A DNA stretch of 64,000 bases from Terriglobus albidus (GTDB taxonomy: Bacteria; Acidobacteriota; Terriglobia; Terriglobales; Acidobacteriaceae). The translations under genes were made by a program, and so were the position numbers. Below the pieces are notes generated by a model. It made no database searches, had not been told where the DNA came from, and saw only the letters and a list, made by a program, of their open reading frames with translations. Positions 1 through 64,000 of this stretch are shown piece after piece (positions within the stretch are counted from its first letter, which is position 1; each line of letters begins with the position of its first letter). The stretch is taken from positions 1,178,001 to 1,242,000 of the forward strand of contig NZ_JAGTAS010000058.1 of assembly GCF_025685425.1 (NCBI RefSeq). The letters are read 5' to 3'.

Positions 1-2
1 CT

Positions 3-689
3 CTCTCGACGGCGGCTGCCGTACGTCTAGCCAAAGAAGCGGAAGGCCTAGGCTGCGCTGGCCTGATGGTGCTTCCGCCGTATGTCTACAGCACTGACTG
101 GCGCGAGATGAAGGCTCACATCGCAGCGATCATCCGGGCGACAAAGCTTTCCTGCATGCTCTACAACAACCCGGTTGCGTATAAGACGGATTACATTCCA
201 GAGCAACTGCAGGAGCTTGCGCAGGAGTTTCCCAACCTGCACGCTGTCAAGGAGTCGAGCACTGACGTGCGCCGCGTAATCGCAATCCGCGCCATTCTTG
301 GTAATCGTCTTACGATCTGCACCGGCGTGGATGACGCGATTGTCGAAGCGGTCGCGGCCGGGTCCAGCGCCTGGATCGCAGGCTTGGTCAATGCCTTCCC
401 CGCCGAGTCCGTCGCGCTCTATGAGCTTGCGATGGCTGGCAAGCATCAGGAGGCCTTCGAGCTCTATCGCTGGTTCCTGCCGCTGCTCCGGCTGGATACC
501 GTGCCGAAGTTTGTGCAGCTGATCAAGTGGGTGCAGGAGCAGACCGGCACTGGAACAGCCAGAGTGCGGCCGCCGCGGCTTGAGCTTGTCGGTGCAGAGC
601 TTGAGGAGGCAAAGGCAGTGCTGGCGACAGCGATGGCCAACCTTCCTTCCATTAAGTCCACACCGTTCCCTGCTCTGCAGCAAGCGTAA
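3..689 (+). CDS. Dihydrodipicolinate synthase/N-acetylneuraminate lyase (DapA) family protein, 5' truncated
   Basis: The reading frame is open from the window edge, so the N-terminal part of the TIM barrel lies outside. About 228 residues are visible. The family forms or cleaves C-C bonds of 2-oxo acids through a Schiff base. The segment HAVKESS carries the expected Schiff-base lysine (codon near base 250), and YNNP upstream of it carries the conserved catalytic tyrosine. A stretch reading GLMVLPPYVY matches the family's barrel strand before that. Substrate cannot be told: sugar-acid or hydroxyproline-derived 2-oxo acids are as likely as lysine synthesis, because the next gene encodes a secreted, probably carbohydrate-related protein 87 bases downstream. 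Family assignment is firm, substrate unknown. Confidence 0.88.
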   Translation, partial: LSTAAAVRLAKEAEGLGCAGLMVLPPYVYSTDWREMKAHIAAIIRATKLSCMLYNNPVAYKTDYIPEQLQELAQEFPNLHAVKESSTDVRRVIAIRAILGNRLTICTGVDDAIVEAVAAGSSAWIAGLVNAFPAESVALYELAMAGKHQEAFELYRWFLPLLRLDTVPKFVQLIKWVQEQTGTGTARVRPPRLELVGAELEEAKAVLATAMANLPSIKSTPFPALQQA

Positions 690-776
690 CTCCCGCGGGC
701 GGCCGCATTGCTCCGATGCAGCCGCCCTGTCCGAAAGATCAGCCCTCTCCCTTCGAATACAGCTTCAGGAGTTGCC

Positions 777-3509
777 GTGAGCTTCTCTCCGTTGTTCCGC
801 CTGTCTCGTGCTGTTCTATTGTCCTCTCTTGTGAGCAGCACCTTGAGTTGGTCTCAGCCTCCCAAGCCTCTTCCGCCCGGTCCCATGCTCGATGGCGGCC
901 GCGTGGTACTGAAAGGCAAAGAGCTCACGCTGGAGCTGCTTGCCTACTCCGGCACAGTGGCACAACTGAGGCCTACGGCAGACCCGATGCTGGACTACAC
1001 TCCCGGTGATCTTCTTAAGGCCCGGTCGGCGGATACCTTCTATCACCTGGGCGATCTCGATCTGAGGCTTCGCGACGGTGCCTCCAGCGAATGGAAGGAC
1101 TATTCGACGGCTTACCGGCGCAAGCCAGTCCAGGTTCTTGCCAACACATCCACTTCCTTCCGCGCCGATCTCGCGGCAACGCTTCCGGCCGAGATTCCGC
1201 TGCGTGTGGTGCGGGAGTGGTCCGTTCGCAACGGCGACATCTATCTCGGCTACACGCTCACCAATCGCACGCACAAGGCTGTGCATCTTGGCGGGATCGG
1301 TGTGCCGATGGTCTTCAACAACATCATGAACGGCCACACGCTGGAGCAGAGCTATACGACCTGCTCCTTCTACGATCCCTATATCGGTCAGGATGCCGGC
1401 TATGTCCAGGTTGCACGTCTCTCCGGCACAGGGCCTGCACTTCTGATCGCGCCCGAAGGCCATGCGCCGCTTGAGGCCTGGAAACCGATACTCGATAAGC
1501 GGGTCAGCCGCGATGGTGAGGCCGCGCTGCTTAATGATCCGACACGGCGGGGCATGACCTTCGAGGGATCGTATGAGTGGATGATTCACTCCGCGGGCTT
1601 TGCCGATACCGACTGGAAGGGCGCCGAGCAGTGGAACCAACCGACCGAAGATGTTCTACAGCCGGGGAAGAGCGTCACCTATACGCTGCATCTGTTCGTT
1701 GCACCATCGCTTCGCGAGATTGAAGCAACGCTCACGGCTCACGGACGTCCAGTAGCCATCGGCATTCCCGGATACATTCTGCCGCAGGATACGGATGGCC
1801 GCCTCTTCCTCCGTTCAGCAAGTCCTGTCACCGGCATCATCAGCGAGCCGGAGGGCGCGCTCACCATCCATCATGACGGCCTGGCGCCTGATGGCAAAAC
1901 TCAGGCCTATACCATTCATGGTCTTCGTTGGGGACGGGCTCGATTACGCATTACCTATGGGGATGGCAATGTACAGACCATCGCGTATCGCACCATCAAG
2001 CCGGAGACGCAGACGGTCACCGATCTCGGCCGCTTTCTTTTCCATGAGCAGTGGTTCGAACAACCGAACGATCCCTTCCACCGCTCGCCTTCGATCATCA
2101 GCTACGACAACGATGCCGGAAAACAGCTTGTTCAGGAGTCGCGCGTATGGATCGCAGGTTTGAGCGATGAAGGCGGAGCCGGATCGTGGCTGGCGGCTGC
2201 GATGAAGGAAGCGATTGCTCCCGATCCGGAAGAGGTTCGCAAGCTCGAGGCCTTCGTCAATCAAACCGTCTGGGGCCATCTGCAGGAGAGTGAGGGCCCG
2301 CAGAAGTTCGGCATCCACAAGAGCCTTTTTTACTACCAGCCGGACGAGATGCCGACCGGCTACTACGATGCTTCAATGAACTGGGGGACTTGGACCAGTT
2401 GGAATCGCAAAGACGCTGCCGACATTGGGCGCTCGTTCAACTACCCACACGTCGTTGCGGCATATTGGTCGCTCTACCGCATCGCACGTAACAGCTCTGG
2501 CCTTACCGCAAAGCAGGATTGGAAGTGGTATCTCGATCATGCGTATGAGACCACCATGGCCATGCGCTCCCATGCGCCGTACTACACGCAGTTCGGCCAG
2601 ATGGAAGGCACGATCTTCACATTGCTGCTCCACGACTTGAAGATGGAGGGTTGGAAGGAACAGGCAGCTACGCTCGAAGGCTGGATGCGCGAGCGCGCAC
2701 AACAGTGGAACGGTGAGCCGTATCCGTTTGGCAGCGAGATGCCGTGGGACTCGACAGGGCAGGAAGAGGTCTACGCCTGGACGCGTTACTTCGGCTTCAA
2801 GGAAAAAGCGGACCTTACGCTCAATGCCATCCTTGCCTATACGCCGGTTGTGCCGTCCTGGGGATACAACGGCAGCGCCCGCCGCTATTGGGACTTTCTC
2901 TATGGAGGCAAGTATCCACGCATCGAACGTCAGTTACATCACTATGGATCAGGCCTGAATGCGATTCCGCTGCTCAGTGAGTATCGCGCCCATCCCAACG
3001 ATCTCTATCTGCTAAGGGCAGGATACGGCGGAGTTATGGGACCGCTTGCGAACATCGATGAGAAGGGCTTCGGCTCGGCGGCATTTCATTCGTATCCCGA
3101 TCGCATGCAATACGATCCATACACCGGCGACTATGGTCCGAACTTTCTTGGCCATGTGCTTAACACGGGCGCATATCTGGTGCAGGATCCTGTGCTGGGC
3201 TGGCTCGCCTTTGGTGGAAATCTCGCTGTCAACGGGAATGCGGTCCGTTTGACCGTGCTCGACTCAGCGCGGCAGCGGGTTTATCTCGCGCCTACCGGGC
3301 AGTGGCTCACACTTGACGGTGGGGCTTTTACCGCAGTGGAGTATGACACCTCCACGCATCAGGTCACGGTTCATCTGGCGCCTGCGACCGCTTATGTCAA
3401 AGAGGTGAAGTTGCATATCTCTTCTCCGACTACGGAAAAGCCGGAAGAGGTGCGCACGGTTTCTCTATCGTCGGAAGAGACGCGTGTGCCTCTTGTGACG
3501 CAGCGCTAA
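777..3509 (+). CDS. Large secreted protein, possibly DUF5695-like, glycoside-hydrolase-like
   Basis: The product is about 910 residues. I chose the GTG at 777 because CAGGAG lies 5 bases upstream and the result is a clean signal peptide (MSFSPLFRLSRAVLLSS, ending near WSQ). The longer ATG reading from 708 lacks a site. The N-terminal ~300 residues look beta-rich (WSVRNGDIYLGYTLTNRT). The C-terminal half is rich in aromatic residues and reads like an alpha/alpha barrel (MRSHAPYYTQFGQMEG, then WDSTGQEEVYAWTRYFGF). This overall look resembles secreted proteins annotated as DUF5695, a family of unknown function. No classic catalytic signature was recognised. Its place behind a DapA-family gene suggests sugar or sugar-acid use. 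Product function is unassigned. Confidence 0.8.
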   Translation: MSFSPLFRLSRAVLLSSLVSSTLSWSQPPKPLPPGPMLDGGRVVLKGKELTLELLAYSGTVAQLRPTADPMLDYTPGDLLKARSADTFYHLGDLDLRLRDGASSEWKDYSTAYRRKPVQVLANTSTSFRADLAATLPAEIPLRVVREWSVRNGDIYLGYTLTNRTHKAVHLGGIGVPMVFNNIMNGHTLEQSYTTCSFYDPYIGQDAGYVQVARLSGTGPALLIAPEGHAPLEAWKPILDKRVSRDGEAALLNDPTRRGMTFEGSYEWMIHSAGFADTDWKGAEQWNQPTEDVLQPGKSVTYTLHLFVAPSLREIEATLTAHGRPVAIGIPGYILPQDTDGRLFLRSASPVTGIISEPEGALTIHHDGLAPDGKTQAYTIHGLRWGRARLRITYGDGNVQTIAYRTIKPETQTVTDLGRFLFHEQWFEQPNDPFHRSPSIISYDNDAGKQLVQESRVWIAGLSDEGGAGSWLAAAMKEAIAPDPEEVRKLEAFVNQTVWGHLQESEGPQKFGIHKSLFYYQPDEMPTGYYDASMNWGTWTSWNRKDAADIGRSFNYPHVVAAYWSLYRIARNSSGLTAKQDWKWYLDHAYETTMAMRSHAPYYTQFGQMEGTIFTLLLHDLKMEGWKEQAATLEGWMRERAQQWNGEPYPFGSEMPWDSTGQEEVYAWTRYFGFKEKADLTLNAILAYTPVVPSWGYNGSARRYWDFLYGGKYPRIERQLHHYGSGLNAIPLLSEYRAHPNDLYLLRAGYGGVMGPLANIDEKGFGSAAFHSYPDRMQYDPYTGDYGPNFLGHVLNTGAYLVQDPVLGWLAFGGNLAVNGNAVRLTVLDSARQRVYLAPTGQWLTLDGGAFTAVEYDTSTHQVTVHLAPATAYVKEVKLHISSPTTEKPEEVRTVSLSSEETRVPLVTQR

Positions 3510-3531
3510 GACCGCGGTATCAGATAGGAAC

Positions 3532-3629
3532 GGTACCTCAGCGGCTGAAGCCGCGCGCTTGCCGAACTAATTTGGGACGGCTGAAGCCGTCCCCTTAAGC
3601 AAGACATTCGCGCGTAGCGCGAACAGAAG
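3532..3629. repeat. Partial copy of a palindromic intergenic repeat (GGTACCTCAGC family)
   Basis: It begins GGTACCTCAGCGGCTGAAG, contains the hairpin GGGACGGCTGAAGCCGTCCC, and ends with ATTCGCGCGTAGCGCGAAC. The same modules in the same order occur at 9450-9676, where the element is longer and has both ends. This copy lacks the matching right end. It lies between the convergent 3' ends of the secreted-protein gene and the permease gene, where its hairpins may also act as a terminator. Confidence 0.7.
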
Positions 3630-3636
3630 GCGTGAA

Positions 3637-5145
3637 CTACTCGGCAGCAACCTCATCGATTCTGCGCTGCGAAGCACTACGCTGCAGCAAGACATACACG
3701 GGGATTCCGCTCAGAATAATGATCAGGCCAGGCCACGTGGTTGATGTGCGATAGCAGAAGAGTACGACCAGAACAATTGCTGCTCCAATGAGATACAACG
3801 CAGGCAGCCATGGGTATCCCCAGCAACGGTAAGGCCGGACAGCATCCGGCTTCGTTGCCCGGAGACGAAACAGCCCGGCTACCGTAAGAATGTAGAACAG
3901 AAGCGCCGCTGAGATTACGTAATCCAGCAGGTTGCTGTAGAGATTTCCATACTCTCCCGTGGCTGCGTTGTAAGTACGCGGTAGTACCAGCACGAGCGAC
4001 CATACGCATTGCAGTCCTAGAGCCCATCCTGGAACGCGTGCCCGGTTCAGTACACCGGCACGGCGGAAGAACAGGCCATCCTGCGCCATGGCGTAGTAAG
4101 CACGTCCTCCGGCGAGCGTGAGTGCATTGACCGTCCCGAAAGTCGAGACCATGATCAGGAGGCTCATAGCCAGCTTGCCGATTCCGGGCAACACAGTATC
4201 CACGACCAGCGTCGCCACACGATCCTGTGGAGCAATCTGAATCCCTTCAACGGGAAGCACCGCCAGGTAGCAGAGATTGCACAGCAGATAGAGGCCAATG
4301 ACGAGCGAGGTCCCAATCGCCAGCGACAGTGGGAGGTTCCGCTTAGGATTACGCACCTCTCCGGCGACAAACGTGATGTCGTGCCAGGAGTCCGCAGAGA
4401 AAAGGGAGCCGGTCTGCGAGACACACAGAGCCACCAACATGCCCCACGCCGTAGCGATCTCTGTATTGCCGATCGCGGTAACGTGCATTGGAGTCCAGGC
4501 TCGTGCAAAGTTTGCATGGAAGACCTGCGGGTTCCGCAGGAATGCGTATGCTGCCAAGCCAAGCAGCGCCACGATGCCGGTAAGCTTCGCCACGGTAAAT
4601 ACGTTCTGGATCAGCTTGCCCCACTCGACCCCACAGCTGTTGATCACCGCGATGAGCAGAATGATCACAAGGGCCAGTGCCTGTGCGGTCGAAAGCGAAA
4701 TAGCATAGGACGAACCCAGATGGATCGGCGCGATCAGATATTGCTTTTCAGAGATCGTGGGAAAGATCCCTCCACTGAAGCGCGCGAATGCAATGGCGAC
4801 CGCCGCGATAGTACCAGTCTGGATCACCGTCACCAGGGTCCATCCATACAGGAAGCCGAAGAGCGGGGAGAAGGCCTCGCGAAGGTAGACATACATGCCG
4901 CCTGCCGACGGCATCATGGCCGCCAGCTCTCCGTAGCTGAGAGCTCCGGCGATGGTCAGCACACCGGTGATCAACCAGGCGACCATCAGCCAGCCGGCCG
5001 AGCCCACCTGCCGCGTGATCTCCGCACTGACGATGAAGATGCCGGAACCCACCATGACTCCGGCGACGATCATCACAGAGTCAAACAGACCTAATGCCTT
5101 GCGAAACTCACCTTCGTTCTCCCGCTCCAGATGCTGCTGCCCCAT
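3637..5145 (-). CDS. APC-family amino acid permease
   Basis: This is a 502-residue inner-membrane transporter with about 12 hydrophobic segments. The first one carries the family signature GVMVGSGIFIVS, an unwound substrate-binding helix motif seen in amino acid/polyamine/organocation permeases. TM6 follows at VALCVSQTGSLFSADSWHDITFVAGEVRNP. The ATG has AGAGGGAAGTGA directly upstream as a plausible ribosome-binding site. The family symports or exchanges amino acids, and substrate specificity cannot be read from sequence. It is transcribed alone, downstream of and in the same direction as the Oar-like receptor gene, from which it is separated by a strong terminator. Confidence 0.9.
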   Translation of the reverse strand: MGQQHLERENEGEFRKALGLFDSVMIVAGVMVGSGIFIVSAEITRQVGSAGWLMVAWLITGVLTIAGALSYGELAAMMPSAGGMYVYLREAFSPLFGFLYGWTLVTVIQTGTIAAVAIAFARFSGGIFPTISEKQYLIAPIHLGSSYAISLSTAQALALVIILLIAVINSCGVEWGKLIQNVFTVAKLTGIVALLGLAAYAFLRNPQVFHANFARAWTPMHVTAIGNTEIATAWGMLVALCVSQTGSLFSADSWHDITFVAGEVRNPKRNLPLSLAIGTSLVIGLYLLCNLCYLAVLPVEGIQIAPQDRVATLVVDTVLPGIGKLAMSLLIMVSTFGTVNALTLAGGRAYYAMAQDGLFFRRAGVLNRARVPGWALGLQCVWSLVLVLPRTYNAATGEYGNLYSNLLDYVISAALLFYILTVAGLFRLRATKPDAVRPYRCWGYPWLPALYLIGAAIVLVVLFCYRTSTTWPGLIIILSGIPVYVLLQRSASQRRIDEVAAE

Positions 5146-5229
5146 TCACTTCCCTCTGCAACCCAAGTGGTATGACGACGTACTCCTTGATACCACGGCG
5201 AGCTGTTCGTGATTCGTCGATTGTGTTGG

Positions 5230-5276
5230 AAAAAGAAGATGCCCGGCACGGAGGCTGTACGCCTGCCACGCCGGGC
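5230..5276 (-). terminator. Rho-independent terminator of the Oar-like receptor gene
   Basis: On the minus strand GCCCGGC and GCCGGGC pair across a loop that itself contains the inner pair GCAGGC/GCCTCC, followed by ATCTTCTTTTTCC. It lies 17 bases after the receptor stop codon and before the permease start. Confidence 0.75.
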
Positions 5277-5293
5277 AACTTTATTTCGTTCGG

Positions 5294-8200
5294 TTAGAAC
5301 TCGATGTTGCCACGCAGCTCAATCCAGCGTGGATGGTTAGTAACACCACTGTTGGCAAAGTTCGTGCTCTGCACGCTGCTGGCGTAGGTTCCAGCAGGTC
5401 CACCGAACGATCCAGGAGTGCTGCCGAATACAGGGTGATTCCAGACATTCAGGAACTCACTCTGCAGTTTAACTTGAACCCGCTCGTGAACCGGGAAGCT
5501 CTTCGAAACCGACATGTCGTGATAGAGGGCATGCGGTCCGTACAGATAGAGCCTCTCTCCAATAGTGCCCGGCGTGGTGTTTGGTTGAATGTATTTCTGG
5601 TTGGCGCCCCCTGCAGACAGATACTTCGGATCCAGTTGCCGGGCGTAGGTCTTGCCGGGCACACGATGAACTCCGACGGCACTCTGCAGTTCCTTCGCTG
5701 TGACACCGATTAAACGTATGCCGCCGTCCGCATAATCGTTATAGGTCATGTTGCCGCCGGTTATCTGTTGTGCGGCGCCGGTCTGGATGATCATGATCGA
5801 TCCGATCGTCCAGTTGCCCGCCAACCGGCTGACCAGGTTGTTTGAGCTGAGGAAGGCCTTCCCCTTTCCAAAGGGCAGATCGTAGGATGAGGTGAAATGG
5901 ACGACATGACGGATATCGTATGGGGTAGGCCCATATCCTTTGCTGAGATCGCGTAAGGTCAGCAGGCTGTCCGCGCCCGCTGTATAGTTCCGTGTCGAGC
6001 CAATACCGAGAGCTTTGCCGAAGGTATAGTTCGCGTCGAAGATCCAGCCGTGCCAGTTCTGCTGACGGAAGTCGACCTGCAGGGAGTGATAGTTCGAGTA
6101 TCCAACGGCCTTCATCAGGCTGGTGGTGGTACCCGCGGCATATGGATTCGCCTGGAAGAAGTTGATTGGATAACCCGCTCCGGCCCCGGTGTATCCGGCG
6201 TTGTTAGCGCACGGCGAGAAGGAAGAGCCTACCAGGTTGCAGAAATACGTCGTTGTTCCCGAGATACCGCTCAGGATGTTGGCCATGGCGCCGACCTGGC
6301 CAGACTTGATGTAGTTCAGATAGTCGGCGTTCTCGTAGTCGACCGCGCCTCCATAGGTTCCGGAAGGCTCACCGGCGAAGGCTGCATCGAGGATCGGCGT
6401 CTTGTTGCTGCCATGGAAGGTTGTTCCACCGCTGGCAGCGTAGTTGGCCTGCGCCCGCTGGAACTCCGCCAGGAAGCCGTTCTCAAAGACATTTACTTCA
6501 TTTGGATTGATCGCCAGCCACTGGTGCAAAGTCCGGTTGCCGTCATATCGCACCTCGACAGCGCGGTTTCCAAACTTCCGCTCAAAGCCGAAGTTCCAGC
6601 TCTGGGTGTATGGCTGTTTGATGTTGTAGTCCATGCCCGCAGCCGCGATCGAGTTCAGGAAGGTGAAGTCAGCCAATGGCTCCGTACGCAGATAGCTTGT
6701 GGGTGAAAGGCCACGTGCCGGCAGCGTACTCCCCAGCGAAAGGGAGCCCGGTGTAAAGGTGCCTGTTTGTCCCGAGGTATTTGGATTCAGATAGAAGCTT
6801 TGATAGAAGAACGCTCCGTAGGACGAGGAATTGTTCCAGTAGTACTGCTGCGGCATGGTGAACCGGCGCAGGCCATAGCCGCCGCGAATCACCGTATCTC
6901 CCTGACCAAAGAGCTTTCCAAGGAAGCCGTCCTGGTTCCGTGGATTCCAGGCAAACCCGAACTGAGGCTGCGGTGAGACATTCCATGGTGCATAAGAGTG
7001 CGGCCGTGTCTCGAATAAAGGATTATTCGTTCCCTGCAACGAGCCGGGATGGAAGAGGTTCCCTACGCCGGAAGGACCGTAGACTGAGGCCTCGGTCAGC
7101 GAGTGATAGGCGCCGGTCAGATCATGATTGTCACCGGTGAAGTCCCAGCGCATGCCGTAGTTCAGTGTCAGTGTGGGGAAGATGCGCCAGGAGTCCTGTG
7201 CGAACAGTCCCCAGGCGGTCTGCAGCTCGTTCAGGTTGTAAGCGCCGACGCCTTTGAAGTAGTCGCCCGTCTTCTGCGAATACGAGTAGCTGCCGTTGAC
7301 GTAATTGATACGCCCCGTCAGCACGGCGTAGAGCTGCTGGGCTTCATTCAAATTGTCAGGGCTGGCGTTTGGCAGGCTGGAGGAGGAAAAGGCATTGTTC
7401 GCAGGATCACCGGATGCCAGGCCCAGGGTGATGTTGTCAAAGCCGGCGGGCGGATTCCAGTAGTGATCCTGCTCACGGTTCCACATGCCGCCGAACTTGA
7501 TGGAGTGTGATCCCTTCTGCCAGCTAATCGAATCGGATGCATTGAGTACCGGATAGAAGTTTGAGGTCGGCAGGGTATAGGTCTGCCCTGACATGTTGTA
7601 GCTACCCCAGTTATCCAGCCCCCAATAGATGGTCGGGTTGGCTGCATACAGCGCAGGTGCGTCCTGTGCGTAGCGATTGACGGTATAGAGGTAGCCCAGC
7701 TTCAACTGGTTCATCATCCGAGGACTGATCTGATAATCCAGGCCATATCCGACCGTAAAGGAGCGGTTCTGATATCCAGAGTTCTGGTTTTGAAATGCGC
7801 TGCCGGGAAACGGAGGCGCATACGAGCCCGCCTGCTTCACCTGTGACATATTCCAGGTGAGATACATGTGCGTCTTCTCTGACCTTGCATAATCCAAACG
7901 CACCGTGGGGTAGTAGTAGATATAGGGCGCGGGAGAATTCCAGAGAATCGAGCTGATGTTCGCGTCGCTGGTGCCAATCGTGCTGCCGGACGAGAGCGAG
8001 CTATTGATCGCCGAAAGCTGGCTCGCGATCACCGGGTTCACTGAGGTTGGGAGCGATGCGCTATAGTTCTTCGCCAGCGTGAACACGTTGCGCGTATAGA
8101 TGTTGCCGTCCGTACCGGTATAGGTGAAGTTGCCGTTCTGTGCCGCAGAGGTAAGGAACGAGTTGCTGTTCGTCTGGTTATAGGGCTGTCGGCGGGTGGA

Positions 8201-9130
8201 GAAGCTTCCAAAGAAGAAGAGCTTGTCCTTGAGGATCGGGCCCCCGAGGCTTCCGCCAAAGTCGTTATAGATGACCTTGGCTCTGCGGACGCCGGCAGCA
8301 TTGTTGGCATAGGTGTTCGCGAACAGGCCGGAGTTGCGTGTGTCTACGTACGCTCTTCCGTGGAAGGCATTGGTTCCGGAGCGGGTGACATAACTCAACT
8401 GCATGGTTGAACGGCCAAAACCTTGGTCCAGATCGATCTGATCGGTCTGAACCGACATCTCCGCGATGTTCTCTACGCGGGGTGAGGCAGCCGCCTGCAC
8501 ATTGCCGTTGTACTTGCCACGTGATGCCGCACCGACGACACCATCGATGTTCACACCCTGGTTCGTCAAGGGTTGACCGTTCCACACGCCGATCTGGCTG
8601 CCGCTGGTGTCCTGCGAGCCGGCATAGCCTGCAGTAAGCCGCGCCAGCGAGGTCAGGTCGCGGCCAACGATCGGCAAAACTTCGATTGCCTTCAGATCAA
8701 TCACCGCACCGAGCGAATTGGAGCTGACATCGAGCAGCGGCGTCGCCACCGCACTCACATTCACGGTGTCATTCGTGCTGCCGACCTGCAACACCACTGC
8801 AACCGGTGTGACCTGCGATGCATGCACGATGATGGTATCGATTCGCGTCGTCGAGAAACCGGGCGAGGAGATATTGAGGCGGTAGGTCCCAATCGGCAGG
8901 TTGACGAAGCTGAAGGCGCCTGTGCCTTCCGTTGCCGCTTTACGAGTGATATTGGTGTCCAGCGCTGTCAGTTCCAGGCTGGCTGCGGGAACAACGCCGC
9001 CAGTGGCGTCCGCAACGGTTACCGAGACAGTGCCTTGGGTTCCAGACTGTCCATACAGCCGGCAACACAAGATGAGGAGAACGGCCAGAGCGGCGATGGG
9101 AAAACGTTTTCCTGACATTCGAATCAACAT
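5294..9130 (-). CDS. Oar-like TonB-dependent receptor with carboxypeptidase-regulatory domain
   Basis: The product is about 1278 residues and is predicted to be an outer-membrane beta-barrel importing large or scarce ligands with TonB energy. The chosen ATG has AAGGAGG four bases upstream and gives a signal peptide (RFPIAALAVLLILCC). The longer reading from 9265 would start inside a repeat element and lacks a signal. After the signal comes a carboxypeptidase-regulatory-like beta-sandwich (QGTVSVTVADATGGVVPAA, ~residues 30-110). A plug region (NQGVNIDGV, FGRSTMQLSYVTRSGTNAFHG) and a long barrel follow, ending ...WIELRGNIEF with a terminal aromatic residue. Such receptors are multiplied in Acidobacteriota and often accompany glycan enzymes. 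A peptidase pair and a GH127 gene lie upstream. Ligand unknown. Confidence 0.9.
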   Translation of the reverse strand: MLIRMSGKRFPIAALAVLLILCCRLYGQSGTQGTVSVTVADATGGVVPAASLELTALDTNITRKAATEGTGAFSFVNLPIGTYRLNISSPGFSTTRIDTIIVHASQVTPVAVVLQVGSTNDTVNVSAVATPLLDVSSNSLGAVIDLKAIEVLPIVGRDLTSLARLTAGYAGSQDTSGSQIGVWNGQPLTNQGVNIDGVVGAASRGKYNGNVQAAASPRVENIAEMSVQTDQIDLDQGFGRSTMQLSYVTRSGTNAFHGRAYVDTRNSGLFANTYANNAAGVRRAKVIYNDFGGSLGGPILKDKLFFFGSFSTRRQPYNQTNSNSFLTSAAQNGNFTYTGTDGNIYTRNVFTLAKNYSASLPTSVNPVIASQLSAINSSLSSGSTIGTSDANISSILWNSPAPYIYYYPTVRLDYARSEKTHMYLTWNMSQVKQAGSYAPPFPGSAFQNQNSGYQNRSFTVGYGLDYQISPRMMNQLKLGYLYTVNRYAQDAPALYAANPTIYWGLDNWGSYNMSGQTYTLPTSNFYPVLNASDSISWQKGSHSIKFGGMWNREQDHYWNPPAGFDNITLGLASGDPANNAFSSSSLPNASPDNLNEAQQLYAVLTGRINYVNGSYSYSQKTGDYFKGVGAYNLNELQTAWGLFAQDSWRIFPTLTLNYGMRWDFTGDNHDLTGAYHSLTEASVYGPSGVGNLFHPGSLQGTNNPLFETRPHSYAPWNVSPQPQFGFAWNPRNQDGFLGKLFGQGDTVIRGGYGLRRFTMPQQYYWNNSSSYGAFFYQSFYLNPNTSGQTGTFTPGSLSLGSTLPARGLSPTSYLRTEPLADFTFLNSIAAAGMDYNIKQPYTQSWNFGFERKFGNRAVEVRYDGNRTLHQWLAINPNEVNVFENGFLAEFQRAQANYAASGGTTFHGSNKTPILDAAFAGEPSGTYGGAVDYENADYLNYIKSGQVGAMANILSGISGTTTYFCNLVGSSFSPCANNAGYTGAGAGYPINFFQANPYAAGTTTSLMKAVGYSNYHSLQVDFRQQNWHGWIFDANYTFGKALGIGSTRNYTAGADSLLTLRDLSKGYGPTPYDIRHVVHFTSSYDLPFGKGKAFLSSNNLVSRLAGNWTIGSIMIIQTGAAQQITGGNMTYNDYADGGIRLIGVTAKELQSAVGVHRVPGKTYARQLDPKYLSAGGANQKYIQPNTTPGTIGERLYLYGPHALYHDMSVSKSFPVHERVQVKLQSEFLNVWNHPVFGSTPGSFGGPAGTYASSVQSTNFANSGVTNHPRWIELRGNIEF

Positions 9131-9217
9131 ACGACCTCCTTCAGAATCAGCGAGACTGCACATTCTGCGAACCGAGACGGGGATGGGGAGAAACCAGAAA
9201 CAGACCGCACGCCGCTT

Positions 9218-9322
9218 TAACCGCATTTCCCTGTTGCTGGAAGAGGAGTACAGCGGCGTTTTCATTGTGGAAAACGCCCATAGATGCGGAAGGCTACTCT
9301 ACACCTACAGGGGAATGCTTTA
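9218..9322 (+). repeat. TAGAGCATTTTCCCTGT palindromic element, copy A (degenerate ends)
   Basis: The core GCGTTTTCATTGTGGAAAAC followed by GCCCATAGATGCGGA is conserved. The outer arms read CCGCATTTCCCTGTTGCTGG and CACCTACAGGGGAATGCTTTA, that is, with several mismatches to the family ends. It lies in the 5' leader of the Oar-like receptor gene and creates a spurious longer N-terminus for that ORF. Confidence 0.85.
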
Positions 9323-9449
9323 GCGGCTGTATGACAGCTTTGTTAACAACTTGTCCCGATTATGTCGTTAATTGTGTACAAAACTCAATACAAAAATTTG
9401 GACGATTTTGAGTTCTATAAATTACTGACAGGCGCGATTGATATCGCGC

Positions 9450-9676
9450 GGTACCTCAGCAGCTCAAAAGCCGCCGATTTTAGGGACTCATACGGGACGG
9501 CTTCAAGCCGTCCCCTTAACCACCCCCGCCAGCAAAGCTGGCCGGGGACCCCGGAGCAAGGCATTCGCGCATCGCACGAACAAAAAACAAACTCTTGTTT
9601 TGCTTGAGGCCATGGCTTTATAGCCATGCCGTACTTGGCCTGCGAAGCACGCGGCGTTAAAAGCCGCTGAGGTACT
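9450..9676. repeat. 227-bp palindromic intergenic repeat (GGTACCTCAGC family), full-length copy
   Basis: Its ends are inverted repeats, GGTACCTCAGC and GCTGAGGTACT (10 of 11 match). Inside are the hairpins GGGACGGCTTCAAGCCGTCCC, CCAGCAAAGCTGG and GGCATGGC/GCCATGGC-like pairs. No protein-coding frame is convincing. The 430-base gap between the receptor leader and the S9 peptidase 3' end is otherwise empty apart from repeat copy A and AT-rich DNA. TTGTTAACAA at 9340-9349 is a perfect 10-base palindrome in the probable promoter region of the receptor. Confidence 0.75.
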
Positions 9677-9751
9677 GTGCCAACTCCTTCAACATTGGTT
9701 GTCAATAATTCCTCACCGTTATTTCCTCAATGGCTGCTCTGACGATCTGCC

Positions 9752-12013
9752 TTACGGTTTTGCCGGCCTGTCGAGCGCATTCCAATCAGGAGTACGGTCA
9801 CCATAGAGCGCCTGCACAAAGAAATCCTCAAGCTTGCGCTGCCCATAGGTTCCCCCAGAGCCATGCTTTCCGCCGGGTACGTACAGCAGGTCAAAGATCT
9901 TGTTGGCCTTCTCCAAACGATCAGCAACCTGGAATGTTGAGGCGGGATCGACGTTATCGTCCATCTCGCCAACCACCAGCATCAGCTTCCCTTTCAGGCG
10001 CCAGGCGTTATCTACATTCGACGAGGCTGCATACTCCGGCCCGATAGGCCATCCCATCCACTGCTCGTTCCACCAGATCTTGTCCATGCGGTTGTCATGG
10101 CATCCGCTATTGGCGACCGCAGCTTTGTAGAACTCCGGATGAAACAGCAGAGCTCCCATTGCGCTCTGCCCGCCGGCCGAGGTCCCGAAGATCCCCATGC
10201 GGGTGATGTCGTACCAGGGATGCCCGCTCGCATACGTCCTGTGCCACAGAATGCGATCCTCAAAGCCCGCATCCTTGAGGTTCTTCCAGGCGACATTATG
10301 GAAGGCCTTCGATCGATTGTTGGTGCCCATGCCGTCGATCTGCACCACGACAAATCCCAATTCGGTCAGCGGCTCCGCGCGGGTGGAAAACGTCTTGGGA
10401 ACAAACGATCCCTGCGGTCCAGCGTAGATGTTCTCGACCACGGGATAGCGCTTCTTCGGATCGAAGTTCGCCGGCTTCCATACCACGCCCCAGATCTCTG
10501 TCTTGCCATCCCTTCCCAACGCATGAAATGGTTCCGGAGCATGCCATCCAGCGGCCTTGAGCTTGTCGAGCCTTCCCCGCTCCAGCTCTAACACCAGAGA
10601 GCAATCACTCGTGCGATGAATGGTAAGCACCGGAGGATCTTCCACTGTACTTACCAGGTCGAAATACAGTGTTCCATCCTCGGAGTACGCGACCTTGTGG
10701 TTTCCCGCAGAAGGTGTAAGCGACGTCAGGCCCGTCCCATCGAAGCCAATGCGATAGGCATGCACAAAGTACGGATCTTCGCCGGCATTCATTCCGCCCG
10801 CTGAGAACCAGATCATCCGCTTTTCTTCATCCACGCGATCGACGGAGCGCACGACCCATTCCCCTCGCGTGATCCGGTTTTTCACGCTGCCGGTCCGGCC
10901 GTCGAGCAGATACAGGTGCTCCCACCCATCACGCTCCGATGCCCAGAGAATCTCTTTTCCGTCGGCGAAATCGCGACGATACACTTTGCCAGTGTCCTGC
11001 GGCTCCGGAATCAGCGGACGATAGTCCACGAACGTGTCGCTGGTCTCATTCACAAGTGTCCGTGCAGCTCCCGTGGCGCCATCCACTTCGATTACGCGAT
11101 AGACCTGATGTCCGCGCTGGTTGTACTCGAAGGTGAATCCACGGCAGTCCTGCCACCAACGTGCACCCGAAAGCTCGTAGGGATTCGGGAAAAGGTCGTT
11201 TGCAATAGCTATCTCTTTCTTCGCAGCCACATCGAACAGGACTGGCTGCGGAAGGTCCAGCACATCCCCCGGCTTGGCATACGGGATCTCGGGATAGAGA
11301 GGCTGCAGTTGCGTTGCAGGCGACGACTGCACGAACCGGATGGTGCGGTGATAGCCGGGACGCACACGATAAATCACCAGCTTCGATGAGTCGGGCGACC
11401 AGGAGACGGTATCGAGGTCGTAGTAATTTCCTTCTGACCCATCTGTACTCAGCACCAGGCGCTGTTTGCCATCGACACTGCGCACCACCAGATTGGAATT
11501 AACGACCAAAGCCTCCCACTTCCTGTCGGGAGAGGCGACCGTGCGGCTCTCATTATTGCGAGAGGATTCTCTGCTGCCATCAGCGCCATCTTCGTCCCCC
11601 TTGCACGCATAGTTCTTCAGATTGCAGCGCCACGGCGTATAGCCGATGCGGAACGCAAGACTGCTTCGATGATCTTCCAGCCTGGCATCGCGCAGTGGAA
11701 GCTGTGCCGGCTTAACCTCTTCATGCGTAGCCGCGCCCAGCGCCGCCGCCAGCCGCTGGTGATCGAAGGCCAGCTCCTTCTTCCCCGTTTCCACGTCCGC
11801 GAGAAAGAACTGGTGGCCGCCACCCGCTACTGTCTTGTCGTAGAGCAGAACATGTTCGCCCTGCACCCAGTGGGCGCCGCGGACCACATTCTCGGTCCAG
11901 TCTCCGTACTTCTCGTTCAACTTCGCGGCACGCTCGTAATCTTCAGGCGTGACGGCTGAAAAGCTGGTTTGCGCACAGATGAAGGCAAGCACGGCAAAGG
12001 CGACGTATCTCAT
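9752..12013 (-). CDS. Secreted S9 family peptidase (dipeptidyl peptidase IV-like)
   Basis: This is a 753-residue exported serine peptidase with signal peptide MRYVAFAVLAFICAQTSFSA. GAGGAGG lies 5 bases before the ATG. The N-terminal two-thirds look like a DPP-IV beta-propeller. The C-terminal alpha/beta-hydrolase domain has GTSAGGQSA (nucleophile ~S612), GEMDDNVDP (~D686) and GGKHGSGG (~H717), a complete catalytic triad in the S9 order. The family removes N-terminal dipeptides or cleaves after proline. Acidic propeller residues that bind the N-terminus were not assigned. It starts 18 bases after the upstream DUF885 gene stops, so the two are probably one transcript for periplasmic peptide breakdown. 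Confidence 0.9.
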   Translation of the reverse strand: MRYVAFAVLAFICAQTSFSAVTPEDYERAAKLNEKYGDWTENVVRGAHWVQGEHVLLYDKTVAGGGHQFFLADVETGKKELAFDHQRLAAALGAATHEEVKPAQLPLRDARLEDHRSSLAFRIGYTPWRCNLKNYACKGDEDGADGSRESSRNNESRTVASPDRKWEALVVNSNLVVRSVDGKQRLVLSTDGSEGNYYDLDTVSWSPDSSKLVIYRVRPGYHRTIRFVQSSPATQLQPLYPEIPYAKPGDVLDLPQPVLFDVAAKKEIAIANDLFPNPYELSGARWWQDCRGFTFEYNQRGHQVYRVIEVDGATGAARTLVNETSDTFVDYRPLIPEPQDTGKVYRRDFADGKEILWASERDGWEHLYLLDGRTGSVKNRITRGEWVVRSVDRVDEEKRMIWFSAGGMNAGEDPYFVHAYRIGFDGTGLTSLTPSAGNHKVAYSEDGTLYFDLVSTVEDPPVLTIHRTSDCSLVLELERGRLDKLKAAGWHAPEPFHALGRDGKTEIWGVVWKPANFDPKKRYPVVENIYAGPQGSFVPKTFSTRAEPLTELGFVVVQIDGMGTNNRSKAFHNVAWKNLKDAGFEDRILWHRTYASGHPWYDITRMGIFGTSAGGQSAMGALLFHPEFYKAAVANSGCHDNRMDKIWWNEQWMGWPIGPEYAASSNVDNAWRLKGKLMLVVGEMDDNVDPASTFQVADRLEKANKIFDLLYVPGGKHGSGGTYGQRKLEDFFVQALYGDRTPDWNALDRPAKP

Positions 12014-12031
12014 GCATTCCTCCTCACAGGT

Positions 12032-13783
12032 TCACGGATGGGTGGGGTGTTCGCCGTAAAACTTCCACTGCGGGACAAAGTCACGCGTCAGCGACTCGTG
12101 TTCCAGATAGGCTCGCAGCAGCGCGATCGGCATTGCATTCTCGTGCAGCACCGCATCGTGAAACTCGCGTTCGGTCATCTTGCCGCTTCCGACCAGCTCT
12201 TTATGCAGCGCACGGAACTGCAAGGCGCCCATCAGGTAAGCGCTCTGGTACAGCGGGCCAACGGACCCATCGAAGGATCGTCTTACTTCGGCGGTGGCAT
12301 TCTCCGGCTCGAAGCCTACGTTATCGATCAGGAACTGGACACACTGCTGCGGTGTCCACTTGCCGAGATGAAAATTCATCGTGAAGATAACGCGAGCCGA
12401 ACGATGCATGCGCCAGACCAGCGCTCCGACCCGTTCCTCCGGTGTCCGGTCGAAGCCGCGGTCCCAAAACAGCATTTCCCACCACAATGAATTTCCTTCG
12501 TACCAGAAGGGAGTGGAAAACGGTTCGCGATAAGCGCGGTACCGTGCTGCCATATAGAACTGCAGGAAGTGCCCGGGAATCATCTCGTGAAATGTGGTGG
12601 CGCGGGCAAACGGGATGTTGTTGCCGCGCATACTCATCTCGCGCTGCTCGAAGGTCATGGTATTCGTTGGATAGGAGACGCTGATCTCGTCGCCACCAGT
12701 AAAGAACGGATTCACCAGCTGGCGTTCGGGCGTCATCATAATCATGCGCCACGTCTCTTCTGCCATGGGCGGCACCGTCACCAGATCGTTCTTCTTAACG
12801 AAATCGATGCCTTCCACCACCAATTTGCGAATCAACTCCGGTTGATCGCCAGGAGGTACATGCATCGTCTTTACCTTCTCCACGGCGGCGTGCCAGTCAT
12901 CGCCATAGCCCATTTCGTGCGACGCCCGCAGCATCTCCTTCATGCACCAGTCATACTCTGTCTGAGCAATGGCCGTCAGCTCTTCGGGGGTATATGGAAT
13001 GAGGTCCGTCGATAGCTCACGCATCAGCGCCTCGTGACCTACCGGATCTCCGATGATGGTCTTCTTGTCGTCGGCAGCGATCCCAACCAGCTTCTCTCTC
13101 AGGAACGCCTCATATCCTTCCAGCGCCTTGTCGGCATCGCGATACGGCTGTTCCACCCACCAGGTAAAGCCTGGATCATAGCCGCTGTACTGCCCATACC
13201 AGTTGTGCAGGACTTTCTTCAGTTCTTCGGTCGCGGCAGCAGCGCGGTTGGCTACGACGGCATCGAACTTCGGTTTGCCTTCGCTCTTCGCCGGGTCGAG
13301 ATCATGCTTCGCGTTCTCGATCAGCTTCACCATGGCTGTCAGGGCTGCGGCCGTCTTTTCCGCATCCGGCCGTAGCATGCGCCGATGCTGGTCTTCCAGA
13401 TCTCCAATCGTGCCGGCAAATGGCAGCAGTGGTCTCATGGCCGTTGCCTTCTCGCGCTGCAGGCCAAGGTCGTACAACTCGCCGCGAAGCTGGTTCCGCA
13501 GCAGCAAGTAATCGAGCTTCTCATCTTCCGCCAGTGCCTTGAAGTCGACCGCGGCAAGCTGTTTCTGCTGCTGTTGATAGAACGCTTCCATCCTGTCCAG
13601 GCGGCTCGCCGAGAAAGGAATCACATATGCCGCCTCCAGCGCTCTGCGGTCGGCACTGAACTGCTGGATCATCGATGGCAGCTTTGGTTCCGCGGGTTGC
13701 GGGGTTGCGGCCCGCGCTTGAAGACAAATGCCAGAGAAGGCAATGCCCGCGAGGATCGCGGCTCTCATTGCCATCGTGCACAC
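12032..13783 (-). CDS. Secreted DUF885 family metallopeptidase-like protein
   Basis: The motif HEMIPGH (~residues 399-405) is the DUF885 signature, a variant of the HExxH zinc site. DUF885 proteins are widespread in Acidobacteria and are presumed metallopeptidases. I set the start at the GTG at 13783: AAGGA lies 7 bases upstream and it yields a signal peptide (AILAGIAFSGICLQARA), giving 583 residues. The open frame extends to 13837 but that would begin inside the terminator of the GH127 gene. ATG codons at 13774 and 13768 are alternatives with poorer spacing. It is the first gene of a two-gene unit with the S9 peptidase. Confidence 0.85.
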   Translation of the reverse strand: MCTMAMRAAILAGIAFSGICLQARAATPQPAEPKLPSMIQQFSADRRALEAAYVIPFSASRLDRMEAFYQQQQKQLAAVDFKALAEDEKLDYLLLRNQLRGELYDLGLQREKATAMRPLLPFAGTIGDLEDQHRRMLRPDAEKTAAALTAMVKLIENAKHDLDPAKSEGKPKFDAVVANRAAAATEELKKVLHNWYGQYSGYDPGFTWWVEQPYRDADKALEGYEAFLREKLVGIAADDKKTIIGDPVGHEALMRELSTDLIPYTPEELTAIAQTEYDWCMKEMLRASHEMGYGDDWHAAVEKVKTMHVPPGDQPELIRKLVVEGIDFVKKNDLVTVPPMAEETWRMIMMTPERQLVNPFFTGGDEISVSYPTNTMTFEQREMSMRGNNIPFARATTFHEMIPGHFLQFYMAARYRAYREPFSTPFWYEGNSLWWEMLFWDRGFDRTPEERVGALVWRMHRSARVIFTMNFHLGKWTPQQCVQFLIDNVGFEPENATAEVRRSFDGSVGPLYQSAYLMGALQFRALHKELVGSGKMTEREFHDAVLHENAMPIALLRAYLEHESLTRDFVPQWKFYGEHPTHP

Positions 13784-13832
13784 TGAAAATTCCTTCGTTC
13801 TATCCACGACTTTGCTTCTCTCCTCAAGGCAG

Positions 13833-13855
13833 AACAAAAGCCGCTCAAGGCGGCT
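13833..13855 (-). terminator. Rho-independent terminator after the GH127 gene
   Basis: On the minus strand AGCCGC-CTTGA-GCGGCT is followed by TTTGTT. It starts 6 bases beyond the GH127 stop codon and separates that gene from the DUF885/S9 unit. Confidence 0.7.
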
Positions 13856-13860
13856 CTTGC

Positions 13861-16278
13861 TTACAGTGAAACGCTTGCGTCTTTCTTGGCGGTAAACAAG
13901 CGGACTCCGAAGACCGGACCGACGGTCGAGCGGTCATGTGGGACAAAGCGCACGCGGATACTCTCTTTACCCTTTGTCAGATCGGTGCTCAACGGATACT
14001 CCACATCGAAGAACTTTCCGGGACGATCCTGCTTCAGCGTCTGGGTGGCAACCTTCACATTGTCCACCAGAATGTCGAAGCTTCGTTCGCGTTCGTCGCC
14101 CCAATAGGTGGCCTGCAACACCATCTCCACAGGCTTACACTTCAGCGTGAACTCGAAGTATCCGCCGGAACGCGCATCCCGTCCGTTCCGCCCTCGATAC
14201 GAAACCGGATAGGAAATCTCTGAAACGAGGTTGTGGTCTCGCTCGGGCTGCATTTCACCCAGGTGCATCACATCGACAGACCGTGCGGCGATATCGCGGG
14301 CCTTCGCCTGCTCCGCCAGGAAGTTGCTCTCCTCCACCTTCCAGGCAGCTTCAGTGAATCGCTTGAAATAGACCGCGCTACGCCGGTCATATTGGCTGTA
14401 GAACGGAACGAACTTCAGATCTGCCGGCCGCACGATACCCTTCGAGGTGTAAACCGCCTTCTCGGGAGAGATTGCTGAAAAGCCCGCCAGCAGATTCTCG
14501 CCGACCAGGGACGGATCGGGGCTGTCCCACTTCTCCGAGACCGGGCCAAGATCGGCGCTCAGCACCATGGGGCCGCGAAGCAATGCGACCGTATCGTTGT
14601 CTCCGGGCGCAGGCTCCAGCCGCAGATCGAGCGGCAGTGTGATTGCCAGCACATCGCCCTGCTTCCATATCCGCTTCACCAGAAGGTATCCTCGTGTCCG
14701 TTCAGCAGAGACCACTTTTCCATTCACGGTAACCTTCGCTTTGTCTCCGGCCCACCCAGGAGAACGAAGGCCGATCGTAAAGTTCTGCCGCTCGGGTAGA
14801 GCTATCAAGGTCAGCCGCGATTCCGGCGTGAAGGGATAGTTCGTCTCAAGCCTGAGTTTCGCCTTTCTGCCTGCCCAATCTGCTTCTGCGGGAATGTAGA
14901 GATTAACCAGCAGCGTTCCACCGCCTTCCCAGAAGATCGACTCACCATGTTTGGCATGGCTCTCCATCCCGGTGCCTACACAACACCAGAAGGCGTCTTC
15001 CTTTGGCGTGGAATAGCCGCGCTCCGCTCCGGACATCAGCGGCGTCATGTAGGTGAACCCGCCGTCTTTCGGATTCTGTGCGGCCATTACGTGATTCAGG
15101 TGAGCCCGTTCGTAGTAGTCGAAGTAGGCTCCATCCGGATGCCAGGCATACAGATGCCGCGTCAGCTTCAGCATGTTGTAGGTATTGCAGTGCTCGCAGG
15201 TCTGCTCCGTAATGTGCGCGGCGATGGTGTCGGGGGCTGAGAAGTACTCACGGTCTGCGTTTCCACCGATGACATAACTGTGGTGCTTCGTTACTGCTTC
15301 CCAGAAGAACTCCGCGGCATGTTCCGGCTCCGGCTTATTCGTGAGCTCGTGAATCCGGGCAAGGCCGATCAGCTTCGGCACCTGCGTATTCGCGTGGAAG
15401 TTTGCCAGCTTATCTTCGCCGGCCTCAAGCGGATCCAGCACCTTTCGGTCATAGATCCGCTCTGAAACGGCGAGCCAACGTTTGTCGTGAGTGATGGCAT
15501 AGAGCTCCGCGTAGCTCTCGTTCAAGCCGCCATATTCGCACGCCAGCAGCTTTTGCATCTGCTCATCGTTCAGCGCATCGAAGACATCCGCAAAATACCC
15601 GGCCAGCCCGGTCGCCACCTTCAGCGCGGTGGGGTTTCCCCAGCTTTCGTAAACATCCAATAGACCGGCAAAGACCTTGTGCACGGTGTAAAGCGGAGAC
15701 CAGGAACCATTCAGGTCGAACCCGCCAGAGCGGATCTCGCCTTGCTTTACCTCACGAAAGATCTCTTCTCCATCGACGATGGTTCCGTCTTTGCGCTTCC
15801 GCCCTAACGCTCCGACGTACCCCGTTCCGCGTGCCGCCTGCGCCCTGGCCAGTTCCTCCACAATATAGTTCGCGCGGTCCCTGCAGGCAGCATCTCCGGT
15901 CTGTTCATAGGTCCTGACCAATGCGGTGAGATAGTGTCCGAGCGAGTGTCCCGCAATCGTGTCGCTCTCCCACCCGCCATAGATAGGAGCCTTAGGCGGC
16001 AGCCCTGCATACTTCAGAAAATTATGCAGAAACCGGTCCGCGCTCAGGCCCAGCAGATATCCACGATTCATCTCCACCGCATTTGCATATACCGAAGGCA
16101 GCAGACGGACCGACAACAGCGGCAGAGGCTTGGCGTTAGCCGGAAGCAGCGATGGCGAAACAGCCACAGCGCCTGCGTTCCTTGTGGCGACCGAGGCTGC
16201 CAGGCCATACAAAAATCCGCGGCGGGTGATCAGAGGCTCGGGAAAAAGCATGCAGAATGTATACCATAATGTATTCAT
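13861..16278 (-). CDS. GH127 (DUF1680) beta-L-arabinofuranosidase-like glycoside hydrolase
   Basis: The 805-residue protein has the GH127 zinc/cysteine site: E362-x-C364 within EQTCEHCN, and the pair C432-C433 in FWCCVGTGMES. In the characterised Bifidobacterium enzyme the equivalent first cysteine of the pair is the nucleophile and the four residues bind zinc. The alpha/alpha barrel spans ~60-450 and beta-sandwich domains follow. A twin-arginine-like leader (ITRRGFLYGLAASVA) suggests export. The first ATG (16278) and the second (16251, MLFPEPLITRR) both lack a good ribosome-binding site, and the shorter start gives a more typical Tat signal. GH127 members release beta-L-arabinofuranose from plant glycoproteins or pectin side chains. 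Exact substrate not provable here. Confidence 0.88.
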   Translation of the reverse strand: MNTLWYTFCMLFPEPLITRRGFLYGLAASVATRNAGAVAVSPSLLPANAKPLPLLSVRLLPSVYANAVEMNRGYLLGLSADRFLHNFLKYAGLPPKAPIYGGWESDTIAGHSLGHYLTALVRTYEQTGDAACRDRANYIVEELARAQAARGTGYVGALGRKRKDGTIVDGEEIFREVKQGEIRSGGFDLNGSWSPLYTVHKVFAGLLDVYESWGNPTALKVATGLAGYFADVFDALNDEQMQKLLACEYGGLNESYAELYAITHDKRWLAVSERIYDRKVLDPLEAGEDKLANFHANTQVPKLIGLARIHELTNKPEPEHAAEFFWEAVTKHHSYVIGGNADREYFSAPDTIAAHITEQTCEHCNTYNMLKLTRHLYAWHPDGAYFDYYERAHLNHVMAAQNPKDGGFTYMTPLMSGAERGYSTPKEDAFWCCVGTGMESHAKHGESIFWEGGGTLLVNLYIPAEADWAGRKAKLRLETNYPFTPESRLTLIALPERQNFTIGLRSPGWAGDKAKVTVNGKVVSAERTRGYLLVKRIWKQGDVLAITLPLDLRLEPAPGDNDTVALLRGPMVLSADLGPVSEKWDSPDPSLVGENLLAGFSAISPEKAVYTSKGIVRPADLKFVPFYSQYDRRSAVYFKRFTEAAWKVEESNFLAEQAKARDIAARSVDVMHLGEMQPERDHNLVSEISYPVSYRGRNGRDARSGGYFEFTLKCKPVEMVLQATYWGDERERSFDILVDNVKVATQTLKQDRPGKFFDVEYPLSTDLTKGKESIRVRFVPHDRSTVGPVFGVRLFTAKKDASVSL

Positions 16279-16319
16279 TCAGGACGACCATGACTTTTAT
16301 GACCAATAGGGAAGATGCT

Positions 16320-16359
16320 AAAAAGACAGCGGGGACGGCGTGACGCCGTCCCCGCTGTC
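16320..16359 (-). terminator. Strong terminator after the beta-helix protein gene
   Basis: A perfect 16-bp stem (GACAGCGGGGACGGCG and its complement) closes a 3-base loop. On the minus strand it is followed by TTTTT, and the plus strand also has a T-run, so it could work in both directions. It lies 24 bases past the stop of the beta-helix gene. Confidence 0.8.
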
Positions 16360-16383
16360 TTCTTTTTTGCTGGTTAGAGGATT

Positions 16384-18324
16384 TTACTGATAGGCACCCA
16401 TGGACGGTGTGCTGCCGCGCTGGGCTCCGACGATGTCGACCGTCGAGGTCTTAGCCGATGTTCCGGCATCCTTGCCGGCCGAGCTCGACTGCAATGCAAA
16501 GTTGGTGCTTGAGACAAAGCTCGGAGCCGTCGTCAGAGGAGCTGAATCCCATGAAGGAGCAGCTCCGGCGCCGGACCACAGGTTATTGGAGCCAGTCACA
16601 TTTGTCGTGCCTGGTTCGATGTACGGTTGAGCGGCGCTGGGCTGAGCACAGATATTGTTCATCAGGTTCATTCCCGCCCCGGCAAAGACGATACCGAAGC
16701 AGCCATTCTGGTTGCCGGTCACATAACCGCCGGCATCCACGACGGTATTGTTGTACACCTGCACGGTGCCGCTGGTAGCTGCCGGCGGATCAGAGTTGAT
16801 GGCGATACCAGCTTCGTTCGCCACGCCATAGGGGTTCGACGCAATGGCAACGTGAGAAATCACGTTGTTGTACACCTCGACCGTGCCCTGCGATGGATCG
16901 ACAGAGGCCAGGTTGATACCGTCGCAGTAGCCGCCAGTGATGACATTGTCGTGGACGTGAAGGTCATACAGGTTTCCGCCGGCTGTCGCGTGGAACATGA
17001 TGCTGCGGCAGTAGCCCTTGAAGTTCTGGCCAATGCTGTTCCAACCCGCGTCCGCATGGTTGACGCCGGTGGAGAAGTAGACAGCGTGATAGGTCTTATC
17101 CACGTTGCCGCCGGTGTCGTGTACATTGTTGCCCTGGAAAGCCCACGTGTCTGACGGGCTATCCGTCTCGCCCAGAACACATGCCGTACCGCCAACGCCG
17201 CTGGGCGGAGCTGGGCAGGAGATGCTGTTGTTGATGATGCGCATGTTGCCCGCCTCCGCGTCGATGGCCGAAACCTGGCCCACGATATTGAGATTGGCAA
17301 TGGTGATGTTCTTACCCCACCCTTTCACACCATTGGGAACACTGGTGCTGCCTACATTCACTGTTCCCCCGGGGAACCCAACGATAGACAACTGGCTGGT
17401 CGGCGATGACCCACCGATATCGGTAGAGACAGCAGCATTGTAGCCACGGCCGTCATCGAAGCTGACGTCGACGCCAGGCATCAGGTAGATGACTGTGTTC
17501 TTTGATGGTGAACTACTGTCGTTTGACGTAACCGAATTGAACGCTGCACGCCAAGTCTTGAAAGGTTGCGCATAGGTTCCCGGATTCGTGTCTACACCGT
17601 TTGGGGAGACAAAGACGATGTTGGTTGGAGTGACCGTGAACGGTACGCCGTTCGATGCCAATCCATTCACATTCACGACAATATTTCCCGTGGTTGCGGA
17701 CGGACCAAGCTGAGCAACGATCTGTGTGTTGGTCCACGAGCACAGGCTGCAATTGGTTACGAGCGGTCCACCAAGTGTAAGTGTGCTTGAGCCCTGCGAT
17801 GAGCCGAAGTTGCTACCGAAGATGCGTACGTACACACCATTGCCGTTGTCGCCGCCGGTGCCTGCACCAACATTCAGATCAGTGAAGTTAATATGCGGAG
17901 CGCCAGAAGTTGTGCTGCCAGAAGATGGAGCAGTCGTTGTTGGTGTTGTAGTTGCGGGAGCTGTTGGAGCCGTGGAAGCAGCGGTAACAGAAATGCTGGT
18001 CGATGCGGTCTTGCTTGAAGAACCGTTCGTTGCGACCAGATTGTAACTAGTGGATTGTGTTGGAGCGACGACTGCACTTCCTGAAGCAGCAACTGCGCTG
18101 CCGTTAATCGTCACTGAGGTTGCGCCGGAAGTACTCCACGAGATGGTTGATTGGTTCCCCGCCGTAATAGAAGTTGGCGAAGCGTTAATGGAAGCCGACA
18201 ACGAAGTCGTAGGGGACCATGAACTACGTCTGTGTCTGTAGTACTGTCCGTGTGCGGATGAACTTGCGGCCATTATGGACACACTGCTCCCTACGATGAG
18301 GAGACGCATTATTGAACGATTCAA
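16384..18324 (-). CDS. Secreted IPT/TIG and right-handed beta-helix protein (pectate-lyase-like fold)
   Basis: The product is about 646 residues. The TTG start is supported by AAGGGAG nine bases upstream. An in-frame ATG five codons later is the alternative. After a signal peptide come an Ig-like segment (TISWSTSGATSVTINGSA), a Ser/Thr/Pro-rich linker, an IPT/TIG-like domain (GVYVRIFGSNFG) and, from ~residue 235, a parallel beta-helix region that opens VSPNGVDTNPGTYAQPFKT, as in DUF1565 proteins. The helix has repeated asparagine ladders (NNSISC, GNNVHDT, YNNVISH, YNNTVVDAGG). It ends GAQRGSTPSMGAYQ, a common tail of these proteins. Such folds include pectate lyases, but no catalytic calcium site was identified, so it may be a binding or structural glycan protein. 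Confidence 0.85.
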   Translation of the reverse strand: MNRSIMRLLIVGSSVSIMAASSSAHGQYYRHRRSSWSPTTSLSASINASPTSITAGNQSTISWSTSGATSVTINGSAVAASGSAVVAPTQSTSYNLVATNGSSSKTASTSISVTAASTAPTAPATTTPTTTAPSSGSTTSGAPHINFTDLNVGAGTGGDNGNGVYVRIFGSNFGSSQGSSTLTLGGPLVTNCSLCSWTNTQIVAQLGPSATTGNIVVNVNGLASNGVPFTVTPTNIVFVSPNGVDTNPGTYAQPFKTWRAAFNSVTSNDSSSPSKNTVIYLMPGVDVSFDDGRGYNAAVSTDIGGSSPTSQLSIVGFPGGTVNVGSTSVPNGVKGWGKNITIANLNIVGQVSAIDAEAGNMRIINNSISCPAPPSGVGGTACVLGETDSPSDTWAFQGNNVHDTGGNVDKTYHAVYFSTGVNHADAGWNSIGQNFKGYCRSIMFHATAGGNLYDLHVHDNVITGGYCDGINLASVDPSQGTVEVYNNVISHVAIASNPYGVANEAGIAINSDPPAATSGTVQVYNNTVVDAGGYVTGNQNGCFGIVFAGAGMNLMNNICAQPSAAQPYIEPGTTNVTGSNNLWSGAGAAPSWDSAPLTTAPSFVSSTNFALQSSSAGKDAGTSAKTSTVDIVGAQRGSTPSMGAYQ

Positions 18325-18367
18325 ATCAAAAAACTCCCTTGGGGATTGAAGCTGTGCGGGGCTTCAT

Positions 18368-18388
18368 GCAAGTTGGTGGCCAACTTGC
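18368..18388. promoter_or_regulatory. Perfect 9+9 inverted repeat upstream of the beta-helix gene
   Basis: GCAAGTTGG-TGG-CCAACTTGC is an uninterrupted palindrome 44 bases before the TTG start. It could be a repressor/activator operator or a 5'-UTR hairpin. No matching motif was found elsewhere in the window. Confidence 0.5.
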
Positions 18389-18772
18389 CGGGAATTCGAT
18401 GAGTTTGAAAACAGGTTGCTATGGGTAAAAAATGGAGATTTACCGATGTCGTAGAGGTAAATATTCTCTCGACGATAGGACAAAACTTCCCTATCAGCTC
18501 AGAGAGCCGCTAGGAGAGCGGGTTTCCGCGTTGACCATCTCGCGGTTTTCCACAGTTCAGTTTTTAGTCTTGTCCTTCTTGTGGAATCACTACTTAGAAG
18601 CAATGTCACCAGGCTTCGTCGATTCCGGTTCCAATATCTCTCGCGTGAAATATCTTTTATGCAAGTTTGGAGTTACTTCCTCAGAATTCTCAGATAAAAT
18701 GCGTCGCTCTATTTACTTCATGTTACAAGCGAGATTTTCGTTGAGTCAACTCGAGGACAATACAACATACCT
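18389..18772. other. AT-rich stretch without a supported gene
   Basis: Base composition drops clearly below the flanking genes. A plus-strand open frame (18432-18896) runs through it but overlaps the winged-helix gene on the other strand, has no recognisable similarity and no convincing start site. The stretch lies directly 3' of the short winged-helix gene and could be the decayed remainder of a once longer regulator. Confidence 0.4.
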
Positions 18773-19174
18773 TCAGAAGAAAAGACTCAATCGATGCCAG
18801 AGGTGTGTAAGTGATTCCCTGATACCATGCCGAGGCGAGACCTGGGTTGCATCGACCTCAGATGTAGTGATATGCGCCGCCAGCCGATATCCATAACCAC
18901 TTACAGTCTGGATGTAATCCTGTCCATCAGCCATCTTGCCGAGTGACAACCGCAGAAGATATATGGTTTGAATGAGGGTATGGTTTTCAACGTGGATGTT
19001 CGGCCATACCTCCCGCAATAACCTATCTTTTCGAACTGGCTGGCCCTGTGCTTGTATCAGGACCCGAAGCACATCAAGTTGTTTCGCAGGGAGAGGGACT
19101 TTTTGTGTTCCACGGTTCAAGCTGTTAGGACCCGTTTCGAACGTAAACTCACCGAAGAAATAGATACAGTGCAC
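18773..19174 (-). CDS. Short winged-helix (OmpR/CadC-type) DNA-binding protein
   Basis: The 133-residue product contains a complete transcriptional-regulatory C-terminal type winged helix: the N-terminal strand FGEFTFETG, LPAKQLDVLRVLIQAQGQPV (helix 1), the recognition region VENHTLIQTIYLLRLSLG and the wing IQTVSGYGYRLA (~residues 5-97). The GTG start has GGAG six bases upstream. Acidobacterial proteins with this domain at the N-terminus usually continue into a membrane helix and long sensor or TPR region, but here the frame stops about 35 residues after the wing. It is either a free DNA-binding domain or a truncated regulator. Target unknown. Confidence 0.75.
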   Translation of the reverse strand: MHCIYFFGEFTFETGPNSLNRGTQKVPLPAKQLDVLRVLIQAQGQPVRKDRLLREVWPNIHVENHTLIQTIYLLRLSLGKMADGQDYIQTVSGYGYRLAAHITTSEVDATQVSPRHGIRESLTHLWHRLSLFF

Positions 19175-19282
19175 TACTCACTCCATCCATTGAATGCTTA
19201 TTTGTTTTTGTTCTTCCGTTCCTTCTTCCAAAGCTGAGTTGTACGTCTCTACTACGTCGCCGGCTCGGGGAGAGATGCTTCT

Positions 19283-19397
19283 AGAGCATTTTCCCTGTTG
19301 CTGGATATTCCGGAAGCGGCGTGCGGCGGCGTTTTCGTTGCGGAGAACGCCCATAGATACGGATGCTCTGGACCACACCTATAGGGAAAATGCTCTA
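19283..19397 (+). repeat. TAGAGCATTTTCCCTGT palindromic element, copy B
   Basis: 115 bp with near-perfect ends (TAGAGCATTTTCCCTGT and ATAGGGAAAATGCTCTA) and the internal hairpin GCGTTTTCGTTGCGGAGAACGC. Its last three bases (CTA, TAG on the minus strand) are the stop codon of the neighbouring nucleotidyltransferase gene. Confidence 0.92.
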
Positions 19398-20531
19398 AGC
19401 GCCCGGCGGCTGCTCGAACCGTACAGAACTTTGTAGTGGGATAGATTCGGGATCCCGATGATGTATGCGCTGTACTGGCCGTCGCGTTGTCTCCCAGTGC
19501 CGTAACCAGTACGGCATCTCAGCATCACGAGACCGCAGCACTGATAACACCCGCTCGGCTTGGCCAAGGTCATGCCAATCCAAGCCATTGAGCTGTGAAA
19601 CCAGGAGCCGGCTTGCATTTGGAGAGAGAATCTCGCGAGAGAAATCGATGGTGGGAATGCGATCATATACAAATGTTGCAACGCGAAGCTCCCGTCGTTC
19701 ATTCGCGACCACATGGACGCGCGCGAGAACTGCCAGATCGGGAAGCGCTTCGAAGCACATGCTCAGCAAGGTCTGAACAGAACCGACCATGACGAATGTA
19801 TTCCATAGCCCACCATTCATCAGAAGCCGCTCCGCTACGCCCAGGCTTGGCTTTTCTTCAAAACTCCGCACTTGAAACAGATTCTCGCCGACTGCGGGAC
19901 CAGGCACAATCCAGCCGAATTCAACCTCAGGTCCTGAAGGGTGCGCTCCGAGCAGCACAACGCAATCGTGATGTTCAGCCGCGGTCTCGAAGGCAGATTC
20001 CATCGCGGCCGTGAACGATAGTTCATTGGAGTAGTAGTGATCACAAGGCAAGACGGCTACCAGCGCATTCGGCTGCTCCTCCGCGATATGGAAGAGGCTG
20101 AGAAGAATTGCAGGCGCCGTCCCCCGATTGTATGGCTGCACCAGCTTGTACGACGAGCTGCCGGCGAGATCTTCCTGAAAGTACAAACGGTGCGCTTCCG
20201 TGACCGCGTAGATCGTCTGATCTTCTGGGATGCTTCTTGCGGCGCGGTTGCGGGTCTGGCGAAGGAGGGTTTCCGGACTCAGGAGACCGCAGAATTGCTT
20301 TGGCCGGTCATCGCCATAGATGACGCGCGTCAGGCACTGCAGGCGCGTGCCGTCTCCGCCAGCCAGAACAATTCCCCAGCGGTTTTGGGACGAGGCCGAA
20401 AAGTTACGATCCGTACGTTCTTCGAGATGCAATTGGGGGGCAGGGGTAGTCACTCTTTCACTCTCTCCGTACTTGGATTTCCCGTTTTGTCTAGAGAGAC
20501 ACAGAGGTTCTGTGATAGAGGAGATGAGCAC
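19395..20531 (-). CDS. Mannose-1-phosphate guanylyltransferase-like sugar nucleotidyltransferase
   Basis: RWGIVLAGGDGTRL followed by DDRPKQFCGLL is the nucleotide-binding signature of GDP-mannose/sugar-1-phosphate nucleotidylyltransferases, which make NDP-sugars for polysaccharide or cell-surface glycans in the cytoplasm. GSVQTLLSMCFEAL and the ...ILSPNASRLLVSQLNGLDWHDLGQAERV region match the second half of the domain. At about 378 residues it has the pyrophosphorylase domain without the C-terminal isomerase domain of bifunctional ManC. The GTG at 20531 has no clear ribosome-binding site. An in-frame GTG at 20453 with GGAGAG upstream is a reasonable alternative. The stop codon is supplied by repeat copy B. 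No other polysaccharide genes are adjacent. Confidence 0.8.
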   Translation of the reverse strand: MLISSITEPLCLSRQNGKSKYGESERVTTPAPQLHLEERTDRNFSASSQNRWGIVLAGGDGTRLQCLTRVIYGDDRPKQFCGLLSPETLLRQTRNRAARSIPEDQTIYAVTEAHRLYFQEDLAGSSSYKLVQPYNRGTAPAILLSLFHIAEEQPNALVAVLPCDHYYSNELSFTAAMESAFETAAEHHDCVVLLGAHPSGPEVEFGWIVPGPAVGENLFQVRSFEEKPSLGVAERLLMNGGLWNTFVMVGSVQTLLSMCFEALPDLAVLARVHVVANERRELRVATFVYDRIPTIDFSREILSPNASRLLVSQLNGLDWHDLGQAERVLSVLRSRDAEMPYWLRHWETTRRPVQRIHHRDPESIPLQSSVRFEQPPGA

Positions 20532-20626
20532 TAACCAGACCGACGAGGTGAACCAATGATGGCATCAATCAAATCGACTGGCATCTCGTACAAATACTAG
20601 TTTTTCGGGTGGAATAACGTTTCACC

Positions 20627-21277
20627 TCAGACATGTTTCGTCGGTACAATCATGCCTTCCTGAACGGCAAAACGTGTCAAATCCGCGACGCTGCGCGCGC
20701 CAAGACGCGACATCAGACGCGCACGATGGAATTCCACTGTCCTTACAGAGATATAGAGGGTGTCCGCTATCTCTTTATTCTGTCTGCCCTCGGCGATGAG
20801 CTGAAGAATCTGGCGCTGCCGGCCGGTAAGGTCCAAAACCCCTTGTGACGGTTTCTCAGGGCTTTCTGTTACCTCTGTGACAATGCTCCGATCCAACGAC
20901 GGAGAAAAATACCTGCCGCCGCTTCGCACAATCTGAATCGCGTTGAGAAGCTCCTCTGAGGCGCCGGATTTCAAGACATACGCGACCCCGCCCGCTTCGA
21001 TTGCCTTGCGCAGATAGACCGGATTGGCATGCATGCTGATAAAAACCAGCTTGGTCTTTGGAAGAGTCTTTCGTATCTCCCGTGCGGCATCAATGCCATT
21101 CAGGATCGGCATGGTCACATCCAGAATCACGATTTCTGGCCGCAGCCGCAGAGCCTCTCGGACGAGGCTCTGCCCGTCGGTTGCGGAACCTATAACGTGA
21201 TGCTGATTCTCCAATAGCCGTCGAATGCCATCGAGAACCAACGAATGATCATCAGCGAGAAGGATTCTGGCTTTCAT
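20627..21277 (-). CDS. NarL/FixJ-type response regulator (LuxR HTH)
   Basis: A 216-residue cytoplasmic regulator. The receiver has the acidic pair at D9-D10 (LLADDHS), phospho-acceptor D53 (ILDVTMP) and K103 (YVLKSG). A LuxR-type helix-turn-helix follows (LTGRQRQILQLIAEGRQNKEIADTL is split over ~150-175; recognition part ISVRTVEFHRARLMSRLG). The start at 21277 has GGAG nine bases upstream and overlaps the end of the kinase gene by 26 bases, indicating translational coupling with its cognate kinase. Longer readings to 21349 lie inside the kinase gene and are less likely. Confidence 0.92.
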   Translation of the reverse strand: MKARILLADDHSLVLDGIRRLLENQHHVIGSATDGQSLVREALRLRPEIVILDVTMPILNGIDAAREIRKTLPKTKLVFISMHANPVYLRKAIEAGGVAYVLKSGASEELLNAIQIVRSGGRYFSPSLDRSIVTEVTESPEKPSQGVLDLTGRQRQILQLIAEGRQNKEIADTLYISVRTVEFHRARLMSRLGARSVADLTRFAVQEGMIVPTKHV

Positions 21278-23423
21278 GGCGCCAATCTCCATGCAACGGT
21301 ACCGCGGCCGTGACAGAGGTTCCATGCCCCGGCTTGGAAGTAATATCAAGCGTTCCGTTGACCATCCGAATGCGTTCGGTCATACCCAGGATTCCCAGGC
21401 CGGCCCTGCTTCGCCGGGACTCCACTGAGAAGCCAACGCCGTTGTCCTGCACTTTGAGCTCAAACACGTCGTCCGCGGTTTGCAATGTCACGCGGATTTT
21501 CTTTGCCTGTCCATGGACGAGCGCATTGCGGAGACTCTCTTGCGCGATGCGATAAAGACACGCTGCCTCGGTATCCGTCAGGCAGGAGTCTTCTACCAGG
21601 CCATCGAAAACTACCGTGATACCGTGGCCTCTCTCGAATTCACCGCAAAATTCCTCGAGCGCGATGCTAAGTCCGAAATCGGTAATTACAGAAGGATGAA
21701 GTCCGTGTGAGATGCGACGTACTTCGGAAGAGACACGTGAGGCCTGCTGCTTTAGCACTTCGATTCGTTTCCGCGATACAGCTTCTTCAGGAAACTCTGT
21801 CGCAAACCGTCCCAGTTCAATCGCAAGAAATGCCAGTTGCTGTGTGATGTCATCGTGGAGTTCTCGCGCCAGGTTGCGGCGTTCGTCTTCCTGCGCGGAG
21901 AGGAGGCGTGCCGCCAGTGCCCGTAGTCTCTGCTCACTCTCGCGCAAGGCCGATTCGGCGTTCTTACGCGCGGTGATATCGGAGACGAAGCTTACGGCAA
22001 GCAACCCTCGCTTGGTGTTGACACTGCTGAGACTCACCTCGATTGGAAACTCCGAACCATCCTTGCGTAGCCCCAGAAGGTCCAGATCGGCCCCCACGGT
22101 ACGGCTCTTGGGATAGAGATTGAATTCCTCCCGGCGCGATTGATGCGGATTGCGGAGTCTTGGGGGAACCAGGGTTTCAAGCTGCCTGCCGATCAACTCG
22201 CCCTGAGCGTATCCAAACATTTTTCCGGCCTGCCGATTAGCGAGTACGATCGTACCGTCACTTTCAATCGCGATGATGGCCTGCGCGGCAGTATCCAGAA
22301 GAGTTCGAACTGTTTCTTCACTTTCGCGCAAGCACTCTTCGAGCTCTTTGCGTGCGGTAATGTCTTCCGTAAAGATCAAAATCCCTGCGGGCTTATGATC
22401 CTGATCAAACCAGGGTCGAATCTCCCATCGCAACCAGCTGACCTGGCCATCCTGACGAACCCATCGATCCTCTTCCGAACGCATGGTCTCGCCGGCGAGA
22501 CAACGGCGATGGATCTCCTTCCAGCGATCGGGAATTTCGGGAAATAAGTCGTAATGCGAGCTTCCCTCGAATTGTGACCGGTCCATCCGGTACTCTGACG
22601 CCCATCGATCGCTGACCTGCACATAGCGCATATCGCGATCGAGCATTGCAACCGCTGCCGGAACATAGCGCACGAAGGTATTAAGGAGATCTTGCCGCGT
22701 TTTCAGAAGAGCGGTCCGCTCCCGCACCCGGTCATCAAGTTCAGCATTAAGCCGGGAGAGCCGCGCCTCGGCCACAGCCGATTGCGCGCTATGCCGCCTG
22801 ACACCGAAGTACAACGAAGTAACGATCAACACAATTACGGCATATCCAATCAGCAGCATGCCGAGAAAGTCAGAGCGCGCCGTCGTGAGCGCATTCTTCC
22901 GAGAGGCAAGCAAGCGCTGTTCCTCGCGGCCCATCTCCTGGATCAGGCCTTTGCTCGTCGCCAGCAGTTCACGCTGCTGATCGATCCGGGATTTCACGGA
23001 TGAGGGATCGCTTTTCCGCTTCAGATATTCGTCAATCGAGGACTGATAGGACGAGGTCTGGGCTTCGAGTTCCTCCCGAAGCTTCAAAACATTCTGCTGT
23101 TGCGAGGGATTGTCGGCAGTAAGACCGGCAATGATAGAGATCTCTTTCCGCAGCTCATCCAGGTCCGCGTTGTAGTCTTCGAGGAATTTGTCTTCGCCGG
23201 TAAGCAGGTATCCACGCCCATTTGCTTCCGCTGTATCAATCGCAGAAGCCAGTCTCTCAAGCGAGACCTCTACATGAAGCGTGTGTTCGACCAACTGGGC
23301 CTCGCGATCTGCAAATCGCGCAACCAGCCACATCACGATTCCGATGGCAATCGGAATCGCCAATAAGAGCGCCAAACGATCAAACGCCTGAACGTGAACT
23401 GCTCGTCGGTCCCGAATCGCCAT
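21252..23423 (-). CDS. CHASE3/PAS sensor histidine kinase (HisKA_3 type)
   Basis: About 723 residues. A first membrane helix (LALLLAIPIAIGIVMWLVA) is followed by a CHASE3-like sensor (ANGRGYLLTGEDKFLEDYNADL), a second helix (FLGMLLIGYAVIVLIVTSLYFG), a coiled region, and two PAS domains (~residues 250-370 and 375-495). Each PAS is followed by a PAC-like segment such as GILIFTEDITARKELEE. The HisKA_3 dimerisation box ARELHDDITQQLAFLAIEL carries the phospho-histidine. The ATPase has VQDNGVGF and GLGILGMTERI. This architecture pairs with NarL-type regulators, and its partner overlaps its 3' end. The signal is unknown. It might serve one of the neighbouring catabolic operons. Confidence 0.92.
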   Translation of the reverse strand: MAIRDRRAVHVQAFDRLALLLAIPIAIGIVMWLVARFADREAQLVEHTLHVEVSLERLASAIDTAEANGRGYLLTGEDKFLEDYNADLDELRKEISIIAGLTADNPSQQQNVLKLREELEAQTSSYQSSIDEYLKRKSDPSSVKSRIDQQRELLATSKGLIQEMGREEQRLLASRKNALTTARSDFLGMLLIGYAVIVLIVTSLYFGVRRHSAQSAVAEARLSRLNAELDDRVRERTALLKTRQDLLNTFVRYVPAAVAMLDRDMRYVQVSDRWASEYRMDRSQFEGSSHYDLFPEIPDRWKEIHRRCLAGETMRSEEDRWVRQDGQVSWLRWEIRPWFDQDHKPAGILIFTEDITARKELEECLRESEETVRTLLDTAAQAIIAIESDGTIVLANRQAGKMFGYAQGELIGRQLETLVPPRLRNPHQSRREEFNLYPKSRTVGADLDLLGLRKDGSEFPIEVSLSSVNTKRGLLAVSFVSDITARKNAESALRESEQRLRALAARLLSAQEDERRNLARELHDDITQQLAFLAIELGRFATEFPEEAVSRKRIEVLKQQASRVSSEVRRISHGLHPSVITDFGLSIALEEFCGEFERGHGITVVFDGLVEDSCLTDTEAACLYRIAQESLRNALVHGQAKKIRVTLQTADDVFELKVQDNGVGFSVESRRSRAGLGILGMTERIRMVNGTLDITSKPGHGTSVTAAVPLHGDWRHESQNPSR

Positions 23424-23596
23424 ACGGCCCCGCCCGCAGACACGTAGACATTCTCAAGATCGTACCGGGCCCGCAGGGATGACAATTCTGCGCGGAACGT
23501 GCCCCTGTGGTCAACCAGCAGGCGGAATGTCTTTCTCCCGACACAACCACACCGTCCATGCTCCCGATTGAGATACTCCGCGACTCTTTCATTGGA

Positions 23597-23682
23597 TAGA
23601 GCATTTTCTCTGTGGGTGTAGAGTAGGGCTTCTGCATCTATGGGTGTTTTCCGCAATGAAAAAGCCGCTGCACTCCTCTTTC
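23597..23682 (-). repeat. TAGAGCATTTTCCCTGT palindromic element, copy C (truncated, reversed)
   Basis: It begins TAGAGCATTTTCTCTGTGGG and retains GCATCTATGGG, the GTGTTTTCCGCAATGAAAAAGC hairpin and CCGCTGCACTCCTCTT, then homology stops, so one arm is missing. It lies upstream of the histidine kinase gene. The rest of the 367-base gap between kinase and fahA shows no gene. Open frames there only read through the repeat. Confidence 0.8.
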
Positions 23683-23790
23683 TAACTGTGTAGAGAGCTG
23701 GAGCGCAGTCACATGACCAGAGCACAGAGCAATAGCAGTCTTTTCATCTATCGCGCCTCGCCGTCGATGCTGTTATCGGGTTGCGGTCGC

Positions 23791-25080
23791 CTACTCACAA
23801 GCTTGTGAAGCGACTACCCTGCCCGTGCAATCGCCAAAGCCAATTCTTGGCAGTCCCGATCTCTGGGTATAGGCACGGAAGATAATCTCATCGTCATCCT
23901 CAAGGAAGGTTCGAGTTTCTCCGGTAGGCAAGCGCAGGGGTTCGGGATTCTGTCGCTTTTCCAGAAGGCACCCTTCGGAACCTGCAGCCGGCCCGGAGAT
24001 GGTTCCTGTGGCAAGCAGATCGCCGGGGCGCAGATTGCAGCCATTGCAGGTGTGATGCGTAACAAGTTGACCGATGGTCCAGTAGAGATCGCGCAGGTTA
24101 CCACGGCTGAGTATCATGGCCGGCATCTGTTGCTGCCTCATTGCCTCGGATTGGAGATAGACCTCCAGCGTCAGGTCGATGCCGTCTTTCTCGCGAGAGG
24201 AAGAGGCAAGATAGGGGAGCGGAGCCGGATCATCTGCCGGACGCTCGAAGGCGGGAACGCGATATGGAGAGAGAGCTTCGAGAGGAACGACCCATGGAGA
24301 GATCGTCGTCGCAAAGTTCTTGGCGAGAAAGGGCCCCAGGGGCTGATACTCCCATGACTGGATATCGCGCGCCGACCAATCGTTCACCAGGCATAGGCCA
24401 AAGATGTGCTCTTCGGCTTTATCGATCGGGATACTGTGCCCTGGTGAATTCCCTGTGCCAACCAGGATGCCAATTTCCAGCTCATAATCGAGCGATTTCG
24501 ACGGCCCAAAGACTGGCGCCTCCGCGGCGGCAGCCTTTGTCTGCCCACAGGGACGGCGAATCTCCGAGCCGCTGATCACGATGGAAGAGACGCGGCCGTG
24601 GTAACCGATCGGAACGTACTTGTAGTTCGGCAGTAAGGGATTGTCCGGACGGAAGAGACTTCCGACACGGGTTGCATGATAGATCGATGCATAGAAGTCG
24701 GTGTAGTCTCCAATATCTACCGGCAGCCGCATGATCGCATCCTTCATCGGAATGAGCAGCGCTTCGACATCCCTCTTCTTCTCGTAGCCCGCATCGAGGA
24801 GTGCCATGAGTTGTCGCCTTAGAGCGGACCAGGCATCCCGTCCCAGAGACATCAATGGATTTAAGGTCCGCGCCCGGCAGGCACTGACAACTTCCCTTGA
24901 GAGAGAAGAGAGGAGACCGTGATCGGCGCAGGTATAAAGATCAAGAATCTGGTCTCCAATAGCAACACCGAGATGAGCCGTTTCCCGATAGAGAAACACC
25001 CCATAGGGCAAGTTCTGGATGGGAAAATCCGACTCCGGGTCATTGGCCGAAGCTACCCAACTGCTGCTTGCTATAGCCAT
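23791..25080 (-). CDS. fahA: Fumarylacetoacetase
   Basis: The 429-residue enzyme hydrolyses fumarylacetoacetate to fumarate and acetoacetate, the last step of tyrosine degradation. The N-terminus (SDFPIQNLPYGVFLY) is the family's small SH3-like domain. The C-terminal catalytic fold has DYELEIGILVGTGNS (metal-binding acidic residues), LVNDWSARDIQSWEYQPLGPFLAKNF and CNLRPGDLLATGTISGP. Length matches family members of about 420 residues. Its first codons overlap the 3' end of the preceding unknown ORF by 10 bases, so it is the last gene of the operon starting with hpd. Confidence 0.95.
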   Translation of the reverse strand: MAIASSSWVASANDPESDFPIQNLPYGVFLYRETAHLGVAIGDQILDLYTCADHGLLSSLSREVVSACRARTLNPLMSLGRDAWSALRRQLMALLDAGYEKKRDVEALLIPMKDAIMRLPVDIGDYTDFYASIYHATRVGSLFRPDNPLLPNYKYVPIGYHGRVSSIVISGSEIRRPCGQTKAAAAEAPVFGPSKSLDYELEIGILVGTGNSPGHSIPIDKAEEHIFGLCLVNDWSARDIQSWEYQPLGPFLAKNFATTISPWVVPLEALSPYRVPAFERPADDPAPLPYLASSSREKDGIDLTLEVYLQSEAMRQQQMPAMILSRGNLRDLYWTIGQLVTHHTCNGCNLRPGDLLATGTISGPAAGSEGCLLEKRQNPEPLRLPTGETRTFLEDDDEIIFRAYTQRSGLPRIGFGDCTGRVVASQACE

Positions 25081-25925
25081 CCCATTCCCTCCAGGGCTTG
25101 AATTGGCTCAACAAACGAGCAAGAACCAAAGCCTATTGCAAACTCTCTGCGAACAGTGCGGAGCTGTTCCGTGCTCCACTGCAATGAGCGCCATTCAATC
25201 GTATCCGCAGTCATGCGGAAAGCTTCAGGATCTTCCTCCTTAAGGATCTGCTGTGCTCTATCTTCCGTTCCCCCGAAGTAAATATCCATAGCCGCGAGAA
25301 ACAGGTTGAGAAAGCCATGCATGATTCCCGTTTGACTCTCGGGTTCATAGGTGAATGGGTGGCATCCACGGATCGGATGATGTAGTCCGGCAGTGGCTTT
25401 GAATACCAGGCCCCGGCTGGCCATCGCAGTCAACATTGCAGCGATTGCCTCCGGTAAAGGAAATGCCCCGGCCGTTACACCACCGGTCCGTATTTTGACT
25501 CGCCCGCCCACCTTCCGTATGGAATCCAGCACCTCTGTTTTAAGAGGCGTAACGGGGACTTCGAAATAGATAATCGTCTCTGGCATTGTCCGGCCAGCTC
25601 TGAGGTCTATCTCATCCAGCTTGTCTGGTTTGATCTCAACGGACTCGACGCGAAACCCATCCTCGCGGAATTTCGCAATATTGCTCATGTCCGCGGCGGA
25701 AGATGCAACGACGCTTAGAGGCAGGTCAGCAAGCGAATCACCCGCAATCTCGCGAAGCTCGGACAGGCGACTCCAGTCAACAATAAATCGTCCCAATAGC
25801 TCCGAACGTCGATTGCGCTTGTACGCAAGATAGTTTCTGACAGCCGGCTGCATGTCGAGACCGGCAGGCGGATACAAGCCTGCGTAGTCGATCAGGCCAG
25901 AGAGGAGGCTATCGATCGCATTCAT
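25071..25925 (-). CDS. Conserved-looking protein of unknown function inside the tyrosine operon
   Basis: A 284-residue soluble protein with no signal or membrane segment. I do not recognise its family. It opens [22 protein letters not shown], then alternates strands and helices in a way that suggests a TIM barrel: [63 protein letters not shown]. The conserved-looking K-RTGG and KATAGLHHP segments would be at barrel strand ends. Its start overlaps hmgA by ATGA (4 bases) and its end overlaps fahA by 10 bases, so it is co-translated with both. That position, and the absence of a maleylacetoacetate isomerase gene in the cluster, make a role between HmgA and FahA possible. This is inference only. 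Confidence 0.85.
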
Positions 25926-27274
25926 CGGCTCTTGACTCTAGAGCTTCCGGCGGAGGATTTCGGCCTTCCGTTCGAAGAGACTTCAGCATGGAAATGCTTT
26001 TTGAGCCCCTGCCAGCATTCGAAATACTCGTGCTGCAGGATGCGGGTATGCATAGCGAACTCTGTAGGACGCACAACCAGTTGCGTCTCGAACATAAAGG
26101 CTAGTGTGTTGTCGAGATACTGTGGCTTCAGCTCAGCGGAGCTGGCTCGTTCGAAGGTTTCGGCATCAGGCCCATGGCCGGCCATGCAGTTATGTAAGCT
26201 GGCCCCGCCCGGAAGAAAGCCTTCCGCCTTCGCATCATAGGCCCCCACGATCAACCCCATAAATTCATTCATGAAGTTTCGATGGAACCAGGGAGGCCGG
26301 AAGCTGTGCTCGGCCACAATCCAACGCGGGGGGAAGATAACGAAATCGCAATTTGCCGTCCCAGGCATTGCTGACGGGGAACTCAGGACGGTATAGATCG
26401 AAGGATCAGGATGATCAAACGACACTGTGTTGATGCAGTTGAAGCGCACAAGGTCGTACTTGTAAGGAGCGTAGTTCCCATGCCAGGCAACGACATCCAA
26501 AGGCGAGTGGTCGATCTGTGCGGACCAGAGGCGGCCGAGGAACTTTGCAGTGATCTGGAATTCTCCATCGAGGTCCTCAAAGGCGGCTGTCGGCGCCTGG
26601 AAGTCTCGCGGATTTGCTAATCCATTCGCTCCGATAGGCCCAAGATCCGGCAGACGAAAGGTCTGGCCGTAGTTCTCGCAGAGATACCCTCTTGCCTGTC
26701 CCTCGATCAATTCAACACGGAATTTGATTCCGCGAGGGATCACGCAGATTTCACCGGGCGCCGTTTCTAAAACTCCCAGCTCGGTGTGGAAACGAAGTGC
26801 ACCCAGCTGGGGAACGACAAGGAACTCGCCATCGGCGCTGTAGAAGAACCGATCGTTCATCGATCGATTGGCGGCATAGAGATGAATGGCGACACCGGTC
26901 TGCATGGCAGGATCACCATTCCCACCGAGAGTCACGATACCGTCTACAAAATCTGTGGGCTCCTCCGGCACTGGCAACGGGTCCCACCGTAGCTGATTGG
27001 GTGGAGTCGGAATCTCCGTAAACGGGCCACTTCGGATAAGGCGTGTGGGAATCTCTTCATAGGGCCGGTGAGTCACCGATGGGCGAATGCGATAGGTCCA
27101 GGTCCGGCGATTCTGAGATCGGGGCGCGGTAAAAGGAGTTCCGCTGAGCTGCTCCGTATAGAGACCTAACGGATGTTTCTGCGGAGCATTCTGGCCAATG
27201 GGCAGTGCTCCAGGGACAGCCTCGGACACAAATTCATTGCCGAAGCCAGACTGATACAGGATGCCGACGGACAT
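25922..27274 (-). CDS. hmgA: Homogentisate 1,2-dioxygenase
   Basis: The 450-residue iron dioxygenase opens the homogentisate ring to maleylacetoacetate. It begins with the characteristic [22 protein letters not shown] and has [16 protein letters not shown] and the catalytic C-terminal cupin [18 protein letters not shown] with [11 protein letters not shown], which carry the iron ligands. Length fits the bacterial family (430-450). It begins 12 bases after phhA ends and overlaps the next ORF by 4 bases. The C-terminal ~15 residues are a Ser/Arg-rich tail. Confidence 0.96.
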
Positions 27275-27286
27275 GGATAAACCTCT

Positions 27287-28039
27287 CTAAAGGCGACCGC
27301 TCGCGGCGAGCCGCTCTGCCTCATGCATGACTTCGTAAAGCTGGTCGAAACTGTTTACGACAAAAAGCAACTTGTGAAGTTCATCGATCTTCACCGGTGT
27401 ATTCACAACTTCAGCCAGAGAGAATTCCTTGATGGCACAATGGCCGCTCATGACATTCAGGCATTCTCCATGGGAGCTCATAAGGCCGCTGCCATACACT
27501 TTGATCTCGCCTTGCTGGCGAATCAATCCGAATTCAACGGTGTACCAGAAAAGACGAGAAAGTTTTTCACGAATGGGCTCCTCCGGTGTAGCGACGCAGA
27601 CACGGCCATAGTGCTCCAGGAAGTCTGCAAATACCGGATGCGCATGCATCGGCACATGACCGACGACATCGTGAAAGATATCCGGCTCAGGCGTATATTC
27701 CATGGATTCGCGGCTGCGCAGCCAAACCGTCGTCGGGAATTTGCGTGCAGCCAGCATCTCAAAGAATGCCTGCGAAGGTAGAAATCCACTCACCGCCGTC
27801 GATTTCCATCCGGTTCGGGGCTCTAATCGTGCGTTCACCTCTGCAAGATTGGGCAGCCGGTCGCGCTTCAGGCCGATGATCTGGAAACCATCCAGATACT
27901 CCTGTGCTGCATGTTTCTCCAGCTCAGGAAGAACACGTCCGACAAGCTCAGCCCAGATACCGTGCTGCTCCTCGGTATAGGACGAGTAGTCCTGTTGAAT
28001 GAGGTAGGGCGCCGCCGCGGAAAGTGTTGCCGTTGTCAT
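27287..28039 (-). CDS. phhA: Phenylalanine 4-monooxygenase (monomeric bacterial type)
   Basis: The pterin-dependent iron enzyme hydroxylates phenylalanine to tyrosine and feeds the pathway encoded around it. The iron site is HDVVGHVPMHAHPVF plus the glutamate in WYTVEFGLI, and a GFLPSQAFFEMLAARKFPTT helix precedes it. I set the start at 28039 (MTTATLSAAAP, 250 residues). It has GAGGAG seven bases upstream, whereas the longer frame to 28156 runs into the hpd gene. No regulatory ACT domain is present, as usual for bacterial PhhA. It lies 13 bases after hpd. A 4a-carbinolamine dehydratase gene is not seen nearby. Confidence 0.95.
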   Translation of the reverse strand: MTTATLSAAAPYLIQQDYSSYTEEQHGIWAELVGRVLPELEKHAAQEYLDGFQIIGLKRDRLPNLAEVNARLEPRTGWKSTAVSGFLPSQAFFEMLAARKFPTTVWLRSRESMEYTPEPDIFHDVVGHVPMHAHPVFADFLEHYGRVCVATPEEPIREKLSRLFWYTVEFGLIRQQGEIKVYGSGLMSSHGECLNVMSGHCAIKEFSLAEVVNTPVKIDELHKLLFVVNSFDQLYEVMHEAERLAASGRL

Positions 28040-28052
28040 GGTCGTTCTCCTC

Positions 28053-29198
28053 TTACAAATTGCCGCGAGCCTGCTGCTCCCTCTCGATAGCTTCAAAGAG
28101 CGCTTTGAAATTGCCTTTGCCGAAGCTGCGGCTCCCTTTGCGCTGAATGATCTCAAAGAACAGCGTTGGGCGATCTTCTACAGGGCGGGTAAAGATCTGC
28201 AGCATGTAGCCTTCGTCATCGCGATCCACCAGAATGCCGAGCCGTTCGAGTTCATCCACAGGCTCATCAATCCTGCCCACGCGCTGCTGCAGCTCGGAAT
28301 AATACGTATGTGGAACTCGCAGAAACTCCACGCCCTGCTCATGGAGCTTGTTGACCGTATACAGGATGTCTTTCGTGGCCATAGCAATGTGCTGCACTCC
28401 GGGTCCGCCGTAGAAGTCCAGATACTCTTCGATTTGTGATTTTCGTTTGCCCTCGGCCGGCTCGTTGATAGGAAACTTCACATACCCGTTGCCGTTGGAC
28501 ATCACCTTGGACATGAGCGCGGAGTATTCGGTCGAGATGTCTTTATCGTCAAAGTGTTGGTAGAGAGTAAATCCCATCACGTTGGCGTAGAAATCGACCC
28601 AGGTATTCATCTCATGCCAGCCGACGTTGCCCACAACATGATCAATGTGCAACAGGCCCACAGGGCGGGCGATGGGGTCTTCCTCTATGGCACGGAAACC
28701 GGGAAGAAACGGCCCCTGATAGTCTCCACGCTGAACAAACGTGTGGATGGTATCTCCATAGGCACGAATGCTTGCCAATACGGCCTGGCCGTGATCATCC
28801 GATACGACGTAGGGCTCGGCAACACTGATAGCGCCGCGGCTGACCGTCTCATGCCATGACTGGCGAGCATCGTCTACCCATAGCGCCACGCAACGAACTC
28901 CATCGCCGTGATGCTGCACATGTTCCGCGATCGCATGACCCGGGCGAAGCACCGTAGTCAACACAAAGCGGATCTTGCCCTGCTGAACAACATAAGAGGC
29001 TCGATCTCGTTGCCCGGTCTCAGGTCCCGCATACGCTACCAGGGACATGCCAAAAGCTGTCCGGTAAAAGTACGAAGCCTGGCGGGCATTACCGACGTAG
29101 AACTCCAGGTGATCAATTCCCTTAAGTGGAAGAAAATCAGCGTTCGTCGCTGCAGTCGGCTGGGCTGGCTGGGAAAGAATGCTCTTCGTAGCTGACAT
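28053..29198 (-). CDS. hpd: 4-Hydroxyphenylpyruvate dioxygenase
   Basis: It converts 4-hydroxyphenylpyruvate to homogentisate with iron(II). Two vicinal-oxygen-chelate domains are visible. Iron ligands are expected at the histidines in LLHIDHVVGNV and GVQHIAMATKDI and the glutamate in TLFFEIIQRKG, and the C-terminal gate helix reads SFGKGNFKALFEAIERE. The ATG at 29198 (MSATKSILSQ) has GGAG just upstream. The open frame reaches a TTG at 29240 without support. At about 381 residues it has the usual length. It is the first gene of the tyrosine operon, and the promoter should lie in the 220-base gap upstream. Confidence 0.95.
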   Translation of the reverse strand: MSATKSILSQPAQPTAATNADFLPLKGIDHLEFYVGNARQASYFYRTAFGMSLVAYAGPETGQRDRASYVVQQGKIRFVLTTVLRPGHAIAEHVQHHGDGVRCVALWVDDARQSWHETVSRGAISVAEPYVVSDDHGQAVLASIRAYGDTIHTFVQRGDYQGPFLPGFRAIEEDPIARPVGLLHIDHVVGNVGWHEMNTWVDFYANVMGFTLYQHFDDKDISTEYSALMSKVMSNGNGYVKFPINEPAEGKRKSQIEEYLDFYGGPGVQHIAMATKDILYTVNKLHEQGVEFLRVPHTYYSELQQRVGRIDEPVDELERLGILVDRDDEGYMLQIFTRPVEDRPTLFFEIIQRKGSRSFGKGNFKALFEAIEREQQARGNL

Positions 29199-29378
29199 AG
29201 AGCTCCGTCTCTGCCGAAAAGCATCGCCGCCTTCCGGCAACGGAACAGCATAGGCTTCCTCTTGTGCTTTTGGAATACCGATTCTAGAGAAACCGTCGGA
29301 ATTTAATGAAAAGAGCGTTTACCGCTTTATTTTCAAGGAGTTATCGCGAAGCTAAATTCCAGCATTGCGAACATGCCA

Positions 29379-29397
29379 TCCATTGCTACGCAATGGA
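29379..29397. other. Perfect 8+8 hairpin between the leucine-type and tyrosine operons
   Basis: TCCATTGC-TAC-GCAATGGA lies 22 bases beyond the stop of the enoyl-CoA hydratase gene, and a second imperfect pair (CTTACTGG/CCAGTGAG) overlaps that gene's last codons. No T-run follows on the minus strand, so it may be an mRNA 3'-end stabiliser rather than an intrinsic terminator. Confidence 0.4.
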
Positions 29398-29418
29398 CGG
29401 GGCACCCAGAATATGACC

Positions 29419-30195
29419 TTACTGGTCCTGCCAGTGAGGCTTTCGCTTGCTCAGGAACGCCGTTACACCCTCCTGAAAGTCAGGGTGCTGCCTGGCCTGT
29501 AAACTGGCAGCCACAGCCCGTTCAATTCTCGCGTCCAGTTCTGACGCCGTCTGAGCGATCTGCAGTTCTTTGGTTCTCCGCATCGCGGATGGACTGTTCT
29601 GGAGAAGCTCCTGCGCGAAGAGTTGCACCCGCTCCAACAACTTCTCGCCCTCGACAATCTCGTTCACCAGACCCAGCGCATGCGCTCGCTGTGCCTCGAA
29701 GAGCTGACCTGTGAGCAAAAGATTTCTTGCCTGTTTCTCACCGAGCTGGAAACCGAGAAAGACAGAGACCAGCGCCGGGATGAAACCGATCTTCACTTCC
29801 GTGTATCCGAACTTTGCTCCTGGAACGGCAAAGGTGAAGTCGCAGAGGGTAGCCAGGCCTGTTCCACCCGCGATCGCATGGCCGTTGACTGCTGCGATGG
29901 TTGGTATGGGAAGGGTATATAGCGTTCGAAAGAGCTGCGCAGTACGCCGTGCATCCGCTTCCTGCTCCTCGACGGTCTGCGTGAACATTGACTCCAACAC
30001 GGCAAGATCCAGTCCCGAGCAAAAGGCCGTACCGGCGCCGGTCAAGATAAGCCCCCTCACAGCATCTTTTTTTGCCGCCTCGAACGCTGCAATCAGCTCC
30101 TCCTGCATCTCGGGAGTCAATGCATTCCGACGCTCCGGTCGATTCAGTGTGATGGTGAGAATACCGTCTTCCAGATCCGTCAGCAGCGTATTCAC
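29419..30195 (-). CDS. Enoyl-CoA hydratase family protein, probably methylglutaconyl-CoA hydratase (LiuC-like)
   Basis: A 258-residue crotonase-fold enzyme. ILTITLNRPERRNALT and GLILTGAGTAFCSGLDL form the CoA and oxyanion regions. KFGYTEVKIGFIPALVS holds the glutamate equivalent to Glu164 of crotonase. The other classical glutamate (Glu144) is replaced by glycine in AGGTGLATLCDF, as I recall for bacterial LiuC-type hydratases. The gene overlaps the HMG-CoA lyase gene by 4 bases. Hydration of 3-methylglutaconyl-CoA just before the lyase step fits the order of the operon. A general enoyl-CoA hydratase remains possible. Confidence 0.85.
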   Translation of the reverse strand: MNTLLTDLEDGILTITLNRPERRNALTPEMQEELIAAFEAAKKDAVRGLILTGAGTAFCSGLDLAVLESMFTQTVEEQEADARRTAQLFRTLYTLPIPTIAAVNGHAIAGGTGLATLCDFTFAVPGAKFGYTEVKIGFIPALVSVFLGFQLGEKQARNLLLTGQLFEAQRAHALGLVNEIVEGEKLLERVQLFAQELLQNSPSAMRRTKELQIAQTASELDARIERAVAASLQARQHPDFQEGVTAFLSKRKPHWQDQ

Positions 30196-31082
30196 GGAGT
30201 CATCCTCTGTGTTTCTACTTGTCCATAACGCCGGGCGAACTCTCGGTTGAGAGCGATCAACGTCTCCAGGGGACCAATCTCCGGTGGTGGGACACCCATA
30301 CCGGCAAGCTCAGCCATGACTATCTCGGTTGGCATATTGCCGACCAGGTCATCCTGTGCAAAGGGACATCCGCCGAGCCCGCCGATCGCCGTGTCGAAGC
30401 GGCGGCAGCCGGCGAGATAGGCCGCACGAATCTTTGCTGCTGCATCTCCTGGCTTCGCATGCAGGTGGAGTCCAATTTCAATCTCGCTGTCCACTGACTC
30501 ACGTGCTGCCGAAAAGACTTCGCCGATCTGTTCTGCGCTAGCCAGGCCGACGGTATCGGCGATGGAGATCTGCCTTACGCCGCTCTCGATGAGCAGCTCA
30601 CAGGCAGCGTTAACTTCATCGATGCTCCATGGATCGCCGTATGGATTACCAAAGGCCATCGATACATAGGCCACGATATTCAAGCCTGCTTTATAAGCCA
30701 TCTCACCTATGGCCTCGAGTTCATCCAACGCCTGCTCCGCCGTCTGATTCTGGTTTCTGCGCAAAAACTCCGGCGAGATGGAATACGGGAAGCCGAGTGT
30801 CGTTACCACTTCCGTCTTGATTGCCCGCTCCGCTCCTTTTGCATTAACCACGATCCCGATGATCTCAACATCTCCCGGCGGATCAACAAAGGCGAGCACC
30901 TTCTCAGAGTCAGCCATCTGCGGAACCGCTTTAGGAGAGACAAAGCTGGCAGCGTCGATATGCCGAAATCCGGCAGCGATCAGCATGCGGAGATAGTCAG
31001 CTTTGACCTCGGCAGGAATAACCCTGGAGAGCCCTTGCCAGGCGTCGCGTGGACACTCAATCAACTTGACTGTATTCGTCAT
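30192..31082 (-). CDS. Hydroxymethylglutaryl-CoA lyase
   Basis: The 296-residue TIM-barrel lyase splits HMG-CoA to acetyl-CoA and acetoacetate. LIECPRDAWQG opens the barrel (usually VEVGPRDGLQ; here with C and AW substitutions). FRHIDAASFVSPKAVPQMAD and the divalent-metal HLHAKPGDA histidines are present. The glycine-rich loop with catalytic cysteine is GGLGGCPFAQDDLVGNMPTE, whose usual form is GGCPYAPGASGN. Length is typical. It lies 13 bases after the carboxyltransferase gene and overlaps the hydratase gene, supporting a leucine-degradation operon. Confidence 0.92.
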   Translation of the reverse strand: MTNTVKLIECPRDAWQGLSRVIPAEVKADYLRMLIAAGFRHIDAASFVSPKAVPQMADSEKVLAFVDPPGDVEIIGIVVNAKGAERAIKTEVVTTLGFPYSISPEFLRRNQNQTAEQALDELEAIGEMAYKAGLNIVAYVSMAFGNPYGDPWSIDEVNAACELLIESGVRQISIADTVGLASAEQIGEVFSAARESVDSEIEIGLHLHAKPGDAAAKIRAAYLAGCRRFDTAIGGLGGCPFAQDDLVGNMPTEIVMAELAGMGVPPPEIGPLETLIALNREFARRYGQVETQRMTP

Positions 31083-31095
31083 GGCTTTGCAAATA

Positions 31096-32805
31096 CTACG
31101 TCTGGATTACGCCCGGATTGAACTTCTCGACGTCGGGGTTGAGGCTGACAGCCTCAAGCGCACTGATCAACACAGTGCGAGTCTCCGCGGGATCGATGAT
31201 CGCATCAATCCATAAGCGAGCTGCTCCATACCGAGGATCGGCTTGAGCATCGTAGGTGCTCTTAATTTCATCAAAGATCTGCTTTCGCTCCTCTTCTGAG
31301 ATCGCATGGCCTTTGCGCTCAAGCTGTTTGAGGCGTATTTCTACCAGCGTATTCGCAGCAGAGGCCCCACTCATCACGGCATAACGCGCCGTCGGCCAGG
31401 CAAAAATAAATCGCGGGTCATAGGCTTTGCCGCACATCGCATAGTGCCCTGCTCCGAAACTGCCGCCGAGGATCACAGAGATCTTGGGTACGACTGAGTT
31501 CGAAACCGCCGTGACCATCTTTGCGCCCGCACGAATAATGCCATTCTGCTCAGCATCACGGCCCACCATGAACCCGTTCACGTCATGGAGGAAGACCAGA
31601 GGAATCAGGCTCTGGTTGCAGTCGAGGATAAATCTGGCGGCCTTCTCTGCGCTTTCGGTATAGATGACCCCTCCGAATTCGGTACGGCGTTCTCCACCTG
31701 GCATGACCATACTCTGGTGCTGCTTTTGATTCGCAACAATCCCTACGGCATATCCGCCGATCCGGGCATAGCCGCAAACCAGAGTGCGTCCGTAGTCAGC
31801 ACGATATTCATCGAAAGCAGAGCGGTCGACAATGCGCGCAATCACCTCATGCACATCATAGGTATTTGAAGCCGCGCGTACCGGATCGGGATCAATCAAC
31901 CCGTAGAGTTCGTCTGCAGGATAAAGTGGGGCATCCTTTTCGGGATCAAAGAGGATGGCATCAAACGGAGCACGATTTCGATGTCCCAGCTTGCCAACGA
32001 GAGAGCGTACCCTCGCAAGGCAGGCTTCATCATCTGGCTCTTTGAAGTCGACGGTGCCGGAGATCTCCGCGTGCATGGTCGCCCCGCCTAACTCCTCAGC
32101 GCCAACCTTTTGCCCAATAGCTGCCTGCACAAGCGCCGGACCAGCAAGAAAAAGCCCGCTGCCCTCGGTCATCAGCACGGTATCTGTCATGACGGGAAGA
32201 TAAGCCCCACCCGCCACACACATGCCCATGATGGCAGTGATCTGCGGAATATTCCGTGCCGACATCACAGCGTTGTTGCGGAAGACGCGGCCGAAGTCAT
32301 CCTGATCGGGAAAGACATCCTCTTGTAGAGGCAGAAAGACACCTGCGGAATCGACCAGGTAGAGCGTAGGAATGCGGTTTTCAAGAGCAATCGTCTGCGC
32401 TCGAATCACCTTCTTCGCGGTCATAGGGAAGAAGGCGCCGGCCTTCACGGTAGCGTCGTTGGCAACCACCATGACCAGCCGACCGCAGACTCGTCCTAAA
32501 CCGGCAACCACCCCCGCTGCCGGTGCCCCGCCCCACTCCTCATACATGCCATGGGCGGCATAGAGACCGAGCTCCAGAAACGGAGTACCGGGATCGAGCA
32601 GTAATGCCAGGCGCTCCCGTGCTGTCAGCCTCTTCTTGGCGTGCTGCGCCTCAATGGCTTTGGCTCCGCCACCCAGACGAATGGCTGCCTGCTCCTCGCG
32701 CATTACTGCCAGCAATGCAAGCAGCGCCTGATGGTTGTTACGGAAGCGCGGAGCATTGCCATCCAGTTTTGTCGGCAACGTGTTCTTGCTGGCGGCCTCT
32801 GACAT
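31096..32805 (-). CDS. Acyl-CoA carboxylase carboxyltransferase (beta) subunit, methylcrotonyl-CoA type
   Basis: A 569-residue biotin-dependent carboxyltransferase with N- and C-lobes. GRLVMVVANDATVKAGAFF, PTLYLVDSAGVFLPLQEDVFPDQDDFGRVF and MGMCVAGGAYLPVMTD resemble the beta subunit of 3-methylcrotonyl-CoA carboxylase more than propionyl-CoA carboxylase. In the C-lobe KMVTAVSNSVVPKISVILGGSFGAGHYAMCG is present. The partner alpha subunit with biotin carboxylase and biotin-carrier domains is not encoded in this window, so it must be elsewhere or shared. Together with the acyl-CoA dehydrogenase, hydratase and HMG-CoA lyase it forms a leucine-type operon. Confidence 0.92.
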   Translation of the reverse strand: MSEAASKNTLPTKLDGNAPRFRNNHQALLALLAVMREEQAAIRLGGGAKAIEAQHAKKRLTARERLALLLDPGTPFLELGLYAAHGMYEEWGGAPAAGVVAGLGRVCGRLVMVVANDATVKAGAFFPMTAKKVIRAQTIALENRIPTLYLVDSAGVFLPLQEDVFPDQDDFGRVFRNNAVMSARNIPQITAIMGMCVAGGAYLPVMTDTVLMTEGSGLFLAGPALVQAAIGQKVGAEELGGATMHAEISGTVDFKEPDDEACLARVRSLVGKLGHRNRAPFDAILFDPEKDAPLYPADELYGLIDPDPVRAASNTYDVHEVIARIVDRSAFDEYRADYGRTLVCGYARIGGYAVGIVANQKQHQSMVMPGGERRTEFGGVIYTESAEKAARFILDCNQSLIPLVFLHDVNGFMVGRDAEQNGIIRAGAKMVTAVSNSVVPKISVILGGSFGAGHYAMCGKAYDPRFIFAWPTARYAVMSGASAANTLVEIRLKQLERKGHAISEEERKQIFDEIKSTYDAQADPRYGAARLWIDAIIDPAETRTVLISALEAVSLNPDVEKFNPGVIQT

Positions 32806-32839
32806 CGATTCCCCGGTAATTCGTCCGATCTGCGAACTT

Positions 32840-34006
32840 CTACTTCAAGATCTCGCGAGCAATCACCATGCGCTGAATCTCGCTGGTTCCCTCGCCGATT
32901 GTGCACAATTTTACGTCGCGATAGAACTTCTCCGCCGGATAGTCCTTGATGAAGCCATAGCCGCCATGAATCTGCACGCATTCATCACAGATACGTACAG
33001 CAGCCTCGCCGGCAAAGAGCTTTGCCATCGAGGACTCCAACGTCGTCTTGCGCCCGGCATTCTTCATGCGCGCCGCGTTGAGTGTCAGCAGCTTTGCGGC
33101 CTCCAGGTTTGTCGCCATATCTGCCAGTTTGAATTGGATCGCCTGAAACTGGCTGATAGATTTGCCAAACTGATGGCGCTCCTTGGAGTATTTCAACGCG
33201 GCATCGTATGCACCCCTGCCAATTCCAAGCGCGAGAGCAGCAATGGAGATGCGGCCGCCATCGAGCACCCGCATCGCATCGACAAAGCCCTCCCCTTCCA
33301 CGCCTATCCGGTTTTCATCGGGAATCAGACAGTCTTCGAAGATCAACTCCGAAGTATCTGAAGCACGCAGCCCCAGCTTGTCTTCTTTCTTGCCCGGACG
33401 AAAACCAGGCGTGCCTTTCTCCACGACGAAGGCAGTCATACCGTGGCTTCCCTTTGCCCTGTCGGTCACCGCAATGACGACGGCACAGTCCGCATGGCTG
33501 CCATTGGTAATAAAGGTCTTGCTGCCATTCAGTACCCAACCGCGATCAGAGCGAACCGCCGTGGTGCGAGCTCCAAGGGCATCGGAACCGGAGCCAGGCT
33601 CAGTGAGACCCCAGCATCCAAGCCACTCGCCCGAGGCCAACGGTGTGACCCATCGACGATGCTGTTCCGCGTTGCCTGCAAGATAGATGTGGTTCGTACA
33701 CAGCGAATTGTGCGCCGCCACAATGATTCCGACCGAACCATCTACTCTGGACAGCTCTTCGATGGCCAGCACGTACTCCACATAGCCCATGCCGCTGCCG
33801 CCCAGTTCCGGAGGAAAGATAACACCCAACAGTCCCATCTGACCTAGTTGCCGAACAACCTCGCTGGGGAAGATGCACTTGTCATCCCACTCGCGGACGT
33901 GCGGAGCAATCTCTGTCTGTGCAAAGCGGCGAATCACGCGCTGCAATTCTTCTTGTTCTTCCGTCAGTTCAAAGCCAGCTCTTCCTGCCTCAGTTTTTCC
34001 CGTCAT
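32840..34006 (-). CDS. Acyl-CoA dehydrogenase (short/branched-chain type)
   Basis: A flavoenzyme of about 388 residues that oxidises an acyl-CoA and hands electrons to ETF. The start at 34006 ([12 protein letters not shown]) has GGGAG six bases upstream. The frame to 34147 is unsupported. [15 protein letters not shown] and [11 protein letters not shown] form the FAD/acyl region, and [16 protein letters not shown] and [19 protein letters not shown] the C-terminal domain. IGEGTSEIQ carries the catalytic glutamate (~E372) in the position used by most acyl-CoA dehydrogenases. Isovaleryl-CoA dehydrogenase keeps its base elsewhere and has glycine or alanine there. So the operon implies isovaleryl-CoA, but the residue pattern fits a butyryl/2-methylbutyryl-type enzyme as well. 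Confidence 0.9.
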
Positions 34007-34212
34007 AGATCGCTCCCATGAGCTGCCATGAGCCCATGTTGCGGTTCTGGCCTGCAGACCAGCAGGCAGAATTAAGTTGGAGAAGTCCCTGAGGGCTTCC
34101 AAAACGTTGTGAGAGGAGAGATGGATGCACAAGCCGATGGGTGACACCGAATTCTTTTTCAGCCCGTGTTATCGCAGTAGAGTTAACCAGACCGCAACCT
34201 TTAATGCTGCTC

Positions 34213-34298
34213 AAAGCATTTTCCCTGTTGCTGGGTATTGCGGAAAACGCCCATAGATGCAGAGGCGCGACACTACACCCACAGGGAAAATGCTCTAG
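34213..34298 (+). repeat. TAGAGCATTTTCCCTGT palindromic element, copy D (internal deletion)
   Basis: Both ends are intact (AAAGCATTTTCCCTGTTGCTGG and CACAGGGAAAATGCTCTA) but about 30 bases including the left arm of the inner hairpin are missing, leaving 86 bp. It lies in the 546-base region between the divergent acyl-CoA dehydrogenase and scoA genes. Apart from it and the inverted repeat at 34492-34528 I see no gene there. Confidence 0.88.
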
Positions 34299-34491
34299 CC
34301 TTTGTGCCTTCACCGTTGCTCCACGTGCGGGCGACTTCCATCGGGAATCGCCAATCAGCCCATCCATCGTCGACAGGGAGTATGGCACCGCCAGATGAGA
34401 AAGACAATCCCATTGATTCCGGACGTATTTGATTTTTCTTTCCCACGCAAAGATGCTATCGTCCTTCGATGTTGTAGAGAACGAGCGTTTG

Positions 34492-34528
34492 CTGCTATCG
34501 AATCGTCGCATCGGCTGTTCGATAGCAG
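34492..34528. promoter_or_regulatory. Perfect 11+11 inverted repeat upstream of scoA
   Basis: CTGCTATCGAA and TTCGATAGCAG are separated by 15 bases and end 24 bases before the scoA ATG. This is either a two-site operator (centre-to-centre 26 bases, about 2.5 helical turns) or an RNA hairpin in the scoA leader. No second copy was found in the window. Confidence 0.5.
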
Positions 34529-34552
34529 ACGGCTCGCAACAGGCACGGGATA

Positions 34553-35251
34553 ATGGACAAACTCTGGCCAAGTGCAGCGGCGGTACTGGAGGGAATCGTA
34601 ACCGATGGCATGCTTCTGGCCATCGGCGGATTCGGATTATGCGGCATTCCGGAGGCATTGATTCTGGCGCTGCGTGATTCTGGGGTCCGGGACCTTACAG
34701 TCGCAAGCAATAACGCAGGAGTGGACGGTTGGGGGCTGGGCCTGCTGCTCGAAAGCCGGCAGATCCGAAAGATGATCTCCAGCTATGTCGGAGAGAATGC
34801 TGAGTTCGAACGGCAGTTTCTCCAGGGAGAACTCGAAGTCGAGTTCGTTCCTCAAGGCACTCTGGCGGAACGCATGCGCGCCGGAGGCGCCGGAATTCCC
34901 GGCTTCTACACGCGTACCGGAGTCGGAACCATCGTCGCCGAAGGCAAGGAACACAAAGAGTTCGATGGGACAACCTACATCCTCGAACGCGGCCTCCGCG
35001 CCGACCTGGCCCTGGTAAAAGCATGGAAAGCCGACCTGCACGGGAACCTGGTCTTTCGACGCACAGCACGCAACTTCAATCCCTTGGCCGCAACTTGCGG
35101 CAAAGTCACCGTAGCGGAGGCCGAGATCATCGTCGCTCCCGGAGAGCTTGACCCCGATGAGATACATACTCCCGGCATCTTCGTGCAGAGGATCGTCCAC
35201 AATCCTTCTCCCGAAAAACGAATCGAACGCAAGACAACGAGGATGATCTGA
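34553..35251 (+). CDS. scoA: 3-Oxoacid CoA-transferase subunit A
   Basis: The 232-residue alpha subunit of a class I CoA-transferase, probably moving CoA from succinyl-CoA to acetoacetate. [19 protein letters not shown] is the alpha-subunit glycine-rich signature. [42 protein letters not shown] and [21 protein letters not shown] follow in the family order. Two bases separate its stop from scoB. The ribosome-binding site is weak (CGGGATA). In context it would use acetoacetate made by FahA and HMG-CoA lyase. Confidence 0.93.
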
Positions 35252-35253
35252 CC

Positions 35254-35892
35254 ATGCCATGGACGCGTCACCAGATGGCTCAGCGTGCTGCGGCTGAATT
35301 GAAGGATGGATACTACGTTAACCTCGGCATCGGCATGCCGACACTCGTTGCCAACTTCATTCCTGCGGGTATGACCGTAATTCTTCAGTCAGAAAATGGC
35401 CTTCTCGGTATGGGGCCTTTTCCCCTGGATAATGAAGTTGATCCAGACTTGATCAATGCCGGCAAAGAAACTGTCACCCTGTTGCCGGGAGCATCGATCT
35501 TTTCGAGCGCCGACTCATTTGCCATGATCCGCGGAGGCCACGTCGATCTCGCCATCCTTGGAGCCATGCAGGTCTCTGAAAAAGGTGATCTGGCGAACTG
35601 GATGATTCCCGGTAAGCGCGTCAAAGGCATGGGAGGAGCCATGGATATTGTCTCCGGCGTGCGGCAGGTGCTGATCATGATGGAACACAACGCGCAGGAT
35701 GGCTCGCCAAAGCTGCTTTCCCAATGCACTCTTCCATTGACCGGCGCAGGAGTAGTAAACCGTGTCATCACGGATCTGTGCGTCATGGATATTACGGAGG
35801 ATGGGGTTGTGGTCATTGAATTAGCCGAAGGAGTAACCTCGGAAGAGGTTGTCAGGCGCTCCGGTGTCTCCGTGCACTTTCAACTTCACTGA
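35254..35892 (+). CDS. scoB: 3-Oxoacid CoA-transferase subunit B
   Basis: The 212-residue beta subunit, containing the catalytic glutamate in [12 protein letters not shown], which forms the glutamyl-CoA intermediate in class I transferases. [19 protein letters not shown] is the beta-subunit signature. [26 protein letters not shown] and [16 protein letters not shown] complete the fold. It is translated together with scoA, and thiolase follows 47 bases later, making an acetoacetate-to-acetyl-CoA unit. Confidence 0.94.
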
Positions 35893-35939
35893 GCCCGCAT
35901 CGATCCCCTTGTGAGAACAACCAGATGGGAGTGGTAACA

Positions 35940-37118
<1,179 letters not shown>

Positions 37119-37132
37119 GGTTTGGTTTTTGT

Positions 37133-37226
37133 TTGTCATTTCGCAGCCATAGCGGAGAAATCTGCTTTTTGCCCAGAAGAGTATCGGTAGTGAAGCAGAT
37201 TTCTCCGCTGCGCTCCGAAATGACAA
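37133..37226. repeat. Palindromic repeat (TGTCATTTCG...CGAAATGACA) between convergent genes
   Basis: TGTCATTTCGCAGCCATAGCGG plus GAGAAATCTGCTT is mirrored by AAGCAGATTTCTCC plus GCTGCGCTCCGAAATGACA, giving a long interrupted hairpin. A further GTCATCC...GGATGACA pair follows to about 37306. Repeats of this wording are familiar from acidobacterial intergenic regions. It may act as bidirectional terminator for the thiolase and the membrane oxidoreductase genes. Confidence 0.65.
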
Positions 37227-37338
37227 AAAGGAACCAAGCCGAAGCTGAAAGACTTTCGTCATCCGAAGCGTTTAAAAGCAGGTCCTTCACTACGTTCAGG
37301 ATGACAACACTAATGACACGAACGTCCGAGACAACACA

Positions 37339-39708
37339 CTAGCGTTCTGTTCGTTTGGGGGTCCACTTTTTCCGGGGTGCAGCCACAGGATCAGCTTGAG
37401 GAACCTCTGCGACCGACGTCTCCGGGCTGTTCTCTGTCTGAGAGATGTTCGTAGCAGGAGAAGTATCCTGCTGAGCCTTTGTCTTCGGATTCCATTTCGG
37501 ACGTTTCGGGCTCTCCGGTGTTGTTTCGGCAGCCGTCGTCTGCAATGAATCTTCAACGTTCGTTGGAACCACGAGAGGAGGAACGTCAGGCTTCTCCATT
37601 ACCGTTACGGCTGGCTGCGCCACCGCCACTTCAATCTGAGCTTCGACATTCGAGGGACGCATCCCGGACGCCTTCTCAACACCCGCCAGCAAAAGCTCGG
37701 CGATATCTTTGATCTCAACAGGATGATCGGCAGTCCCCGGTGTGCTCCCCAACATGCTCTTGCAGAAGGGACATCCAACAGCTAGCGCCGACTCACCCGC
37801 CCCACCAAGGACTCGCGCGGCCTCGTTATAGCGATTCTCAGAAACCCTCTGTGTTCCAGGTTCTTCTTCCTTCCAGAACTGCGCTCCACCGGCGCCGCAG
37901 CAGAACGAATTCTCCCGGGTGCGTTCAAGCTCTACGAAGCCGTTACCAAGGACCTTCAACAGCTTCCGAGGTTCGTCATAAATGCCATTGTGGCGGCCCA
38001 GATAGCAGGGATCGTGATAGGTGATCCTGTCCAGCGTGGCCGTTGCGGTGAGTTTGCCCTCGGTAACAAGCGAGGCGAGATATTCCGTATGATGCATCAC
38101 CTTGAAGTTACCGCCTAGTTGGCGATACTCCCCGCCAAGAGCATTCAGGCAATGGGGACAGGTTGCCACAATCAGTTTGATTCTGCAGGCATTCAGGGTA
38201 TCGATGTTCTGCTCAGCAAGCTGACGATAGAGATATTCATTCCCTGCACGCCGGGCGCTATCGCCGGTACAACATTCCCGCTTGCCCAGCACAGCAAAGT
38301 TGATCCCGGCATACTGCAGCAACTTCACAAAAGCGCGCGCGGTCTTCTGCGCTTGTGGGTCATAGCTGGCGGCGCAGCCGACCCAGAAGAGCACCTCAGG
38401 CTCGGGGTTTTCTTCAATGGTTTTGACGGCAAGACCTTCGGCCCACTCCAGGCGTTTTTCCTGACTGATGCCCCAGGGATTTTTGGCTCGTTCCATCCCA
38501 CGAAACGCAGCCTGCAACTGTCTGGGAAATTCACCGGCCATCATGACCTGATGCCGCCGAACATCGATGATATCCAGCATGGGTTCATCCTGCACCGGAC
38601 ACACTTCCATGCAGGCTCCGCAGGTGGTACATGCCCAGGCCGCTTCAGGAGACAGGGCGAAGGTCAGCAGAGCTTTCGGACTCGGCTCTCCCGTCTCAAA
38701 CTTCGGCTGACTCCTGGCCAGCTCATTCAGCTCCATGCGCTTGTTGATCTCAAGTGCCGACGGACTCAAGGCTTTGCCGGTCGCAGTCGCGGGACATACA
38801 TCCTGGCATCGATTGCACTGGATACATGCATACGCATCCAGAAGGCGTGGCCAGGCGAAATCCTCAAGCTTGTTGGCTCCGACAACGATGTCGTTCATCT
38901 CGGAAGTTCCCTGCTCCGCACTTATCTCCACGCTGGGGAGTACTCCGGAGCTTGCCGTTCGAGCGGCAAGATACTTCGCCGGAGCCATAAAGATGTGAAT
39001 GTGTTTCGTGCGAGGAAAGTACATCCAGAAGAGGAGGACGCTCCCGAGCGATCCCCAGTACCCGAAGATCCTCCAGGACTCCGCGTTCTGTGAAGAAAAC
39101 AGATGCGACAACAATGACGCAAAGGGCTGAAAACGATCTGCTCCGCTGCCGGCCATTTTTGCTCCTGCGCCGATTGCCCGGCTGCCGACGTGAAACAGGA
39201 TGAATACGGAGACCAGGATGGAGTCCAGGGTGATCGATCGCTGTTGAATAGATTGGTGAAGCAATGTTCGTTCATTGAAACTGAAATCCCCGCGGCTCGG
39301 AAGCAAAAACCTGCGTATCACCAGGGCGACAACGCCTATTAGGATGAGTGTGCTCAAGCTATCGGCGAGCAGGTTATAGGACCTTCCCACCAGGGTGGCC
39401 GAAGAGATGTCGAAGGGAAAGAAGCCACCGACCAGATCGACCATATTTACGATCAGATAGAAGACGAATCCGTAAAAGATAAAGGAGTGAAAGAGGCTGA
39501 CGAAGGGCCGCCCCCAAAAGGTACGCTGCTGCGTGAGCGTGGTAACCAGCGAATAGTAAATACGTCGCAGCAGGTGATCGAAGCGCGGCTCAGTATCTCT
39601 GCGGCCTGCGGCAATACGACGATAGACGCGATAGAAACCATGAAGGCCAATCCCTATCGTCAGGACTGCAAAGAGCAGAAATGCAAGCTTCTGGATTGGT
39701 GGAAGCAA
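37339..39708 (-). CDS. Membrane-bound Fe-S oxidoreductase, ETF:quinone oxidoreductase (EMR/HdrD-like) type
   Basis: The product is 789 residues. The first ~260 contain five or so membrane helices (LAFLLFAVLTIGIGLHGFY, SLFHSFIFYGFVFYLIV, LSTLILIGVVALVIRRFL) like heme-b NarI-type anchors. Two 4Fe-4S motifs follow (CIQCNRCQDVCPA and CTTCGACMEVCPV), then two cysteine-rich CCG domains (ECCTGDSARR...CPHCLNAL, and DPCYLGRHN...FCCGAGG). Such proteins next to etfBA pass electrons from ETF to menaquinone, as in the published EMR of fatty-acid oxidisers. A ~110-residue Pro/Lys-rich disordered tail ends with two related motifs, KRPKWNPKT and RKKWTPKRT. The TTG start has GAGGG six bases upstream. Repeat copy E lies in its leader. 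Confidence 0.88.
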   Translation of the reverse strand: MLPPIQKLAFLLFAVLTIGIGLHGFYRVYRRIAAGRRDTEPRFDHLLRRIYYSLVTTLTQQRTFWGRPFVSLFHSFIFYGFVFYLIVNMVDLVGGFFPFDISSATLVGRSYNLLADSLSTLILIGVVALVIRRFLLPSRGDFSFNERTLLHQSIQQRSITLDSILVSVFILFHVGSRAIGAGAKMAGSGADRFQPFASLLSHLFSSQNAESWRIFGYWGSLGSVLLFWMYFPRTKHIHIFMAPAKYLAARTASSGVLPSVEISAEQGTSEMNDIVVGANKLEDFAWPRLLDAYACIQCNRCQDVCPATATGKALSPSALEINKRMELNELARSQPKFETGEPSPKALLTFALSPEAAWACTTCGACMEVCPVQDEPMLDIIDVRRHQVMMAGEFPRQLQAAFRGMERAKNPWGISQEKRLEWAEGLAVKTIEENPEPEVLFWVGCAASYDPQAQKTARAFVKLLQYAGINFAVLGKRECCTGDSARRAGNEYLYRQLAEQNIDTLNACRIKLIVATCPHCLNALGGEYRQLGGNFKVMHHTEYLASLVTEGKLTATATLDRITYHDPCYLGRHNGIYDEPRKLLKVLGNGFVELERTRENSFCCGAGGAQFWKEEEPGTQRVSENRYNEAARVLGGAGESALAVGCPFCKSMLGSTPGTADHPVEIKDIAELLLAGVEKASGMRPSNVEAQIEVAVAQPAVTVMEKPDVPPLVVPTNVEDSLQTTAAETTPESPKRPKWNPKTKAQQDTSPATNISQTENSPETSVAEVPQADPVAAPRKKWTPKRTER

Positions 39709-39725
39709 TGTCGGCCCTCAACTTC

Positions 39726-39841
39726 TAGAGCATTTTCCCTGTTGCTGGGTATCCCGGAAGAGGGATGCAACCGCGTTTTCATTGCGGAAAACTCCCATAG
39801 ATGCGGGATCCCTACACTACACCAACAGGGAAAATGCTCTA
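39726..39841 (+). repeat. TAGAGCATTTTCCCTGT palindromic element, copy E
   Basis: A 116-bp full-length copy with perfect outer ends. The inner hairpin is CGCGTTTTCATTGCGGAAAACT. It fills most of the 171-base gap between etfA and the downstream membrane oxidoreductase gene, ending 8 bases before the latter's ribosome-binding site, so it would be transcribed as a stem-loop inside the operon. Confidence 0.93.
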
Positions 39842-39879
39842 GCGCGACATCATACTCCCATGCCTTCGATTTCAGGCTT

Positions 39880-40827
39880 TCATTTCAGCTTCTCAATGAT
39901 CGCCGGAACAATCTCTTTTACGTCGCCCACAATCCCATAGTCGGCGATCTTGAAAATGGGTGCTTCCTGATCCCGATTAATCGCGACCACCAATCTGCTT
40001 TTGTTCATTCCAGACAAGTGCTGGACTGCTCCAGAGATGCCGAGAGCCAAATAGAGCTTCGGTTGTACGGTTTTGCCCGTCTGACCGACCTGCTCCGAAT
40101 AAGGACGCCAACCCGCATCCACTACTGCTCGCGTGGCGCCAACCGCTGCTCCAAGTTGATCTGCCAGGCCTTCGACCAATTGGGCATAGACTTCGGCACT
40201 CCCCAGCCCGCGTCCACCTGCGACGACAACATCGGCATCCTGCAAGGCAACCCGTTTGCTTTTGATCGTGTTTCTCTCGGTCACGACCACACGTGGCGCA
40301 GGTAGATCGAGATCGACGTCGTATTGTTCGGCAGCCTGCGGCCTTGCCGACGCCGGAGGGAAGGCTCCCGGGTGGATGCTCACAACGACTGTCGGAGCCT
40401 GCGCCTCAACCCGCTCGACCACTCTCGCCAGGAGGGTATAGTGTTCGGCCACAGTGGTATCATCCGCAAACTTCATGCTGATGACTGCTTCCATCAAAGG
40501 AGCATCCAGTTTTACGGCAACACGCGGACTATATTCGCGCCCGCTGCGGCTGCCGCCAATCAGCACGGTATGAGCCTCTCCTTCCCTGGCAATCTGTGCC
40601 ACCGCCTGCGCCCACACCTCCGGATCGTATGCGCTCAACGCTGGCAGATCGGCAACCAGAACCTGGTCTGCAAGCAGAGCAGCCTGGGTTGCAACCGGGG
40701 CCACCCCACTCCCCAGGACAAGCAGCGTAATTGGACCCTCGCGGCCCAGGTCGCGGGCCGCCTGTGTCATCTCGTAAGTACTTTTATTCAGCTTGCCATT
40801 TGAATGCTCAGCAACAATCAGAATCAT
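39880..40827 (-). CDS. etfA: Electron transfer flavoprotein alpha subunit
   Basis: The 315-residue FAD-binding subunit accepts electrons from acyl-CoA dehydrogenases. The C-terminal FAD domain has [24 protein letters not shown] (split across ~200-225), [22 protein letters not shown] and [19 protein letters not shown], all canonical. It overlaps etfB by 4 bases. In context it links the acyl-CoA dehydrogenase of the leucine-type operon with the membrane Fe-S protein downstream. Confidence 0.95.
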
Positions 40828-41588
40828 CCAATCACCCTTGTTTCGTTCCGAAGGAATTCCACTAACTGCTGTGCCGCCGCACTTCCATCCTTGCCGTCGA
40901 CAATCCTGCGCATCCGTTCCTTCACCTGAATCTCGCTGCGGATAAATTTCAACCTGGAGTGAAGACCAAAGCTCTCAAAGGATTCCCGCCGCAGCTCCTT
41001 CTTCCTGGCCTTCATGATGTTCGGCAGCGTGGGATATCGGGGTTCGCACAGTCCCTGTTGTGTGGTTATGACCGCCGGAAGCTCCACGCTGAAGGATTCG
41101 GTTCCTTCGTCGATGTCATGCGTTCCGGTAAGGGTGCGGCCCTCCAGGTTCAAGGCGGTTGTCCAGGTTAACTGCGGCCAGTTCAGATATTCCGCGATCG
41201 CCGCGCCGAATGCCTGACTATCCCAATCGGCTTCCTGTCCACCACAGAAGATTAGATCGCTCTGCTCCTTCCGTGCCACCTGTGCCGCCACATTGCCAAC
41301 GGTAATAACGTCTAATGGCTCGAAAGTCTCTACCAGGATGGCGCGATCTGCGCCGATGGCGAGGGCGGTACGCAGAGCCTCTTCACACCGGGCAGGACCG
41401 ACGGCCAGAGCAACAACTTCCGTCTCCGGCTGGGCATCGCGTATTCGCAGAGCCTCTTCCAGGCCATACTCGTCCATAGTGTCCAATACGAGCTTGCTGC
41501 TGCTCGGATCCACCATGCCATCTTTGATTCTGACGCTCTCCTCAGCATCGAGAACCTGGCGAATCACCGACAAGATGCGTAATCCCAT
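40824..41588 (-). CDS. etfB: Electron transfer flavoprotein beta subunit
   Basis: The 254-residue beta subunit carries the AMP/nucleotide-binding fold. [31 protein letters not shown] (residues ~170-200) is the family signature including the recognition-loop lysines. [25 protein letters not shown] marks the core. It is the first gene of etfB-etfA-membrane oxidoreductase. The promoter should lie in the 154 bases upstream. Confidence 0.95.
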
Positions 41589-41742
41589 AGATGCTCCCTC
41601 TTCTCTCTATCTCGAGCACTCTCAGGACCCACTGATTGCACTCTCGGTAGAGCCCAAGAATTCTACAGTGGAATCCCCTTTGGAGGAGAATCCGTCAATG
41701 AGAAGAACCGTGCGGACAAAACAGCGGTGAATTTGTATTCCT

Positions 41743-43140
41743 TCAGTAATAGCGGCTCGCAATAACACGAGCGGTCGGGGCATCCGCCGAAATGCCGGAT
41801 GTTTCGATGAGAAGCTCGAACGGCTTTAACGAACCATCGGCGGCGCGCGCCTTCTCCAGAATCGGGGCCATCGCATTCTCATCAAACAGGAGGTCTTGAG
41901 CCGCCTCGGTGCCTGCCATAGTCAGCCCCTCCAGGATAAGCACTCTGCCATTCCCGTCAAGACTCGGTAGAAACGCCATCACGGCGTAGGTCCTGTTTGC
42001 GTTTCCGATCGTATTGTTACGGAACAGAGGCGGCTCTCCATCGCGTGGATGCCTGTTCACGATCGCATCAAATGTCGCATAACTCTTATAGTCGAACTGG
42101 AAGTTCAACTTATCCTCAAACAACTCTACCCAGGGGTTGGAATAAACGGACCCAATAAGAATCACATTCGAATGCTTGATGTCGTCCATATGCAGCTCTC
42201 GCGCATAACGAATGACGAAGCGGTCCGGAACCATCTCCGGGAGCCGCGAAAGTCTTGATACGATGTTCAGGTCCGAGACGCTGGTATAGCGTGCCGAGTT
42301 GAGGTCATTCTTGGTGTCCTGATCGATGCCCGCCGGCAGGGAGAGATTGTAGAGATACTGCCGCTTCTCGTACTCCTTCAAAGACAGCGGCCGGCCGGCG
42401 ATATCCTCGAGGAAGACAAGTCCACTGTCAGCGGGAACCACAAACGTCTCCTTGTCCTTGCTGAAGAGCTGGCTCCAGAGCAGATGAGAGCCACTACGCG
42501 GCCGCATAAAGCCTGGCAACCCGGCAACGTACAAAACGCCGGCGCCGAGAATGACAATGCAGACAGCCACCCACCAAACGCGGCGATTGATCGCACGTGC
42601 CCATCGCATGCCCGCTTTTTGCCTCAAAGGAGTCGAAGCGCCTGCTGTGTCGTGGAGTACCACAACCTCCGAGAGCGTATCCCTCTGCTCCTGCTCGGCC
42701 GTACCTTCTCTATAAAGAGAGACGTCTTTCGTTGATCCGTTAATGGAGTCCTTGGCCGGGCTCTGCGGATGAAATACAGGGACATACCCTCCCCGGGGAA
42801 TATTGATCCGAAAGGGCTCGTGGCATCCTTCACCATCGAAGTAGTTGTCCAGACGCTTACGAAGGAGACGGGCATACTGGCGAACAATGTTGTCGTCGTT
42901 CGGGTTGTAGCTGGTGCGTCTGCCAAAGACCTGCACACCGATCTGGTACTCGGTTATCTCCGAAACTCTGCCACGTAGTTGACGGTCGCAGACGTAAAGC
43001 AAGAACTTTGCGAGCAGGGCCGAGGAGGTTAGTCCCTTGCTTGCGGCAACTCTCTGGGCCAGCTCCCACCGGGCATCGCCCTCGAGTGACTCAGAAACCG
43101 GAGTCTCCTGGACCGCATCTTCGGTCAACCCATTTTTCAT
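41743..43140 (-). CDS. Membrane-anchored regulator with N-terminal winged-helix-like DNA-binding region
   Basis: The 465-residue protein has a cytoplasmic N-terminus (~1-130) with a helical block, LLAKFLLYVCDRQLRG, EITEYQIGVQVFGRR, YNPNDDNIVRQYARLLRKRLDNYF and INIPRGGYVPVF, which reads like a helix-turn-helix plus wing. A proline/serine-rich linker, one membrane helix (~189-209, VWWVAVCIVILGAGVLYVAG) and a 250-residue probably periplasmic domain follow. ToxR/CadC-like one-component signalling across the membrane is the natural reading. It is divergent from the second Oar-like receptor gene with 353 bases between them, which suggests it controls that receptor. No family name can be given with certainty, and its start has a poor ribosome-binding site. 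Confidence 0.8.
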   Translation of the reverse strand: MKNGLTEDAVQETPVSESLEGDARWELAQRVAASKGLTSSALLAKFLLYVCDRQLRGRVSEITEYQIGVQVFGRRTSYNPNDDNIVRQYARLLRKRLDNYFDGEGCHEPFRINIPRGGYVPVFHPQSPAKDSINGSTKDVSLYREGTAEQEQRDTLSEVVVLHDTAGASTPLRQKAGMRWARAINRRVWWVAVCIVILGAGVLYVAGLPGFMRPRSGSHLLWSQLFSKDKETFVVPADSGLVFLEDIAGRPLSLKEYEKRQYLYNLSLPAGIDQDTKNDLNSARYTSVSDLNIVSRLSRLPEMVPDRFVIRYARELHMDDIKHSNVILIGSVYSNPWVELFEDKLNFQFDYKSYATFDAIVNRHPRDGEPPLFRNNTIGNANRTYAVMAFLPSLDGNGRVLILEGLTMAGTEAAQDLLFDENAMAPILEKARAADGSLKPFELLIETSGISADAPTARVIASRYY

Positions 43141-43493
43141 AGTTCAGTCCACGCTCACGCTAACGCTGATCGCTCCCTCGGAATTATCCCAAACCGCAAT
43201 CGACGACCCTCGCGTCAGGAACCCCGTATCAAGACCCTTTAACTTATAAAAGGAGGGTAAATGGGGCATGAACACCACTACACCTGTCGCTCCACTCATT
43301 CGAAAGAGAGCCCACCCTCACCCCGGGCGCGAAGATCCATAACTGCCTGAAAAATATAGGGATCCAGGCCCCACATAGACCGTGAGAGCCGAGTCTTTAT
43401 ACGGTGCAAACCCCTTCCGGAGTTGCTCTTTTGAATGCCAAGATGAGGCATCTAACCCAGGCTTTTAGGACTAGCCAACTCCGGAGAAGACAA
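43141..43493. promoter_or_regulatory. Divergent promoter region between the transmembrane regulator and the receptor
   Basis: The region has no convincing gene. TTTAACTTATAAAAGGAGGG near 43240 holds an A/T-rich -10-like stretch. A 29-codon frame at 43261-43350 follows an AGGAGGG but with only 2-3 bases of spacing. Control sites for both genes should be here, though I see no clear palindrome. Confidence 0.4.
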
Positions 43494-46400
43494 ATGCGCC
43501 AGAAGCACAGCACCCCCCTGCCTGACTCTCACGTAAGCGCTAAGCCGCAACCAAGGCGGCAAAGCCTTTGGCATAGGATCTTCGCGCTCTGGCTTCTGTT
43601 TCTGGTGGCTTCCGATCTCTTCGGGCAGGCGGTAACGTCTCTGCGCGGCACTGTTACTGATCCCAGCGGAGCGGTAATCCCCGGAGCCAGTGTCAAGCTG
43701 ATCTCCGCAGTCACCGGAGCCATTCGGGCGGGGGTTACTGACGGCAGCGGGGGCTACCAATTTCAGCAACTTCAGCCGGGAAGATACGCACTCGAAGTGG
43801 AGGCTGCCTCCTTTGGCCCCATCAGGAAGGAGAATATCGAGCTTCAGGTTGCCCTTCCTGCCACGATCAATATCGTCATGCAGGTCGGCTCGACCACACA
43901 GGCGGTAGAAGTCTCCACCGAGGCTCAGACTACCATCAATACGACGGACGCTACGCTCGGCAATGTCCTGAACAGCCAGCAGGTTTCAACCCTTCCCATC
44001 CAGGGGCGGAATGTCGTGGATCTGCTCAGCCTGCAACCCGGGGTCACCTTCTTAGGTCGCAGCGACGGCTCGTCGTCCGGTACCAGCGGAGGCAACACAA
44101 GCGGTGACTCCCGCAGCGGTGCGGTGAACGGAGCCCGCTCCGACCAGTCCAACGTCACGCTCGACGGCGTCGATGTCAACGATGAGAACTACGGCTACGC
44201 CTTCGACAGCGTGCTCCGCATGACGCAGGACTCTGTGTCGGAGTTTCGAGTCACTACCAGCAATCCCAATGCCGAGGCGGGACGAAGCTCGGGCGCGCAG
44301 ATCACGCTCATCACCAAGAGTGGAACCAACCGCTTTCACGGCAGTGTCTACGAGTACAACCGCAACGCCTCGTTCACCGCCAATGATTGGTTCAATAAGC
44401 GGACCCAACTCGCAAACGGACAACCGAATCGGCCGCCTGCCCTCATCCGCAATATCTTCGGCGCAGCCGTCGGCGGGCCTATCAAGAGAGATAAGCTCTT
44501 TTTCTTTCTGAACTACGAAGGCCGCCGTGACTCACAGGGAGTCGATGTGGGTCCCAGAAACGTACCTACTGCGAGCCTGCGACAGGGAATCGTCCAATAT
44601 GTCGCGAAGGGAGGCCAGACGCAGACCCTCTCACCGGCACAGATCAAAAACATGGATCCGCAACACGTGGGCATCAATCAGGCCGTGCTTGCAACACTCA
44701 ACAGCTATCCTCTGCCCAACGATCTGTCTGTGGGAGATGGCCTGAACTTCTCCGGCTTCCGCTTTGTCGATACCGTGCGCCGATCCTATAACACCTATAT
44801 CGGACGGCTGGATTGGACCATCACGCCGAACCACACACTCTTCTGGCGGGGCAATCTGATGAACGATTCGGAGCCGGGGACGCCGCAATTTCCTGGTCAG
44901 CCTGCCTCCACACGTGCTTTGACCAACAGCAAAGGCTTTGCCCTTGGCTACACCGCTGTTTTGCGCGCCAATCTGGTCAATAACTTTCGCTGGGGTCTCA
45001 CACGCCAGGGATTATCGACATCGGGAATATCCAATCAACCCAGCGTAGGCCTCGCCGGCGTGGATTTGCCGACAGCCTTTACGCGAACCAGCAGCTATAT
45101 CATTCCCGTGCACAATCTGGTTGACGATCTCTCCTGGATCAAGGGCCGGCATAGCTTCCAATTTGGCGCGAACGTCCGCATCATCGACGACCAGCGCGCC
45201 AGCACCGGCAACTCCTTCCCCAGCGCAGGCACAACGATCGGTTGGCTGTTGCCTTCGGGAATTGCGAATCGCGGCGTTCCACTCGATCCCGCGGTTGCCG
45301 GCTATCCCGCTGTCGCCAGCAGTTATGCCAGCTACTACAACAACGCGATCGCCGATGCAGTCGGCCTCGTTACCGAAGGCAACGCTGTTTATAACTACGA
45401 TAAGACCGGCAAAGCTCTTCCACTTGGCGTACCCGTCAAACGCGACTATCGTTGGAGCGAGTATGAATTTTATGCGCAGGATAGTTGGAAGGTACGTTCC
45501 GACCTCACCCTGACCTTCGGTCTCCGCTACTCGCTCTTGCAACCACCGACTGAGACCAGCGGCACCCAGGTAAGCACATGCGTCCTGACGAGTAACACCT
45601 GCACGCCCTACTCGCTCACTGATTTTTACAACGAGAGCGCGCGTCAGGGCGTTACTGGAGGAACGGCCAGCAAGGTTCCTAATCTCTCCTTTGATCTCAA
45701 CGGCAGATCCAACGGCCGCGCTGATTTCTGGAGCTGGGATAAATCCAATCTGGCGCCGCGCTTCGCATTTGCGTGGGCTCCCCATGCTGACGAAGGTATA
45801 TGGCACAGCATCTTTGGTCAGCAGGGCAAAACTTCTTTCCGGGGTGGCTACACACTGGTCTATGACCACTTTGGAGCCGGTATCGTAAACAACTACGACA
45901 CTACAGGCTCCTACGGACTTACCAGTAAGATCTCCAATCCACCTGGAGTTCTTACAACAACCACCGCACCGCGCTACCAGGGCGTGACTTCATTTCCCAC
46001 CGGCCTTCTACCGTCAGCGCCCGCAGGTGGCTTCCCAGCTACTCCCGATCCCGAAGGTTTCAATATCAGCTGGGGGCTCGATAGCAAGATCAAGACACCC
46101 TACTCGCATCTCTTCGATCTCTCCATCCAGCGCGAGATCGGTTCCAACACCTTTGAGGTGAGTTACGTCGGCCGCATTGCGCATCGCTTGATGGAGCAGA
46201 TGGACGTTGCCATGCCGCTGAATCTCAGCGGCAATGGCAGCGATTACTTCACGGCCGCGGCCGATCTTTCAAAGATGGCCAACGCCAACGTCCCTGTGAC
46301 TGCCGTACAGCACATTCCATACTGGCAGACACTCTTCGGAGCGCTCGAAGGCAAAGACATCGGTAATGGCACACTGACCGCCACGCAGAACGTCTACGCT

Positions 46401-47312
46401 CTGTTCCAGCAGAACTTAGGAAATGAGACCGCCGCTCTTAACCTCCTTGACGAGCCTTCCGGCGGACTTGGAGCCGGAACGCTCTATCCTGCCTATCGGT
46501 TTTTTCACAGCCAATACTCGGCTCTCTATGGCTGGCGCTCCATCGGCATGTCGTACTACAACGCTCTGCAGGTGGTGCTGCAACATCATTCCTCCCGTGG
46601 TCTGCAGGCCGGCTTGAACTATACCTACTCGCGGGCGATCGACTGGAACTCACAGGCTGAGCGTCTCGGCAACTCAGGCAGTGTCAACAATGCGCAGATC
46701 ATCAACACCTGGGTGCCGGATCAGCTTCGTGGGCGCGCCGATTTCAATATGACTCACCAGATCAACGGCAACTACGTCTGGGACCTTCCCCTCGGAAGAG
46801 GAAAGGCCTTTCTCGGCGGGAGCAACCGTATTGTCGATGCAGTGATCGGTGGTTGGCAGACGACCGGTATTGTGCGCTGGACAAGCGGTCTGCCCTTCGG
46901 CGTCGACGACGGCTCCAATTGGCCGACAAACTGGGACATTGAAGGCTTTGCTACGCTTGCATCCAAAATCCCTGCCGCCGCTCTCAAGCGCGGTAAAGGC
47001 GCGCAGCGTTTCGCCGATCCTACAGCCGTCTTCAACAGCTTCCGCCTGGCCTATCCCGGCGAATCCGGCACGCGTAACCCTTTGCTTGGAGACGGATATT
47101 TCAGCTGGGATACGGGTCTGAACAAAGCCTTCATGTTAACCGAACGCCTTAAGCTGCAACTCCGGGGTGAGGCATTCAATGTCACGAATAGCGTGCGATT
47201 CGACCCGCACTCCGTGAGTGCCAACATGAATCAACCCGCCTCGTTTGGCAACGCCAGTTCTACACTGACACAATCGCGCGTGCTGCAAGTGGCAGGCAGA
47301 ATCGAATTTTGA
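43494..47312 (+). CDS. Oar-like TonB-dependent receptor with carboxypeptidase-regulatory domain
   Basis: The product is about 1272 residues. I chose the ATG at 43494 (MRQKHSTPLPDS) because GGAG lies 7 bases upstream. Earlier in-frame ATGs at 43404 and 43443 lack sites. The signal segment is FALWLLFLVASDLFGQA. A regulatory beta-sandwich follows (LRGTVTDPSGAVIPGASVKL), then the plug with SNVTLDGVDVNDENYGY and SGAQITLITKSGTNRFHGSVYEYNRN, and a barrel ending LQVAGRIEF. It shares architecture with the receptor at 5.3-9.1 kb but is clearly diverged. Next door are GH51, carboxylesterase and esterase genes, so an arabinan- or hemicellulose-derived ligand is plausible. Confidence 0.92.
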   Translation: MRQKHSTPLPDSHVSAKPQPRRQSLWHRIFALWLLFLVASDLFGQAVTSLRGTVTDPSGAVIPGASVKLISAVTGAIRAGVTDGSGGYQFQQLQPGRYALEVEAASFGPIRKENIELQVALPATINIVMQVGSTTQAVEVSTEAQTTINTTDATLGNVLNSQQVSTLPIQGRNVVDLLSLQPGVTFLGRSDGSSSGTSGGNTSGDSRSGAVNGARSDQSNVTLDGVDVNDENYGYAFDSVLRMTQDSVSEFRVTTSNPNAEAGRSSGAQITLITKSGTNRFHGSVYEYNRNASFTANDWFNKRTQLANGQPNRPPALIRNIFGAAVGGPIKRDKLFFFLNYEGRRDSQGVDVGPRNVPTASLRQGIVQYVAKGGQTQTLSPAQIKNMDPQHVGINQAVLATLNSYPLPNDLSVGDGLNFSGFRFVDTVRRSYNTYIGRLDWTITPNHTLFWRGNLMNDSEPGTPQFPGQPASTRALTNSKGFALGYTAVLRANLVNNFRWGLTRQGLSTSGISNQPSVGLAGVDLPTAFTRTSSYIIPVHNLVDDLSWIKGRHSFQFGANVRIIDDQRASTGNSFPSAGTTIGWLLPSGIANRGVPLDPAVAGYPAVASSYASYYNNAIADAVGLVTEGNAVYNYDKTGKALPLGVPVKRDYRWSEYEFYAQDSWKVRSDLTLTFGLRYSLLQPPTETSGTQVSTCVLTSNTCTPYSLTDFYNESARQGVTGGTASKVPNLSFDLNGRSNGRADFWSWDKSNLAPRFAFAWAPHADEGIWHSIFGQQGKTSFRGGYTLVYDHFGAGIVNNYDTTGSYGLTSKISNPPGVLTTTTAPRYQGVTSFPTGLLPSAPAGGFPATPDPEGFNISWGLDSKIKTPYSHLFDLSIQREIGSNTFEVSYVGRIAHRLMEQMDVAMPLNLSGNGSDYFTAAADLSKMANANVPVTAVQHIPYWQTLFGALEGKDIGNGTLTATQNVYALFQQNLGNETAALNLLDEPSGGLGAGTLYPAYRFFHSQYSALYGWRSIGMSYYNALQVVLQHHSSRGLQAGLNYTYSRAIDWNSQAERLGNSGSVNNAQIINTWVPDQLRGRADFNMTHQINGNYVWDLPLGRGKAFLGGSNRIVDAVIGGWQTTGIVRWTSGLPFGVDDGSNWPTNWDIEGFATLASKIPAAALKRGKGAQRFADPTAVFNSFRLAYPGESGTRNPLLGDGYFSWDTGLNKAFMLTERLKLQLRGEAFNVTNSVRFDPHSVSANMNQPASFGNASSTLTQSRVLQVAGRIEF

Positions 47313-47331
47313 TCTTTTCGCACGAGGCAGC

Positions 47332-47447
47332 TAGAGCATTTTCCCTGTAGGTGTAATCCAGAGCATCCGCATCTATGGGCGTTTTCCATAATGAAAACGC
47401 CGCTGCACGCCTCTTCCGGAATACCCAGCAACAGGGAAAATGCTCTA
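47332..47447 (-). repeat. TAGAGCATTTTCCCTGT palindromic element, copy F (reversed)
   Basis: A 116-bp copy in reverse orientation, with perfect outer ends and inner hairpin GCGTTTTCCATAATGAAAACGC. It lies between the convergent ends of the receptor and the GH51 gene. Its terminal CTA is the stop codon (TAG) of the GH51 gene on the minus strand. Confidence 0.93.
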
Positions 47448-49418
47448 AAGAGACCGAATCTCAAGTACAGCTACGGTGTATGGTTCCAATCGGATGGACA
47501 GGTCCTTGGCGTATTCCAACTGACGGCTCTCGGCCTTGATACGATCGGGGTATTCCAGAGAGGCCGCATCCATCAGACCGGCGCTGATGGTGTGGAGGGT
47601 TACGGCAGCTCTCTCCGGAGATTTGGCTCCTTGCAAGCGAATGAGAAGCGTATTCTGTCGCCCTTCATAGTTGACGGCCTTCACCACGATTCGTTTCCCA
47701 TCAGCGCTGGCAGTCGCTACCGAGTCAACAGAACCGGGCTGCCAGCCTTGAGGAATCGCGGTGGATACCTTATCCAGCAGCAGTTTTGTATCGCGAACTC
47801 GATGAAAGGTCCCCGTTGCAGAAGCGAGGAAATGCTCGGCATAGTGCTCACGAAACAGCTTCGAGACCGGGAAGCTTCCGCCGGGAAACCATGAGACATG
47901 ATCGTGATAAATCGCTGATGTCCAGGTGGGATCGTCGGTGGTATTGCGCATCAGCAGCGCCGGACAGGTCATCGTCAGGTTGGGGCTGAGCTCTTCATAC
48001 ATCATCAGACTTCCCGCTGCATGCAGGCCGGCGCGCCAGTCATAGGTGTGCTGCAGGCTCCATTCCAGCACACCGATTTCGATATTCGGGTGCTTGGACG
48101 TGCGTACATAGTCCCGGAGCTTCTCAAGATAATTCTGGATGCGCCGGATACCTGTCTCGAAATTAACCGGCTCGTATTCGTAGTTGTGACATCCCAGGAC
48201 GTCAAAGTTTGCTCCTGCCAAGTCGATGATGGTTTCGCTCCAGTCCATATCGTTGGAACGCTTCTGACCGCAGGCGATGATCTTCGCATGCGGTGCAGCA
48301 GCTCTCAAGCGGGGACCAAAAGCGTTTACGATCTCCGCATACGACTGAGGGGTGAAGCCATTGTTCATCGGTTCGTTATCAATCTGGAAGAGCCGCACGT
48401 TGTATGGCTCGACGTGTCCGTTCGCCGCGCGCCGTTTTCCCCACTCTGTTGATGGCGGGTCGTTGAGGTAGTGAACCCAATCCAACGCATACTCGATCTG
48501 TTCTTGAGAAGTGCCCTGCGCCGCGAGGGTAATGAGCGGCTCCGCACCAAGCTTCTGGCAAAGGTCAAGAAACTCATCTGTGCCGAAGCCGTAATAATCG
48601 GAGTATCCTCCCCAGAAAACGTTCGGGTGGTAGCCCCGCGCTTCATAAGGGCCGATACCCTCTTTCCACTTGTATGTCGAGGCGAATGATCCGCCGGGCC
48701 AGCGAATAAAGGCCGGACGCAGCTTGCGCAAGGCCTCCAGGAGGTCTGGCCGGAACATCCCATTCTGACGCACATCGGAGCGCGCCAGAGAGACGAAATC
48801 GAGCAGCAGAGCGCCTCGGCCGAATGCAGCGATCTCGATGGTTGCCTGCGTATCGCGAAGACTGCTGCTGAAGTCAAAGGCCACACGATGCCACTCTCCC
48901 CGTGCGGCTGGCAGGGGCACTGCTGCGATAGGGTCTCCATTCGCGGCACGGACCTGCAATGACAGGTGAGGACTTCCCTGCTCCTGCTTGACCCAGAGGA
49001 AGCCATCGTACGCGACTCCGCGTTCGAGGAAGATTCTTCCCTGCTGGATAGACGCGCGACCGCCATGGACGCTGAGGCGAACACTTTTTGAGCCATTCTT
49101 AAAGCTGGAGTCTACAAGCGTCACTTCCCCGCGGGTCGCACCGGCAGTCCAATAGGTCTCGAAGTCTTTCCCCTCGAACCCGGCGCCCCGAATCTGTTCT
49201 GCAAAGAGTCCGTCCTCGACGGAGTGGTTAATGTGTTCCAGGAATTGCCCATAGATGCCCTGACTTATAGGCTTCGTCGCTCGATCGGTATCGATCAGCA
49301 ATACGGCAACCGGATTATCAGCATTCTCTTCACCCTGAAGAAGCGGGGAGACGATGGAGGAGAAAGGGACCGCTGCCGTCAAAGCAGCGGTTCCCCGCAA
49401 GAAACGCCTTCTGTTCAT
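47445..49418 (-). CDS. GH51-type alpha-L-arabinofuranosidase, exported
   Basis: The 657-residue retaining glycosidase removes terminal alpha-L-arabinofuranose from arabinan, arabinoxylan or arabinogalactan. It has a twin-arginine leader (MNRRRFLRGTAALTAAVPFSS), then GIYGQFLEHINHSVEDGLFAEQI, a carbohydrate-binding-like beta domain (~95-210), and the (beta/alpha)8 domain with IRWPGGSFAS. The acid/base is the glutamate in FQIDNEPMNNG (~E349) and the nucleophile that in IGVLEWSLQHT (~E452). A C-terminal beta-sandwich ends the protein. The stop codon is the outer TAG of repeat copy F. Neighbouring esterases could remove side-chain acyl groups from the same polymers. Confidence 0.93.
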   Translation of the reverse strand: MNRRRFLRGTAALTAAVPFSSIVSPLLQGEENADNPVAVLLIDTDRATKPISQGIYGQFLEHINHSVEDGLFAEQIRGAGFEGKDFETYWTAGATRGEVTLVDSSFKNGSKSVRLSVHGGRASIQQGRIFLERGVAYDGFLWVKQEQGSPHLSLQVRAANGDPIAAVPLPAARGEWHRVAFDFSSSLRDTQATIEIAAFGRGALLLDFVSLARSDVRQNGMFRPDLLEALRKLRPAFIRWPGGSFASTYKWKEGIGPYEARGYHPNVFWGGYSDYYGFGTDEFLDLCQKLGAEPLITLAAQGTSQEQIEYALDWVHYLNDPPSTEWGKRRAANGHVEPYNVRLFQIDNEPMNNGFTPQSYAEIVNAFGPRLRAAAPHAKIIACGQKRSNDMDWSETIIDLAGANFDVLGCHNYEYEPVNFETGIRRIQNYLEKLRDYVRTSKHPNIEIGVLEWSLQHTYDWRAGLHAAGSLMMYEELSPNLTMTCPALLMRNTTDDPTWTSAIYHDHVSWFPGGSFPVSKLFREHYAEHFLASATGTFHRVRDTKLLLDKVSTAIPQGWQPGSVDSVATASADGKRIVVKAVNYEGRQNTLLIRLQGAKSPERAAVTLHTISAGLMDAASLEYPDRIKAESRQLEYAKDLSIRLEPYTVAVLEIRSL

Positions 49419-49440
49419 CCGTTAACTTCCGATCTGGATT

Positions 49441-49556
49441 TAAAGCATTTTCCCTGTTTCTGGGTATCCCGGAATGGGAGTGCAGCGGCGTTTTCATTGC
49501 GGAAAACGCCCATAGATGCAGAAGCCCTGCGCTACACCTACAGGGAAAATGCTCTA
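49441..49556 (+). repeat. TAGAGCATTTTCCCTGT palindromic element, copy G
   Basis: A 116-bp full-length copy; the left end reads TAAAGCATTTTCCCTGT. The inner hairpin is GCGTTTTCATTGCGGAAAACGC. Its final CTA is the stop codon (TAG) of the carboxylesterase gene on the minus strand. The other end lies 23 bases upstream of the GH51 start. Confidence 0.93.
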
Positions 49557-51251
49557 GGCCAGCAGGATCCGCCGCACTTCTCCATCAGGATCATTTTCCA
49601 TTCGGCAGTGATTATCGAAGATCATCGTCTGGCAGTTCGTGGGATCACTTGGGGTCCAGGTCAAGCCCGGCTGACTGGGATTACCGGTGCGCGCGAAGTT
49701 CGCCCAGGCTGTACTCATCTTTGTAGCAAGCGCCTGTGCTTCGGGAGTATTTCCGGTTCCCTGCTCGCAGCGCTTGGTGTTATCGAAGCAGAACTGAAGC
49801 TCGGCCGTGTGCCAGGCGCCGGGTAGACCATCGAGCATCGGAGTTTGCCAGGTGAAGTAATAGGCGAAGGCAGGAGCGCCATGAAGTTCGTGCTTCAACC
49901 TGGCCATCTTCGCCACATTGTTGCGCATGGTAATTCCATTCAGCCCCGGAGTTCCACCGCACATATATGCCAGGGTTTGCGTCTTCTTTTGAGGATAGTT
50001 CTTTTTCAGACCGGCAATAATCGCCGTCGCCTTCTCATCGCCATAGGCTTTGGCGAGGCTGGCATGCCACTCCTCCTCAGTAGGCCGATACGACATGCGG
50101 TTGCCCTCCTCGCTGACGGAGCCAACGAGCATGGGAACGTTTTTCGAAATCTCCGGTGCGGCATCGAAGAACGACCGCATGTTGATGATCTTTCCATCGA
50201 CGCACGGCGACCAACCGACGCGTGGTTTTCCGGGAGTGCCCGGACCGGGCATTGGAGGCCCTGCTGGGTTGATCTTCGCTACGGCTGCATTGCCGGCGGC
50301 GATAAGCTTGCTCCACTCCATCTTCTGAAGCGATTGAATGTCATTGGCGGCTAGCCCGAGGTCTTTCATGACCAGGCGCGCAACCTCTTTCTGCTGCTCG
50401 CGCGTAGGAATGTTGCCGCCTCCGCCGGACTGGACAGAGGCCCGATGAAAGAGTCCACTCGCAGAAGGCATCCCCATTAAGGTGGTGACTTTCGAACCGC
50501 CCCCGGACTGACCGTAGATCATTACGCGGTCAGGATCGCCGCCGAAGTTTTCGATGTTCTGGTGAACCCATTGCAGAGCCGCAACAAGATCCGTCATACC
50601 GACGTTGACCGAGTCCTCATAGGCGGAGCCGCCGATCTCCGACACATCAAAGAAGCCGAGAATATTGAGCCGGTGATTGACCGATACCTGAACCACGTCG
50701 TGGTTACGAGCCATCTGGGCGCCTTCGTGCGATGGAAGCTCATAGGAGGATCCAAAGCTGAAGCCGCCGCCGTGCATGTAAAACATGACAGGGCGGCGCC
50801 CGCTGAGATTCGGAGTCCAGATGTTCAGCTTGAGCATATCTTCGCTCAGCCAACCGTCATCCCAATCCTGCAAGAAGGTCTGTTCGACACTCGTCCAGGG
50901 ATGTAGCGTCTGGGGGCAATTGGCGCCATAGGTCAGCGTCGGCAGCTCGTCTTTCCAGGGCGTTGGCGCCTGGGCCGGCAGCCAGCGGTTTTGGCCACCA
51001 GTGTTCTGGCCATAAGGCACTCCCTTGAACGTATAGACACCGCCGCTGACGTAACCACGCACCTTGCCGTACTGGGTTTTGGCCACAGCACTGCTCGGGG
51101 TTGTGCAGACACCCGGATCGAGGTGGGCGCCAGTTTTGACGCTGTCAGAGGCGCGTGCCGTGCCCGGCATTGAAAAACCCAGTCCTGCCGAAGCTGAAAA
51201 CAGGAGGGCCTCCCGGCGACTAAGGCTTCCATTCTTGCTGATCCTGCTCAT
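49554..51251 (-). CDS. Type-B carboxylesterase, exported
   Basis: The 565-residue alpha/beta-hydrolase has start ATG 51251 with GAGGAG six bases upstream. The longer frame to 51335 is unsupported. The leader SRREALLFSASAGLGF looks like a Tat-type signal. YTFKGVPYGQNTGGQNRW and PVMFYMHGGGFSFGSS (oxyanion hole) precede the nucleophile elbow GQSGGGSKV (~S249), with the acidic residue in SVSEEGNRMS and the histidine in GAWHTAELQF. Such enzymes hydrolyse carboxylic esters, here perhaps acyl decorations of plant polymers given the GH51 neighbour. Substrate cannot be fixed. Stop codon provided by repeat copy G. Confidence 0.92.
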   Translation of the reverse strand: MSRISKNGSLSRREALLFSASAGLGFSMPGTARASDSVKTGAHLDPGVCTTPSSAVAKTQYGKVRGYVSGGVYTFKGVPYGQNTGGQNRWLPAQAPTPWKDELPTLTYGANCPQTLHPWTSVEQTFLQDWDDGWLSEDMLKLNIWTPNLSGRRPVMFYMHGGGFSFGSSYELPSHEGAQMARNHDVVQVSVNHRLNILGFFDVSEIGGSAYEDSVNVGMTDLVAALQWVHQNIENFGGDPDRVMIYGQSGGGSKVTTLMGMPSASGLFHRASVQSGGGGNIPTREQQKEVARLVMKDLGLAANDIQSLQKMEWSKLIAAGNAAVAKINPAGPPMPGPGTPGKPRVGWSPCVDGKIINMRSFFDAAPEISKNVPMLVGSVSEEGNRMSYRPTEEEWHASLAKAYGDEKATAIIAGLKKNYPQKKTQTLAYMCGGTPGLNGITMRNNVAKMARLKHELHGAPAFAYYFTWQTPMLDGLPGAWHTAELQFCFDNTKRCEQGTGNTPEAQALATKMSTAWANFARTGNPSQPGLTWTPSDPTNCQTMIFDNHCRMENDPDGEVRRILLA

Positions 51252-51654
51252 TTGAATCTCCTCTGCTGCAAAAATGATCTGAAAGTGGCCCCACCTGCAC
51301 GCACCGCGATGACGTCGCCGATCTCCACGAAGCACCGACAGTCAGGCCTGTTTGGAGTAAAGGGACGAAACCCAAAGTACAGATCTTCAGTAAACGTTTT
51401 CGGGCAACACCATAAGGACCTGCTTCAGGGGTTGTCAAGAAGATAACGGCTTGCAGTAGAAATATTTTTATGGTCGAAGTTAATAATTAAAAAAGCCGGC
51501 TCACCAAGCGCTCTAAGGCTTATCAATCACGAAGGTTGACTCATAGAGAGCGGGAGAAATACGATGTCTGTCACTCAAAGAAAGCGTTTGCCGGTTTAAT
51601 TTCAGCCCCGACTTAAACTGGCATGTTCGGTTCCGAAAGCGGAGGGAAGCTGGA
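51252..51654. promoter_or_regulatory. Divergent intergenic region with a LacI-like half palindrome
   Basis: No gene is seen. TAAACGTTTTC at about 51391-51401 contains AAACGTTT, the centre of many LacI/CcpA-family operators, 140 bases upstream of the carboxylesterase. An AT-rich stretch (AATATTTTTATGGTCG, TTAATAATTAAAAAAG near 51465-51495) could hold promoters for the esterase on the plus strand. Confidence 0.35.
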
Positions 51655-52728
51655 GTGATGATGAAGAGAGTTGCAATCTCACTTGTAATAGCTGCATTGG
51701 GCGCCTTAGGCGTGTCGGATGTGCGGGCGCAAGCCAAAACAGAAGTTCCTCCCAAGGTCGATGGAGCAAAGCCAGCGCGGCTCGAGCGGATCAAGATCCA
51801 CGGAGTCACTCTGGAAGGAAATCTGGAAGGCAACCAGGCTGACCGCGATGTTCTGGTCTTTTTACCTCCGTCTTACGACAAAGAGAAAAACCGGCGATAT
51901 CCGGTTATCTACGCCTTGCATGGATACTCGATCGGCGCCGAGCAATGGAGTCAGGAGATCCATGTTCCCCAGACGATCGAAGGAGCCTTTGCCCAGGGCG
52001 CCAAGGAGATGATCGTAGTCCTGCCCGACTCCAAGACTGTCCACAATGGATCGATGTACTCCAGCTCCGCAACCACGGGAGACTTTGAGCGCTTCATCGC
52101 CAACGATGTTGTTGCTTATATCGATGCGCATTACCGCACGCTTGCCACCCGTGAGAGCCGCGGACTTGTCGGCCACTCCATGGGAGGTTATGGCGCCAGC
52201 AGGATTGGCATGAAGCATGCGGATGTCTTCGGCAGTCTCTACATCATGAGTCCCTGTTGCCTCTCGGCCCGGCGCGCCGGTCCAGACATGGAGAAGACGC
52301 TTGAGGCGGTTAAATCCGCTGAAGACTCGGCTAAGTTACCCTTTCCAGCACGTGCACAACTTGCCGCAGCTGCGGCCTGGTCCCCGGACCCAAAGAATCC
52401 CCCGTTGTACCTTGATCTGCCAGTAAAGGACGGTGTTCCTCAGCAGGATGTCCTGTCGAAATGGGCGGCAAACGCGCCACTAGCATTCGTGGATCAATAC
52501 ATCGCAGATCTGAAGCGCTATCATGCCATCGCAATGGATGTCGGAGATCAGGATGGATTACGAACGGATACCGCCAAGCTGCACGAGGTGATGGAGCGCT
52601 ACGGAGTTTCTAATTCCTTCGAGATCTATCCCGGCACCCATACCAGTGCCGTTGCAGATCGTTTTCAGAACCACGTGTTGCCATTCTTCAGCCGCAACCT
52701 GTGCTTTGAGAAACAGTGCCGGCACTGA
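51655..52728 (+). CDS. Secreted esterase D-like (alpha/beta-hydrolase) protein
   Basis: The 357-residue protein has signal peptide VAISLVIAALGALGVSDVRAQ. RRYPVIYALHGYSIGAEQW and EMIVVLPDSKTVHNGSMY lead to the nucleophile elbow LVGHSMGGYGASRIG (~S175). An acidic residue in MDVGDQDGL and a histidine in YPGTHTSAV (~H329) complete a plausible triad. This is the esterase D/feruloyl esterase-type fold. The GTG at 51655 has GGAGGG 8 bases upstream, and ATGs at 51658 and 51661 are close alternatives. Context with GH51 and another esterase favours deacylation of plant-derived oligosaccharides. Confidence 0.88.
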   Translation: MMMKRVAISLVIAALGALGVSDVRAQAKTEVPPKVDGAKPARLERIKIHGVTLEGNLEGNQADRDVLVFLPPSYDKEKNRRYPVIYALHGYSIGAEQWSQEIHVPQTIEGAFAQGAKEMIVVLPDSKTVHNGSMYSSSATTGDFERFIANDVVAYIDAHYRTLATRESRGLVGHSMGGYGASRIGMKHADVFGSLYIMSPCCLSARRAGPDMEKTLEAVKSAEDSAKLPFPARAQLAAAAAWSPDPKNPPLYLDLPVKDGVPQQDVLSKWAANAPLAFVDQYIADLKRYHAIAMDVGDQDGLRTDTAKLHEVMERYGVSNSFEIYPGTHTSAVADRFQNHVLPFFSRNLCFEKQCRH

Positions 52729-52786
52729 TTTGAGAGCTCCGTACGCTTGGCAACAGAATGTCATCGTGCCTCAATGGCTGCAGTCA

Positions 52787-52858
52787 CGGGAAAGTTACTA
52801 ATTCATCCGGAAACTTTCCCGAATCGTACGAATTTCATGTAGTGTTGTCGTGCGACAA
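52787..52858 (+). other. Tandem hairpins in a structured leader or small RNA
   Basis: CGGGAAAGTT (52787-52796) pairs perfectly with AACTTTCCCG (52812-52821), and TTGTCG-TG-CGACAA follows at 52845-52858. A terminator-like hairpin is found 64 bases further on. The series stands in the 286-base gap between the esterase and the RbsD/FucU-like gene. No known riboswitch class was recognised. Confidence 0.4.
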
Positions 52859-52921
52859 AGTTCGGGTTACCGGCTACGACCTGAACTCCAAAATATCTGC
52901 ACAATCAATCCTTCCATTCGA

Positions 52922-52943
52922 GGCCCCCGAAAGATCGGGGGCC
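52922..52943 (+). terminator. Terminator-like hairpin upstream of the RbsD/FucU-like gene
   Basis: GGCCCCCGA-AAGA-TCGGGGGCC is a perfect 9-bp stem followed by TTCGCTTCC, a weak pyrimidine-rich tail. It lies 72 bases before the next gene, so it could end the esterase transcript or form the switchable end of a leader RNA. Confidence 0.5.
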
Positions 52944-53014
52944 TTCGCTTCCTCGGTGTAGCATTTCGAAGACTCGTTGCGGCAAGAAAGAGGCATCCTC
53001 TGAGGAGACGATTT

Positions 53015-53581
53015 GTGATCAGATCCGTTCTATTCTTAAGCCTGCTATTCCCCGGCCTCCTCACACCCATCCTGCCCGCACAGCAGACCCACCACACAAC
53101 CGCCTGGAAGCAAACAGTCAGCGAACGCCTACCTCTGCTCGGCCACCGCAACTGGATCCTTGTCGTCGACTCTGCCTACCCGCTGCAGACCTCATCCGGC
53201 TTTGAAGTGATCGAGACCAACGCCGGCCAGATCGACGTCACAAGAGCAGTGCTCGCTCAGATCAAAGACTCCATTCACGTTCGTCCAACCATCTTTATGG
53301 ACGCGGAGCTGCCCTTCCTCACCGAAGAAGACTCCCCCGGAGCAAACTCCTACCGCCAGCAGATATCTGCTGCGCTGCACGACTACACCATTCAGAACGA
53401 GCTGCACGAGAAGCTCATCCAGCAGGTCTCCGACGCCGGCAAGGAGTTCAAGATTCTCGTCCTCAAGACGCGACTCACCGTACCTTACTCTTCCGTCTTC
53501 ATCCGTCTCGACTGCAAATACGTCAGCGCCGATGCCGAAGATCGCCTTCGTGCCCGGATGAAGTCCGCTGTGCAGCATTGA
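53015..53581 (+). CDS. Exported RbsD/FucU-like (sugar mutarotase-fold) protein
   Basis: The GTG at 53015 has GAGGAG seven bases upstream and gives a signal peptide (MIRSVLFLSLLFPGLLTPILPAQ) and a 188-residue product. The mature part resembles RbsD/FucU: LPLLGHRNWILVVDSAYPL matches the GH-x-D/D-x-x-x-P site, IHVRPTIFMDAELPFL follows, and LKTRLTVPYSSVFIRLDCKY matches the family's T-E-x-PY-N-x-x-L region in modified form. Known RbsD and FucU are cytoplasmic enzymes that interconvert ring forms of ribose or fucose. A secreted version is unusual. The match is by eye and could be wrong. Confidence 0.7.
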   Translation: MIRSVLFLSLLFPGLLTPILPAQQTHHTTAWKQTVSERLPLLGHRNWILVVDSAYPLQTSSGFEVIETNAGQIDVTRAVLAQIKDSIHVRPTIFMDAELPFLTEEDSPGANSYRQQISAALHDYTIQNELHEKLIQQVSDAGKEFKILVLKTRLTVPYSSVFIRLDCKYVSADAEDRLRARMKSAVQH

Positions 53582-53695
53582 GACTACAAAGGTTTATTGA
53601 TAGCGGTCAGACGGCTCGATCGGCCAGTACTCAAACGCATTTTTCGAGAGACCGATATTAGAGGCAGACCTTGTTCCGCAGATGATCTTTAGACG

Positions 53696-53722
53696 CCGAG
53701 GAGACCCCTTCGGTCTCCTCGG
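53696..53722. other. Hairpin between convergent genes
   Basis: CCGAGGAGACC-CCTTC-GGTCTCCTCGG is a perfect 11-bp stem between the 3' ends of the RbsD/FucU-like and manganese catalase genes. There is no T-run on either side, so termination by it alone is doubtful. Confidence 0.5.
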
Positions 53723-53730
53723 TCCCGAGG

Positions 53731-54561
53731 TCAACCCACCTGGCCGACCAGTTCTGATTTTTCTGGAGCGGTAGATGTCGTTCTGGCACTGTCTTGCTTA
53801 CCGCGATCTTCGCCGGGAAGTTTTCCATTGACCGCCTCAATATCAAGGCCCTGTCCGCCTACGACCTGAGACTCGACTGGCGCCAGACCATAATTGCTCT
53901 GCCATGGACCACGCATATCGGTCTCGCCTTCCGAACCTTTTCCGGTTGAACCATTGAAATATTGATCAACCAGCCCCGGTGTAGGACGGAGTCTGCCAAT
54001 CGAAAATGGATTTTTCTCCAGGCTCTCCAGCGCGGCAGTGAAAGATTTCATATGGGTGATTTCACGCGTCATGAGGAACTGCAACGTATCGATCGTTCCC
54101 GGATCATCGGTGTGGTCAATCAAACGTTCGTAGACGATCTTTGCCCGAGCCTCGGCTGCAATATTGTTTCGTAGATCGACATCGAGTTCGCCGGTAATCT
54201 TCAGATAATCCGCCGTCCACGGATTACCCATTGAGTTGAAGAGGTTCAAGCCACCTCCACCCGCAATGGTTACAAGCGGGTCGGCCTCGGCCGCTTCACG
54301 GTTCGTTTTGAGAGGCTTCAGATGCATACGGATGAGGGCGCCCACAACCTCAAGATGACTCAGCTCCTCAGTGCCGATGTCCATCAAAAGATCACGCCTG
54401 GCAACATCATCGACACAGTTCCATCCCTGGATTGTGTATTGCATTGCAGCGGCAAGTTCTCCGTTGGCTCCTCCGAATTGCTCGAGAAGCATATTTCCAA
54501 ATCGAACGTCAGGCGCTCCAACGTTCACGGTATACATAAGTTGCTTCACATGGTGGTACAT
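53731..54561 (-). CDS. Manganese catalase
   Basis: The 276-residue non-heme catalase removes hydrogen peroxide with a di-manganese centre. The start at 54561 (MYHHVKQLMYTVNVG) has GAGGAG five bases upstream. The longer frame to 54651 is not supported. Metal ligands are expected from the glutamate in LLEQFGGANGELAAAMQY, EELSHLEVV, KIVYERLIDHTDD and REITHMKSF, in the ferritin-like four-helix order. The tail is Gly/Pro-rich and charged, as in other members. It stands alone, convergent with the RbsD/FucU-like gene. Confidence 0.92.
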   Translation of the reverse strand: MYHHVKQLMYTVNVGAPDVRFGNMLLEQFGGANGELAAAMQYTIQGWNCVDDVARRDLLMDIGTEELSHLEVVGALIRMHLKPLKTNREAAEADPLVTIAGGGGLNLFNSMGNPWTADYLKITGELDVDLRNNIAAEARAKIVYERLIDHTDDPGTIDTLQFLMTREITHMKSFTAALESLEKNPFSIGRLRPTPGLVDQYFNGSTGKGSEGETDMRGPWQSNYGLAPVESQVVGGQGLDIEAVNGKLPGEDRGKQDSARTTSTAPEKSELVGQVG

Positions 54562-54887
54562 ATTGACTCCTCTTCCGTGCGCTAGGATGGACGATTGTCG
54601 AAGCGAAGACAGACAGCCCTGCCACATGACTGCGCTACGTAGTAGCGTCAAATCCCGACATCTACCCGGCGCAGCCAGTCACTTGCCCATGCAAGCGATG
54701 ACCTAAAGATGGATTCCGTAGACTTTTAGTTGGCCGAGAATTTCCGCCAAGCTGAGTTTGTATGCGCCAAAGCTATGGCGTCATCGCTTTCGAAGCAATC
54801 TCCAATCTGAGGTGCAATTATGCCGCAGGGTTGCCGAGTACCAGTCTCCTGTCCTTGCGGGAGAGCGACTGCTTGCCTTCCGCGACT

Positions 54888-55003
54888 TAGAGCATTTCCC
54901 TGTTGCTGGGTAGCCTCTGGAAGAGGCGTGCAGCGGCGTTTTCATGGCGAAAACGCCCATAGATACGGAAGCCCTACTCTACACTTACAGGGAAAATGCT
55001 CCA
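54888..55003 (+). repeat. TAGAGCATTTTCCCTGT palindromic element, copy H
   Basis: A 116-bp copy with outer ends TAGAGCATTTCCCTGT and ACAGGGAAAATGCTCCA. The inner hairpin is GCGTTTTCATGGCGAAAACGC. It lies in the 569-base divergent region between the catalase and the MATE gene. Otherwise no gene is visible there. A five-codon frame preceded by AAGGA (55117-55134) runs into the MATE start. Confidence 0.92.
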
Positions 55004-55130
55004 ATCCTTGGTAACGATCAATAAGTGATTTGGATCTTGTTGCCCGGACTGTATTGATAGCGATCCGAGGCGCCAGATCGGTCTAAATCCGACATATTTC
55101 ACCAAGGACCGATATCATGATCAACGTCTT

Positions 55131-56546
55131 ATGATGGAGACCACTACTCAATCTGAAACCGCCCCCTCCCTTTGGCAGTCCATTCGAGAAGCTCTGCGAG
55201 GCGGTCACCAGGACTTTACCTCGGGAAGCCTGAATCGCTCCATCCTGCTGTTGGCCATTCCGATGGTCCTCGAGATGGTGCTGGAATCTCTCTTCGCAGT
55301 AGTCGATGTGTTTTGGGTGAGCCGGCTGGGGGCTGATGCCATTGCCACGGTCGGACTAACCGAATCAGTTCTGACGCTGGTCTTCGCAGTGGGTATGGGG
55401 CTGGGCATGTCCACCACTGCCATGGTGGCGAGGCGTGTTGGCGAGAAAAATGCTGATGGTGCAGCAATCTCAGCGGTGCAGGCGGCCTTTCTCGGCCTCG
55501 TGACCTCTCTGGTGATAGGAGTTCCGTGTCTGCTGCTCGCACCCAGGCTGCTGGAACTGATGGGAGCCACACCCGCTATCGTCGCGACCGGAGCCAATTA
55601 CACACGTATCGCCCTGGGCGGTTCGGGCGTGGTACTGATGCTCTTCCTCAACAATGCAATCTTCCGTGGCGCGGGTGATGCTGCGATTGCCATGCGGCTG
55701 CTGTGGGTTTCGAATATCTTGAACCTGATCCTCGATCCCTGTCTGATCTTCGGTCTTGGTCCCTTTCCAAAACTGGGTGTGACCGGCGCAGCCCTCGCAA
55801 CTTTTAGTGGACGTGGAATCGGTGTGCTGTACCAGTTCTATCGTCTGGCTCGGGGGACGGAACGCCTGCACATCGCTGCGCGTCATGTGCGGCTGCATGG
55901 TGATGTGCTCTGGCGACTGGTGCGCGTCTCTGTCTCGGGCATTCTGCAGTTTTTGATCTCTCAGGCGAGTTGGATCGGGTTAGTACGAATTGTCAGCCTC
56001 TTCGGAGCCTCAGCGGTGGCAGCCTACACCATCGGCATCCGCATCGTGATCTTCGCCATCCTGCCTTCATGGGGGCTGAGCAATGCCGCCGCTACCCTGG
56101 TCGGACAGAATCTAGGGGCGCGGCATGTCGATCGCGCACGCAAGGCAGTGTGGCGCACCGGCCTCTGGAACATGATCTTTCTCGGATCGGTCGGCGTAGT
56201 CTTCATTGTCTTCGCCCCGGCGATCATTCGGCTGTTTACAAACGACCCGGTTGTTATCCCCGCAGCGGTCAACTGCCTTCGCATCTTCAGTTGCGGCAAC
56301 ATAGCCTATGCCTACGGCATGGTGCTCATGCAGGCATTCAATGGAGCCGGCGATACAGTCACCCCAACCTACATCAACGTTGTGGGCTTCTGGGTACTCG
56401 AGATCCCACTGGCATGGTGGTTGGCCATGCATACACCGCTCGGCGTCAACGGGGTCTTCACGTCTGTCGTGGTCGCTCAATCTGTCGTGGTAATGATCAG
56501 CCTGGTGCTCTTCCGCCGGGGCCGCTGGGAACAGCAGAGGATTTAG
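55131..56546 (+). CDS. MATE family efflux transporter
   Basis: The 471-residue inner-membrane protein has 12 hydrophobic segments in two pseudo-repeated bundles, exporting cationic drugs or metabolites against Na+ or H+. The first helix region reads ILLLAIPMVLEMVLESLFAVVDVFWVSRLG, split around residue 60. MGLGMSTTAMVARRVGEKN is repeated in the second half as LSNAAATLVGQNLGARHVDRA, the typical MATE duplication. Two ATGs in tandem (55131, 55134) are possible starts. The N-terminal ~30 residues are a polar extension. Confidence 0.93.
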   Translation: MMETTTQSETAPSLWQSIREALRGGHQDFTSGSLNRSILLLAIPMVLEMVLESLFAVVDVFWVSRLGADAIATVGLTESVLTLVFAVGMGLGMSTTAMVARRVGEKNADGAAISAVQAAFLGLVTSLVIGVPCLLLAPRLLELMGATPAIVATGANYTRIALGGSGVVLMLFLNNAIFRGAGDAAIAMRLLWVSNILNLILDPCLIFGLGPFPKLGVTGAALATFSGRGIGVLYQFYRLARGTERLHIAARHVRLHGDVLWRLVRVSVSGILQFLISQASWIGLVRIVSLFGASAVAAYTIGIRIVIFAILPSWGLSNAAATLVGQNLGARHVDRARKAVWRTGLWNMIFLGSVGVVFIVFAPAIIRLFTNDPVVIPAAVNCLRIFSCGNIAYAYGMVLMQAFNGAGDTVTPTYINVVGFWVLEIPLAWWLAMHTPLGVNGVFTSVVVAQSVVVMISLVLFRRGRWEQQRI

Positions 56547-56646
56547 ATCCTCACTGAAACCTACACACGAACGAAGTTCCTGCGACACAAATGGGGTATT
56601 CTACAAGCGAATCCAGAAGTACCAGCCGTTCTGTACCATCTTCTTC

Positions 56647-56769
56647 ATGACAGCTCATCACCCAATACCGCTCGCATCCGCTCAACCCTTCGTTGACGCA
56701 GCCGGCGTACGCATTGTGATTGGAATTCGGGTGATCTGCATCGCTATGGAGGCGAACGGGACGGCTTAG
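56647..56769 (+). CDS. Putative leader peptide rich in Ile/Val codons
   Basis: A 40-codon frame begins MTAHHPIPLASAQ and contains the block VRIVIGIRVICI (residues 21-32), in which 8 of 12 residues are isoleucine or valine. A terminator hairpin begins 20 bases after its stop and an IlvM-like ACT gene follows. That is the layout of ilv attenuator leader peptides (E. coli ilv leaders also begin MTA/MTT). The ribosome-binding site is weak, which lowers confidence. No other role for the frame is apparent. Confidence 0.5.
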   Translation: MTAHHPIPLASAQPFVDAAGVRIVIGIRVICIAMEANGTA

Positions 56770-56809
56770 AGCAACTCGACAAAGATTCGCAAAAGCCCCC
56801 TTCGCCTCC
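56748..56809 (+). promoter_or_regulatory. Candidate antiterminator pairing of the Ile/Val attenuator
   Basis: GGAGGCGAA (56748-56756), just after the Ile/Val codon block, is perfectly complementary to TTCGCCTCC (56801-56809), which forms the end of the left arm and the loop of the terminator. A ribosome stalled on the Ile/Val codons would leave this segment free to pair and so break the terminator. The competing 1:2 pairing was not clearly identified. Confidence 0.5.
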
Positions 56810-56830
56810 GGCGGAGGGGGCTTTTGCTTT
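56789..56830 (+). terminator. Attenuator terminator upstream of the ACT-domain gene
   Basis: An 18-bp stem with one G-U pair: GCAAAAGCCCCCTTCGCC, loop TCC, GGCGGAGGGGGCTTTTGC, then TTT. It stands 13 bases before the start of the ACT-domain gene, too close to the gene to be a simple end of the MATE transcript, which stopped 240 bases earlier. Confidence 0.75.
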
Positions 56831-56843
56831 CAGGGAGACAGGA

Positions 56844-57140
56844 ATGCGCTACGAAATACAGCTAGAACTGGAAGATCAGGACCGGATGTTGTCCCGCGTG
56901 CTGCAGGCACTGGAGCATGCTCAGGCGGTCCTCGAATATTTAACGTTCTCGCGACACACCAAGCATTTGCAGTGCCGCCTCATCGCTGAAGTCGACGGCC
57001 AACGTGGCGCACGCATGGAATCACTCCTGTGGAAGATCCATGGCGTTGTCAGGATGAACATGTATGCATCGCTCTCACTTTCGAGGGAGGGTGGTCATAT
57101 ATCCCATGAAATTGGTGGCTCTCAGACCGAAAACGCTTGA
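56844..57140 (+). CDS. Small ACT-domain protein, IlvM-like (acetolactate synthase regulatory subunit type)
   Basis: A 98-residue cytoplasmic protein with a single beta-alpha-beta-beta-alpha-beta ACT-like pattern: YEIQLELEDQDRMLSRVLQALEHAQA, VLEYLTFSRH, LQCRLIAEV, ARMESLLWKIHGVVRMNMY. The RVL-x-x-L-EH start and the RMESLLWKIHGVV helix-strand resemble IlvM, the ~87-residue small subunit of acetolactate synthase II. No large subunit gene is adjacent. The preceding Ile/Val-rich leader and terminator independently point to branched-chain amino acid biosynthesis. The assignment is by eye. Another ACT regulator is possible. Confidence 0.75.
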   Translation: MRYEIQLELEDQDRMLSRVLQALEHAQAVLEYLTFSRHTKHLQCRLIAEVDGQRGARMESLLWKIHGVVRMNMYASLSLSREGGHISHEIGGSQTENA

Positions 57141-57212
57141 ACGTCGTTGCGCCCGTGGGTGCGTCTTGCTCAAGCGTTCCGGAATACATCAGTATGATGA
57201 CCAGGAGACCTC

Positions 57213-57878
57213 ATGAAGCTACTCCTCACTTCTGCCGGTATCAGCAATACAAGTATCCAGGACGCGCTGGTTGACCTGATGGGTAAACCGATTGCCGAAG
57301 CGAGCGCCCTTTTCGTCCCAACCGCGATATATGCCTTGCCCAACGGGGCTGACATCGCGAGCAGGGTGATCCGCGGATCAATCGGCGATCCCTTTTGCGA
57401 TATGGGTTGGAAGTCATTCGGCGTGCTGGAGCTCACTGCCCTGCCCAGCATCAGGAAGGAACATTGGATCCCCTTATTGCAAGAGACCGACGTTCTGCTG
57501 GTTGGCGGCGGTGATTGCCAGTATCTGACGTACTGGATGAAACACTCAGGCCTGGCGGATCTTCTGCCATCACTGCTGCAGAAGACAGTCTACGCAGGGT
57601 TGAGCGCCGGGAGTATGGTGATGACCCGCTTCGGAACAACCTACGGCGGCCACACTCTTCCTGCCGATAGCGATAAATCGCTAGCATTGGTCGATATCGC
57701 GATTCATCCGCATCTGGATCACGAGTGGTTCCCGCAGAACTCCTTCGCGAACCTGGAAAAATTGGCCGCCACTCTACCTGTGCCGTCGTATGCGATTGAC
57801 GATCAAACCGCAATCAAAGTGATCGACGGCACGATCGAAGTCGTCTCCGAAGGCAACTGGAAGCTATTTACTCCCTGA
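57213..57878 (+). CDS. Peptidase S51 (dipeptidase E/cyanophycinase-like)
   Basis: The 221-residue class I glutamine amidotransferase-like hydrolase has the nucleophile serine in AGLSAGSMVM and the upstream VLLVGGGDCQYL strand, both typical of peptidase E (Asp-X dipeptidase). The conserved histidine may be that in IAIHPHLDHEWF. The start has GGAG about 7 bases upstream (ACCAGGAGACCTCATG). It follows the ACT-domain gene by 72 bases and may be co-transcribed, but a functional link is not evident. Confidence 0.85.
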   Translation: MKLLLTSAGISNTSIQDALVDLMGKPIAEASALFVPTAIYALPNGADIASRVIRGSIGDPFCDMGWKSFGVLELTALPSIRKEHWIPLLQETDVLLVGGGDCQYLTYWMKHSGLADLLPSLLQKTVYAGLSAGSMVMTRFGTTYGGHTLPADSDKSLALVDIAIHPHLDHEWFPQNSFANLEKLAATLPVPSYAIDDQTAIKVIDGTIEVVSEGNWKLFTP

Positions 57879-57889
57879 CGCAGAAACGA

Positions 57890-57911
57890 TGTCCTCGCAT
57901 CTCCGAGGACA
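57890..57911. other. Hairpin between convergent S51 peptidase and efflux outer-membrane genes
   Basis: TGTCCTCG-CATCTC-CGAGGACA is a perfect 8-bp stem in the 47-base gap between the two stop codons. No T-run follows. It is possibly a shared terminator. Confidence 0.4.
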
Positions 57912-57925
57912 CCGTCTCACCGGCT

Positions 57926-59371
57926 CTATGGCTTACCGGACCTTACGGGCTGCGGTTGCCGCTGAGGCCACCCACCGGCTAATGACCTGTAGAGGCTGAC
58001 CGCGTCAGAGGCACTCCCAAGGTGACTCATCGTATAAGCGTCCTCGGCCTCCAGTTGCACACGTTGCGCGTCCAACAAATCGAGAAGACCGGTCGCACCC
58101 TCCCTGTATCGAACATTCGCCAGATCCGCAGCCCGCTTACTGTCGAGAGCAGCCTGCCGAAGTGCGGCGTCCTGCTCACGTGAGCGCGCATATCTCACCA
58201 GTGCGTTGTCAACGTCTTCAAGCGCCAGCAAGACCGTCTGTTGATACTGAGCGAGCTGGGCATCTCCATCCGCACGGCTGGCTGCGATGCGCGCTTTCAC
58301 TCTGCCTCGATCGAGAAAGGACCAGTCGATGCTGAGTCCCACGAGATTCGTTGGACTCACACCGTCGAAAGCTGTATCGGAGTGATACTGCGTCAGCCCC
58401 AGCAGACCGCCGAAGTTCACGCGAGGGAACAGGTCGGCGGTGTTGACGCCGATCTGCTCCGTTGCTGCATGGAGCCGTTGTTCGGATGCATTGACATCAG
58501 GGCGGCGGCGAACGAGGTCCGCGGGCGTTCCTGGATCGATGCTCTCGGGGAGATCCGGAAGCGCCTTTTCAACCTCGAGTTCACTAACAAGCGCATCAGG
58601 CGGCAGACCGCACAACACAGCGAGGCGATGTTCGTCGACCGCAATCGCGGATTGAAGCGCGGGGATGCGCGAGGTCGTGCTTTCATACAAGGCGCGAGCT
58701 CTGGCCGTATCGAATTGTGTTCCACGGCCGGCGGAGAAGGTCGCCTCTACCAGCTTTACAGTTCGCTCCTGGTTGGCCGCATTCTGCCGAGCCACACGTA
58801 GGCGCTCCTGCTGGCCCCTGAGATCGATGTAGGTCGCCGCCACCTCTCCCGCGATGGCAACCTGCATCGCGGCAAGATCATTGCCGCCTGCGAGGAGTTG
58901 CTGGCGTTGGGCCTCTACGTTATGACGGATACGCCCATAAAAGTCCAGTTCCCAACTGGCGTTAATCGACGAAGTGGAATAGCGATAGTTGCGAGGATAT
59001 CCGAAGGCCTGGTTAGCAGCGAGCCTCTGGCGCCCAACATCCTCGCTGGCAGTCACTGTCGGATATTTGTCGAATTTGCTGAGGCGTAAAAGAGCAGCCG
59101 CAGCGTCGTAGTGTGCGAGAGCCGATCGGAGATCGTTATTGGCCGACAGAGACCGCTCGATGAGGCTCGTCAGTTCCTGATCATGAAAGCTGTGCCAGAA
59201 CTCCGGGTCAGATGGCTCCGGCCTGGCAGTTGCGTCAGACGAGGCCGCCGCCACCGGAGCCGTAAATTGGCTTGGAAGAGAAACACTGGGTTGCTTATAG
59301 CGCGGTCCGACGGAGCAGCCCAGGGTCCCTAAAAGTACAAGTGCTGCAAACAGGACATTCAACTTACGCAT
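57926..59371 (-). CDS. RND efflux outer-membrane lipoprotein (NodT/OprM family)
   Basis: This is about 481 residues. The ATG at 59371 has GGAGG six bases upstream and gives a lipoprotein signal with lipobox LGTLGC (~C19). TolC-type repeats follow: a helix-barrel half with YSTSSINASWELDFYGRIRHNVEA and a second with LVGLSIDWSFLDRGRVKARIAASRADGDA, plus NVRYREGATGLLDLLDAQRVQLEAED. It forms the outer-membrane exit duct of the efflux pump. Its start overlaps the RND gene end by 8 bases. Confidence 0.94.
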   Translation of the reverse strand: MRKLNVLFAALVLLGTLGCSVGPRYKQPSVSLPSQFTAPVAAASSDATARPEPSDPEFWHSFHDQELTSLIERSLSANNDLRSALAHYDAAAALLRLSKFDKYPTVTASEDVGRQRLAANQAFGYPRNYRYSTSSINASWELDFYGRIRHNVEAQRQQLLAGGNDLAAMQVAIAGEVAATYIDLRGQQERLRVARQNAANQERTVKLVEATFSAGRGTQFDTARARALYESTTSRIPALQSAIAVDEHRLAVLCGLPPDALVSELEVEKALPDLPESIDPGTPADLVRRRPDVNASEQRLHAATEQIGVNTADLFPRVNFGGLLGLTQYHSDTAFDGVSPTNLVGLSIDWSFLDRGRVKARIAASRADGDAQLAQYQQTVLLALEDVDNALVRYARSREQDAALRQAALDSKRAADLANVRYREGATGLLDLLDAQRVQLEAEDAYTMSHLGSASDAVSLYRSLAGGWPQRQPQPVRSGKP

Positions 59372-62300
59372 GACTGACCTCCGCCTCTTCGTCTTCAAAG
59401 CGCCCCTCGTTGTGGTCATGGAGCCTTTGGCCGCTCAACTTCCGCAACGCCACGTAAAAGACTGGTGTCAGAAACAGTCCGAACAACGTGACTCCGAGCA
59501 TTCCTGAAAACACAGTGATACCGGTTACCTTTCTGACCTCGCTGCCTGCACCGTGGCTGAGAAGCAACGGAACCGAACCCGCAATAAATGCGATCGAGGT
59601 CATGATGATAGGACGGAGACGCAGATGGCATGCCTCGAGCGCGGCCTCTATCGTCGACATTCCCTGCATCTCGAGCTCGCGGGCGAATTCGACAATCAGG
59701 ATCGCGTTCTTGCAGGCGAGGCCCATCAGCACTACCAGACCAACCTGGACGAAGATGTTGTTATCCCCTCCTGTGAGCCAGACCCCAAAGAGAGCGGCAA
59801 AGATGCATATGGGAACGATGAGGATCACGGCCAGCGGCAGCGTCCAACTCTCGTAGAGCGCAGCCAGAACCAGGAAGACCAGAAGAATCGCCAGCGGAAA
59901 TACGATCGCGGCAGAGTGGCTTTGCGTCGTTTGCTGGTAGCTCAGGTCTGTATATTCCAGCACCATGCCCGGGGGCAGCGTCTTCTTCGCGATCTCGTTG
60001 AGCTTGTCGATGACCTGCCCTGATGAGAGGACGCGTGGATCGGCATCGCCGATGAGATCAGCTGCGGGATAGCCGTTGTAGCGCATAACCGGGTCTGGAC
60101 CAAAGGCCTGCGTAATGGTCGCGATCGAGCCAATCGGAACCATTTCTCCGTTTCCATTCCGCACGCGGAGATTTGTGATGTCTTCAGGACGCTGGCGGAA
60201 TTGCGCGTCCGCCTGCACCATCACGCGATACACGCGGCCGAAGGTATTGAAGTCGTTCACGTAAATCGAACCCAGATAACTTTGAAGCGTGTTGAAGACA
60301 TCGGTGAGCGAAATACCTTGCGCCTTCGCCTTCTCTCGATCCACCTGAACTTCCAATTGCGGAATGTTCGATTGGTACGAAGAGACCGGATAGGTCATAC
60401 CGGGAGTTTGCGCGACGGCGGCCTGGAATGCTGCCAGTCCACTCTGCAGGGCGCCATAGCCGAGTCCCGCGCGGTCTTCGATATAGAGCGAGTACCCGGA
60501 TCCATTACCAAGACCCTGGATCGGCGGCGGCATCAGGGCAAATGCAATCGCACCCGGGATACGGGAATATTTCTGATTGAGCTCCACGAGAATCTGCTGG
60601 GCCGTTTCATGACGCTCCTTGAAGTCTTTGAGGCGAATGTAAGAAGTCGCGAGATTCGGCGTGTTTGCAGACTGCAAAGCGTTGAAGCCAGACATGGCCG
60701 GCAGCATCTCCACGCCATTGACCTCATGCGCCGCCTTCACCATCTGCCTGAGGACATCATCGGTGCGCGCCAGGGATGCGCCCTCAGGCAACTTCGCTCC
60801 GCCGAAGAGATACAGCTCGTCCTGGGTGGGAATGAAGCCGCCGGGCACATTGTTGAACAAAAGATAGATCGAGCCGATCAACACGAAGTAGACAAGAAAC
60901 ACACCGCCGCGGAAGCGGAAACTCCGCCCAACAACCCTTTGATATGCTTCGGAGCTGCTCTTGAAGAGCCGGTTGAAAGGGCGGAAGAACCAGCCGAGTG
61001 CGCGATCGATGGCACGCGCGAGCCAGTCTTTCTGAGCACCCGGAGTATGCAGGAGCTTCGCTGCAAGGGCGGGAGAAAGAGTAAGCGAGTTGATGGCGGA
61101 GATCACCGTCGAGATCGCGATGGTTACCGCGAACTGTTTATAGAACTGGCCCGTGATTCCGGTAAGGAAGGCCATCGGAACGAACACCGCGCACAGAACG
61201 AGCGCGATCGCGATGATGGGTCCTGAAACTTCCTTCATCGCCTGATGGGCAGCCTCTCGTGGAGTAAGCCCATGTTCGATGAACCGCTCGACATTCTCGA
61301 CCACAACGATTGCGTCGTCCACCACAATGCCAATTGCGAGAACCATGCCGAAGAGGGTCAACGTGTTGATCGAGTATCCCAGGATATAGAGCCACGCGAA
61401 GGTGCCGACGATGGAGACAGGGACCGCAATCAGAGGAATGACCGAAGCTCGCCAGGTCTGCAGAAACACGATGACCACGAGTACGACCAGGATCACGGCC
61501 TCGATCAGCGTGTGCTGGACCGCATCAATCGAATCTCGAATGAACTCCGTCGGGTCCCAGATGACCTTATAGTCGAGGTCGTCCGGGAACGCCTTCGACA
61601 ACTCCTTCAGCTTGGCATAGACCTCTTTTGCGACGCCGAGCGCGTTCGCTCCGGGTGTCAGGAAGATGCCCACGATGGCGGTGTCCTGCGTATCGATATA
61701 GGTGTGGAGCGTGTAGTCGCTTGATCCCAGTTCTACACGCGCGACGTCTGACAGATGAACGACCTGACCGTTCGAGCCCGACTTCAGGACAATATTGCTG
61801 AACTCTTCCGGCGTTGTAAGACGCCCGCGGACGTTGATCGAGGTAAGAAAGTCAGGCTTCTTCGGCGAAGGTTCGGCGCCGAGCTGCCCCGCGGACACCT
61901 GAACGTTCTGTTCCCGGATTGCATTGACAACGTCGTCCGAGGTGATACCGCGCGATGCAAGACGGTTAGGATCGAGCCATACACGCATCGAGTAGTCACC
62001 GGAGCCCAGCAATTGAACATCTCCGATGCCGTTCAGACGCGACAGTTCGTCCTTTATGTGAAGGACGCCGTAGTTCCGAAGGTACAGCGCATCATGGTGC
62101 CCCTTCTTGGAGAGCAGTCCGACATACATCAGTGGTGTCGGTGACTGCTTCTGCGTGGTCACACCAAACTGGCGCACTTCGTCCGGCAGACGAGATAAAG
62201 CCTGGCTGACACGGTTCTGTACACGAACCGCAGCAGTATCCGGATCGACACCGGGGCGAAACGTAACGATGACCTGAAGGCTGCCATCGGAACCGGCGAC

Positions 62301-62546
62301 GGACTTCATGTACATGATGCCCTCAACACCGTTGATGGCTTCTTCAAGCGGTTCGGCCACTGTCTCGGCGATCGCCTTGGGATTGGCTCCGGGATAGTTG
62401 GTGCGCACCACCACACTCGGCGGAACGACCTCTGGATATTGTCCTGACGGAAGAATTGGAATCGCGATCAGCCCAAGGCAGAAGATGATGATGGAAAGAA
62501 CAATCGCGAAGATGGGGCGGTCGATGAAGAATTTCGAGATGTTCAT
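59364..62546 (-). CDS. RND multidrug efflux transporter (AcrB/HAE1 family)
   Basis: The 1060-residue inner-membrane proton/drug antiporter starts MNISKFFIDRPIFAIVLSII, as in AcrB/MexB. It has the proton-relay aspartates in GIVVDDAIVVVENVERF (~residues 404-420), large periplasmic loops after TM1 and TM7, and the duplicated VVLMGLACKNAILIVEFARE in the second half. Length matches the HAE1 class (about 1040-1060). It starts 12 bases after the adaptor gene. Substrate range not inferable. Confidence 0.96.
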   Translation of the reverse strand: MNISKFFIDRPIFAIVLSIIIFCLGLIAIPILPSGQYPEVVPPSVVVRTNYPGANPKAIAETVAEPLEEAINGVEGIMYMKSVAGSDGSLQVIVTFRPGVDPDTAAVRVQNRVSQALSRLPDEVRQFGVTTQKQSPTPLMYVGLLSKKGHHDALYLRNYGVLHIKDELSRLNGIGDVQLLGSGDYSMRVWLDPNRLASRGITSDDVVNAIREQNVQVSAGQLGAEPSPKKPDFLTSINVRGRLTTPEEFSNIVLKSGSNGQVVHLSDVARVELGSSDYTLHTYIDTQDTAIVGIFLTPGANALGVAKEVYAKLKELSKAFPDDLDYKVIWDPTEFIRDSIDAVQHTLIEAVILVVLVVIVFLQTWRASVIPLIAVPVSIVGTFAWLYILGYSINTLTLFGMVLAIGIVVDDAIVVVENVERFIEHGLTPREAAHQAMKEVSGPIIAIALVLCAVFVPMAFLTGITGQFYKQFAVTIAISTVISAINSLTLSPALAAKLLHTPGAQKDWLARAIDRALGWFFRPFNRLFKSSSEAYQRVVGRSFRFRGGVFLVYFVLIGSIYLLFNNVPGGFIPTQDELYLFGGAKLPEGASLARTDDVLRQMVKAAHEVNGVEMLPAMSGFNALQSANTPNLATSYIRLKDFKERHETAQQILVELNQKYSRIPGAIAFALMPPPIQGLGNGSGYSLYIEDRAGLGYGALQSGLAAFQAAVAQTPGMTYPVSSYQSNIPQLEVQVDREKAKAQGISLTDVFNTLQSYLGSIYVNDFNTFGRVYRVMVQADAQFRQRPEDITNLRVRNGNGEMVPIGSIATITQAFGPDPVMRYNGYPAADLIGDADPRVLSSGQVIDKLNEIAKKTLPPGMVLEYTDLSYQQTTQSHSAAIVFPLAILLVFLVLAALYESWTLPLAVILIVPICIFAALFGVWLTGGDNNIFVQVGLVVLMGLACKNAILIVEFARELEMQGMSTIEAALEACHLRLRPIIMTSIAFIAGSVPLLLSHGAGSEVRKVTGITVFSGMLGVTLFGLFLTPVFYVALRKLSGQRLHDHNEGRFEDEEAEVSHA

Positions 62547-62558
62547 TGCCGTGACCTC

Positions 62559-63761
62559 TTATTTCTTTCCCACAGCGGCAATATTGTTCAGGCCCGCTGT
62601 CGAGACTTCCATGCTGGTGTCCTTGGGCGTGATCGGAGCTCCAGGGAAATAAATCAGTTGCAGACCGCCCACGACAACACGGTCTTGAGGCGTCAAACCA
62701 GATTTCACAATGCGTAGCCCATCGCTCATGCCACCCAGAACGATGTCCTTGCGTTGTGCGACGTTCCCCTCTCCGACGACGTAGACATATTTGCGGTCTT
62801 GATCTGTTAGAACAGCCTTGTCGTCGATCAGAATCGCCTGCGAAGGTGCGGCGCTTTGCAACTGTACGCGGGCAAACAAACCGGGTGTGAGTGTCTGGTC
62901 AGGATTCGGGAGGACGACACGGGCGCGGATGGTCCCGGTGGTCGGATTGAGCTGGTTATCGACAAAGTCGATGTGGCCGGTATGTGGAAAGCCTTGCTCA
63001 TTCGCCAAAGCAACCCGGACTGGATTCTCAGAGCCAACACCGCTCCCGCGATGCGAGCTCTGCTGGAAGCGCAGATAGCTTTGCTCGTCACAATCGAAGT
63101 ACACATAAACGGGATCCACAGAAACGACTGTTGTCAGCACGGTTTGATCCGCCTGGGCAAGGTTTCCCAGCGTCAGCAGTGTCCGGCTGATGCGGCCATC
63201 GATGGGCGAGCGCACTTCGGTGTAGGAGAGATTCAGTTCGGCGGCAGCCAATGCCGCCTCTGCCGCTTTGACGCGTGCCCCACTCTGGAGCAGATCAGAG
63301 CTGCGGTTCTGTAACTCCTCCTGGGAGACGGCGTCCTGTTGCTTAAGCCGTTGCGCCCGTTCCGCCTGAATCTTCGCAAAGTCTGCGGCCGCGTGCTCCC
63401 GATCGAGTCCGGCCTTAGCGCTGTCTAATGCGTCCTTATAGGGTCGGGGATCGATGACGTAGAGCAGGTCGCCTTTATGGACGATTTGTCCTTCCCTGAA
63501 GGCAATGCGGTCGATGTAACCCGTCACGCGGGGACGAATCTCTACAGAGTTCGTCGCCCATACACGGCCATTAAATTCGTCCGAAACGCGAACTTCTCTG
63601 GTGATGACCTGCGCCGCATCGACCGGAGCCGCCGCTACTTTTGGCTTCGTTTCAGGCGCTGTCTTCTTGCAGCCGGCCGCGGCCAAAGTGATGGCGGACA
63701 AAACAATCAACCACATACCCGCGCGCCCTAACGATAATCTCCGTTTGAGAATGCCTTCCAT
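62559..63761 (-). CDS. RND efflux periplasmic adaptor (membrane fusion) lipoprotein
   Basis: About 400 residues. ATG 63761 has AAGGAG five bases upstream. The open frame to 63815 is unsupported. The lipobox LAAAGC places the lipid-anchored cysteine at ~C31. GRVWATNSVEIRPRVTGYIDRIAFREGQIVHKGDLLYVIDPRPY is a lipoyl/barrel-sandwich start (given here as residues ~60-105), and a helical hairpin rich in A, E, Q and R spans ~110-170. SYTEVRSPIDGRISRTLLTLGN follows. It bridges the RND pump and the outer-membrane duct. It is the first gene of the three-gene operon. Confidence 0.95.
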   Translation of the reverse strand: MEGILKRRLSLGRAGMWLIVLSAITLAAAGCKKTAPETKPKVAAAPVDAAQVITREVRVSDEFNGRVWATNSVEIRPRVTGYIDRIAFREGQIVHKGDLLYVIDPRPYKDALDSAKAGLDREHAAADFAKIQAERAQRLKQQDAVSQEELQNRSSDLLQSGARVKAAEAALAAAELNLSYTEVRSPIDGRISRTLLTLGNLAQADQTVLTTVVSVDPVYVYFDCDEQSYLRFQQSSHRGSGVGSENPVRVALANEQGFPHTGHIDFVDNQLNPTTGTIRARVVLPNPDQTLTPGLFARVQLQSAAPSQAILIDDKAVLTDQDRKYVYVVGEGNVAQRKDIVLGGMSDGLRIVKSGLTPQDRVVVGGLQLIYFPGAPITPKDTSMEVSTAGLNNIAAVGKK

Positions 63762-63779
63762 CGAATCTCCTTCAAAATT

Positions 63780-63794
63780 GTGTGCATCGCACAC
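63780..63794. promoter_or_regulatory. Palindrome in the divergent efflux/TetR promoter region
   Basis: GTGTGC-ATC-GCACAC is a perfect 6+6 inverted repeat 18 bases upstream of the adaptor start, between the efflux operon and the divergent TetR-family gene. It is a candidate operator for that regulator, although TetR sites are often longer. Confidence 0.5.
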
Positions 63795-63921
63795 GTCTGG
63801 CCTACCTTGGCGCACTTTTTTAGAACGATCGTCGCAAAACTAGATGGTGCACGGGCAGCGCAGGATTCAGAAGGCCGCAACTTTTTTTGGAACGTGTGCT
63901 CCAATAGGAGGGGATATGGGC

Positions 63922-64000
63922 ATGGCTCAACGTGGGCGGCCAAAGACTTTCGACAGAGAAACCGCATTGGATGCGGCCATGCTGCTGTTTTGGAACCGGG
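63922..64000 (+). CDS. TetR/AcrR family transcriptional regulator, 3' truncated by the window
   Basis: Only the first 26 residues are present: MAQRGRPKTFDRETALDAAM followed by LLFWNR, the start of a TetR N-terminal helix-turn-helix (RGRP-x-x-x-x-x-x-x-AL-x-AAM-x-LFW is very typical). AGGAGGGG lies 8 bases upstream of this ATG. The ATG at 63916 is too close to it. Divergent orientation from the RND operon suggests local repression of efflux. Confidence 0.85.
   Translation, partial: MAQRGRPKTFDRETALDAAMLLFWNR

Follow-up and report, generated by a model that had tools for sequence, protein, structure and literature searches.

A predicted isoleucine-sensing attenuator before a stand-alone AHAS small-subunit-like ACT protein in the Acidobacteriaceae

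The best-known cases of attenuation by a leader peptide are found upstream of entire biosynthetic operons. In the 64,000-nt stretch of the Terriglobus albidus genome analysed here (the window; the genome is G000 below), a short frame with a run of isoleucine codons and a terminator hairpin stand instead before one small gene for an ACT protein, and the locus raises the question whether these parts form a transcription attenuator and, if so, what it would control. We found the parts of such a switch at 23 loci of the family, with a marked bias to isoleucine codons in the leaders and with RNA pairings that compete in silico. With a probability of about 0.85, we read the locus as a transcription attenuator of the ribosome-mediated type, responsive to charged tRNA-Ile, whose target is a divergent, stand-alone ACT protein resembling the small subunit of acetohydroxyacid synthase (AHAS), a reading that supports the attenuator interpretation first drawn from the sequence alone.

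The leader, the terminator and the nearest relative

A sequence-only reading of the window had described a 40-codon frame with an Ile/Val block, an 18-bp terminator behind it and an ACT gene downstream, and all three are present (Table 1). The leader frame runs from an ATG at 56647 to a TAG at 56767-56769, the latter being the sole stop codon, in any frame, within the 45 nt 5' of the terminator. The U-rich CTTTTGCTTT overlaps the 3' end of the hairpin, which was also detected by an independent terminator scan, and upon folding, the whole 211-nt stretch reached a z of -3.5 against its own shuffles. No Rfam covariance model matched in the window at its gathering score. The same reading had pointed to a 9-base match, and GGAGGCGAA (56748-56756) is indeed exactly complementary to TTCGCCTCC (56801-56809); this real complementarity is, however, only the core of a larger duplex, in which regions 2 and 3 form 17 pairs with bulges on the leader side only, at a predicted -28.4 kcal/mol compared to -15.2 +/- 2.8 for shuffles, none of 300 being as low.

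Table 1. Features of the putative attenuator and its target gene, numbered from the first nucleotide of the window
Feature	Position	Strand	Description or basis
Leader peptide frame	56647..56769	+	40 codons and stop, MTAHHPIPLASAQPFVDAAGVRIVIGIRVICIAMEANGTA
Regulatory codon block VRIVIGIRVICI	56707..56742	+	5 Ile, 3 Val
Region 2: predicted antiterminator 5' strand, inside the last leader codons	56748..56767	+	pairing energy; unchanged in G002
Region 3: predicted antiterminator 3' strand, also terminator 5' arm and loop	56793..56809	+	predicted fold, pairing energy
Intrinsic terminator hairpin	56789..56827	+	18 pairs, 3-nt loop in predicted fold
Orphan ACT protein, 98 aa	56844..57140	+	by sequence, divergent relative of the AHAS small subunit

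A plain protein search over 19 genomes of the genus returned one clear ortholog of the ACT protein, in genome G002 at 69% identity, while G010 and G006 matched only weakly (E 0.014 and 0.07). The leader in G002 likewise has 40 codons and is 80% identical to that of the window. Among codons 1-30, 15 differ between the two, 7 of them synonymously; from codon 31 to the stop and for 10 bases beyond it, the DNA is identical. The terminator stem is altered on both sides, from CCCCC/GGGGG in the window to CACCC/GGGTGG. We looked here for a terminator that had persisted after loss of the frame, the codon block or the pairing segment, and found that G002 keeps all parts. The upstream gene, on the same strand in both genomes, encodes a MATE transporter in the window and a thiolase in G002, and because these genes differ, the leader, terminator and ACT gene have been kept as a unit. 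On the other side of the ACT gene, 72 nt behind it and on the same strand, the window holds a gene for a peptidase S51 family protein (57213-57878; 77 bits over 23.9), which could be co-transcribed with it and was not seen at the matching place in G002.

A sigma-70 promoter scan near the window leader gave no match. At 8 of the 23 loci by script, and at 13 of the 23 when start codons were picked by eye (window, 56634-56646; L079, L080, L082, L086, L088, L091, L100, L101 and L107-L110), the leader start is preceded by a -10-like hexamer (TATGCT, TACGAT; in the window TACCAT) that ends 7 nt upstream of it, and a Shine-Dalgarno-like motif precedes the leader at only 2 of the 23. The transcripts that carry the leader peptides may be leaderless; this idea is weakened by the 9 of the 23 loci where a promoter match is lacking and by the small number, 5, that singly attain p <=0.04.

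Recurrence of the arrangement and its isoleucine codons

We collected relatives with successive profiles. A two-sequence profile matched 16 of 399 genomes of the class, from which G000, G002 and G517 were kept; those in G100 and G196 were unrelated proteins by reading, and the other 11 lay at E 0.008-0.05. A three-sequence profile, which matched in 116 genomes, led to further small ACT proteins; here we read the loci that were unlike the 200-aa IlvN in frame or position, discarding G344:C5 and G692:C206, which looked unrelated, and G130, G117 and G604, which were canonical IlvN. A 22-sequence profile run over 398 genomes of the family then yielded 23 orphan ACT loci including the window, at 68-121 bits. 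Next below them, at 55 bits, came an ACT domain fused into a longer G000 protein, and from 49.5 bits down the frames were mostly of about 200 aa and were taken as canonical IlvN; by reading, 22 such loci and that of G000 were assigned to this class. The fused protein of G000 (G000:C50:93215-93454, L106) and one in G198 (L085) carry an ACT domain of the same group at the N terminus of a protein of about 300 aa, stand without a leader and were left out of the 23.

The orphans fall into four genera, with 5 in the window's genus (g1), 14 in g50, 3 in g78 and 1 in g80, and the gene is patchy, occurring in 5 of the 19 genomes of the window's genus. Oar-like proteins encoded at the loci suggest that these genomes are Acidobacteriota. 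A plain search with the G517 protein over 28 genomes of g80 found only G517 itself as a strong match. A search of 386 genomes of the phylum found none outside the family above 50.3 bits, the best of these being in G745, compared to 68-121 bits for the orphans; a genome contig collection, searched with the ACT protein and then with the pair alignment, gave no match, and a plasmid collection no relative. In all 23 genomes at least one further profile match was present, compatible with a separate IlvN, an identity that was checked by family models for G000. One of the 23 orphans is broken: in G344 (L111) the ACT frame is interrupted while the leader and terminator are still there, which suggests loss of the gene in that genome.

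The frame and the terminator recur, in quite different sequences, at the 21 family loci beyond the window and G002. At each of the 23 loci, the interval 15-30 nt before the hairpin contains a single stop codon, which closes the leader frame; this rule ignores isoleucine content and codons. The gap from leader stop to hairpin is 19-27 nt. A T-tailed hairpin stands between leader stop and ACT start at 23 of 23 loci, 15-65 nt before the ACT start, in a search that began at the leader stop and had the T-rich tail as a condition of its detection rule; in G666 we delimited the hairpin manually, as it had been overextended by the finder. The peptides themselves diverge widely. A leader peptide search of 200 family genomes gave 40 matches at E <=0.5, of which only G000 and G002 were strong (E <1e-10) and the other 38 (E 0.04-0.5) lay mostly in long open frames, and by eye the leaders form several groups with little in common beyond isoleucine codons near the stop.

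These isoleucine codons are strongly concentrated. Over the 23 loci they make up 101 of 458 (22%) of the last 20 leader codons, compared to about 11 of 438 (2.5%) of the earlier codons and a background of 4.5-5.7% in the long frames of these loci; the other two frames of the same leader stretch hold 0 and 3, and 2000 dinucleotide shuffles gave a mean of 29.7 and a maximum of 48. As the 23 loci are related, such totals do not count independent events. At least 3 isoleucine codons occur in 22 of the 23 leaders, the window having 5 and G517 having 2. Valine is not enriched, at 5.2% of the last leader codons versus 6.6-8.9% in the long frames, and reaches 3 codons only in G000, G002 and G222. Since isoleucine is enriched over the loci and valine is not, the shared signal is isoleucine, and of the Ile/Val signal read earlier from the window the first half holds for the whole set; the 3 valine codons of the window may add to the signal there. 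ATT accounts for 85 of the 101 leader isoleucine codons (84%), compared to 23-39% in the long frames of six sets of loci, in which ATC is the commoner isoleucine codon, and this preference may stem from slower decoding or weaker RNA structure. Upon scanning 273 kb (16 stretches, both strands) for at least 3 isoleucine codons among the last 20 together with a hairpin of <=-17 kcal/mol 15-28 nt after the stop, we obtained 12 hits, of which 9 were orphan ACT leaders and 3 were others; the signature missed the tenth orphan leader in the scanned sequence, that of G517 with its 2 isoleucine codons.

Competing structures and the proposed switch

Quantifying the pairing between the leader end and the terminator 5' arm plus loop, we found energies below the shuffle mean at 22 of the 23 loci (mean z -2.2). 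At 13 of the 23 the pairing was matched by at most 15 of 300 shuffles (p 0.05), and 10 of the 23 miss this level singly. G666 does not pass this test (z +0.81), and G344, with its broken ACT frame, gives a weak result (z -0.25); these two, together with the isoleucine-poor G517, are the exceptions among the further loci. The pairing sequences vary by lineage, with GGAGGCGAA opposite TTCGCCTCC in G000, TGGTGCGGG opposite CCCGCACCA in G222, and TGGGTG opposite CACCCA in G568.

We then compared folds for different states of the leader ribosome, and for the window competing terminator and antiterminator folds were predicted. With a ribosome stalled at the best-placed isoleucine codon, the RNA made so far formed the antiterminator (6-19 pairs) at all 23 loci, whereas a ribosome at the leader stop gave the terminator at all 23, and the E. 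coli ilvL leader, included as a control, behaved in the same way. The untranslated leader also formed the antiterminator (>=9 pairs) at 17 of the 23 loci, the window included, and in the E. coli control, so that the state folding does not tell a stalled ribosome from an absence of translation. Hence, the folding predicts two competing structures without proving that translation picks between them. A 1:2 protector hairpin was predicted for neither G000 nor G002 and, by the same rule, not for the E. coli control either. For the full-length RNA at equilibrium the terminator is favoured at 22 of the 23 loci (all but G552) and in the control; because equilibrium favours the terminator, the switch would have to be kinetic and decided during transcription.

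We suggest that the switch would operate as follows. When isoleucine is plentiful, the ribosome would reach the leader stop and cover region 2, the terminator would form, and transcription would stop short of the ACT gene. Under isoleucine shortage, the ribosome would stall in the isoleucine block and leave region 2 free to pair with the 5' arm of the terminator immediately upon its synthesis, which would keep the terminator from forming and let the ACT gene be transcribed. We infer that stalling and antitermination of this kind take place in the cell.

Several other readings of the hairpin and the frame have to be weighed against the attenuator. The hairpin might merely be the terminator of the upstream gene, the MATE transporter in the window, with a leader frame present by chance, as in both the window and G002 the upstream gene shares the strand of the leader and as T-tailed hairpins are common behind genes. 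However, the frame with its isoleucine block is kept at 80% identity in G002 behind an unrelated upstream gene, the bias and the stop-to-hairpin spacing extend over the 23 loci, and the upstream frame is divergent at G222, G008, G003 and G013, where the hairpin therefore cannot end an upstream transcript; we consider this explanation very improbable. We give similarly little credence to a leader that encodes a small protein working in its own right, of which the isoleucine block would be a part. Leader peptides acting in trans have been described, for example peTrpL in the available portion of one report (PMC7298713), but the scarce resemblance between leaders of different lineages, which is limited by eye to isoleucine codons near the stop, and the strong peptide match of only G000 and G002 among 200 family genomes argue against such a protein. 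Control could also act at translation, the stalled ribosome exposing or hiding the ribosome-binding site of the ACT gene, and a hairpin only 15-65 nt before the ACT start would suit this. The T-rich tails (a condition of detection; that of the window found also by the independent scan) and the alternative pairing tested, which engages the terminator 5' arm, point to transcription termination instead, and we deem translational control improbable.

The ACT protein, its target and known systems

By sequence comparison, the target of the switch is a divergent relative of AHAS small subunits. The window protein itself scores below every Pfam and NCBIfam cut-off (ACT_4, 12.7 of 27 bits; PRK11152, 12.4 of 68 bits) and shares 16% identity with E. 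coli IlvM and 14% with the IlvN of its own genome. As a family, the orphans align with that IlvN at an hhalign probability of 92% (E 5e-7) and with E. coli IlvM at 58% (E 1e-4), and the members of G517 and G443 match the IlvM model PRK11152 under its cut-off (E 1.2e-4 and 1.7e-4). The three g78 members have two domains, and all three pass the ALS_ss_C cut-off (35.4-37.1 vs 23.2 bits); two of them, scanned against PRK11895, matched at 3e-12 and 2e-9, under the cut-off of that model. Among the best PDB matches of the family profile were two small subunits, 6u9h of plant ALS (E 0.0017) and 2f1f of E. coli AHAS III (E 0.0024), with a repeat protein (E 0.0018) and the ACT domain of a GTP pyrophosphokinase (E 0.0044) scoring alike. 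The label "IlvM-like" given earlier to the window protein thus applies at a distant family level, through the alignment to IlvN and the two-domain members that are recognisable AHAS small subunits, whereas the window protein passes no cut-off. A 48-row tree separated all 22 orphans from the 23 IlvN by one branch (95/91), on few columns with long branches and an unsettled bootstrap. An AlphaFold2 model of the single window sequence was all-helical (pTM 0.31), uninformative and discarded.

The glycine of the IlvN motif KPGVLTR is replaced by R (19) or L (1) in 20 aligned orphans and by E in E. coli IlvM. According to the text available of one study (PMC5727371), AHAS II lacks the conserved glycine of the small subunit, and replacing this residue renders AHAS III insensitive to valine; this glycine is presumably that of the same column. 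We infer that the orphan protein has its effect on isoleucine synthesis, the simplest role being that of a regulatory subunit for the AHAS (IlvB) of the cell, and that, lacking the effector-binding glycine, it would exert no feedback control.

In G000, a search for the large-subunit locus placed ilvB-ilvN in a leu/ilv cluster (C28:636000-655000) about 587-589 kb from the window gene, so the earlier remark that the regulatory gene lies away from its catalytic partner holds for this genome. By reading, the cluster includes leuA, leuC, leuD and ilvD and stands behind a divergent LysR-type gene, and the other two TPP_enzyme_N loci of G000 are unlike AHAS large subunits. Reading of 7 orphan regions recognised no large-subunit gene beside the orphan. 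One of the 7, from G222, has ilvA (TIGR01127, 500.6 bits) directly adjoining or overlapping the two-domain orphan, which ties the predicted switch to isoleucine synthesis. Several g50 members stand behind leuB (by reading; one confirmed) and others behind rimO.

Such neighbours bear on a further reading, in which the attenuator is real and IlvB is not what the ACT protein regulates; its object would be IlvA (threonine deaminase) or transport, or the protein would itself be an isoleucine sensor. Many enzymes bind amino acids through ACT domains, the G222 member lies directly before the gene for the first isoleucine-specific enzyme, and the leuB neighbourhoods of g50 may be counted on the same side; the profile and domain evidence, by contrast, points first to AHAS small subunits, and ilvA adjoins the orphan in only 1 of 7 regions. 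We take another target to be a serious possibility, somewhat short of even odds. Returning to IlvB as the partner, a tentative and on balance doubtful extension is a starvation-induced subunit swap, in which an effector-blind small subunit, made when isoleucine is short, would replace the feedback-sensitive IlvN and free IlvB from inhibition. If this were true, control would act on the control subunit of the enzyme alone, with the amount of catalytic subunit constant, and the system allows a direct test of whether the cell retunes the enzyme by exchanging its small subunit. Overall, the predicted switch has been kept before a lone regulatory protein in four genera while its sequence was almost wholly rewritten, which indicates that making this protein upon isoleucine shortage matters.

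The mechanism is classic, and its target and bacterial group were not found in the literature searched; among the reports listed there, none described this attenuator and orphan ACT system, of which an earlier mention is possible. In the excerpts available, leader-peptide systems known in 2010 came from Proteobacteria and Actinobacteria, attenuators had been predicted in phyla such as Acidobacteria, almost none of them with associated functions (PMC2965389), and leader genes with a different role have been reported near structural genes in several groups including Acidobacteria (PMC4833913). The Corynebacterium ilvBNC attenuators (PMC10272879, PMC11857589) similarly place a leader frame or alternative hairpins before branched-chain synthesis genes, in a canonical operon of Actinobacteria, and the accessible text of these reports makes no mention of a stand-alone small subunit. 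Like the IlvM of AHAS II and the N-terminal part of IlvN/IlvH, the orphan has a single ACT domain, and like IlvM it has lost the KPGVLTR glycine; unlike either, it lacks a linked large subunit, and the window protein stays under all curated cut-offs. A close comparison is with the ilvL attenuator of the E. coli ilvXGMEDA operon (NC_000913.3, L105). There too, a leader with branched-chain codons, 4 ATT among its 5 isoleucine codons, is followed some 20 nt behind its stop by a strong terminator and then by an operon that includes a small-subunit gene, ilvM. Whereas the ilvL leader mixes isoleucine, valine and leucine and governs an entire biosynthetic operon, catalytic-subunit gene included, the leaders described here are enriched only in isoleucine and stand before a single orphan gene, followed once by ilvA.
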